From: a virus | Strand: one strand, 5' to 3' | DNA length: 32,186 bases | IMG/VR virus record: IMGVR_UViG_3300025889_000543 | Location: 1 to 32,186 of that record | In this document: positions 1-32,186 of the stretch, piece by piece | Position numbering within the stretch: the stretch's first letter is position 1 | Layout of the letters: each line of letters starts with the position of its first letter | Program-made: the position numbers and the translations under genes | Notes under the pieces: model-generated | What the model was told of the DNA's origin: nothing | The model's database searches: none | The model's input: the letters and a program-made list of their open reading frames with translations, nothing else

Positions 1-227
1 TATTCGTTGATGATCCGCATGACCGCCAAGTGGATCTTGTTGACCTCAAATCTCGGTTTGTTGTTGAATTGCTCCGCCAGGTTGCCTTCCCACTGCGCGC
101 CGGCAATGGAATAAAAGCGGCGATCCTCCAGGCACTGGAGGCGCTCGTCGCGCATCGCGGACTGGATGCGGTCGAATTCAAGCAGGGCGTCTTCGTGGAC
201 GCTCGCGAGCCGCTCGGCTTTGGTCAT
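1..227 (-). CDS. Portal protein, N-terminal part (cut by window edge)
   Basis: This is the first 75 or so residues of a P22-type portal protein, the dodecameric ring through which DNA enters the head. The start reads MTKAERLASVHEDALL and continues with RRFYSIAGAQWEG, then QFNNKPRFEVNKIHLAV, the typical opening of podovirus portals that are about 650-750 aa long. The gene follows TerL directly in the same leftward unit, which is the usual TerS-TerL-portal order. The ATG at 227 was chosen because homologous sequence begins there. The frame stays open upstream to a stop at 282-284, and a GTG at 275 is an alternative. The remainder lies beyond the left edge. Confidence 0.85.
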   Translation of the reverse strand, partial: MTKAERLASVHEDALLEFDRIQSAMRDERLQCLEDRRFYSIAGAQWEGNLAEQFNNKPRFEVNKIHLAVMRIINE

Positions 228-303
228 GCGTGCCAATGGATCGCTCCAAATAGTGTTTCCATATAACAATAGCACTTTCCGCTATGCGGAACAATAGTCG
301 TAT
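228..303 (-). other. TerL-portal intergenic spacer with small hairpin
   Basis: This 76-bp gap contains a perfect inverted repeat, TTCCGC-TAT-GCGGAA, at 277-291, flanked by two direct copies of AACAATAG (265-272 and 290-297). There is no T-tract, so it is not a classic terminator. A weak leftward promoter (TTGTTC, 17-bp spacer, TATTGT) can be drawn through it, but both boxes match poorly. It may be an RNA-processing or internal regulatory site for portal. Confidence 0.3.
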
Positions 304-1530
304 TTAACTCGCCATTGGCATCAGCGTGGCGACCGGCTTGGCCTTCGGCTTTGCCTGGGAGTTTGCCCGCCTCGCGCCTTCGCAGGCATAGCGAAGCGCA
401 TCGATAACGTGATTGTCCTTATCCTCTAGCAGCGGCAGCACCGATCCGGTGTTCGGATCGACCCTGTAGCTGTAGAGCGTCAGTTCATCGATGGTGTGCT
501 TGCACCGAGGGTGCACGACAATGTCGAAACTCTTGAGCCACTCGACGCCTTCCTCGATGGACTTTGGCCCCTTGATGGCCGGCTGGATCTTGGGAAAGCC
601 GTTCCTTCGCATGTGCGAGATGGTTTCTGGCCGAGCACTGTCCGCCACCATCGGCCAGCGTTCAGCCTCTGGGATCGTCATGAACAGCGACGGCGTGTCC
701 ACAATCTCGCAGCCGATTTGATATGCCTCATAGTCGATGTATAGCTTGCGCCCGATAATATGACTGCGCACCGCCACCGTTGGGTCGCTGGCAAATCCCC
801 AGTCTGCGCCAAGCCGGTGTATCGCGTCTGGAGGCGCGTCGAAATCTTCCACGGTCCAGTTTTTGAACACCCTCGTCTCGCTGTTGCGGACGTACTCGCC
901 GCGCCAGACGTGCATGTACTTGTCCGGGTCGCGGCGCTTGTCGTATTCCATCTCGGCGTGCAGGACATCCGGGAACCATGGATTGTCGGCATAATTCACC
1001 GGCACCACGACGCTGTGATCTGGCGCATTCGGACCACGCAGCAGCGCCTCGATTGGGTCGTCGTCGAAACGCGGGTTCCAGGTAAACCAAAGCTGGCTCT
1101 CCGGCTTGCGGATCGTCGGGCGCAAGATGTCGAGGGAGAACTGGCTTAGGCTCTGCGCTTCCTCGACCCAGGCGATATCGTAGCCTTCGAGTGACTTTAT
1201 GCTGTCGGCGGTATGGTTCTGGAGACCCTGGAATATAATGATCCCGCCATGAACGCTGCGGATTTCGCTCTGCTTGACGTCAAAAAGATGGGCAACGCCC
1301 ATCTCCTCAATTTTATTCTCCAACAGTTTCTTAACCGACTGCGCCAAGGACTTCTGGACCTCGCGCACACAGACCGCATCGACCTTGCCCATGGCCGAGC
1401 GCTCGATCAGCATCTCGGCGAAGAAATGGCTCTTGCCAGATCCTCGCCCGCCATATGCCGCCAGATAGCGCGGGCGCTCTGCCTCCAAGATCGGCAGAGA
1501 CCAGCGTGGGGTTTTGATTTCGAGGTTCAC
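304..1530 (-). CDS. terL: Terminase large subunit (packaging ATPase/nuclease)
   Basis: TerL drives DNA packaging into the procapsid and cuts concatemers. The 408-aa protein has both expected domains. The N-terminal ATPase has Walker A GGRGSGKS (residues 27-34), Walker B YDIAWVEEA (117-125) and a coupling motif WFTWNP (148-153). The RNase H-fold nuclease has candidate acidic metal ligands D243 (GADWGF), D297 (MVADSA) and D377 (NHVIDAL). It resembles the PBSX/phage-type Terminase_3 family. The start overlaps the end of the upstream metallopeptidase-like gene by 4 bp. An insertion of that gene between TerS and TerL is unusual. Confidence 0.95.
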   Translation of the reverse strand: MNLEIKTPRWSLPILEAERPRYLAAYGGRGSGKSHFFAEMLIERSAMGKVDAVCVREVQKSLAQSVKKLLENKIEEMGVAHLFDVKQSEIRSVHGGIIIFQGLQNHTADSIKSLEGYDIAWVEEAQSLSQFSLDILRPTIRKPESQLWFTWNPRFDDDPIEALLRGPNAPDHSVVVPVNYADNPWFPDVLHAEMEYDKRRDPDKYMHVWRGEYVRNSETRVFKNWTVEDFDAPPDAIHRLGADWGFASDPTVAVRSHIIGRKLYIDYEAYQIGCEIVDTPSLFMTIPEAERWPMVADSARPETISHMRRNGFPKIQPAIKGPKSIEEGVEWLKSFDIVVHPRCKHTIDELTLYSYRVDPNTGSVLPLLEDKDNHVIDALRYACEGARRANSQAKPKAKPVATLMPMAS

Positions 1531-3209
1531 CGTTTGGCCGCCGCCTCCCCCGCATCCCCCGCCAAGCGCTTCAGCGCCTTGCTGGCTGCGTCGCCAGCGC
1601 CCGGAATGATGCCCAGCGCCGCCGCAGCACCGGATAGACCAGCCGCGCCAAGGTTGCCCCAGGTCGGGTTATCGTAAGCCCTGCCTGCCGCCAGAGCCGC
1701 ATCCTGCACATCTATGACGTCACCCAACCCAGGGGCCATCTCAGCAGCGCCCAATAGGTTGTATTGCGTAAACGCGGGGACGCCAAAGCCCGTCAGCGTC
1801 TCTACTGCCCACTTGCGGATCGGGTCTTGATAAGCGTCCAGTTCGCGCTGGCGCGATGTCCTCTCCGCCTCTGGATCATATGGCGCCGGCCTCGGGTTCG
1901 CAGCCCTGAACCGAGCCTGGAAACCATCCGATAGGCCGATCTTCGCCAGCACGTCGTCATAGAGTTCCGGGCTTGCAGATATCTCCGCCGCATAGCGATA
2001 GGCCGTGCCTTCGTCCATGCCCAGTTTCTCCATCAGGCCGCCTTGGATAATTTCCGGGTCCATCGCGTTAGCGTCCCCTGGCGCAAATAGTGCGGCCGCC
2101 GCAGAAGTTCCTCGTCCGCCACCGGGCGTCCCTTGTTGAACAGTCTCGTCAGGGACACGTCGTTTTCCAGACTTTACTACTTCGAGGAACTGTTGTGCCT
2201 CCTCTGGGGTCATTTCGCGCATGCCCTCATGCAACTTAATGTCATATTCGCGTAACTTCTCGTGAGTTTCTGCGGTAGGCCATTGGATCCCACTGTTAAC
2301 AGCATTCTTTTTTGCTGTTTCTTCATCCACAATCTCGCCATTCCACAATCCTGGGATTAACGTCGGCTTCCCGTCGATGTCGACTTGCATGGTGTAAACC
2401 GTCGAAACAGTCCCGTCTTCGTTACGGACCCCTTTACCTTCGGCTAAAGTGCGATAATGGTGTTCAAGAATTGGGTCCATTGCGTTAGCGTCCCCGGGCA
2501 CAAATAGTGCAGCCGCCGCCCCCGTTCCCAAAACGGCGGGCGCTAGTGTATTAAACTGGATTATTTTTCCCAGTTTGTCGTCCCGATTGACACGCTCCCT
2601 AATTCGTTTTGCGGTTTTCGGGGCGACGCTTTTCAGCCAGTTCGGGTCGGTCATGTATGCGCGGATGGCCTCGGCCATGTATTCGCGCGGCACGTCTTCG
2701 TCTTTATAGCCGACATGCTGCGGCAATGTTTGCCGTGTGGTCCGCTCCTGACCTGTCACGCCAGCGTTGTAAACAAATCGGAGTTCTGTATCGAGCCCCT
2801 TGACATCGATCTGGCCTGCGAGTTCATCGACAGTGTGGCCAAGTTCATGCGCGTAAACTCTTGGGACTTTTTTTTCCGGCAAATCGCGGTTTAGCGCTAT
2901 TCCAGTCGGATTACGGTATCCAGACGTGGTGAGCCGTCCTGCGTCTCCTTTGATCGCGCTCGACGCAACGATCTCAGCAGGTCTGCCCGTTGTTGCCGTT
3001 GCAAGGGCGTCAAATTCCTTTGGCGAGAGGGCTTCATCCGCTCCGCCTTCCACTCGGCGGCCCACAAGATAGCGCGCTCGGATCTCGTCATCGTCCATCG
3101 TCCTCGTCAGGTTTCCGGCGCTGTCTGTCTGCGCGCCTTTCGGGTAATCTAGCGCAAAATCGCGTGGAGGTCGAGGAAATGGGTCAAAAATTGACCATAT
3201 TTTTGACAC
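1527..3209 (-). CDS. Metallopeptidase-like polyvalent protein lying between TerS and TerL
   Basis: This is a 560-aa protein with a zinc-peptidase signature, HELGHTVDEL (HExxH at 121-125). A possible third ligand lies in EYMAEAIRAY (about 176-186). The C-terminal third is alanine/glycine-rich and could be membrane-active (about 505-545). A 16-residue block, AAAALF-PGDANAMDP, occurs twice (231-246 and 370-385). The segment between the copies contains a DGKPTLIPGLWNGEIVDEE-type block also seen in unrelated phage proteins, as if inserted as a cassette. Start: GTG at 3209 with AAGGAG seven bases upstream. Domain mosaics with peptidase modules are typical of polyvalent phage proteins that are delivered with DNA. 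No substrate can be inferred, and it could also be a head-maturation or ejected protein. Confidence 0.7.
   Translation of the reverse strand: MSKIWSIFDPFPRPPRDFALDYPKGAQTDSAGNLTRTMDDDEIRARYLVGRRVEGGADEALSPKEFDALATATTGRPAEIVASSAIKGDAGRLTTSGYRNPTGIALNRDLPEKKVPRVYAHELGHTVDELAGQIDVKGLDTELRFVYNAGVTGQERTTRQTLPQHVGYKDEDVPREYMAEAIRAYMTDPNWLKSVAPKTAKRIRERVNRDDKLGKIIQFNTLAPAVLGTGAAAALFVPGDANAMDPILEHHYRTLAEGKGVRNEDGTVSTVYTMQVDIDGKPTLIPGLWNGEIVDEETAKKNAVNSGIQWPTAETHEKLREYDIKLHEGMREMTPEEAQQFLEVVKSGKRRVPDETVQQGTPGGGRGTSAAAALFAPGDANAMDPEIIQGGLMEKLGMDEGTAYRYAAEISASPELYDDVLAKIGLSDGFQARFRAANPRPAPYDPEAERTSRQRELDAYQDPIRKWAVETLTGFGVPAFTQYNLLGAAEMAPGLGDVIDVQDAALAAGRAYDNPTWGNLGAAGLSGAAAALGIIPGAGDAASKALKRLAGDAGEAAAKR
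2055..2102. repeat. 48-bp direct repeat, copy 1
   Basis: This copy matches 2472-2519 at 43 of 48 positions and encodes residues 370-385 of the metallopeptidase-like protein. The two copies are 417 bp (139 codons) apart and in frame, so they bracket a cassette. Confidence 0.85.
2472..2519. repeat. 48-bp direct repeat, copy 2
   Basis: This copy encodes residues 231-246 of the metallopeptidase-like protein. The five differences from the 2055-2102 copy change one residue (V to A), so the sequence seems to be kept at protein level. Confidence 0.85.
3183..3207. promoter_or_regulatory. Inverted repeat at the start of the metallopeptidase-like gene
   Basis: Nine-bp arms GTCAAAAAT and ATTTTTGAC are separated by 7 bp. 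On the leftward transcript the hairpin begins inside the GTG start codon (3209-3207) and runs into codons 2-9. It could occlude initiation or be an operator. The region is AT-rich, so chance is possible. Confidence 0.4.
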
Positions 3210-3213
3210 TTCA

Positions 3214-3654
3214 CTACTCCTTCACGCCAGGGTCTATAATGCGTCTGGTGATACTGATCTGCAACGCGCCGCCGTTGTCGCCAGTGATCTCTTGCTTGTC
3301 CCTTTGGCCGAGCATCTGCTTGCCAAGCCAAACCAGCATCGTCGGGTTGCCGTCCTGGGCCGCCTTCCACTGCGCGCGGCGCAGCGAGGCCTTCCCTTCG
3401 CCCTGGTGTTTTTTATACAGGGCTTCAAAGTTATCCACACCTTCGATGCCCTGCTCCTTGATCCGTCGGTTCAAGGTGGTGTCGCTCATGTTCAGGATGT
3501 CGCAGATTTCGTCGCGCGTGCACTGGATGCGGATCATGTTGATCAGCTGCTCCAGTTCCTTTTCGGTCATCGGCTTCATCGGACCCTTCGGCCCTGTCTT
3601 TTTGCGCTGGGCGGCAGGATTTCGGGTCGCTGGTGCTTTGCGGGCGTCCATCAT
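3214..3654 (-). CDS. terS: Terminase small subunit
   Basis: TerS recognises the packaging site and loads TerL. From the chosen start the protein is 146 aa. It has a basic N-terminus, a helix-turn-helix region (CTRDEICDILNMSDTTLNRR) and then the hallmark stretch ASLRRAQWKAAQDGNPTMLV followed by WLGKQMLGQRD, shared by phage DNA-packaging small subunits. An upstream in-frame start at 3672 exists. However, GGGAGG at 3664-3659 and the ATGA overlap with the stop of the upstream ABC-GNAT gene favour 3654 (or the adjacent ATG at 3651). Translational coupling with the ABC-GNAT gene is likely. Confidence 0.88.
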   Translation of the reverse strand: MMDARKAPATRNPAAQRKKTGPKGPMKPMTEKELEQLINMIRIQCTRDEICDILNMSDTTLNRRIKEQGIEGVDNFEALYKKHQGEGKASLRRAQWKAAQDGNPTMLVWLGKQMLGQRDKQEITGDNGGALQISITRRIIDPGVKE

Positions 3655-4748
3655 GCAGCCTCCCGCTTGCATTGAGGAACGTATAGAAACGAAGCAGTCA
3701 GCCGTGAAATTGATGCGTTTTTGTTTGTTTGAGTTTTTGCCTTAGTACCGAGAGGTGAAACCCTGCTTGGTGCGCGATCCATAATCCATGCGACTGATTT
3801 GTGTCGATGCCCAATCATTGCTGGATGCGATGTGACAGACCGAAATTTCTTTCCGCGTTGATGCAGCCATTCCCCAACAAACTCAGACAGACAATTCCCA
3901 AGGCCAAAACCTTGATAATCTGGCAGCGTGACTGTCCTATGCTCTCTCCACACGTTCTTGACCTTTGGATGAGGAAATGGAAGCACCGCCGTAAACGCAG
4001 CCGGTTCTTCATCAAACATCAATACAAAACATGTTGATGCTTTGTTCAAATCGGCGCTCAAATAGTGATTTCCTGCAAACAGTCGCCAAGCAGAGTGATG
4101 ACACCGGAATATCTCAATTTTTGCCGATGGTCGCCTTTCTGACCTCCATTTGAACAATGACGCGGAAACGTCATAAACCCAATCGGCTTGCAACCAACCT
4201 TCCACATCATAGTGACAAGTCACCGCCACAAATTTCTTGTTTGTTCCCTTGATCGCCTTTTGAGCCGCATGGCTGCCTACCTTAGCCACGTTGCGATCCA
4301 CAACCGATGTGAACTCATCAAACACGATTAAATCGCGCTTGTCCGTCAAGCATCGAGCAAGTTCGCACCTGAATTTTTGCCCATTGGAAAGCGCGCTATA
4401 TGGCAACAACCATGCAGGTGGTGAAGAAAACCCAACATGCGACAAGGCGTTGGTAATGTCAGACGCAGACAAGCCATCATCAAAATCGTCCAGCAACGAT
4501 GCTGATGACCAATCATAGCCTTGATGATAGGCGTCATCGCCAAAGACACGACGAGCGACCGTTGTCTTGCCAGACCCAGACGCGCCAACAATCAACCCAA
4601 TTTGCCAATCTTTGTCCTCAATCGGCATGCTGATACGCCATTCTTTACGCAATTTTTTTGTTGCTGGAACGTCAAACATCCCAACAACTTTTTCAGTTCG
4701 AAAAGATGGTTTGTATTCTGTTTCGACTATATGGTCAAAATGCGGCAT
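3651..4748 (-). CDS. ABC-type ATPase fused to a GNAT (Mom-like?) transferase domain
   Basis: This is a 365-aa fusion. The N-terminal half is an ABC-type nucleotide-binding domain without membrane segments: Walker A GASGSGKTT (55-63), signature-like LSNGQ (120-124), Walker B DLIVFDEFTS (139-148, candidate catalytic E145) and H-loop histidine H179. The C-terminal half (about 205-330) looks like a GNAT acyltransferase, with NHYLS (227-231) and the CoA-loop pattern LPDYQGFGLG (275-284, QxxGxG). The NHY motif followed by a strand recalls the Mom protein of phage Mu, a GNAT-fold enzyme that modifies adenine in DNA; this link is inference. Its base composition is visibly more AT-rich than the flanking genes, suggesting later acquisition. 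It overlaps ParB by 22 bp and TerS by 4 bp, so the three are probably co-translated. SD: AAGG six bases before ATG 4748. Confidence 0.75.
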   Translation of the reverse strand: MPHFDHIVETEYKPSFRTEKVVGMFDVPATKKLRKEWRISMPIEDKDWQIGLIVGASGSGKTTVARRVFGDDAYHQGYDWSSASLLDDFDDGLSASDITNALSHVGFSSPPAWLLPYSALSNGQKFRCELARCLTDKRDLIVFDEFTSVVDRNVAKVGSHAAQKAIKGTNKKFVAVTCHYDVEGWLQADWVYDVSASLFKWRSERRPSAKIEIFRCHHSAWRLFAGNHYLSADLNKASTCFVLMFDEEPAAFTAVLPFPHPKVKNVWREHRTVTLPDYQGFGLGNCLSEFVGEWLHQRGKKFRSVTSHPAMIGHRHKSVAWIMDRAPSRVSPLGTKAKTQTNKNASISRLTASFLYVPQCKREAA

Positions 4749-5275
4749 TTGTAGCCCTCCGTTGTCAGAAGGTTAAACACCACCTCCTGTTCGGTTTCGT
4801 CTTTACATTCTACGGCAATTTCAAATGTGGCGTGAAGTTCTTTTTGATCTGGTAGCGTGTCATCGTCTTCGCCGTCATTATCAAACAGCGCGCCGATCTC
4901 GTCCGTCTCAAAGCCGGTGAGGCTGAGGTCGAAGCCCATCTCCTCGAGTTCGCCGAACTCAAGCGCCAGAAGTTCGTTATCCCAGTCCGCCAGTTCGGCA
5001 ACCTTGTTCACCGAGAGGCGGAAGGCTTTGATCTGCGCTTCGCTCATATCATCGGCGAGGACGACTGGCACTTCGGTGAGGCCCAGCTTCTTGGCGGCTT
5101 TCAGGCGGAGGTGTCCATCGACGACGGTGCCGTCGCTCTTGGCGCAGATCGGGACGCGGAAGCCGAACTCTCGGATGGCAGCGGCAACCTTGTCAACGGC
5201 GTGATCGTTTTTTCGCGGATTGCGCGCGTAGTCGATGCAACGCTCGATGGGCCAAGTCTCGAATGTCAGTTTCAT
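4727..5275 (-). CDS. ParB/sulfiredoxin-fold DNA-associated protein
   Basis: This 182-aa protein opens MKLTFETWPIERCIDYARNP. Its ParB-like N-terminal domain carries VPICAKSDGTVVDGHLRLKA, where DGHLRLKAA replaces the GERR-type box of chromosomal ParB. A helical part (ELADWDNELLALEFGELEE) and a small C-terminal domain ending EGYKCRILTI follow. In many phages this architecture is fused to, or followed by, a DNA methylase; here an ABC-GNAT protein follows instead. The ParB/Srx fold binds CTP or ATP in characterised members, but activity here is unknown. The ATG at 5275 is preceded by GAGGGAAAGC and begins the conserved domain. In-frame starts at 5287 and 5428 are less likely, as the extension has no family resemblance and crosses a terminator. 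Confidence 0.85.
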   Translation of the reverse strand: MKLTFETWPIERCIDYARNPRKNDHAVDKVAAAIREFGFRVPICAKSDGTVVDGHLRLKAAKKLGLTEVPVVLADDMSEAQIKAFRLSVNKVAELADWDNELLALEFGELEEMGFDLSLTGFETDEIGALFDNDGEDDDTLPDQKELHATFEIAVECKDETEQEVVFNLLTTEGYKCRILTI

Positions 5276-5283
5276 GCTTTCCC

Positions 5284-5319
5284 TCATCTCGGCACAGAGC
5301 GGGCCGGGCGCGTCAGCAT
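5284..5319 (-). CDS. Possible 11-codon leader ORF before ParB
   Basis: ATG at 5319 opens MLTRPARSVPR and ends at TGA 5284, overlapping an in-frame ATG (5287) of the ParB gene as ATGA. AAGGA lies seven bases before the ATG. It could couple or attenuate ParB translation. It is too short for coding statistics. Confidence 0.25.
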   Translation of the reverse strand: MLTRPARSVPR

Positions 5320-5337
5320 GATGGCTTCCTTCTCCCC

Positions 5338-5371
5338 AAAAAAAAATCGCCGGCCCGATTAAAGGCCGGCG
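5338..5371 (-). terminator. Rho-independent terminator of the leftward early operon
   Basis: A perfect 8-bp stem (CGCCGGCC at 5348-5355 with GGCCGGCG at 5364-5371) and 8-nt loop are followed on the leftward strand by A and nine T (5346-5338). It ends the cro-primase transcript and separates it from the ParB-terminase genes. No convincing sigma70 promoter is visible in the 60 bp between it and ParB. Confidence 0.88.
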
Positions 5372-5402
5372 AAGTCCAGAACCAAACAAAGGGAGGATAC
5401 GC

Positions 5403-5552
5403 CTAATGACCTGGGTGAGGAGGGCCATCAGTCAGATCAAGATATGCCATTTCCCGGATGCGGTCAAGCAGCCAGCCAACCGCCGCATCGGGACCGGTAT
5501 CGGGTATATCACCCCTTACGGGGTGATTTATACCTGCCGATACCGGGTCCAC
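5403..5552 (-). CDS. Possible small ORF or C-terminal remnant after the primase
   Basis: An open frame runs leftward through the repeat region to a TAG at 5403, 31 bases before the terminator hairpin. From a GTG at 5552 it would encode 49 aa, ending PDAAVGWLLDRIREM then AYLDLTDGPPHPGH, which looks protein-like in its last 29 codons. The frame stays open upstream into the primase C-terminus in another phase. It may be the real last gene, the tail of a once longer primase after a frameshift, or chance. The start codon has no good ribosome binding site. Confidence 0.25.
   Translation of the reverse strand: MDPVSAGINHPVRGDIPDTGPDAAVGWLLDRIREMAYLDLTDGPPHPGH
5491..5550. repeat. 60-bp interrupted inverted repeat (long hairpin)
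   Basis: The left arm (5491-5515) pairs with the right arm (5520-5550) around a TTAC loop. The inner stem is perfect (ATCACCCC with GGGGTGAT). The outer parts, containing GGTATCGG and CCGATACC, pair with a few bulged bases. There is no T-tract, so it is not a simple terminator. It lies just beyond the primase stop and inside the GATACC repeat cluster, so it could be a protein-binding site, replication origin element or packaging site. Confidence 0.7.
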
Positions 5553-5674
5553 TCGCCTTTGCCACCCGGTATCAGAAACCCCGATACCGGCTAGGTACCG
5601 GCTGATACCGCCCCATTTTTCTCCATTAATAACAAAGACTTATACGTCTTATCGACCAGATACCACCCGATACC
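5496..5674. repeat. Cluster of seven GATACC/GGTATC elements
   Basis: Exact hexamers occur at 5496-5501, 5539-5544, 5568-5573, 5583-5588, 5604-5609, 5659-5664 and 5669-5674, many extended to CCGATACCGG or its complement. A given hexamer and its complement are expected about once per 2 kb, so seven in 180 bp is striking. The cluster spans the 3' end of the primase gene and the following spacer. Iteron-like arrays near replication genes often mark origins or ParB-type binding sites. Confidence 0.7.
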
Positions 5675-7603
5675 GGTGTCATCTGTCGGCGCTATAATGC
5701 CAGCCTGGAGCAAAAAGCCGATCAGCTTGGTTTGCACAGACGGCTTGGCGCAATTCTTGGCGCTTGCCTGCGACAATCCGCGGCAATCAACATAGAAATT
5801 TATGACGTCGTCACGGCTGATGCACGGGCTAGCCTCGAAAAGATTCGCGCCGCCGGAATGCCACCAGCAGGCTCTAAAATCCTGCTTCATGCGAGCCAGC
5901 TTGCTGTCCTCTTTCAGCGGCGCCTCCGGCCCATCGGACGGCATCAAAACGGCGCTGGCGACCTTCTCTCCGTCCTCGTCAAACCAGCCGGCAATCTCAA
6001 CGCGGTCCAGCGACGCGAAAATTGGATCGGCCAGTTCTGCATCCTTTGATTTGCGCTGCACGACTTCGATGACGTCACCCGGCACGACGCTGATCTCGAT
6101 ATCGAGTGCGCCCCTCCATGCGCTCGACCCGCGCGCCCGGTGTTGAGCCTCGGCTGATACTCCAGTGTGGTGCACCAGGATTACGGTGCAGCCAAACTCC
6201 TGGATCAGCGCGCCGCAGGCGTCGAGCATTGTTTTGGTATCTTGGGCGCTGTTCTCATCGCCATCAAGGAAGCGGTGCAGCGTGTCCACCACGATAGCGG
6301 ATGGCGTGACGGACAATGCCCGGATCGCATCGGCTGTTTTTTGATAGCCGGCGGCGGTGTTGAGATCCAGGCCATGGCGTGACAGCCACATATCCAGGCT
6401 GCGCACGTCGTGGCGCTGTTTCCAGGCGGCAACGCGGCCGCGCAGGCCGTGGTGTCCTTCGCCGGCCAGATAGATCACCGGGCCGTGGCGAACCTTCCGG
6501 CCATGCCACTCGGCGATCGCGCCTTTGCTGGCGATCGACAGCACCATGTCCAGGACCAAAAACGTCTTGCCGCCGCCAGATGGCCCATGGATCATAATGA
6601 GCGCATCGCTCTGCACCCACCGCTTGATCAGCCACTTGATCGGCGCGGGTTGTTTCGAAAAGTCGTCAGCAGGGACCAGCCAATCATCGACCGGCGGGAA
6701 TAGCAGGCCGTGCAAATCCTTGCCGGCCAGATGGTAATCGTTCGCATCTCCCAGATCGGGCGGCATGACGATCCTAGCGCCGTGCTTGGCGGCGGCTTCG
6801 TCGGCCTTGTTGCGGCCAACGCCCGATGCGTCATGGTCGGCCACGACCACGATATCCTGCTGCGAGCCGTGGCGCTCGCGTAGCTGGCGGACTACCTCCG
6901 GCAAATTGTTGGCGCTATAGGCGATGACGACTGGACGGTTGGCGACCTCCCGGATTGTGGCGGCCGTCGCAAATCCCTCGGCGACAAAAATCGTGCCGCC
7001 ATCCAGATCGCCGAGTGTCCAGGAACAGCCGCGCGTTACCGCGCCTGGATGGTAACGCTTTTCATCACCGATATATTGCAGGCTGGAAAGGCTTCCATCC
7101 TCCGCAAACAGCGGGACGATCAGACGGCCATCGCCGGTCGCGCGGGCACCGTGCGATTGAATGCCTTTGCGCTTGAGGTATGGATGATCGGCACTGGCAG
7201 CAATTGCGCCGGCCCAGATGTCGGCAACCGTCTCGGCGGCGACCTCGGCCTTGCGCTTGCGCTCCTCATCGCGACGGGCCTTGGCCTCCGCTTGCCGGGC
7301 AATCAGGCGCATCTCTTCGGCTGGCGAAAGCTTGCGGCCAATGTCGGCACGAAACACCACGTCGATCTGATCCCGCCAGCAGCCAAAGCGACCGGCCACT
7401 GGCTCGTCGGGAAATGCAACGTACCAGCCAGAATTGTCGCGGCTCCGGCCCCTGGTGCTGAAACGATGCAGGTTTCCGTCGATCACGATATTCGACGGCG
7501 GGTTGATCCCAGCCGCAAGCATGGCGTCGGCAAGCTGGATCTCAGGCGGATCGGCGGGGAGGTCGGTCGGAATGCGGATTGGACCGCCAGGAATTTTAGC
7601 CAT
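5591..7603 (-). CDS. Toprim primase / RecA-fold replicative helicase
   Basis: This is a 670-aa bifunctional replication protein. The N-terminal part carries a Toprim domain with E209 in VAEGFATA and DHD at 256-258 (VVVADHDASG), which in this family make RNA primers. The C-terminal half is a RecA/RepA-like ATPase: Walker A GPSGGGKT (340-347), Walker B AIVVDTLHR (D440), LVHHTG (about 476-481) and RGSSAWRG (491-498). No CHC2 zinc-finger is visible. ATG 7603 (MAKIPGG) is chosen over the in-frame ATG at 7621; it overlaps the upstream dNTPase-like gene by 8 bp. The protein is the last large gene of the leftward early operon and is followed by a repeat cluster that might serve as its origin. Confidence 0.9.
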   Translation of the reverse strand: MAKIPGGPIRIPTDLPADPPEIQLADAMLAAGINPPSNIVIDGNLHRFSTRGRSRDNSGWYVAFPDEPVAGRFGCWRDQIDVVFRADIGRKLSPAEEMRLIARQAEAKARRDEERKRKAEVAAETVADIWAGAIAASADHPYLKRKGIQSHGARATGDGRLIVPLFAEDGSLSSLQYIGDEKRYHPGAVTRGCSWTLGDLDGGTIFVAEGFATAATIREVANRPVVIAYSANNLPEVVRQLRERHGSQQDIVVVADHDASGVGRNKADEAAAKHGARIVMPPDLGDANDYHLAGKDLHGLLFPPVDDWLVPADDFSKQPAPIKWLIKRWVQSDALIMIHGPSGGGKTFLVLDMVLSIASKGAIAEWHGRKVRHGPVIYLAGEGHHGLRGRVAAWKQRHDVRSLDMWLSRHGLDLNTAAGYQKTADAIRALSVTPSAIVVDTLHRFLDGDENSAQDTKTMLDACGALIQEFGCTVILVHHTGVSAEAQHRARGSSAWRGALDIEISVVPGDVIEVVQRKSKDAELADPIFASLDRVEIAGWFDEDGEKVASAVLMPSDGPEAPLKEDSKLARMKQDFRACWWHSGGANLFEASPCISRDDVINFYVDCRGLSQASAKNCAKPSVQTKLIGFLLQAGIIAPTDDTGIGWYLVDKTYKSLLLMEKNGAVSAGT

Positions 7604-7931
7604 TATCGCGCACCCTATCATCTACAAGCTGACCGTGCCGCTGAGCGTCCAGCAATATCCCGCAGCAGGCCATGACGTGGCCAAGGTGCGAGACACCGCT
7701 TTCGGGGTCAAGGTCTTCGACCTCCTGCCATGCCTTGATGTGACGGAGCATGGCATGGATATAGACCGACGCGGCCACCTGCTTTTCCCGCCAGTTCCAG
7801 GCTCCATATTTGTCGGCCCCTAGCTGATGCGCGCCGGCAGCAGCTTCCAGGGCGGCAAGCGGGATCAGGCCGATAGACGGCTTCTGGACGCCGTAAATCG
7901 TCTTTGGATTATTGTCTGGCAGATCACTCAT
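7596..7931 (-). CDS. Predicted dATP/dGTP diphosphohydrolase-like protein
   Basis: This 111-aa protein matches by eye the family formerly called DUF5664, now named after the N-terminal region of phage dATP/dGTP diphosphohydrolase. It shows KYGAWNWREKQV, then YIHAMLRHIKAW and DLDPESGVSHLGHVMACCG, with acidic and histidine residues that could hold metal. Enzymes of this type remove diphosphate from dNTPs and adjust nucleotide pools. The ATG at 7931 overlaps the end of the cro-like gene (GATGAGTGA). It lies between the repressor and primase genes in a coupled operon. Activity is inferred from family resemblance only. Confidence 0.65.
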   Translation of the reverse strand: MSDLPDNNPKTIYGVQKPSIGLIPLAALEAAAGAHQLGADKYGAWNWREKQVAASVYIHAMLRHIKAWQEVEDLDPESGVSHLGHVMACCGILLDAQRHGQLVDDRVRDNG

Positions 7932-8088
7932 CGGCCTTTAGCTCCCCTGCCGTTAGGCGCTCGATCTGGTACTGCCGCAGCATTGGTGGGCGCTCGCCCC
8001 ATCGGTAAATCCCGTGCGGCCAAATCCCGATGGCGTTGGCTAGGTCTTTGATCGATCCAAAATGCTGGATCGCATCGGCGGTGGTCAT
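7924..8088 (-). CDS. Cro-like repressor (54 aa)
   Basis: The ORF reads MTTADAIQHFGSIKDLANAI followed by GIWPHGIYRWGERPPMLRQY and a tail QIERLTAGELKADE. This is the lambda Cro-type helix-turn-helix arrangement: FGS...LANAIGI, then the recognition helix GIYRWGE, then the RQYQIERLT motif. Family members are small DNA-binding repressors of early promoters. It is the first gene of the leftward operon and faces the divergent promoter region, where it most likely binds. SD: AGGAG about 7 bases before ATG 8088. No CI gene with a C-terminal peptidase domain was found. Confidence 0.82.
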   Translation of the reverse strand: MTTADAIQHFGSIKDLANAIGIWPHGIYRWGERPPMLRQYQIERLTAGELKADE

Positions 8089-8117
8089 TTTTTTTCTCCT
8101 CATTGCTGATTTTTTTA

Positions 8118-8146
8118 AACTTAGGTGTTGACGCCCGCGCAGTCAA
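8118..8146 (-). promoter_or_regulatory. Leftward early promoter (cro side)
   Basis: On the leftward strand TTGACT (8146-8141), a 17-bp spacer and TAAGTT (8123-8118) resemble a sigma70 promoter about 30 bp upstream of the cro-like ATG. Its -35 box lies inside the rightward promoter. Confidence 0.55.
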
Positions 8147-8156
8147 TCCATATATT
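8128..8156 (+). promoter_or_regulatory. Rightward early promoter
   Basis: TTGACG (8128-8133), an exact 17-bp spacer and TATATT (8151-8156) make a strong sigma70-like promoter about 40 bp upstream of the leader of the first rightward gene. The two opposing -35 boxes form the inverted repeat TTGAC-N9-GTCAA (8128-8146), a likely operator for the Cro-like protein. Confidence 0.75.
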
Positions 8157-8206
8157 CAATTCATAGGCAAACGGAATTAACCGACCGCCAACACGGAGAA
8201 AAGAAC

Positions 8207-8473
8207 ATGCCAAAGTATATCTACATGGAAGCTTGCCCGGCCCTTAGCGGCAAAGCCCGTCAATTTGGCCGCAGGTATCGCAAAATGGCCGTTGTCGAAC
8301 TGGAGCCCGGCTTCGAGGGCCGGCCCAAGATGATTAGCGAGCGCGCGATTGGCGTCCGCCGCGTCGTGGAGTGCTCAACGGAGCATGTCGGCACGACGCC
8401 GCGCAGCGCTGGCGTGCAGACGATGGTGCGCTACCGTGCCATGGTCGCAGCGCTGAACGCCGACAACGCCTAA
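8207..8473 (+). CDS. Hypothetical protein, first rightward early gene
   Basis: This 88-aa protein starts MPKYIYMEACPALSGKARQF and ends MVRYRAMVAALNADNA. It has a basic N-terminal half and no motif I recognise. GGAGAAAAGAAC precedes the ATG, a leader shared with genes at 13974 and 14637. As the promoter-proximal gene of the rightward operon it is probably made immediately after infection, when host-takeover proteins are often produced; that role is inference. Confidence 0.75.
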   Translation: MPKYIYMEACPALSGKARQFGRRYRKMAVVELEPGFEGRPKMISERAIGVRRVVECSTEHVGTTPRSAGVQTMVRYRAMVAALNADNA

Positions 8474-8499
8474 CCAACCGCAAACGAGGAACTGAGACG

Positions 8500-8658
8500 A
8501 TGACTGATGCACTGAAAGCCCAACTGATCGCCGCAGGTTACACCGACGCTCAGATCGCGAAGGAGGCAAAATACTTGGAGCGCGCGACGCGCGAGGAAGA
8601 ACTGATCCGCGCCGACAAGGCGTGGAACTACGGCATCCATCATGCAACTTGCTACTGA
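8500..8658 (+). CDS. Small hypothetical protein (52 aa)
   Basis: ATG 8500 opens MTDALKAQLIAAGYTDAQIA, a short UBA-like helical pattern followed by a charged helix KYLERATREEELIRADKAW. GAGG lies ten bases upstream. An in-frame extension to 8371 overlaps the previous gene and is not used. The strongly charged amphipathic composition suggests a small adaptor or regulatory protein, but no function is assigned. Confidence 0.65.
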   Translation: MTDALKAQLIAAGYTDAQIAKEAKYLERATREEELIRADKAWNYGIHHATCY

Positions 8659-8674
8659 GGCGCGCTAGCGCCTC
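8657..8674 (+). other. Intergenic hairpin
   Basis: GAGGCGC-GCTA-GCGCCTC is a perfect 7-bp stem with a four-base loop beginning at the stop of the 52-aa gene. There is no T-tract. It is one of several short stable hairpins between rightward genes, possibly limiting RNA decay or upstream ribosome run-on. Confidence 0.6.
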
Positions 8675-8708
8675 CCCACTCTTTCACACAACCTGGAGGA
8701 TCTGCCAC

Positions 8709-9380
8709 ATGGCAGTCAATGTACAAAACACCGGCTCAACCAGGGACGGCAACGTCAAATTCCTGGTCTACGGCCAAGCCGGAGCCGGCAAAACCAGCCT
8801 GATCCCGACGATGCCCAACCCGGTCATTCTTTCCGCCGAGGCTGGCCTATTGTCGATCAGGGACAGCAACCTGCCGTTCGTTGAGATCGACGGCATGGAC
8901 ACGCTGCGGGAGGCATACAAATGGCTGACCGGCAGCGATGAGGCCAAGGCGTTTGATAGCGTGGCGCTCGACAGCGTCAGCGAGATCGCCGAGGTCTGCT
9001 TGGCCACTGAAAAAGCGAAAAGCAAAGACCCGCGACAGGCTTACGGGGAGATGCAGACGACCATGGCCGAGGTCGTCCGCTCGTTCCGAGACCTGCCGCG
9101 GCATGTTCTATTCACCGCCAAACTGGACAAAACCCAGGATGAAATGGGCCGGATGCTCTATAGCCCATCGATGCCCGGTCAAAAGACCGGCCAAGCGCTG
9201 CCGTATTTTTTCGATCTGGTGCTAGCCCAGCGGGTCGAAAAAGATAGCGACGGCAACATCCAGCGGGCTTTGATGTGCCAATCCGACGGGCTGTGGCAGG
9301 CCAAGGATCGCAGCGGGAAACTTGACGCATGGGAAGCGCCCGACCTTGGCGCGCTGATTGCCAAGATTGGGGGTGCGTGA
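8709..9380 (+). CDS. RecA-fold AAA ATPase (possible Sak4-like recombination protein)
   Basis: This is a 223-aa P-loop ATPase with Walker A GQAGAGKT (22-29) and a Walker B-like strand DSVALDS (D88). It belongs by appearance to the phage AAA_24 type (opening VKFLVYGQAGAGKTSLIPTM). Comparable phage proteins act as single-strand annealing or RecA-core recombination proteins, and neighbours here fit: a DUF669 SSB-like protein, a Cas4-like nuclease and a helicase. ATG 8709 has GGAGG nine bases upstream; an in-frame start at 8622 overlaps the previous gene and hairpin and is rejected. The stop overlaps the next start (TGATG). Confidence 0.8.
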   Translation: MAVNVQNTGSTRDGNVKFLVYGQAGAGKTSLIPTMPNPVILSAEAGLLSIRDSNLPFVEIDGMDTLREAYKWLTGSDEAKAFDSVALDSVSEIAEVCLATEKAKSKDPRQAYGEMQTTMAEVVRSFRDLPRHVLFTAKLDKTQDEMGRMLYSPSMPGQKTGQALPYFFDLVLAQRVEKDSDGNIQRALMCQSDGLWQAKDRSGKLDAWEAPDLGALIAKIGGA

Positions 9381-9652
9381 TGGGCCGTGTTTACGAAACG
9401 ACAAATGACAGAATTGATCGCGAGGTAAATGCGCTGTTGCAACAGTATTTTGATGTTAACAGCGCTAATCAAGTCATGTTTATCAGCGTTGCGCTGACCG
9501 CTGACGGTTTGGCGCGTGGCGTCAATAGGTTCATCACGGAAAACCCTGGCATCACAAAAGTTGCAGCAGGATACGACGAATATGTTGAGTATGTATCCGA
9601 TAGGGTGGTGCGCACCCTAAACGAAGCAATGGAGATGCTCGAAAATGACTGA
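9380..9652 (+). CDS. Hypothetical protein (90 aa)
   Basis: The ATG at 9380 overlaps the preceding stop (TGATG), so translation is probably coupled to the ATPase. The protein (MGRVYETTNDRIDREVNALL...) is mainly helical, with EYVEYVSDRVVRTLNEAMEM near the end and no known motif. It is more AT-rich than its neighbours. Its position in a recombination module suggests an accessory role, but nothing more can be said. Confidence 0.7.
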   Translation: MGRVYETTNDRIDREVNALLQQYFDVNSANQVMFISVALTADGLARGVNRFITENPGITKVAAGYDEYVEYVSDRVVRTLNEAMEMLEND

Positions 9653-10049
9653 CCAAATCCATAACCTCGACATAGACACCGCCGCAGCCGAGTGGATCGC
9701 AGCCAAAGAAGCCGAGCGCGAAGCGGTCGAGCGTCGCCGAGCGCTGGAGGACCACATGCTTTCGCTGCTGGGCGTGCCGGACACGCTGGATGGTACGGCC
9801 AAAACCGAAACCGATGGCGGACACAAAATCAAAGTGGTCGGTCGGATCGGGCGCAAGGTCGATGGTGATCTGGCGCAAGAAATCGCGGCAGAGCATGGCT
9901 TGGAGGGCTATTTGGCCAAGCTGTTCCGCTGGAAGCCGGATCTTGACTTAGCCGTCTGGAAAGCAACCGACCCAGAGGTCACAACACCTTTTCTCAAGGC
10001 GATCACAAGCAAACCCGGTCGCCCTTCCTTCACCATCGAACAGGAGTAA
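9645..10049 (+). CDS. Conserved phage recombination-module protein (134 aa)
   Basis: The protein opens with a helix AAAEWIAAKEAEREAVERRR, then ALEDHMLSLLGVPDTLDGTA and a beta part GGHKIKVVGRIGRKVD. This resembles a family of uncharacterised phage proteins regularly found beside RecA-like ATPases, DUF669 and RecB-like nucleases. It overlaps the end of the previous gene by 8 bp. It may help assemble the recombination complex; that is inference from context. Confidence 0.7.
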   Translation: MTDQIHNLDIDTAAAEWIAAKEAEREAVERRRALEDHMLSLLGVPDTLDGTAKTETDGGHKIKVVGRIGRKVDGDLAQEIAAEHGLEGYLAKLFRWKPDLDLAVWKATDPEVTTPFLKAITSKPGRPSFTIEQE

Positions 10050-10055
10050 AACACG

Positions 10056-10538
10056 ATGGCATTTTTCACCAACACAATCAGCTTGGCGGATATTCCGCAA
10101 GATGAACAGCGCGGTCCAATGGAGCCGATCCCCGAAGGCGTTTACGACGTCGTAGTGCAAGGCATTGATTTGCGCACGACCAAAGCCGGAACGGGTCAGT
10201 ATATGGCGACTAGGCTCGACGTCACAGGCCCGACGCATCAAGGCCGAGTGCTCTGGACCAACATAAATTTCGATAACCCCAACCCAACAGCGACGGCCAT
10301 CGGCCTGCGTCAGCTTGGCGAGCTTATGAAAGCGGTCGGCGTCGATCCGGTTGACGACACCGACCAGTTACTGGGCGGGCGGTTAAAGGCGACGGTCACG
10401 ATCAAGGATGACGCTCAATATGGTCGGAGAAACGAAGTGAAAAAGTTGAAAAGCGCTGCGCCGGATCGGTCGTCGGCACCGTTGCTGGACAAAGCCGCGC
10501 CAGCCGCAAAACCGTCCAGCCCGCCGTGGGCTCGCTAA
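10056..10538 (+). CDS. DUF669-type SSB-like protein
   Basis: This 160-aa protein has features of DUF669 phage proteins: IPEGVYDVVVQGIDLRTTKA, then GTGQYMATRLDVTGPTHQGR and VLWTNINFDNPNPTATAIG, followed by QLGELMKAVG. Members are thought to bind single-stranded DNA during replication and recombination. The tail is rich in Ala, Pro and Lys and ends SSPPWAR, without the acidic tip of bacterial SSB. SD GGAG lies upstream of ATG 10056. It fits between the ATPase and nuclease genes of the recombination module. Confidence 0.8.
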   Translation: MAFFTNTISLADIPQDEQRGPMEPIPEGVYDVVVQGIDLRTTKAGTGQYMATRLDVTGPTHQGRVLWTNINFDNPNPTATAIGLRQLGELMKAVGVDPVDDTDQLLGGRLKATVTIKDDAQYGRRNEVKKLKSAAPDRSSAPLLDKAAPAAKPSSPPWAR

Positions 10539-10540
10539 AC

Positions 10541-10572
10541 AGGGAGCCGGGGCGAGAGCCCCGGCGATAACC
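10541..10572 (+). promoter_or_regulatory. Shine-Dalgarno followed by GNRA hairpin before nuclease gene
   Basis: AGGGA (10541-10545) lies directly before a perfect 8-bp stem GCCGGGGC-GAGA-GCCCCGGC (10546-10565). The ATG at 10573 follows seven bases after the hairpin, with no other SD. If the hairpin folds, the effective SD-start spacing becomes seven bases, a normal distance. Confidence 0.6.
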
Positions 10573-11637
10573 ATGACAAAAATGCCTGACAGCATCGACC
10601 GCGTGGCGATGGCGATTGATGCCTACCACGAAACGCAACCCGATTTGCCACGCGAACACCTTGGGGCGTCAATCCTTGGCCATCACTGCGACCGCTGGAT
10701 ATGGCTATCATTCCGCTGGGCCGTCCGCGAGGAGATACCGGGTCGGGTGCGGCGGCTATTCCGGCGCGGTCACAACGAAGAGGCGCTGATCGTCAAAGAC
10801 CTGCGCGCCATTGGCGTCAACATCCGCGCAACCGAGTATGACCAGACCCTGATCGACTTTGGCACGCATATCGGCGGGTCGGTCGATGGCATCATCGAAG
10901 GCGGCGTCCCAGGCGCGGAGACCGCTAGGCACATTGCCGAGTTCAAGACGCACAACAAAAAATCGTTTGACGATCTGACCCGCAAGGGCGTGCTCGACGC
11001 CAAGCCTCAGCACTGGTGCCAGATGCAGCTTTATATGCATGGTGCAGGCATCCAGCGAGCCCTCTATGTGGCCGTCTGCAAGGACGATGACCGCATCTAC
11101 ACCGAGCGGGTTAAGTACGATCAGGAGGCGGCGGAGACCCTATTAGACCGTGGTCGGCGACTGGCTCTGGCCGAGCGTATGCCGGACCCGATCAGCGCCG
11201 ATCCGACGTGGTATCAGTGCAGATTTTGCCCAGCCCACAGTTTTTGCCATGAGCGCCGGCTGACCCAGGAGGTCAACTGCCGGACCTGCGCACGGTCCAC
11301 GCCGACCGATGACGGCAAGTGGGCCTGCGCGCGTTGGGACGCCGAGCATGTCGAGGTCGAGCATCAGCGGACTGGCTGCCATGCGCACGTCCTGCACCCT
11401 GATCTAGTGCCGTGGGCGATCAAAGACAGCGGCGACCCGAACGAAGCCGTCTACGTCATCGACGGTGTAGACGTTCGCAACGGCGAGGCAGACGCTTTTA
11501 CATTTTCCAGCCAGGAACTAATCGCCGGCGGCGATGCCTGCGCGCGGCAAGAGGTTGGCGAGATCCGGCGGGCGTTTCCAGGCGCGACGGTGAGGGAGGT
11601 GCGCGATGTTACGCGACTACCAGCAGAGGGCGATTGA
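10573..11637 (+). CDS. Cas4/RecB-like PD-(D/E)XK nuclease with Cys clusters
   Basis: This is a 354-aa exonuclease-type protein. Nuclease motifs are visible: D105 (GGSVDGII), E123-x-K125 (IAEFKTH) and QMQLYMH (about 150-156). An N-terminal C39 (GHHCDRW) and C216, C219, C225 (QCRFCPAHSFC) match the four-Cys iron-sulfur arrangement of Cas4 and AddB. A further group (C236, C239, C252, C269) could bind zinc. Such enzymes resect DNA ends for recombination. It lies between the DUF669 and SF2 helicase genes and overlaps the latter by 32 bp. Translation may depend on the upstream hairpin. The extra C-terminal 70 aa beyond the nuclease core are of unknown role. Confidence 0.85.
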   Translation: MTKMPDSIDRVAMAIDAYHETQPDLPREHLGASILGHHCDRWIWLSFRWAVREEIPGRVRRLFRRGHNEEALIVKDLRAIGVNIRATEYDQTLIDFGTHIGGSVDGIIEGGVPGAETARHIAEFKTHNKKSFDDLTRKGVLDAKPQHWCQMQLYMHGAGIQRALYVAVCKDDDRIYTERVKYDQEAAETLLDRGRRLALAERMPDPISADPTWYQCRFCPAHSFCHERRLTQEVNCRTCARSTPTDDGKWACARWDAEHVEVEHQRTGCHAHVLHPDLVPWAIKDSGDPNEAVYVIDGVDVRNGEADAFTFSSQELIAGGDACARQEVGEIRRAFPGATVREVRDVTRLPAEGD

Positions 11638-13192
11638 TCAGCTATATGCGTGGTTCTCAGAGCATTCTGAGGGCCACCCATGCCTGGAATTGCCGACCGG
11701 CTCCGGCAAGAGCCACATCGTGGCGGCGTTGTGCAAAGACGCGCTGGAAAGCTGGCCCGGAACGCGCGTCTTGATGCTCACGCACGTCAAAGAGTTGATC
11801 CGCCAGAACGCCAACAAGATGTTGGAGCACTGGCCAGATGCTCCGCTTGGCATCTATTCGGCTGGGCTCAATCGGCGCGAGTTGGGCCAGCCGATCACGT
11901 TCGCCGGCATCCAATCTGTGCGGAATAAAGCCGACGACATTGGTCACATCGATCTGGTGATCGTGGACGAGTGCCACCTGATAAATCACAGACAACAGGG
12001 CGGGTATCGCAATCTGATCGACGATCTGACAGCCATCAACCCGGCGCTTCGTGTCGTGGGCCTGACTGCCACGCCATACCGGCTGGGCCATGGTTTGATT
12101 ACCGACGAGCCGGCGCTATTCTCGGCCCTGATCCAGCCGGCGAGTATGGAAGAACTGATCCACAAAAAATATCTGGCCCCGCTGCGATCAAAACGACCGG
12201 ATATCCGCATGTCAGTTGAAGGCGTTCGCAAACGCGGTGGTGACTACCGCGAAGATGATCTGGTCAAGGCCCTGGAGAAATTCGACACCGAGGGCGCTGT
12301 GCATGAGGCGATGCGTCGGGCCAATCATTGCCGGTCGATTTTGTTTTTCTGTACTGGCGTCGATCATGCCTATCAGGTGCGAGACATCCTGCGCGACCTT
12401 GGCATAACCGCAGAAACGGTTGTTGGATCAACGCCAAAGGACGAACGCGACCGGATTTTGACTGCATTCAGATCCGGCGAAATCCGCGCCGTCACCAACG
12501 CCAACGTGCTAACAACAGGCTTTGACCACCCGGATCTAGATTGCATCGTGTTTTTGCGCCCGACCCTATCGGTTAGCCTATACGTCCAAATGGCCGGACG
12601 CGGAATGCGGGTCAAGAGCCACACCGATCATTGTCTGGTGCTTGATTTTGCCGGCCTAGTGGCCACACACGGGCCGATCACGGCGGTAGATCCTGGGCGC
12701 AAAGCCGGCACTGGCGATGCGCCGGTCAAGATTTGCGAGCATTGTGACGAGATCAACCCGTTGGCCGCTCGCGAGTGTATTGGTTGCGGCGAGCCGTTTC
12801 CGGCGCCCAAGAAGAAAAGATTTGCGCTGGGCGACCTGGATATTATGAGGTCTGGAGCGCAAACGATGCCGGTCAAGCGCTGGCGTTGGCGCACGCAAGT
12901 CAGCCGGACCAGCGGCAACCCAATGCTGGCCGTGACGTATCACAAAGGGATATTCGACCAAGGTGTGACCGAATATCTGACGCTGGGCTACCCAGGCTAT
13001 GCTGGGCAAAAGGCTGCGGCCACATTGGCCGAGATCGCGCGCAATGCCTGCGTCGATGCTGGGCAGCATATGGACCTGACCGAGATTGCCGGCGCGATGA
13101 ACGCGGCCAAGCCGCCAGCATCGATCACCTACAAGCGTGATGGCAAATTTAACAGGGTCACAGGCAGATCATGGCAGACAGCGAGCACGTAG
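11606..13192 (+). CDS. SF2 DEAD/DEAH-like helicase with zinc finger
   Basis: This is a 528-aa superfamily 2 ATP-dependent helicase. Its motifs are Walker A PTGSGKS (30-36), DECH box (121-124), SAT-like TATP (154-157) and motif VI QMAGRGMR (328-335). A four-Cys zinc site (C377, C380, C391, C394; CEHC...CIGC) follows the second RecA domain, and a basic C-terminal region may bind DNA. Family members unwind DNA or restart replication. It overlaps the upstream nuclease and the downstream VRR-NUC gene, consistent with joint work on DNA ends or branched intermediates. Confidence 0.92.
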   Translation: MLRDYQQRAIDQLYAWFSEHSEGHPCLELPTGSGKSHIVAALCKDALESWPGTRVLMLTHVKELIRQNANKMLEHWPDAPLGIYSAGLNRRELGQPITFAGIQSVRNKADDIGHIDLVIVDECHLINHRQQGGYRNLIDDLTAINPALRVVGLTATPYRLGHGLITDEPALFSALIQPASMEELIHKKYLAPLRSKRPDIRMSVEGVRKRGGDYREDDLVKALEKFDTEGAVHEAMRRANHCRSILFFCTGVDHAYQVRDILRDLGITAETVVGSTPKDERDRILTAFRSGEIRAVTNANVLTTGFDHPDLDCIVFLRPTLSVSLYVQMAGRGMRVKSHTDHCLVLDFAGLVATHGPITAVDPGRKAGTGDAPVKICEHCDEINPLAARECIGCGEPFPAPKKKRFALGDLDIMRSGAQTMPVKRWRWRTQVSRTSGNPMLAVTYHKGIFDQGVTEYLTLGYPGYAGQKAAATLAEIARNACVDAGQHMDLTEIAGAMNAAKPPASITYKRDGKFNRVTGRSWQTAST

Positions 13193-13512
13193 AACAGCGA
13201 CGGCTAGTGCAGTGGTTCCGGCAGACATTTGCCGGCGTCCGCATATTCTCGATCCCAAACGGCGGGCACCGACACTTGAGCGTTGCGGCAAAGCTGAAGG
13301 CCGAGGGCGCTACGTCTGGCGTGCCTGATCTTTATGTGCCGAGCTGGCGGCTATGGATCGAGATGAAAAGATCCACCGGCGGCAGGCTGTCGAAAACCCA
13401 GATCGACTGGATTGACTACCTGACCACGGTTTGCGGCGATGATGTTGTGGTTGGTTCCGGCTTCGACGATGCGCGCGAAAAAATATCGGAGATTGCGCAG
13501 AAAAAAGGTTGA
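13171..13512 (+). CDS. VRR-NUC domain nuclease
   Basis: This 113-aa stand-alone VRR-NUC protein has IFSIPNGGHRH near the N-terminus, the metal-binding Asp in GVPDLYVP and the catalytic ExK in WIEMKRS, then LSKTQIDWIDYL. The family cuts branched DNA such as Holliday or flap structures. It overlaps the helicase gene by 22 bp and is the last gene before a new promoter. GGGTCACAGGCAG precedes ATG 13171, with a modest AGG-type SD. Together with the helicase it probably resolves recombination intermediates. Confidence 0.9.
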   Translation: MADSEHVEQRRLVQWFRQTFAGVRIFSIPNGGHRHLSVAAKLKAEGATSGVPDLYVPSWRLWIEMKRSTGGRLSKTQIDWIDYLTTVCGDDVVVGSGFDDAREKISEIAQKKG

Positions 13513-13546
13513 CGTTTATCCGAAAAGGTTTACATTAAGGACATGG
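13501..13546. repeat. 46-bp promoter repeat, copy 1
   Basis: This copy matches 13886-13931 at 42 of 46 positions and carries a complete promoter. The copies are direct and 385 bp apart, flanking the 72-aa gene and its terminator. Confidence 0.85.
13509..13536 (+). promoter_or_regulatory. Promoter of the 72-aa moron-like gene
   Basis: TTGACG (13509-13514), 16 bp, TACATT (13531-13536). It lies just after the VRR-NUC gene and starts a short unit ended by the terminator at 13846-13873. Confidence 0.6.
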
Positions 13547-13566
13547 ATTGACAAACAAAGGCCGTC

Positions 13567-13597
13567 ACCCGGCTGAGAGCCATACCGGCTCCGGGGT
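13567..13597 (+). promoter_or_regulatory. Structured 5' leader of the 72-aa gene
   Basis: An inner hairpin, GAGCC-ATACC-GGCTC (13577-13591), is enclosed by complementary ACCC (13567-13570) and GGGT (13594-13597). The SD AGGGAGG begins about 12 bases later. It may control translation. I do not recognise a known riboswitch class. Confidence 0.4.
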
Positions 13598-13619
13598 AGG
13601 TAGGCCAAGGGAGGCTCTT

Positions 13620-13838
13620 ATGAGCGCTCATGTTTCTTCTGCTGGCGTTGTCGCCAAGTTCTCCACCATCGCAGGCGGCACCTGGATTGAGGTGCGGGAG
13701 ACGCCGCTTGGTACGACGCGCGTCTGGCGTTTCGACGACCAAGGCCGCGCTGAATGGGCGGATCTTGCGGAACTGCAAGCCGGTAATGCCCGCTGGTACG
13801 GGCACCAGTTTACCGCAAAGGACTTCATCCTTTGCTAA
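13620..13838 (+). CDS. Moron-like small protein (72 aa)
   Basis: The protein starts MSAHVSSAGVVAKFSTIAGG and contains TWIEVRETPLGTTRVWRFDD and WADLAELQAGNARWYGHQF. It looks like a small beta-rich domain, with no family recognised. SD AGGGAGG lies six bases before ATG 13620; a longer TTG-started frame is rejected. The gene has its own promoter, leader and strong terminator within an otherwise continuous operon, the hallmark of a moron. Such genes often alter host properties or defence, but there is no direct evidence here. Confidence 0.72.
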   Translation: MSAHVSSAGVVAKFSTIAGGTWIEVRETPLGTTRVWRFDDQGRAEWADLAELQAGNARWYGHQFTAKDFILC

Positions 13839-13845
13839 CCAACAC

Positions 13846-13873
13846 GCGGGGCTCAGAGCCCCGCTTTTTTTTT
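13846..13873 (+). terminator. Rho-independent terminator after the 72-aa gene
   Basis: GCGGGGC (13846-13852), loop TCAGA, GCCCCGC (13858-13864), then nine T (13865-13873). This is a textbook terminator inside the rightward operon, followed immediately by a new promoter. Confidence 0.93.
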
Positions 13874-13885
13874 GATCTTGCTCTA

Positions 13886-13931
13886 AAAAAAGGTTGACGT
13901 TTGTCCGGGAAGGTTTAAATTAAGGACATGG
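13886..13931. repeat. 46-bp promoter repeat, copy 2
   Basis: Second copy of the 13501-13546 repeat (42 of 46 identical). It contains the promoter for the genes from 13974 onward. Confidence 0.85.
13894..13921 (+). promoter_or_regulatory. Promoter for the 13974-18367 genes
   Basis: TTGACG (13894-13899), 16 bp, TAAATT (13916-13921). It restarts transcription after the terminator at 13873. Downstream, 13928-13976 repeats the leader of the first rightward gene. Confidence 0.62.
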
Positions 13932-13973
13932 CAAACGGAATGAGCCGACCGCCACCAACCTGGAGAAAAGAAC

Positions 13974-14201
13974 ATGACCCCCAACACTGAAAAGCTCTTC
14001 AAAGAACTGGCAGAAGATGCAGGCAACTGGAGCGGAACCCCACTGCTGGACATCACCGCTGCCCAGCGCGGCAACCTAACTGATCTGAAAAAGCTCGGGT
14101 TGGTCACAACCTGGAGGGACGAAGGTTGTGACTGGGTGGATTTCACCGACGCAGGGAAGGCTTTGGCCGCGGAAATGGGAGTTCGGTATTTTCAAGATTA
14201 G
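13974..14201 (+). CDS. Hypothetical winged-helix-like protein (75 aa)
   Basis: The protein begins MTPNTEKLFKELAEDAGNWS and has LLDITAAQRGNLTDLKKLGL followed by VTTWRDEGCDWVDFTDAGKA. The helix-then-hairpin pattern and a final FTDAGKALA resemble a small winged helix of the MarR type, but this is by eye only. GGAGAAAAGAAC leads into ATG 13974. It is the first gene of the third rightward unit. No catalytic motif is visible. Confidence 0.7.
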   Translation: MTPNTEKLFKELAEDAGNWSGTPLLDITAAQRGNLTDLKKLGLVTTWRDEGCDWVDFTDAGKALAAEMGVRYFQD

Positions 14202-14225
14202 AGGCGCGCTGAAGCCTCACAACCC

Positions 14226-14245
14226 GCGGAGGCTTCGGCCTCCGC
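14226..14245 (+). other. UUCG tetraloop hairpin 1
   Basis: GCGGAGGC-TTCG-GCCTCCGC is a perfect 8-bp stem closed by the extra-stable C(UUCG)G loop. It sits six bases before the SD AGGAG of the 14263 gene. An identical copy is at 14596-14615. Confidence 0.8.
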
Positions 14246-14262
14246 CACCAAGGAGATAGAAG

Positions 14263-14589
14263 ATGGAACGCACACCGATTACAGATGCAGGCGTAGTTGA
14301 TATTGAGGGCAACGGTTATTTTTCAGTTGTCGCGTCCACCGCAGCCGGTAATAATTTCGTTCTTTGTCATTCATTTGACAGCGAGGGTTCTGCCGAAGCC
14401 ACCGCTCGCAGGGTTCTCGACGCCGGGTCAATCGACGAGGCGCGCTGGGTTTTTTGGCGCACCACTTACGGTTCAGCGGCGTTTGAGGCCGAAGAGGCAG
14501 AGGCTTATATGTACGCATCCGCCATTCGCTCGGGCGCTTGCTCGGAAGATGATCCTTCCATACCGGAGAACATCCGCACATTGCTTTGA
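14263..14589 (+). CDS. Hypothetical protein (108 aa)
   Basis: An acidic protein starting MERTPITDAGVVDIEGNGYF with Ala/Glu-rich middle and EEAEAYMYASAIRSGACSED near the end. No recognised domain. AAGGAG lies seven bases before ATG 14263, itself just after a UUCG hairpin, and another UUCG hairpin follows the stop. The AEATARRVLDAG segment suggests a helix, but the role is unknown. Confidence 0.7.
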   Translation: MERTPITDAGVVDIEGNGYFSVVASTAAGNNFVLCHSFDSEGSAEATARRVLDAGSIDEARWVFWRTTYGSAAFEAEEAEAYMYASAIRSGACSEDDPSIPENIRTLL

Positions 14590-14595
14590 TCAACC

Positions 14596-14615
14596 GCGGA
14601 GGCTTCGGCCTCCGC
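14596..14615 (+). other. UUCG tetraloop hairpin 2
   Basis: This is an exact copy of the stem and loop at 14226-14245. It lies between the 108-aa gene and the SD GGAG of the 14637 gene. Confidence 0.8.
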
Positions 14616-14636
14616 CGCCAACTTGGAGAAACGAAC

Positions 14637-14867
14637 ATGGCTAAAATTGACACGATAGAAACGCTGACCGATTTTTTCGATAAATTGGATTTATTCGAAA
14701 AATACACCGTCAAAGAATTGCTGGAGCACTTCGTGTGCATTGACGGGGTCGTGTACGAGAGAGGAGATTTACACCAGTGCAAGGGCTGCGATGCCTACGC
14801 CCCGGTCCAGGTCGATATGGGTCGATTCGACCATTGCCAGGAGTGCGAACATGAAAATGCTCTGTAA
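14637..14867 (+). CDS. Small zinc-ribbon-like protein (76 aa)
   Basis: The protein starts MAKIDTIETLTDFFDKLDLF and ends with two cysteine pairs, CKGC and CQEC, separated by about 17 residues, a plausible zinc ribbon. GGAGAAACGAAC precedes ATG 14637. An in-frame start at 14586 would run through the UUCG hairpin and is rejected. It overlaps the following 25-aa gene. Possible roles are nucleic-acid or protein binding; none can be shown. Confidence 0.7.
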   Translation: MAKIDTIETLTDFFDKLDLFEKYTVKELLEHFVCIDGVVYERGDLHQCKGCDAYAPVQVDMGRFDHCQECEHENAL

Positions 14868-14928
14868 TATCCTCGAACTGGCGTGGCTCATTGCTGGCCT
14901 GTCCGCCTGCCTGATGTTCATCCTATGA
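14851..14928 (+). CDS. Single-span membrane micropeptide (25 aa)
   Basis: The ORF reads MKMLCNILELAWLIAGLSAC LMFIL, with one hydrophobic stretch long enough to cross the inner membrane. AGGAG lies eight bases before ATG 14851. Its stop overlaps the next start as ATGA, so both ends are coupled to neighbours. It overlaps the zinc-ribbon-like gene by 17 bp. Small membrane proteins in early phage operons sometimes block superinfection or lysis, but no role is shown here. Confidence 0.5.
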   Translation: MKMLCNILELAWLIAGLSACLMFIL

Positions 14929-15125
14929 CCGATACAGATACTTTGATGGCCGTCATCCGGGTGCTGAAGGAACGGCACCCGGAAAAGCGCTCGCCGACTT
15001 TGCAGGAGATTGCCGATTACATGGGCATCAGCAAACAGGCCGCGCATCAGCGCACCAAAGTCGCCGAGCGACACGGGCTCATCTCGGTCATACCGCGCAA
15101 GCACAGAGGGATCATCTTACTGTGA
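14925..15125 (+). CDS. Winged helix-turn-helix regulator (66 aa)
   Basis: The protein MTDTDTLMAVIRVLKERHPE continues SPTLQEIADYMGISKQAAHQ RTKVAERHGLI, matching the LexA-type N-terminal winged helix (helix, turn, recognition helix, wing SVIPRKHRG). It lacks a peptidase domain, so it is a DNA-binding module only. ATG 14925 overlaps the preceding stop, and its own stop overlaps the GTG start of the GcrA-like gene (GTGA). It may regulate middle or late genes. Confidence 0.75.
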   Translation: MTDTDTLMAVIRVLKERHPEKRSPTLQEIADYMGISKQAAHQRTKVAERHGLISVIPRKHRGIILL

Positions 15126-15673
15126 AAAGGTGGACTGAGGACGAGGTCGAGCATCTCAAACGCATGTGGCTCGCACCGGGCCATACAGCCAGCGCGATTG
15201 CGCGGGAGATGCATCGAAGCCGAGAGAGCATAATTCGCAAGGCCCGATATCTGGATCTACCAAAACGGGTCGTAAATGCCGACGCCGTGCGCAAACACAA
15301 GGATGCCGTGCGCGAGATCGTTCGCGAGGGGTATGACCGTGGCCGCACTGTTGAAGAGATCGTCTGCAACCTATCTGACGCCGGCCACCAGATGACCAAA
15401 AACGCGGTCATCGGCCTAGCCAACCGCATGGGCCTGAAGAATAAAAAAGGACAGAAGTATCTGCCATACGGCACACCCCCGCCAAAGAACACAGAGGCGC
15501 AGGTGCGAAGCTGTCAATGGGTCAAGCAAATCGATCCTGGCTACCCGCCAAAAGTCGAATACTGCCACCGGAAAGCCGGTGAAGGCGGTGTCTGGTGCCA
15601 GCAGCACCGGGAAATCGTGTACGTCAAACGAGAGGAGATGCCGAAATGGCTGCGAAAACTAGCGTCGGGGTGA
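15122..15673 (+). CDS. GcrA-family transcription factor
   Basis: GcrA is an alphaproteobacterial sigma70 partner that responds to adenine-methylated GANTC sites. This 183-aa version has a GcrA-like N-terminal helix-turn-helix (WTEDEVEHLKRMW, 4-16, then ASAIAREMHRSRESI). A second related segment, MTKNAVIGLANRMGL (91-105), closely resembles the GcrA signature. The C-terminal zinc-like domain has C131 (SCQW), C148, C159 and H162 (WCQQH), as in GcrA. The HTH appears duplicated relative to host GcrA. GTG 15122 is used with AGAGGGA upstream. A phage copy could redirect host RNA polymerase to phage or cell-cycle promoters. Confidence 0.82.
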   Translation: MKRWTEDEVEHLKRMWLAPGHTASAIAREMHRSRESIIRKARYLDLPKRVVNADAVRKHKDAVREIVREGYDRGRTVEEIVCNLSDAGHQMTKNAVIGLANRMGLKNKKGQKYLPYGTPPPKNTEAQVRSCQWVKQIDPGYPPKVEYCHRKAGEGGVWCQQHREIVYVKREEMPKWLRKLASG

Positions 15674-15771
15674 CGTGGCGACCTGAGCCCAAACCAAAGC
15701 GGCGGACCAAGCCTGCGCCGTTTAATCACCGCAAGAAAGTCGGGCCGAAATCCAAATGGAGGAAACGATGA
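15646..15771 (+). CDS. Small, highly basic protein (41 aa)
   Basis: ATG 15646, with GAGGAG eight bases upstream, encodes MAAKTSVGVTWRPEPKPKRR followed by a Lys/Arg/Pro-rich tail ending KWRKR. The net charge is strongly positive, as in nucleic-acid-binding peptides. It overlaps the end of the GcrA-like gene in another frame and its stop overlaps the dCMP deaminase ATG (ATGA). The clean SD and overlapping starts support it as real. It could bind RNA, DNA or the polymerase. Confidence 0.6.
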   Translation: MAAKTSVGVTWRPEPKPKRRTKPAPFNHRKKVGPKSKWRKR

Positions 15772-16232
15772 GCCTCGAGACAAGTGCGCGATGGCATGCC
15801 CACTGGCTAAAGATCGCCAGGGCGTATGCCGACCGCTCGAAAGACCCAAGCACCAAGGTTGGCTGCATTGCCGTCCGGGACCGAGCCCAGATCGCAGCCG
15901 GCTATAACGGCCTGCCTCGCGGTGTCGTCGATCACCCAGACCGATACGCCGATCGTGACACAAAGCTGGCCATGACTGTTCACAGCGAAGGCAACCTTGT
16001 CGCTGACGCCGCCAGACGCGGCGTAAGCCTGGACGGCGCAACTGTCTACATCACGCATCCTCCGTGCAGCCATTGCGCAGGCCTGCTGATCCAAGCTGGC
16101 GTCGCGAAAATACTGCACCCACCGGTCGAGCGAGAGTTTCTTGCTCGCTGGGATCAAAAAGTCCAGCGGCAAATGTACTTGGAAACGGGCGTGCTCTGCA
16201 TGGAAATCAGCGAGGAGATCGCATCATCGTGA
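15768..16232 (+). CDS. dCMP deaminase
   Basis: This 154-aa protein is a deoxycytidylate deaminase-family zinc enzyme that converts dCMP to dUMP for thymidylate synthesis. Zinc and catalytic residues are H72 and E74 (HSEGN) and C100 and C103 (PPCSHC). KDPSTKVGCIAV is the usual N-terminal block and RGVVDHPDRYADRDTK precedes the active site. GGAGG lies upstream of ATG 15768. ThyX is encoded two genes downstream, giving the dCMP to dUMP to dTMP path. Host specificity is not shown. Confidence 0.93.
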   Translation: MSLETSARWHAHWLKIARAYADRSKDPSTKVGCIAVRDRAQIAAGYNGLPRGVVDHPDRYADRDTKLAMTVHSEGNLVADAARRGVSLDGATVYITHPPCSHCAGLLIQAGVAKILHPPVEREFLARWDQKVQRQMYLETGVLCMEISEEIASS

Positions 16233-16414
16233 CCGGGATCATCACGACATACTACGGCCTTGAGGCCGACCGAACGGCGGAAATCTATCATTCGCTTGAG
16301 GGGTACTCGGTCGTCTGCCGAGAGGGCAGCGATATCATTAGTTGCGTGACCGCGCCAAGCCGCGGAGATGCGGATGCGGTTGCAGAGGAATGGACACGAT
16401 GCACGAAGAAGTAA
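16229..16414 (+). CDS. Hypothetical protein (61 aa)
   Basis: A GTG at 16229 overlaps the dCMP deaminase stop (GTGA). The 61-aa product contains GIITTYYGLEADRTAEIYHS and a Cys-containing middle, ending DAVAEEWTRCTKK. It has no recognised domain. AGGAG about eleven bases upstream and coupling support it. It overlaps the ThyX gene by 16 bp. A longer frame from 16064 runs within the deaminase and is rejected. Confidence 0.6.
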   Translation: MTGIITTYYGLEADRTAEIYHSLEGYSVVCREGSDIISCVTAPSRGDADAVAEEWTRCTKK

Positions 16415-17061
16415 AACTAACCGGCTACAGCCGCAGGATCGGCGCACAGCCTGATGAGACGCTTGGCGACCAGATCGCCTACTATGCCCGCGTGAGTAAT
16501 CCGACATCGGCGGATATGGGCAAAGGCAACGACAAGTTGATTAGCTATCTGATCCGGCACAAGCACTGGAGCCCGTTTGAGATGGTGTCAGCGACCGTGA
16601 AGATCACAAGCACGCGTGACATCATCCGTCAGATATTGCGGCATCGCTCGTTCTCGTTCCAGGAGTTTTCTCAGCGGTACAGCGCAACCGAGACCACCGG
16701 AGCCGTGCGAGAAACGCGGCTACAGGACCACACCAACCGTCAAAACAGCCTGGAAACTGACGACAAAGCGCTCGACGACTGGTGGGTCGAGAAGCAGCGC
16801 GCGGTCATGGGCAGCACTTTCGAGCTTTATGACCAAGCGTTGAAGCGCGGCATCGCCAAAGAACAGGCGCGCGCGATCTTGCCGGAAGGTCTGACGCGCA
16901 GCACGATATTTATGTCCGGCTCAATCCGGTCATGGCTTCACTATTGCGAACTGCGCACTGGGCCGGAGACGCAGAAGGAGCACCGCGAGATCGCTGCTGC
17001 GTGCGCAGTCCAGATCGCCCGCGTATTTCCCCAGATCGTCGGAGTGTTGCAGCATGACTGA
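16399..17061 (+). CDS. thyX: Flavin-dependent thymidylate synthase
   Basis: ThyX makes dTMP from dUMP using FAD and methylene-tetrahydrofolate. The 220-aa protein shows the diagnostic RHRSFSFQEFSQRYS (RHRx7S) motif and SPFEMVSATVKI before it, with ARAILPEGLTRSTIFMSGS later. ATG 16399 has GAGGA about nine bases upstream; an in-frame ATG at 16390 is less well spaced. Together with the dCMP deaminase it would increase thymidine nucleotide supply for phage DNA. It overlaps the next gene by 8 bp. Confidence 0.96.
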   Translation: MHEEVKLTGYSRRIGAQPDETLGDQIAYYARVSNPTSADMGKGNDKLISYLIRHKHWSPFEMVSATVKITSTRDIIRQILRHRSFSFQEFSQRYSATETTGAVRETRLQDHTNRQNSLETDDKALDDWWVEKQRAVMGSTFELYDQALKRGIAKEQARAILPEGLTRSTIFMSGSIRSWLHYCELRTGPETQKEHREIAAACAVQIARVFPQIVGVLQHD

Positions 17062-17869
17062 CGCGCTATACAACGAGGTTGACCCCTATCCAGCGGCCTG
17101 GCTGCGCAACCTGATCGCTGCCGATCACATCCCGCCGGGGCATGTCGATGAGCGCAACATCGCCGATCTAACCGCGAACGATGTGAGTGATCGCGCCCAA
17201 GTCCATTTCTTTGCCGGCATCGGAGGATGGAACCATGCCTTGGAATTGGCCGGATGGCCAGCAGCTAGACCTGTTTGGACAGGATCATGCCCCTGCCAGC
17301 CCTTCTCAGTCGCCGGGAAAGGACTCGGAACCGACGACGCCCGCCATCTCTGGCCCGAAATGCGCCGCCTCATCGGCGAGTGTCGTCCTCCAATCGTCTT
17401 TGGAGAGCAAGTTGCAGGCCGCGCTGGACGTGAATGGCTCGCCGGAGTACGCGCTGACTTGGAAGAACTGGGTTATGCAGTCGGGGCCAGCGATCTGTGC
17501 GCTCCGGGCGCGGGCGCACCGCATATCCGTCAGCGTCTCTATTGGGGTGCAATCAGGCTGGCCGACGCCAACCAGCGGGAACGCGGATGGGCCGCAAATG
17601 GCCAAGGGCGCCAGCACGACGGGCAGACGACCGGACGGCAGCAAGGCGACGGTTTCGCTCAATCAAGTGGCGCAAGCGGCTGGGCCGATTCAGTCTGGCA
17701 CGAATGCCTTGACGGAAAAGCCCGCCGGATACCGTCTGAACCCGAACTTTTCCCGCTGGCTGATGGGGTTCCCGGCAGAGTGGGCCAACTGCGCGCCTAC
17801 GGCAACGCCATCGTCCCGCAAGTCGCGGCGACGTTCATAACAGCTTTCATGGGGGCATGTAATGAATAA
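17054..17869 (+). CDS. DNA cytosine-C5 methyltransferase
   Basis: This is a 271-aa C5-methyltransferase. Motif I is HFFAGIGGW (51-59) for SAM, motif IV is GSCPCQPFS with catalytic C81, VFGEQV (115-120) stands in for the ENV box, and APHIRQRLYW and YGNAIVPQVA occur later. The N-terminus (YNEVDPYPAAWLRNLIAADH) is typical of phage Dcm-type enzymes. It methylates cytosine in an unknown target, perhaps protecting phage DNA. Another apparently real ORF lies inside it in a different frame (17235-17840). It overlaps ThyX and the following XRE gene. Confidence 0.92.
   Translation: MTDALYNEVDPYPAAWLRNLIAADHIPPGHVDERNIADLTANDVSDRAQVHFFAGIGGWNHALELAGWPAARPVWTGSCPCQPFSVAGKGLGTDDARHLWPEMRRLIGECRPPIVFGEQVAGRAGREWLAGVRADLEELGYAVGASDLCAPGAGAPHIRQRLYWGAIRLADANQRERGWAANGQGRQHDGQTTGRQQGDGFAQSSGASGWADSVWHECLDGKARRIPSEPELFPLADGVPGRVGQLRAYGNAIVPQVAATFITAFMGACNE
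17235..17840 (+). CDS. Second ORF fully inside the methyltransferase gene (overprinted)
   Basis: In the +1 frame relative to the methyltransferase, ATG 17235 encodes 201 aa starting MPWNWPDGQQLDLFGQDHAP. The SD GGAGG (17222-17226) is eight bases upstream and is part of the codons for the GIGGW SAM motif. The protein contains a block SPEYALTWKNWVMQSGPAIC ALRARAHRIS and GWPTPTSGNADG, which I recognise as a recurring phage/prophage hypothetical family of the DLFG...LTWK...SGWPTPT type. Both frames look family-like, so this is probably genuine dual coding. Function is unknown; it is Ser/Pro-rich and lacks catalytic motifs. Confidence 0.7.
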   Translation: MPWNWPDGQQLDLFGQDHAPASPSQSPGKDSEPTTPAISGPKCAASSASVVLQSSLESKLQAALDVNGSPEYALTWKNWVMQSGPAICALRARAHRISVSVSIGVQSGWPTPTSGNADGPQMAKGASTTGRRPDGSKATVSLNQVAQAAGPIQSGTNALTEKPAGYRLNPNFSRWLMGFPAEWANCAPTATPSSRKSRRRS

Positions 17870-18131
17870 TAACCGCTTGGAAATCATGGACGGCTTCCGC
17901 CAGCGCCTGCAACGAGCCATGGATGTCCGCGGTTATTCGCAGCACGACACCGCCCGCGCGACTACGCTTTCTCGACAGGCGATCACGCAGATGGTTGCCC
18001 CGGAGACATGTCATCGGGCTCGCAAGATGGGGCCTAAACTATATCAACTAACGCTGCTGGCTGCCGGACTGCGGGTCGATCCAGGCTGGCTGGCGTTTGG
18101 CTATGGCAACCCGCCGGAGGCTAGAGACTGA
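17862..18131 (+). CDS. XRE-type helix-turn-helix regulator
   Basis: This 89-aa protein contains FRQRLQRAMDVRGYSQHDTA followed by RATTLSRQAITQMVAP, a lambda-repressor-like HTH with the recognition helix SRQAITQM. A C-terminal stretch LTLLAAGLRVDPGWLAFG fits the usual XRE extension. It has no peptidase domain. ATG 17862 overlaps the methyltransferase stop by 8 bp. It may repress early promoters or switch transcription. The next gene starts at TGATG. Confidence 0.8.
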   Translation: MNNNRLEIMDGFRQRLQRAMDVRGYSQHDTARATTLSRQAITQMVAPETCHRARKMGPKLYQLTLLAAGLRVDPGWLAFGYGNPPEARD

Positions 18132-18367
18132 TGCAAATCCGACACGAAACGCTCATGCGGATATATCGGCAGACGCAGGACATCTGCGACAAGAAAGAAT
18201 TGCTCATATCAGACGTGATGCGCCTGATCGAAAAGGCGATAGAGAGCAACGAACGCGGGTATTCACTGGCCCTAGAAATTCCCCATCAGTGGACGGATCA
18301 CTCGCTCCACACCATATTTTTGCCGCTGGACGAGGCTGAGTTCAGCGACCGAATTGACGAGGCGTAA
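18131..18367 (+). CDS. Hypothetical protein (78 aa), last rightward gene
   Basis: Start ATG 18131 overlaps the XRE stop (TGATG). The protein begins MQIRHETLMRIYRQTQDICD and contains KELLISDVMRLIEKAIESNE, two probable helices, then a short hydrophobic tail. No family recognised. Its last 26 bp overlap, tail to tail, the converging transglycosylase gene, and a perfect palindrome (18362-18375) covers the stop. Confidence 0.7.
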   Translation: MQIRHETLMRIYRQTQDICDKKELLISDVMRLIEKAIESNERGYSLALEIPHQWTDHSLHTIFLPLDEAEFSDRIDEA

Positions 18368-18935
18368 ATTTACGCTGAACAAACGCTCGATATGCGCCAA
18401 CGGGATCTCGCCGAGGCTGTGGAGGGCTTGGCGGGGTCCGCTCGGTTAGATCCATTATAGGCCTAAGAAACGCATCAGGCTGCGGCATAGGGATTTTATA
18501 TGCCGCCTGATTCTTCGGCATATCGAGCGGACTTGCAAAGTCAGGTAATCGGTCGCGCTTACCGTATTTTTCCAAAATTGTCGAAACATATTTTTGAGTC
18601 TCCCGAAACGGCGGGATGCCGCCATATTCTCTAACGCGACGGGGGCCGGCATTGTATGCCGCCAGGGCCAATCCGATATCGCCACCAAATGCGTCGATCT
18701 GCTGGCGCAAATAGCGAGCGCCTCCCCGCAGGTTATCGACCGGGTCGTATGGATCGACGCCAAGCTCTCTGGCCGTGCTTGGCATTAGCTGGGCCATACC
18801 AATAGCGCCCTTGCCAGCGTCCGGTGGATTTTCCCGGAAGCTGCTTTCCCGGCCAATCACTAGTTCGAAAAGGTCTGGGTCAACCCCTTCCATTTCTGCA
18901 ATTTGGCGGATCAGCGTGCTGTACTTTGACGGCAT
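18342..18935 (-). CDS. Lytic transglycosylase (SLT family)
   Basis: This 197-aa muralytic enzyme cleaves the glycan strands of peptidoglycan. The catalytic Glu is E30 (VIGRESSFREN), followed by GAIGMAQLMPSTAREL and ALAAYNAGPRRV, the SLT signature blocks. A Pro-rich C-terminal tail of about 60 residues has no known role. ATG 18935 is preceded by AGGGAG and overlaps the upstream stop as TAATG. It could be a lysis enzyme or a virion-associated enzyme that opens the wall during entry. It is the last leftward gene and converges with the rightward operon. Confidence 0.92.
   Translation of the reverse strand: MPSKYSTLIRQIAEMEGVDPDLFELVIGRESSFRENPPDAGKGAIGMAQLMPSTARELGVDPYDPVDNLRGGARYLRQQIDAFGGDIGLALAAYNAGPRRVREYGGIPPFRETQKYVSTILEKYGKRDRLPDFASPLDMPKNQAAYKIPMPQPDAFLRPIMDLTERTPPSPPQPRRDPVGAYRAFVQRKFTPRQFGR
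18362..18375. repeat. Perfect 14-bp palindrome at convergent gene ends
   Basis: GCGTAAATTTACGC covers the stop codon of the 78-aa gene and lies inside the transglycosylase gene. It lacks a U-tract and may be a regulatory site or chance. Confidence 0.4.
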
Positions 18936-19219
18936 TACCACTTCTCCCTATCGGCCCAATACGCCGCCGACATTTTTCCCTTGGCGATGTTTTTTGCATG
19001 GCGGGCCTTGAAGGACGCCCGCTTTTTCTTCATCGCCTCGCTCTCGCCTTTTTTGGGCGCGCCAGCGGTCTTGGCACCTTGCTCGCCAAAACGGATCGTC
19101 TTGATCTTGTCGCCGACCTTGGCCACGACAATGTGGGACTTTTTCGGGTGGCTAGGTGTCCGTTTCGGCTCGTTATAACCGGACACGCCGGCTCGTTTTA
19201 GGCGTGCGTCGTCAGGCAT
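18935..19219 (-). CDS. Conserved podophage protein of unknown function (94 aa)
   Basis: The protein is very basic and highly characteristic: RAGVSGYNEPKRTPSHPKKS, then HIVVAKVGDKIKTIRFGEQG and SFKARHAKNIAKGKMSAAYW. Very similar sequences occur across podophages (the DUF6321 type), usually unassigned. ATG 19219 overlaps the upstream M15 gene end by 8 bp. Its place between two wall-degrading enzymes is suggestive, but a nucleic-acid-binding or virion role is equally possible given its charge. Confidence 0.85.
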   Translation of the reverse strand: MPDDARLKRAGVSGYNEPKRTPSHPKKSHIVVAKVGDKIKTIRFGEQGAKTAGAPKKGESEAMKKKRASFKARHAKNIAKGKMSAAYWADREKW

Positions 19220-19679
19220 CTGGGATATCCATCATCTCAAAATGTGGTGCGTCAATAAACGGGCGGCGACCTTTAGACCGCCTGTCGTCGATGTATGACT
19301 GCATAGCGGCCTCCATGGACCCGTACCACGCGCAAATGTCCCCAACGCTCCAAGCCCCGCCCCAGACAATCCTAAGACCTGTTCTTAGGGCAGCGGCCCT
19401 AATAGCGGCCGCAATCTCGTCGTAGACAGATAGTTCCCAAGAAACTCGGCCATTAATATAGGCTACCAGATCCACCGCATGGCCGGTCAGATGTTTTGAT
19501 TTCATGGTCTGGCTGGCACCGACGCGGACCAATTCTTCCTGGCGCTCGATTGACCGGAGCCCCTCAGTAACGCCAAAATCAATGGCCGTCAGAGAGATCG
19601 CCTGTTTGACAACGTCGGCAAGCCGTCCATCGACGCCATCCAAACGCGCCAAAGATCGATCAGACAGAGCAAATGTCAT
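19212..19679 (-). CDS. M15-type peptidase endolysin
   Basis: This 155-aa enzyme resembles the M15 (VanY/L-alanyl-D-glutamate peptidase-like) endolysins that cut peptide stems. Metal-binding motifs are SKHLTGHAVDLV (SxHxxGxAVD) and a later DAPHFEM, with VWGGAWSVGDICAW between. ATG 19679 overlaps the holin stop as ATGA; the longer frame from 19757 lies inside the holin gene and is rejected. With the transglycosylase it gives the phage two different wall-cleaving activities. Confidence 0.9.
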   Translation of the reverse strand: MTFALSDRSLARLDGVDGRLADVVKQAISLTAIDFGVTEGLRSIERQEELVRVGASQTMKSKHLTGHAVDLVAYINGRVSWELSVYDEIAAAIRAAALRTGLRIVWGGAWSVGDICAWYGSMEAAMQSYIDDRRSKGRRPFIDAPHFEMMDIPDA

Positions 19680-20092
19680 TTTTTGAGCGTTCCGGCTATT
19701 TTCTCGCCTGATCGACCGATCACATAACCGCCAACGCCGATCATCAGTAGGTTCCAAAGCTCGTCCGGAAGCGGGATGCTAAGAGCCACTTGCTGCCCAA
19801 GCGCGTAGTTGATTATCACCGTCGCAATTGGCGCGAGCAAATAATTCCAGCCGACGATAGCCGTGATCGTTAGCATCAGGATCGGACGCCACGTCGCTGT
19901 GATCGTATGCTCCGATTTGGCCTCGGCCATAACGACCTGCGCCGCTGCCTGCTCGATGGCGTGGCTGTTGGTCACGAGCGCCATGTTCAATTCGCGCTCG
20001 ATCTCGGCCCGTTTGTTCTGGTCTTCCGGCAAGATCCGACCTAGGACGTCTCCGACAAGTGGAGCCAGAATAGGTAGCAATGCGCCAATCAT
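19676..20092 (-). CDS. Holin of the gene-transfer-agent 3TM type
   Basis: This 138-aa membrane protein has an amphipathic N-terminal segment (ALLPILAPLVGDVLGRILP), then a charged helix, followed by TATWRPILMLTITAIVGWNY and LLAPIATVIINYAL, with LLMIGVGGYVIGRSGEK at the end. The WRPILM...YVIGRS arrangement is characteristic of GTA_holin_3TM proteins. It forms inner-membrane holes that release endolysin. It overlaps the preceding and following genes by ATGA. Confidence 0.88.
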   Translation of the reverse strand: MIGALLPILAPLVGDVLGRILPEDQNKRAEIERELNMALVTNSHAIEQAAAQVVMAEAKSEHTITATWRPILMLTITAIVGWNYLLAPIATVIINYALGQQVALSIPLPDELWNLLMIGVGGYVIGRSGEKIAGTLKK

Positions 20093-20388
20093 GCGCAGAC
20101 CTTTCGCTTAATATGCTCGATGTCTTTCAGGATACTGGCAATCTCGCGAGCCCTAGCTTCCATCTTTTCGGGCGATAGCATGGATGACAACACCTGCACG
20201 CGCTGCCCCATGACCTCTTGCTGCGTCTGGGCGCGGTCGGTGGTGGCGTCCAGCTTGCGCAGCCGCTGCTCTACATCTGCCAACGTCTCGATGACGGCTT
20301 GCAGCTTAGTTTTGACGATTACGGCGGCAGACACGACTGACACGAGCATGCCGCCCAAAGTCAGCAGCAACTTGAAGTCTACATCCAT
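20089..20388 (-). CDS. Membrane-anchored coiled-coil protein, possible spanin
   Basis: This 99-aa protein has one N-terminal membrane segment (LLLTLGGMLVSVVSAAVIV, about 7-25) followed by a coiled coil (QAVIETLADVEQRLRKLDAT...). That layout is typical of an Rz-like i-spanin or an antiholin-type regulator. No o-spanin lipoprotein was identified nearby. ATG 20388 overlaps the small holin gene. Its position between two holin candidates supports a lysis role. Confidence 0.6.
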   Translation of the reverse strand: MDVDFKLLLTLGGMLVSVVSAAVIVKTKLQAVIETLADVEQRLRKLDATTDRAQTQQEVMGQRVQVLSSMLSPEKMEARAREIASILKDIEHIKRKVCA

Positions 20389-20534
20389 TTGCGTCTAGCC
20401 CATTCCACGATGCGGATTGATGTCCATATGATGGAAAGGCCAGCGGCGACGGCAGGCAATATCTCCACCAGACTGCCGATCACAACAGCCATGGAGAGCA
20501 GGTCGCCTGCGCTTTTTGCCGCTTCGTCGTTCAT
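20379..20534 (-). CDS. Small holin-like protein (51 aa)
   Basis: The protein starts MNDEAAKSAGDLLSMAVVIG and has SLVEILPAVAAGLSIIWTSI followed by RIVEWARRK, that is two hydrophobic segments with a charged tail, like short class II holins of podophages. ATG 20534 overlaps the upstream stop as TGATG. It would make two holin candidates in one cassette. No strong SD is visible, so translation is probably coupled. Confidence 0.65.
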   Translation of the reverse strand: MNDEAAKSAGDLLSMAVVIGSLVEILPAVAAGLSIIWTSIRIVEWARRKWM

Positions 20535-20827
20535 CAGATGCGCGATGGCCAGATGTCGTAGCCATTCATCGAGGCAACAACAGTCCCCGAGGTGTAATCC
20601 CCGGTGGCCACACCGACCCGGTAATAGTTCAGGATCGGGTCATAACCGACCTCTTCCGAGGGCGCGGTCCAGGTGTCCACGTCGCGCCAAGTCGAGCCAT
20701 CCTCGGAACGCTGAACGGTGACAGTGGCCGAGAACGTGCCGCTGATGGAAAGGTTGAAGCTGCCAACCACCTGGATCGCGGGCGACCAAGTGTTCTGTGC
20801 AGCAGCGGATACTGAAGTTCTTGGCAT
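20534..20827 (-). CDS. Small tail-associated beta-sandwich protein (97 aa)
   Basis: The sequence FNLSISGTFSATVTVQRSED and GSTWRDVDTWTAPSEEVGYD, then YYRVGVATGDYTSGTVV, belongs to a recurring family of small phage structural proteins, probably a beta-sandwich. GGAGG lies before ATG 20827 (MPRTSVSAAAQNTW); the longer frame from 20890 is rejected. It follows the tailspike group and may decorate the tail. Confidence 0.7.
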   Translation of the reverse strand: MPRTSVSAAAQNTWSPAIQVVGSFNLSISGTFSATVTVQRSEDGSTWRDVDTWTAPSEEVGYDPILNYYRVGVATGDYTSGTVVASMNGYDIWPSRI

Positions 20828-20837
20828 GGTCGCCTCC

Positions 20838-21269
20838 TTAGAACCGATATGAGAAGTTGAAGTAGACTTCTTGATTGGAAGTCGATGCAATGTTCATGCG
20901 GAACTCGGCTCGATCCGCAGCAGTCCCTGCATAGACCGCTCCGGGAGACTGCGCCGATCCGCTCCGACGCGCAGCCGTCCCAGCCAATTCTCCGATCAAC
21001 GCAAGATCGTCAGGGATGGGAAGCGACAATGCCCAGACCGTGTCACCGGTTGCTGTCGCATCAACATCCACGCGCCCGGAAACCTGCACAACATTCCCGA
21101 TCTGAACCCATGTGCATTCATAGGCCGTCACCGCATCGCAGTTGGTTATCCCAGTCGCCACTGGTGTGTATGTTCCGCTGTCGATGTTGCCACCACTGCC
21201 GGGAACAAAGCTGATGGAATTGAAAACTGGATTGCGCCCGAAAACGCCACCTTGTTGCCTGATCGTCAT
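20838..21269 (-). CDS. Tail-fibre-like accessory protein (143 aa)
   Basis: The N-terminus is MTIRQQGGVFGRNPVFNSIS. The segment YECTWVQIGNVVQVSGRVDV DATATGDTV, followed by LSLPIPDDLALIGELAGTA and RAEFRMNIAS, resembles the C-terminal beta domains of phage tail fibres. It may form a trimeric receptor-binding or cap domain as a separate protein. ATG 21269 has GAGAGG upstream and overlaps the preceding 47-aa gene (ATGA). Confidence 0.68.
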   Translation of the reverse strand: MTIRQQGGVFGRNPVFNSISFVPGSGGNIDSGTYTPVATGITNCDAVTAYECTWVQIGNVVQVSGRVDVDATATGDTVWALSLPIPDDLALIGELAGTAARRSGSAQSPGAVYAGTAADRAEFRMNIASTSNQEVYFNFSYRF

Positions 21270-21409
21270 TTGCCTACCTCTCCACATTTTTCGCGCAAGC
21301 GCAGGATTTCAGAATAAGCCCACTGGCAGGCTTCACCAATGGGCGTCGAGACATTGCTCGTCGTGCTGTTGGGGGTGGTCGCCTTGAGCGTGTTCATATG
21401 ATTTTCCAT
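21266..21409 (-). CDS. Small hypothetical protein (47 aa)
   Basis: ATG 21409 overlaps the tailspike stop (TGATG) and encodes MENHMNTLKATTPNSTTSNV, then STPIGEACQWAYSEILRLRE and KCGEVGK. The overlap at both ends with flanking genes (TGATG and ATGA) and the open frame support a real gene. No domain is recognised. It may be a tail or chaperone peptide for the receptor-binding proteins. Confidence 0.6.
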   Translation of the reverse strand: MENHMNTLKATTPNSTTSNVSTPIGEACQWAYSEILRLREKCGEVGK

Positions 21410-23367
21410 CAGACCACAATCCTCAATTCGCCAGTTGCGGTCTTGTAGATTTGCCCAGCAACCAACCCGCCTGTGAGTGCCGCAGCGTTGTCAGCGTAGG
21501 TCGAAAGGTGTTTGGCTTCAAGCGTTCCCGACGCACGGGCGGCGAAAGCGTTGGATGGCGTCCCAGAATTACCGCGCCCAACCTGAAACAGCACATCATC
21601 CGACTGACCTGTGGTATATTCCGAGAACTTGCCGACCGCCGCGCCATGGTCATCCGCGATGGTGTGACCGCGTCCAGCAGCGAAGCCGTATGGTGCGTTC
21701 AGAGCGTTCTGGAAGCCAAAGCCTGCCCCATAATCACAACTGCTGTTGGTTGACAGTTCGCGACCGTAGAGGATCGTGTAGTTCGATAGGTTGTCGGTCC
21801 AGACGTTGTAGCCTCCGCAGAAGGTATAGTTGCCATCGGGATAGCAGGCATAGCCCCAAGCCAGCGATCCGGTCGCGGCCACTCCACTGATGGCCGCGCC
21901 GTAGGTCACCACGACGTTGTCCGTTCCAGGAGGCGGCGCAACGGTGAATGTGATCGTCTGGCCAGAAACCGTATAGTCTGCGGGATCGGCCTGCGCCACG
22001 CCGTCAACCGTGACCGACGCGATGGTCGCGCCGCGATAGACCAGCGTGAAAGCCAGCGTTGATCCATCGCCAGAGAAAGTGTCTGTCAGGCTTACACCAC
22101 CAGACCGGCTCTGCCAGTTCATCAGCGTGTCAAACGAAGCAATCACCGTGCCATCGGAAACAGAGGCGTTGCCGTTGCCACGGTTCCAGAACAGGCCGTC
22201 GTTGTCCTCGTTGTTGAACCGCTCGTTGTTCAGGATCGCAGGGCCGATATTGTCATACCCGCCAGCCCAAAGGCTGTCGCCAAGCCAGTGGGTGTAATCA
22301 CCTGAGCCAGTTTCCTGATAAGTGGTGCGCAGCGCCCGCGTCGAGAGATAGCGCCACTGGCCATTGCTTTTGTTCGAGAAGTGCCGCAACGCAGCAGAAA
22401 TCTGATAGCGGTCGTGCAGCGGCGACATGCCCATGATAAAGAACGGCGTCCATTCATCGACCCACGTCTCGGCCTTGAATTGAGAATCAAGTGTCTCAAT
22501 GTTTGATAGATACCAAGCAAAGGTTTGAGTGAAGTCCTCTTCACCTTGCGCCCAGATCAGCGCGTCGATGGTGTTCTTGCTGATCGAGGTGAACGGGGTC
22601 GTGCTAAGTGCATTTTGGATTTTGGTTTTAAGCGCAGCATAGCGCGTCGAAGAAGTGCCACTGCCGACCCATTCAGTGATTGATTTACCACCCACTGCAT
22701 CGAAAACAATGTAGACCTCACGCCCGGTTTTTTCCGCAAGATAGTGCGCCGCGCCAAGGGAAAAGTTGTTGTTTCCGCTGTTTCCATCTGGTGTGCTGCG
22801 GGTCCAAGGCAAAGCGGTGTATTGACCACCAGACACCCAAGCCCCGGTCACTGCATCCCAAGTCTTTACCAACGAATTGGACGGGTTCGGACCACCGTTA
22901 TTGATGCCCTCGGCATTCGACTGCCCAGCAATGGCAATCAGGATCGGATCAGTCCCGATGTAATCGTCAGCGCGCTCAATCAGATCATCCAGCGCATCCG
23001 CGACAGTTCCTGCACCATACCCGACAAGCGTTGCCCCAGTTGGCAATGCAAGATCACTACGCAAGTCACCAACAGATGTCGCATTCGCCACTGTGAACAC
23101 CAAAACGCTATTTTTGTCGCGCACCGTCAGCGAAAAATCTTCCTGCGATGTATAGACCCGCGCAGGCGAGCCATTCCGCACGATGTAGCCATTCGAGGTC
23201 CGCAGCGGCTGCGCCGCAGGGATCGTCAGGGCATCGTCAAAGTAGACGGTCAGCGGGCTTGTCTCAGGGTTCAGGTTTGCGGTGCCCACATAAACGAAGC
23301 CATTGTCGAGCGGCGAACCATCCCGATCAAAGAACTGCTGAAAGGGCGACGTGATTTGCAGGCTCAT
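21409..23367 (-). CDS. Tailspike with P22-like head-binding domain and SGNH esterase
   Basis: This is a 652-aa receptor-binding protein. The N-terminal 100 residues (SPFQQFFDRDGSPLDNGFVY, TIPAAQPLRTSNGYIVRNG) match the P22 tailspike head-binding domain. The middle is an SGNH/sialate O-acetylesterase-like enzyme: IAIAGQSNAEG (catalytic S150), IWAQGEEDF (272-279) and the D357-x-x-H360 pair in SGDYTHW. A domain near VSGQTITFTVAPPPG and a tail ending TATGELRIVV follow. It probably deacetylates a host surface polysaccharide. The ATG is at 23367. Confidence 0.88.
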   Translation of the reverse strand: MSLQITSPFQQFFDRDGSPLDNGFVYVGTANLNPETSPLTVYFDDALTIPAAQPLRTSNGYIVRNGSPARVYTSQEDFSLTVRDKNSVLVFTVANATSVGDLRSDLALPTGATLVGYGAGTVADALDDLIERADDYIGTDPILIAIAGQSNAEGINNGGPNPSNSLVKTWDAVTGAWVSGGQYTALPWTRSTPDGNSGNNNFSLGAAHYLAEKTGREVYIVFDAVGGKSITEWVGSGTSSTRYAALKTKIQNALSTTPFTSISKNTIDALIWAQGEEDFTQTFAWYLSNIETLDSQFKAETWVDEWTPFFIMGMSPLHDRYQISAALRHFSNKSNGQWRYLSTRALRTTYQETGSGDYTHWLGDSLWAGGYDNIGPAILNNERFNNEDNDGLFWNRGNGNASVSDGTVIASFDTLMNWQSRSGGVSLTDTFSGDGSTLAFTLVYRGATIASVTVDGVAQADPADYTVSGQTITFTVAPPPGTDNVVVTYGAAISGVAATGSLAWGYACYPDGNYTFCGGYNVWTDNLSNYTILYGRELSTNSSCDYGAGFGFQNALNAPYGFAAGRGHTIADDHGAAVGKFSEYTTGQSDDVLFQVGRGNSGTPSNAFAARASGTLEAKHLSTYADNAAALTGGLVAGQIYKTATGELRIVV

Positions 23368-23402
23368 CTTCTAATTCCCACTCGATATTTTGATTGCGGG
23401 CG

Positions 23403-25406
23403 TCATTGCTTTTTCTCAGGCCTGTCTTCGACCGATGCTTTTGCTCGCATGGTTGCCGTAACACGCTTGATGAGTTCGGCCTCTTCCGGGCTCCCAACAG
23501 CAACCTGCGGGATCTTCATCAATAGATTTCGGACAGCCGTGCTCTCATACGCCCTGGCCAAGCCGCCCATGGTTATCCCAGAAACCATGGCCGAACCAAC
23601 CCCGCCGAATAGATCGGTTAAGAAAGCTGCCCCAACAACCGGAACGGCCTGCAAACCAGTCGGCGGCGACACCGCGGCTTCTCCCGCGCGGGCTGTCATT
23701 TTCAAAGTCCGTAGCAAGCCTTCAATAGCTTGCAGTTCAGGGCCGGAGAACAATACGCCAATGGGCTTGCCCAATTTCTCGATATTGTTTTTCAGCCGAT
23801 CAGGGCTGAGGTTCTCAAAATTACCGCCGGAGTTGAATAATGCTCTTTGCAGGACACCCATCTTTGCAATGCTCTTGCCGTCAGATGACAAGTTTCTGTA
23901 GAGCGTCTGCACGTCGCTTGGTTTGGAACTAAACAAAAGCGACTGTACGAGCTCAGGTGTTATCTTACCCTTTTCCAGGGCGCTTTTGAGCGACTTGTTC
24001 TCCAGTTCGCCAAGCATCTTACGAAGCTGTTTATTAGCGATGTTCCATTTATCATAATCGCGGCGTTGGCCAACGGCCCTGACAAAATCTCCCATATCCT
24101 CTCGAAGCGGCGCGTAAATGCTTGACAATACTTTTTCGCCAAAGTTTCTGACGCTTGCTAGATTTGGATCTTTGAACTGTTCACCGATCCATTTTCTCAA
24201 TTCTTCGATTTCATCAAGTGAGCGACCCCGCGCCACTGTCTGAACAGTACCATCCGGCAATTCTATATCTCGAAGGTTGAGAAGGTCTGTCCGCCATTCT
24301 TGCAAGACATTTGCCACTGCATCCCTTTGTCCGCTAGGGGAAAGTCTTTCAATGTTAGCAATTTGCTCGTCTATTTTCGCAATTGTTCTGGATATATCAA
24401 CCGTTCCCTGACCGGACAAACGACTGATAACTTCATCTTTCATATCGTTGTATTTGTTTATTCTTTCCAAGCGACGACCCAAAAGATCCTCAGAAATGCG
24501 GGAAATTATATCGTCGCCGACAAATGACGTGTCCTGGACCCCATAGCGCCGGAGAAGATCTCGGGCCGCCTCGACCCGTTCTCGCTGTTGTGCCGCTCGG
24601 ACTGGGCCAGTCCCAACCACTGGGATCATCTCACCAGTACGTTGAGCCCAGCGCCCAAAGAATGTCTCTGGCCGAGCCACGTCAGTTGTTAACACTCGGA
24701 CGCCTGCCTCTTCGGCCTCACGAACGGCTTGTGGAATATCAGCGGGACGCGCCCTAGTTTCTATGCCTGCACCACGCCCTCCGACAATGCCGCCGGCTAA
24801 ACCAGCGGCAAGCTGGGCTCCAGGGCCACCACCTAATTCAGCAGCCGTTTGCGCAGCCCCGCCGGCAGCAGCACCACCAGCCATCTGCGCTCCTGGCTGC
24901 GCCGCCAACTGAGCGGCCAGGGTTGTTGCAGCCTGCGTGATCGGAGGCGTAGCCATCCTTGCGAGTGCCGCTTGCCCTCCAGCGCCCGTCAAACCTTCGC
25001 TTACGGCGCCCACAATGCGCTCAACGGCTGTCTCTGGCTCTGGAACGCCAATTTCTGTCAGTGCCTGCTTAACCTGATCGCGCAATGGCTTTATATTAGT
25101 GCCGATGGTCCAGTTCATAATCGCAGCAATGGGATCGTATGCGACCCCTAGCGTTCCCGCCGCACCTTGCGCGGCTTCGCGAGCGGTAAGACCAAGTTGT
25201 CGTCCGATACCGTCAAACGCCCCAGCGTAGTCGGTCGCCTGTGCCGGTGGCGTCTGTTGCGTCACAGGCAACGGCTGCTGAACCGCATCAGGAGTCTGCG
25301 GAGTGACCGGCAGCGGTGTTGGTGTCGGAGCAGGTGCAGCAGCAGGAGCCGGTCCTGCAACGGTGCCGCCGAACTGTCGTGCGAGTGCTTCGTAGTCGGT
25401 TGCCAT
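23403..25406 (-). CDS. Ejection protein, gp16-like (667 aa)
   Basis: This is a large DNA-ejection protein. The N-terminus is Pro/Ala-rich (PAPAAAPAPTPTPLPV...), then a Gly/Ala-rich segment (roughly 165-215) that could insert into membrane, helical repeats, and hydrophobic segments near VPVVGAAFLTDLFGGVGSAM. The position after two other ejection genes matches P22 gp7, gp20, gp16. Such proteins leave the virion to build a channel. Exact homology to gp16 is by position, not by motif. ATG 25406 overlaps the preceding stop (TGATG). Confidence 0.7.
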   Translation of the reverse strand: MATDYEALARQFGGTVAGPAPAAAPAPTPTPLPVTPQTPDAVQQPLPVTQQTPPAQATDYAGAFDGIGRQLGLTAREAAQGAAGTLGVAYDPIAAIMNWTIGTNIKPLRDQVKQALTEIGVPEPETAVERIVGAVSEGLTGAGGQAALARMATPPITQAATTLAAQLAAQPGAQMAGGAAAGGAAQTAAELGGGPGAQLAAGLAGGIVGGRGAGIETRARPADIPQAVREAEEAGVRVLTTDVARPETFFGRWAQRTGEMIPVVGTGPVRAAQQRERVEAARDLLRRYGVQDTSFVGDDIISRISEDLLGRRLERINKYNDMKDEVISRLSGQGTVDISRTIAKIDEQIANIERLSPSGQRDAVANVLQEWRTDLLNLRDIELPDGTVQTVARGRSLDEIEELRKWIGEQFKDPNLASVRNFGEKVLSSIYAPLREDMGDFVRAVGQRRDYDKWNIANKQLRKMLGELENKSLKSALEKGKITPELVQSLLFSSKPSDVQTLYRNLSSDGKSIAKMGVLQRALFNSGGNFENLSPDRLKNNIEKLGKPIGVLFSGPELQAIEGLLRTLKMTARAGEAAVSPPTGLQAVPVVGAAFLTDLFGGVGSAMVSGITMGGLARAYESTAVRNLLMKIPQVAVGSPEEAELIKRVTATMRAKASVEDRPEKKQ

Positions 25407-26827
25407 CAGGGGGCTCCTGCTGCTTTCTTGAAAGCGTCAGCCGCCTGCTGATTCGGGAACGTAAACACCTGGCCGTTGGGAGCCGTTACCGACACAGGTG
25501 CGCCAGAATTTGCCGGTGCTGACGCTGGTGCTGACGCTGGTGCTGACGCTGGTGCTGACGCTGGTGCAGAGGTTGGTGCAGAGGTTGGCGTTGCAGTAAC
25601 AGCACGAGTTCCGAACACGTTTACAGGGTTCAGGTCATAGTTTTTGATGATTGCCTCATAGCTATTACGAACAGGGCCTTCCTGATCCTGCGCCGCTTTG
25701 AGGTATAGTCCTGCAAGGCGCTGGAAGTCGGCGCGCTGATCTGCGCTGAGGAACTGACCGTTCTCAACCTTTGTTGCGATTGCTTTGAGACGCGCCAACA
25801 TGCCACCAGCATTTGCAGCCGTCGCAAATTCCGTCTCACGCACCACAGAACCGGGATCGAGCATCTTCATGAACGAAGTCACAAGTGCGATGTCACCGGC
25901 GCCGCTGTTGTCTGCCGCCGATGTCTGGATGATCTGGAAATTGCGCTCTGCGGCAGCGAGATCCTCAATACGCTTGGTGTATTCGCCACGAAGGCGAGCC
26001 TCCTCAGCGATCTTCTGCTGAAGCGTCAGACTCCCACCAGACTTTGCCTGATTCTCTTCAATGAGCATGGCCGTGGTGAGAACGGATGACGGTAGAAGAC
26101 CAGACCGAACGTCTTGAGCGAGTTTCCCAAGTGGGGAAGCCCCTTCAAGCGTAGGCTCGCCAAAGTCAAAGTCGCCGGTCAGTAAAAAACGCTGTCCTTT
26201 CTTGGAATTGATGTCGACCCCGGCTATCCTTAATTGCTCCAAACGAGTCCGTGTTTCAGCGGTCATTCCCTGCTGCTGAGGATAAAACTGCTCAAAGAAC
26301 GCCTTAAATTCCTCTCCACCCATGCCATTAACCAATGTCATGCCAACTGACGCCCTCGCCGCATTTAGTCCACCGGGCTTGTCAAGCATGAGGCGAATTG
26401 ACTGCGCACTATCAGCCGCACGGTTATCACCAGCGTTTCTGTAGGCGTCAATGCGCTCGCCGAGCATCTGTTTGGCCAGATTGATATCGTCTACGGCAAG
26501 TACATTAAAGAGTTGCTGACCAAACCTTAGTTCGTTCGCAGACCGCTCCGCGCCGAATGTCTTTTGCATCGCGCCGATCTGCTGACCGAATGCCGGGTTT
26601 GCTGCCAACGCGCTCATGTAATCGCCAGAGGTTGCGTTGTTCCCAAGGCGCGCCAGGTTCTGCAAAGCGTCCATGCCGCTTTGGCGTTCCTGCGCCACAC
26701 GTTGTCGCTCCTGACGTTCCTCGTCAAACCGGCGCAGCGCCTCAACGTCGCCATAACCCCCGCGGAACGCCGCAATCGATTTAGCAAATGGATCGCCAAT
26801 ATCAATAAAGTAATCTGATGCAGGCAT
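25406..26827 (-). CDS. Ejection protein, gp20-like (473 aa)
   Basis: A mostly helical protein starting MPASDYFIDIGDPFAKSIAA, with long coiled-coil-like stretches, and a C-terminal linker made of Ser-Ala-Pro-Ala repeats (25515-25586). The SD AGGGAG precedes ATG 26827; the longer frame to 26860 is rejected. Position between the gp7-like and gp16-like genes suggests the second ejection protein. No enzymatic motif is visible. Confidence 0.7.
   Translation of the reverse strand: MPASDYFIDIGDPFAKSIAAFRGGYGDVEALRRFDEERQERQRVAQERQSGMDALQNLARLGNNATSGDYMSALAANPAFGQQIGAMQKTFGAERSANELRFGQQLFNVLAVDDINLAKQMLGERIDAYRNAGDNRAADSAQSIRLMLDKPGGLNAARASVGMTLVNGMGGEEFKAFFEQFYPQQQGMTAETRTRLEQLRIAGVDINSKKGQRFLLTGDFDFGEPTLEGASPLGKLAQDVRSGLLPSSVLTTAMLIEENQAKSGGSLTLQQKIAEEARLRGEYTKRIEDLAAAERNFQIIQTSAADNSGAGDIALVTSFMKMLDPGSVVRETEFATAANAGGMLARLKAIATKVENGQFLSADQRADFQRLAGLYLKAAQDQEGPVRNSYEAIIKNYDLNPVNVFGTRAVTATPTSAPTSAPASAPASAPASAPASAPANSGAPVSVTAPNGQVFTFPNQQAADAFKKAAGAP
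25515..25586. repeat. Six 12-bp tandem repeat units in an ejection gene
   Basis: Four copies of GGTGCTGACGCT (25515-25562) are followed by two of GGTGCAGAGGTT (25563-25586). Read leftward they encode Ser-Ala-Pro-Ala and Thr-Ser-Ala-Pro units of a flexible linker. Copy number should vary by slippage. Confidence 0.92.
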
Positions 26828-26840
26828 AGCGATCTCCCTC

Positions 26841-27608
26841 CTAGAACCCAAGTACGCCAAGTGATTGGCTGGCAGGAATGCCGCTTCTCAACGCATCATA
26901 TCCGCCGGATAAATATCCGCCCCATCCACCAGCCGGTTGTGCAGGAAGTTCTGTTCCGCCACGGCCGCCAGTCAGACCTCCCAACACACGATTCAAGCCC
27001 TGGCCGATGCCTTGTATGCCCTCTGCGTTGTACGCCCCAGCGGCGGTAATGCCCCCAGCCGTTGCCGTTCCCGCGCCGATCAGAGCGTTTGCGATCCGCG
27101 TCGCTTCGTTCTCGCGCGCCTGACCTATCGCCGCCGTTGTCTGTCGGCCAATATCCGCCAGTCCGCCCAAGCGGCCATACTGTTGCTGCAAAAGCTGGGA
27201 CAATACCTGCGGTCTGTACTGCGCCAGTGCGCCCTGGACGTTGCCGCCGCGCACTCCGCCAGTCGCCGCCGCACGCTGTAGAATGCTCTCCTCGCCCTGA
27301 CGGACCAGCGCCTGAAACTCAGGACCAGCCTGGACGCCTGAGATATATGCCTGTTGCGCCTGCGGGCCAGATAGCCCAGATGCCGCCATCATCTGTTGCA
27401 GCGCCGGATCACCAACATCAGCATATGGCTGGAGCAGAGCAGCAATGTCCGCATAAGCGCCGCGCGCCTCTTCAGCGGCCTGCCGATAAGCCGCGGCTTC
27501 CGTTTGAGATGCACTTTTGGCGGCTTTCGCTTGCTTGTTGCTGGAAATAAGTGAAGTTCCAGCGCTGACAGCTGCTGAGCCAATTACTCCTACAACCGGA
27601 TTAGGCAT
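26841..27608 (-). CDS. DNA transfer/ejection protein, gp7-like (255 aa)
   Basis: The N-terminal helix (GVIGSAAVSAGTSLISSNKQ) leads to RGAYADIAALLQPYADVGDP and LQRAAATGGVRGGNVQGALA, a pattern seen in podophage DNA-transfer proteins. The C-terminal third is Gly-rich (GGYLSGGYDALRSG). These proteins leave the virion early in infection. It overlaps the upstream gene by 8 bp. The gp7 assignment rests on position plus these motifs. Confidence 0.8.
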   Translation of the reverse strand: MPNPVVGVIGSAAVSAGTSLISSNKQAKAAKSASQTEAAAYRQAAEEARGAYADIAALLQPYADVGDPALQQMMAASGLSGPQAQQAYISGVQAGPEFQALVRQGEESILQRAAATGGVRGGNVQGALAQYRPQVLSQLLQQQYGRLGGLADIGRQTTAAIGQARENEATRIANALIGAGTATAGGITAAGAYNAEGIQGIGQGLNRVLGGLTGGRGGTELPAQPAGGWGGYLSGGYDALRSGIPASQSLGVLGF

Positions 27609-28131
27609 TGCAAAACTCCGATATATATTCGTTCAAATCTTCGCCATATAGGCTCAAAACGGTCGGCGCTATGGTCTGCGCCACGTCTCTGCCGTGGCAA
27701 AGATGAACGACAAACGCGATCAAATCATAATAGCCCGCACGCCACATATATGTCTTGGCGTCCGCATTTCCTGCTCGCTCTATAGCGTCAGATGCCTGCC
27801 ATTTCAGGATCTGCGTAGCCAAAACTGGTATCAATAAAGCGGATCTCGATGCAAAAAACGGGTTCGCCGGCATCTCAACCAATGTCGCCCAGATGACCCG
27901 ATCAAGATCGTCCCGGTCGATCCTGTCGCCATCGGCGACGTCGTCGAAAAGCTGGATGCACGCCCATATGTCCAACAGCCATTGCGCTGCTTCCTGCGGC
28001 AGCGATAGCGTCGTCAAAAAATGATCTTTTAATGCCGAGGCGTGCAAGTGCTGCCCTCTTTTAAGATCGGGCTGCTGGCTGCCTACATTCTCAGCCCCAG
28101 CATTATGCCTAATTTCTTCCGGTCTGTCCAC
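27601..28131 (-). CDS. Conserved virion-module protein (176 aa)
   Basis: A helical protein containing WLLDIWACIQLFDDVADGDR and NPFFASRSALLIPVLATQIL. It lies between tail and ejection genes, the place of P22 gp14, but similarity to gp14 is not evident. GTG 28131 overlaps the previous stop (TAGTG), with GGGAG upstream. Cys and Trp content is fairly high for a structural protein; it may be an assembly factor for the ejection proteins. Confidence 0.65.
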   Translation of the reverse strand: MDRPEEIRHNAGAENVGSQQPDLKRGQHLHASALKDHFLTTLSLPQEAAQWLLDIWACIQLFDDVADGDRIDRDDLDRVIWATLVEMPANPFFASRSALLIPVLATQILKWQASDAIERAGNADAKTYMWRAGYYDLIAFVVHLCHGRDVAQTIAPTVLSLYGEDLNEYISEFCNA

Positions 28132-28466
28132 TATACTGTCTCCCGCCCGGATGCCCGTATGGTGAGAGTTGCGGCAGCGCTCGCAATCGTCGAGATGTAG
28201 TCGCCAACCTTGAGGACGTGGCCCACAAGTTCTGGGCAGGTGTAGCTTTCGCCAACGTCGAGGCTTCGGGCGTTGACTATCAAATTGGCTGCCGACACCG
28301 CGCCCAGATTTGTCACCACATTGATTGAGATCGTAGCCGTAGCCGCGCCCGTATTCGTGACCGTCATTTTGTCTATGACAGCGTCAACATCGGTCGCAGT
28401 ATATTGGATTGTCTGCGTAGCCTCGGCCTGCTTTGGCTCGATCAAGACCGCCAGGGTTGTCGTCAT
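28131..28466 (-). CDS. Conserved small virion protein (111 aa)
   Basis: A beta-rich protein with TIQYTATDVDAVIDKMTVTN, VNARSLDVGESYTCPELVGH and AAATLTIRASGRETV. These recur in small structural proteins of many podophages and siphophages. It probably decorates the tail or capsid. ATG 28466 overlaps the upstream stop (ATGA). Confidence 0.75.
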   Translation of the reverse strand: MTTTLAVLIEPKQAEATQTIQYTATDVDAVIDKMTVTNTGAATATISINVVTNLGAVSAANLIVNARSLDVGESYTCPELVGHVLKVGDYISTIASAAATLTIRASGRETV

Positions 28467-29662
28467 TGCTGTACCTGCGTCACGTTAAGTGTACATGCCG
28501 GCGATGCCGGCGCAAACGCCGTTGCCGCCACGGCTTCGAGCGTTACGTTCACGTCGCTAGACGCCCACATAAGTTCAATGTAGTCGCCGTTTTGCAGTGA
28601 GAAGAAATCACTGCGACCCACCGGCATATAGCCATTGTTGATGTCGGTCGTGACGATGAACGATGAATTCGGGTGGTCTGTTCCGTTCTTGCGATACCAA
28701 AACCACACATTTTTGGCCGATGCGCTGCTAGATGCAAGCTGGAAGCTGGGAGAAAAATCGTATAGGCCGCTCAATTCCACGACGATCCGCGATGGATATG
28801 TCCCATCAATCGATATGCCGCTTGACACAGATGTAGCATCGAATTCAATCGGGTATGCTGTATTGGCTGCGGCTGGCGTCTGGTTGACCGTTACTTCGAA
28901 CTGGCCGTATCGTTTTTGCTGTTCGACGGTCGGCCTGACAAAAAGCTCTCCCACCGTCGCACTAACCTGCAACACAGCCGCCAGAGGCACCACGTTGTCG
29001 GGTGCCGTTGGCTTGACATTTGTGAACGCCCCAGCCGTTGTCGGAGAGGCATATAATACGTCGCCTTGCGCCCACGTCTCGCTGACTGCCGATCCGGTCG
29101 TGTCTATCCCGCGAACGTGACCCCAGGTCGTGCAGTATCCGATCTGACCAGTGTCTGGCAGGTCGTGCGTCATCACTCCAAGGATATAGAGCGTTGGCTG
29201 AGACCCGTCCGCAAGATACGGCGTCACCAAGAGTTGATTGCCCGGCCCAACCCCGGCAAATCCGACAACGCTGCCGTTCGGGATTGTCACGCCGGTCGTG
29301 TTCTGCACGCGCGCGTATGTTTCCAGCCCAACCTGCTGGACCACATCGTAGTCCATGCCGATGTCGAGCGTCTGATCGCTGTCGTTCCACGCCAGACGCC
29401 GCGTCTTAGACGCGCCAGATTGCAGTCGCCGGAAGTCGAGATAGTCTAATGTTGACGCGCTCGGCTGATAGGACGTTGCAGCATCGAACGCTGCGCTGGC
29501 GGACAATGAATTGGCCTCTACCAGGATCGTTAGCGCCGCAACATCGGATGGCGTCAATTGGCCAGAAACAATGAACAAGCGCTCTAACGCCTTGATTAGT
29601 TCAGGATCGCGCCCAGCTATCGACGCGATCTGGTTCCTGGTAGGTGTGATCGGGTCTGCCAT
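28463..29662 (-). CDS. Tail protein with C1q/TNF-like C-terminal region (399 aa)
   Basis: The N-terminal helix (IAGRDPELIKALERLFIVSG) is followed by conserved segments TRRLAWNDSDQTLDIGMDYD and NTTGVTIPNGSVVGFAGVGP. The C-terminal 140 residues (GISIDGTYPSRIVVELSGLY...) are beta-rich and could form a trimeric C1q/TNF-like head. It occupies the place of the P22 tail needle gp26, after gp10, but sequence similarity to gp26 is not evident. ATG overlaps the gp10 stop (TAATG). Confidence 0.7.
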   Translation of the reverse strand: MADPITPTRNQIASIAGRDPELIKALERLFIVSGQLTPSDVAALTILVEANSLSASAAFDAATSYQPSASTLDYLDFRRLQSGASKTRRLAWNDSDQTLDIGMDYDVVQQVGLETYARVQNTTGVTIPNGSVVGFAGVGPGNQLLVTPYLADGSQPTLYILGVMTHDLPDTGQIGYCTTWGHVRGIDTTGSAVSETWAQGDVLYASPTTAGAFTNVKPTAPDNVVPLAAVLQVSATVGELFVRPTVEQQKRYGQFEVTVNQTPAAANTAYPIEFDATSVSSGISIDGTYPSRIVVELSGLYDFSPSFQLASSSASAKNVWFWYRKNGTDHPNSSFIVTTDINNGYMPVGRSDFFSLQNGDYIELMWASSDVNVTLEAVAATAFAPASPACTLNVTQVQQ

Positions 29663-31065
29663 TATCGGGCCAGCGCCTCAATTCGCGCCTCTAGCGCAGC
29701 AATGGCGATAGGGGCGTCTGACGTGCCTCTGAAGCGCTGCATGCGCCTTGTCCGCATCCACCCTTGCTGAAGCCAAACCAAGCGCTTGTCGCGCGCCCCG
29801 GAGCCTCCTGCGCGGATCGGCTTTTCAACGCTCCAGGTTTGTCCGTCCAGGCTGTATTGGGTCCAGATCGTCGGGTCAACACCGAATGCCGTCGCCCCGG
29901 TTAGGCCAACTAGTTCCAGTTCGTGAAAGATCGCGCCGGCATTTTGGTTGTAGACAATCGTTGTGCCAAAATCCCAGCCGATAGTATCGCCCCAGTGCGT
30001 GTTCACGTTGTTGTGATCCAGGAAGCCAAACTGCGATGTCGATGGATGCCCGACATTCCACCGATCATATGCCCAGACCATGGATTGAGCGTTCCAGATG
30101 CCGTCTCCGACCAGGGTGGATGCCAGAGAAAACCAGACGGGTACCGACATAACCCGGCTCGCGGAGCCATCAAAAACAAGCGTATGACGCGCCAGATGGA
30201 TCACAAGCTGATCGTGGAAAAGGTATATCCGCTCTTCCAAGTATGCGTTGGACAGTTCGGCCTCGGTGTATCCAGACAGGATTTCCTCTATCTCGCGCGA
30301 TGCGATCTTCTGGGCAGTGCCGTTGACACCAAGCCAGACAGATGGCGCTTCATTGCGACCACCGCCAACGAACGCAATTGCGTCCATAAACTGGCAGCAG
30401 GCGTGCGTGCCAACGCATCCCTTTTGTATCTGAGCGCCAGGGACGCGCTGGAACGGAAATCCGGTCGTGCCGACGTTGTCAAACACCTCGATGGTGTTGC
30501 GATTAAGCGCGTAAACTTCGTTTCGCAGTTTGACCAGCGCCTCAATGGGATCTGGATCAGCTTCAGCCGACCCATATTTAAGCGGGTTGACTGCAAACGG
30601 ATCGTCCAATTCCGTTATGACCAGGAACTCTCCATCGGTCGTCATATAGTAGCCATCGACCCAGACGACATCCAGGACTGTCCCCAGGTCCGGGTCCGTC
30701 ACTCGCGCCAGTGTCGTTCCGTCATATAGATACAGCCGACCGCTAGACGCGATTGCCAGATAATCGAAACCGTAATCGAACGTGACCCTGCCCCCGGAAC
30801 CAACTTCGCCTATGATCGTGACGATATTGTCTTGGCTGATAGAGACCAGTTTCGTTCCCATGACCCGGTACAGCGTACCGTTCCAGTTGATCCCACCCCG
30901 ATCCGTTCCTGGGCCTGTCCCCAATTCGACAATCCCGTCGCCTGGGCGCAAATAGCCTTGGCTTATGCCGTTCTGCTTGGGGACCGGCACCAGATTGCGA
31001 GGATATGACGTGCGGAAATCTGGAGACCCGTCCGCATAGATACCGTTCAGGATCGGGATCTGCAT
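29662..31065 (-). CDS. Packaged DNA stabilisation protein, P22 gp10-like
   Basis: The 467-aa protein opens MQIPILNGIYADGSPDFRTS YPRNLVPVPK, the hallmark of P22 gp10 proteins that seal the portal vertex after packaging. Beta-propeller-like repeats follow (for example GGINWNGTLYRVMGTKLVSI). Family length is close to 470 aa, so it is complete. Its neighbours, gp4-like and the needle-position gene, fit the P22 order. ATG 31065. Confidence 0.92.
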   Translation of the reverse strand: MQIPILNGIYADGSPDFRTSYPRNLVPVPKQNGISQGYLRPGDGIVELGTGPGTDRGGINWNGTLYRVMGTKLVSISQDNIVTIIGEVGSGGRVTFDYGFDYLAIASSGRLYLYDGTTLARVTDPDLGTVLDVVWVDGYYMTTDGEFLVITELDDPFAVNPLKYGSAEADPDPIEALVKLRNEVYALNRNTIEVFDNVGTTGFPFQRVPGAQIQKGCVGTHACCQFMDAIAFVGGGRNEAPSVWLGVNGTAQKIASREIEEILSGYTEAELSNAYLEERIYLFHDQLVIHLARHTLVFDGSASRVMSVPVWFSLASTLVGDGIWNAQSMVWAYDRWNVGHPSTSQFGFLDHNNVNTHWGDTIGWDFGTTIVYNQNAGAIFHELELVGLTGATAFGVDPTIWTQYSLDGQTWSVEKPIRAGGSGARDKRLVWLQQGWMRTRRMQRFRGTSDAPIAIAALEARIEALAR

Positions 31066-31068
31066 GGT

Positions 31069-31512
31069 CTAGCCCACACGATACCAGGAGACATTAACCG
31101 CGTCGTAGCGCATTGTGAAAAAATCATTGGCCGCCAATGTCGTCGGGGCGCCTGTGACGGTCGTGCCGCCAGCCGATACCGTCAACGTGGTAACCGCCTG
31201 CGTGCAGTTTACGCTGACCTCTGCCCTGTCGCCAGGGGCAGTCGGCAACACAATGGTGCCGGCTGCGAACCCAGCCGTCGGCGTCAATAACAGCCAAGTG
31301 TTGCCAGCCGAAACAGTCACAGAGAAGCCTGTAGACGACGGAGACGCATATTGCGTAGTCAATGTGCCTGGGATCGACAGATTGCTCTGCATGTACGTCT
31401 GGAGCGTGCTTATGGACGCCTTGCGGGCGTCCCCTGAGTTCTGCACATAAACGGGAAGCTGGTCTCCAGGAGACAGCGTATCGACCGATGACAGTTGGTT
31501 GATCGTGGCCAT
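31069..31512 (-). CDS. Conserved structural protein (147 aa)
   Basis: The protein starts MATINQLSSVDTLSPGDQLP VYVQNSGDARKAS, a common N-terminus of phage tail-fibre-related proteins, then a beta-rich domain (GAPTTLAANDFFTMRYDAVN). It is not part of the P22 gp4-gp10 pair and appears inserted between them. It probably decorates the tail hub. ATG 31512. Confidence 0.75.
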   Translation of the reverse strand: MATINQLSSVDTLSPGDQLPVYVQNSGDARKASISTLQTYMQSNLSIPGTLTTQYASPSSTGFSVTVSAGNTWLLLTPTAGFAAGTIVLPTAPGDRAEVSVNCTQAVTTLTVSAGGTTVTGAPTTLAANDFFTMRYDAVNVSWYRVG

Positions 31513-31515
31513 GAT

Positions 31516-32001
31516 TTACTCCAGTTCTAGGACGCCATCAGGCCCAGCCTGAAGCGGATCTTGCGGCGGGACAAGGAATGGATCGTTGTAATAGCGCCAG
31601 CCTTTGTTGCCTGCGCCAGACGGGATCGTCCCGTCGCCAAGTTGTTGTTCAACTATCTGGGCCGATGTCATCAAAAGCTGTTTGTACGCCATCGTGGCCG
31701 CGGCTTTGGTCTCCGGCGCGATTGCCCGACCGTAACCTGGGCCAAGCCTGATCGCCAAGTTCAGCGCCATAGCCTCGATGGCCATGTCGGTAACGCCGCT
31801 TTCTTGATCTAGGTCGCTAGATCCCGGCGATGACGGCAGCGCATAGCCAATGCGGATGCCTTTGCCGTTCCAGGTCGCCATCATGTTGTCGAGCCGGCGA
31901 AGCGCGCTATTAAGCTGTTGCGGCTGCAAGTCGAAGACGTAGCCGGCTAGGCCGATTTCGTCGAACGCCTGCTCGATGATGTTCCGCTTCGTCCAGCCCA
32001 T
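31516..32001 (-). CDS. Head-completion / tail accessory factor, P22 gp4-like
   Basis: This 161-aa protein has MGWTKRNIIEQAFDEIGLAG, LNSALRRLDNMMATWNGKGI RIGYALP and AIEAMALNLAIRLGPGYGRA. The match to P22 gp4-type adaptors is clear. It binds the portal after packaging and forms the first tail layer. ATG 32001 follows the partial gene at the right edge. Confidence 0.92.
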   Translation of the reverse strand: MGWTKRNIIEQAFDEIGLAGYVFDLQPQQLNSALRRLDNMMATWNGKGIRIGYALPSSPGSSDLDQESGVTDMAIEAMALNLAIRLGPGYGRAIAPETKAAATMAYKQLLMTSAQIVEQQLGDGTIPSGAGNKGWRYYNDPFLVPPQDPLQAGPDGVLELE

Positions 32002-32004
32002 AGT

Positions 32005-32186
32005 CTATTCCTCAGTTTTTTTGCGACGCGACCGCTTCGGAGCCGGCGCGGGCTCAGGACCGTTCTTGGCCTCATCGGTCGTCAATGCCCAGCCATCGGC
32101 CAGATGTTTTTCGACATCCGCCTCGTTTACGACAACATAGTCGTAAAACCCGCCATGCAGAGCATGATGGCCAGGGTGTTTGTACA
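32005..32186 (-). CDS. Partial protein of the coat-gp4 interval (5' end beyond window)
   Basis: The frame is open to the right edge and ends with YDYVVVNEADVEKHLADGWA, a Pro/Lys/Arg-rich tail and stop at 32005. Similar small proteins with HGGFYDY...ADGW sit between coat and gp4 genes in related phages. The visible part is about 60 aa; its start is missing. It is probably a head-assembly or capsid-associated protein. Confidence 0.6.
   Translation of the reverse strand, partial: YKHPGHHALHGGFYDYVVVNEADVEKHLADGWALTTDEAKNGPEPAPAPKRSRRKKTEE

Follow-up and report, generated by a model that had tools for sequence, protein, structure and literature searches.

A phage gene pair encoding a ParB protein with a C-terminal tail and an ABC ATPase-GNAT fusion: a candidate DNA-base modification module

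What is the role of a protein that joins an ABC ATPase to a GNAT domain and is encoded between a ParB gene and the terminase genes of a phage? The question is raised by the window analysed here, the whole stretch of a 32,186-base virus record, whose minus strand carries in order a ParB gene (4727-5275), the ABC-GNAT gene (3651-4748), the gene of a probable terminase small subunit (TerS, 3214-3672), a gene for a 560-residue protein (1527-3209) and that of the terminase large subunit (TerL, 304-1530; Terminase_3, 119 bits). GNAT domains coupled with an ABC ATPase were identified earlier and predicted to make an uncharacterised acyl modification of a nucleobase, according to excerpts of a 2021 jumbo-phage review (PMC7824862, citing Iyer et al. 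NAR 2013) which name QAX98348.1 of Aeromonas phage AsFcp_2 as an example. The core idea that ABC-GNAT proteins acylate DNA is thus known as a prediction, and the initial annotation of the window overstated the novelty of the system. QAX98348.1, encoded at positions 3896-5074 of locus L006, is a direct homologue of the window protein (35% identity in the alignment), with the same coupling of ABC and GNAT in the same order and, in those excerpts, the same predicted function. Unlike the window, its locus has no ParB gene or ParB tail adjoining. The excerpts name only a few jumbo phages, whereas the family described below extends to hundreds of phages and prophages, in the company of ParB, tail or formyltransferase.

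The gene pair and the ABC-GNAT protein in the window

The 182-residue ParB protein is translated from an ATG at 5275, which is preceded by GAGGGAAAGC. The end of its gene overlaps the start of the ABC-GNAT gene, also an ATG, by 22 nt (4727-4748, ATGCCGCATTTTGACCATATAG), with a GGAGG motif upstream, and the computed overlap between ABC-GNAT and TerS is again of 22 nt (3651-3672). These overlaps had been described initially and stand as such; the identity of the downstream gene is less firm, the TerS assignment being based on weak profile scores of about 1e-5 (phrog_309, 1.1e-5), and the 560-residue gene lies before TerL. We treated TerS and TerL as context, outside the module. This minus-strand gene (1527-3209), which separates TerS from TerL, is unrelated; its product contains an HELGH (HExxH) motif and gave 0 matches in PHROGs and no significant match in Pfam. 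The ABC-GNAT gene is, as previously remarked, richer in AT than its surroundings: its GC content is 47.1%, against a mean of 57.0% for the window, and it forms the lowest-GC 1.1-kb stretch of the window, which suggests a recent acquisition. Elsewhere on the plus strand, a thymidylate synthase gene (16342-17061) is overlapped by a second DNA-methyltransferase gene (17054-17869; phrog_363, 5e-77), so this phage may have more than one way of modifying its own DNA.

The 365-residue protein belongs to phrog_11143, which has no assigned function. That it is a true fusion, as first proposed, was confirmed by the two Pfam domains, both above their cut-offs (ABC_tran, PF00005, 37 bits for a cut-off of 25; Acetyltransf_1, PF00583, 23.9 bits for 20.7), and by the conservation of motifs in 68 diverse homologues. 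In the ABC nucleotide-binding domain (residues 1-204, 4137-4748; VIA-align Z scores against ABC ATPases reaching 15.1), the Walker A GASGSGKT (residues 55-62, 4563-4586) is invariant at G55, S57, G58, G60 and K61, the LSGGQ-like signature LSNGQ (residues 120-124, 4377-4391) at L120, S121 and G123, and the Walker B pair Asp144-Glu145 (4314-4319) and the H-loop His179 (4212-4214) throughout. The motifs checked were Walker A, Walker B, signature, D-loop and H-loop, the Q-loop being unassigned; all are invariant, as expected of an ABC ATPase, and S148xxD151 is among the invariant or near-invariant positions. In the GNAT domain (residues 205-365, 3651-4136), these positions are W221, F224, H228-Y229-L230, R271, P276 and Q279-G280-x-G282. 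They comprise an HY motif also present in Mom (His228-Tyr229, 4062-4067; H in 97% and Y in 100% of the homologues) and a canonical acyl-CoA pyrophosphate loop of the Q/RxxGxG/A type, QGFGLG (residues 279-284, 3897-3914; Q 92%, G280 and G282 100%, G284 89%). Judging from conservation, the aromatic and basic residues W221, F224, H228, Y229, R271 and W321 could line a predicted pocket for a base.

AlphaFold2 modelled the full-length protein with a pLDDT of 92.9. As the full-length fold search was dominated by ABC transporters, the GNAT domain was modelled (pLDDT 91.9) and searched alone. It resembled ordinary GNATs, with 1y9k (Z 14.4, rmsd 3.3 over 138 residues) and RimI 5isv (Z 14.2) in front; among the 50 matches listed, generic GNATs scored Z 12.5-14.4 and the Mom structure 8bv8 did not appear. 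These nearest folds are protein and small-molecule acetyltransferases. A transporter role was rejected, since the protein has no fused membrane domain and none occurs among the common neighbour genes. PADLOC returned one weak mad3 match, on the ABC motifs.

Spread of the family and the tail of its ParB partner

By tblastn, 75 phage records from Gram-positive, Gram-negative, spirochaete and Bacteroidota hosts matched the ABC-GNAT protein. It is not a chance open reading frame, because 48 of them carry at least 80% of its length. A scan of viral contigs yielded at least 600 matching stretches. In bacterial genomes 431 stretches proved to be relatives, with best matches largely in Planctomycetota and Nonomuraea. 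The 349 loci among the matches listed were reduced at 80% identity to 262 non-redundant loci, 198 viral and 64 from genomes. Many of the latter have TerL nearby and therefore look like prophages. A terminase gene lies within 3.5 kb of ABC-GNAT in 158 of the 262 loci; members from Mu-like and jumbo phages are placed apart from it. ABC and GNAT are separate adjacent genes in Streptococcus, Lactococcus, Oenococcus and Tenacibaculum phages, and in Thomasclavelia phage TR-TP2 (L016) two overlapping reading frames (4815-5546 and 5450-6211) both match the family, possibly as a split gene or a programmed frameshift. Existing annotations of Streptococcus and Oenococcus phages label the ABC part 'iron siderophore transporter' and the ParB 'DNA modification methylase'. 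Near ABC-GNAT, at a distance of up to 6 kb, 40 of the 262 loci have an ASCH-domain or similar gene, in most cases on the other strand (for instance L224:6484-6870 and L003:5085-5378, both minus); the ASCH domain is related to domains that read modified bases.

The pairing with ParB seen in the window proved to be general in a survey of these neighbourhoods, a check that the initial annotation had suggested: a ParB-family ORF lies directly upstream of ABC-GNAT in 224 of the 262 non-redundant loci. The two genes overlap by exactly 22 nt in 108 of the 224, by 4 nt in 43 and by 19 nt in 11. The window ParB belongs to the ParB/Srx superfamily through phrog_620 (2.6e-45); its ParB_N score in Pfam is 21.7 bits, under the cut-off of 26.3, and the P335 homologue reaches 38. 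All 224 upstream ORFs end in a C-terminal tail of about 48 residues (4727-4873 in the window, minus strand), scored with local HMMs, whose consensus core is FGVIVECEDEAEQEELYERLTEEGYKCRVLTL. The tail is specific to ABC-GNAT loci: among viral-contig ParB loci it was present in 6/6 with ABC-GNAT and in 0/74 without, and the six ParBs with other partners that were tested (T280, Javan576, ZRG1, Y8A, X29 and Appa) all lack it. About 20 loci lack the ParB domain and keep the tail alone, as a micro-ORF of 42-49 residues, for instance 49 in Komp_PAO1_1 and 42 in Porphyromonas phage008a. A search of phages with the 37-residue tail consensus gave 0 matches at E 0.01. On its simplest reading, drawn from this distribution, the tail would be a docking domain.

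Two parts of the family depart from this layout. A separate clade has neither ParB nor tail (L006, L011, L014, L251, L259, L264, L280, L281, L289 and L292); its members are mostly large phages, including those of Aeromonas and Vibrio, and no common partner gene was found among their neighbours. In 32 of the 262 loci, all viral, a formyltransferase-like gene lies directly downstream of ABC-GNAT, often overlapping it by a few nt. Loci with a micro-ORF and those with a formyltransferase group in one clade of the tree (38 rows, SH-aLRT 100), in which ParB and micro-ORF forms are mixed; the window protein, whose locus has no formyltransferase, falls in the other part. The closest solved relatives of the phage formyltransferase-like protein are the hydrolase domains of 10-formyltetrahydrofolate dehydrogenase (2bw0, E 8e-24), an enzyme that passes its formyl group on via a 4'-phosphopantetheine arm. 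As in those domains, the Asn of the NxHPS motif is lost while His and Asp are kept. In Gordonia phage Ligma (L013:1805-2452) and relatives this gene is labelled 'tRNA-methyltransferase' or hypothetical.

Genes that exchange at the place behind this ParB

The enzymes that accompany the same ParB family elsewhere bear directly on the function. Just ahead of the terminase genes, Javan576, T280 and ZRG1 encode a ParB that is joined in one protein to a methyltransferase or to a domain annotated as methylase. Such ParB-DNA methyltransferase fusions (phrog_498) thus share ParB family and place with the ABC-GNAT module and differ in that the methyltransferase is fused in frame to a ParB without tail. 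Among 80 ParB-family loci, mostly in front of TerL and ranked by similarity to Mom-coupled ParB, so that the counts show possible partners and not frequencies, the partner was a methyltransferase (fused or adjacent) in 34, Mom in 13, ABC-GNAT in 6 and another gene in 27; the classified partners occurred as one kind per locus. Ten proteins taken from the 27 remaining loci comprised 2 TET/JBP oxygenases, 2 TET-associated glycosyltransferases, 1 C5 methylase, 3 N6/N4 methylases, 1 FkbM methyltransferase and 1 cupin. The oxygenase, glycosyltransferase and C5 methylase genes, found after ParB and mostly before TerL, include L423:1706-2542, L461:4576-5322, L407:3469-4335, L427:4597-5328 and L418:2789-3844. 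This ParB family seems to partner phage DNA modifiers in general.

Exchange with Mom could be followed in individual phages. Psychrobacter phage vB_PmaS_Y8A (L385) encodes ParB, a Mom homologue from a gene that had no name (L385:4096-4749), TerS and TerL. Its ParB shares 50% identity with the ParB of Pasteurella Pmp13, whose partner is ABC-GNAT; the published annotation of Y8A gives the name Mom to another gene, ORF69, leaving two Mom candidates in this phage. In Microbacterium phage Appa, ParB overlaps a Mom homologue. The Porphyromonas phages phage008a (L012) and phage014a (L388) are 82-86% identical up to L012:4648 and L388:5826, and again 83% identical from L012:6659 and L388:6708 to the end. 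Between these shared flanks phage008a carries the micro-ORF, ABC-GNAT and formyltransferase genes. In phage014a the same interval holds one gene, for Mom, which makes ABC-GNAT and Mom alternative alleles at this locus of the two phages. Komp_PAO1_1 is a transposable phage of the Mu type that encodes Gam and a transposition protein; its module stands just after the tail fibre genes, a place comparable to that of mom in Mu. The natural reading is that one DNA modifier has been replaced by another at these loci.

Because the slot behind ParB exchanges between methyltransferase, Mom, TET/JBP, glycosyltransferase and ABC-GNAT genes, the position of the locus strongly supports a role of ABC-GNAT in DNA modification, and with it the original suggestion of an ATPase-GNAT modifier paired with ParB where a methylase often stands. 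Taking together this exchange, the allele swap, the Y8A parallel, the position in Komp_PAO1_1, the coupling to ParB, the tail that tracks ABC-GNAT and the conserved catalytic motifs, we consider that the gene pair is probably a phage DNA-base modification module (probability of roughly 0.7). The packaging-marking role proposed alongside is not supported, given the Mu-like and jumbo-phage members away from terminase and a terminase neighbourhood that is common to all ParB-modifier modules. Counterpoints to the DNA-modification reading are that GNATs modify many things, that the GNAT domain here comes closest in fold to acetyltransferases acting on proteins and small molecules, and that one clade has neither ParB nor tail.

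Alternative functions, proposed mechanism and significance

The initial annotation had called the GNAT half Mom-like. Mom of phage Mu (PF25680; PDB 8bv8) is likewise a GNAT-fold DNA modifier with an HY motif, and the two families are alleles at one locus, so one may ask whether the module is a true Mom with an added ATPase that makes N6-carbamoylmethyl-adenine. LP65 Orf128, a Mom homologue, ranked 12th in the viral fold library, a rank that is not distinguishing, and the HY motifs lie in register in the hhalign output. Against such a membership, the 365-residue protein had no match to the Mom profiles PF25680 and phrog_1384 at E up to 1 (Mu Mom scores 253 bits in the control), BLASTP of ABC-GNAT against Mom gave 0 matches, and comparison of profiles against two Mom sets, one narrow and one wider, gave nothing significant (hhalign probability 0.9%). 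Among the Mom signatures HYS (invariant in the Mom set), ELxRM and SFAD, ABC-GNAT has only HY and one Arg in common, ELxRM and SFAD being absent. The ATPase, the canonical CoA loop and the ParB tail are all lacking in Mu Mom. The HY motif is truly shared, yet a match of two residues is little proof, and from these comparisons true membership of the Mom family appears highly improbable. The relation to Mom is one of position, family membership or descent is not supported, and the name 'Mom-like', taken as kinship, was dropped; ABC-GNAT probably works to the same end as Mom.

Other targets of the GNAT domain were considered. Its substrate might be a protein: terminase, the RNA polymerase of the host or one of the host's defence proteins. 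The ABC domain would then act as a regulatory clamp, and ParB would be present by operon history. RimI and Naa50-type protein acetyltransferases are among the closest solved folds, terminase is often near, and there is a phage precedent in Rac of phiKMV, a GNAT that acetylates the RNA polymerase of the host (cited in the excerpts of PMC7824862). Exchange with Mom, methyltransferase, TET and glycosyltransferase genes, members far from terminase and the tight coupling to ParB all speak against a protein target, which we regard as unlikely. Acylation of dNTPs, polyamines, a host toxin or another small molecule, leaving polymerised DNA untouched, would fit the diamine and spermidine acetyltransferases among the weak matches of the GNAT profile and the formyltransferase that accompanies one clade. 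The other enzymes found with this ParB family, for the most part DNA methyltransferases, Mom and TET proteins, act on DNA, and small molecules would not need an ABC ATPase, so that a modifier of this kind is very unlikely.

Among possible DNA modifications, we favour an N-acylation of adenine or cytosine that depends on acyl-CoA, because the CoA loop is intact and a comparable scheme exists in the RNA cytidine acetyltransferases TmcA/NAT10. In these enzymes a P-loop ATPase is followed by a GNAT domain, and ATP and acetyl-CoA are used on a nucleobase amine. Their ATPase is helicase-like and their target RNA, whereas the ATPase of the window protein is of ABC type; their match to the GNAT profile is weak (E 0.03), and the likeness is one of analogy, not of membership. 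In the proposed mechanism, ParB would present or select DNA and its tail would dock ABC-GNAT; ATP-driven dimerisation of the ABC domains would then grip and distort the DNA, and the GNAT domain would acylate an exocyclic base amine (adenine N6 or cytosine N4) with acyl-CoA as donor, much as in RNA cytidine acetylation by the TmcA/NAT10 fusion. The mark would protect phage DNA from restriction, perhaps hiding it from bacterial defences. In one clade the formyltransferase-like enzyme would add to the acyl group or change it; as a guess, it might load formyl onto CoA for the GNAT domain, or alternatively formylate an amine already on the base. It is possible, and we put it forward tentatively, that the module makes a base adduct new to DNA (N-acyl, perhaps formylated in the formyltransferase clade) by means of an acyltransferase that is driven by ATP and brought in by an exchangeable ParB adaptor, the tail of which specifies the enzyme.

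The literature searched, which did not extend to Iyer et al. 2013, yielded no mention of the ParB tail, the slot swaps, the allele swap or the formyltransferase clade, and no experiment showing base modification by ABC-GNAT; the tail, the slot swaps and the formyltransferase-linked clade are apparently undescribed. The results suggest a rule for reading phage genomes, in which a gene after this ParB and before terminase is likely a DNA modifier and the ParB tail marks the ABC-GNAT kind. If the adaptor reading is true, the module would be a plug-and-play system for phage DNA modification. The family would represent a widespread and seemingly uncharacterised DNA-modification chemistry in phages of many hosts, testable in cultivated carriers such as P335, LE4, Pmp13, SL25, Komp_PAO1_1 and the Gordonia phages.
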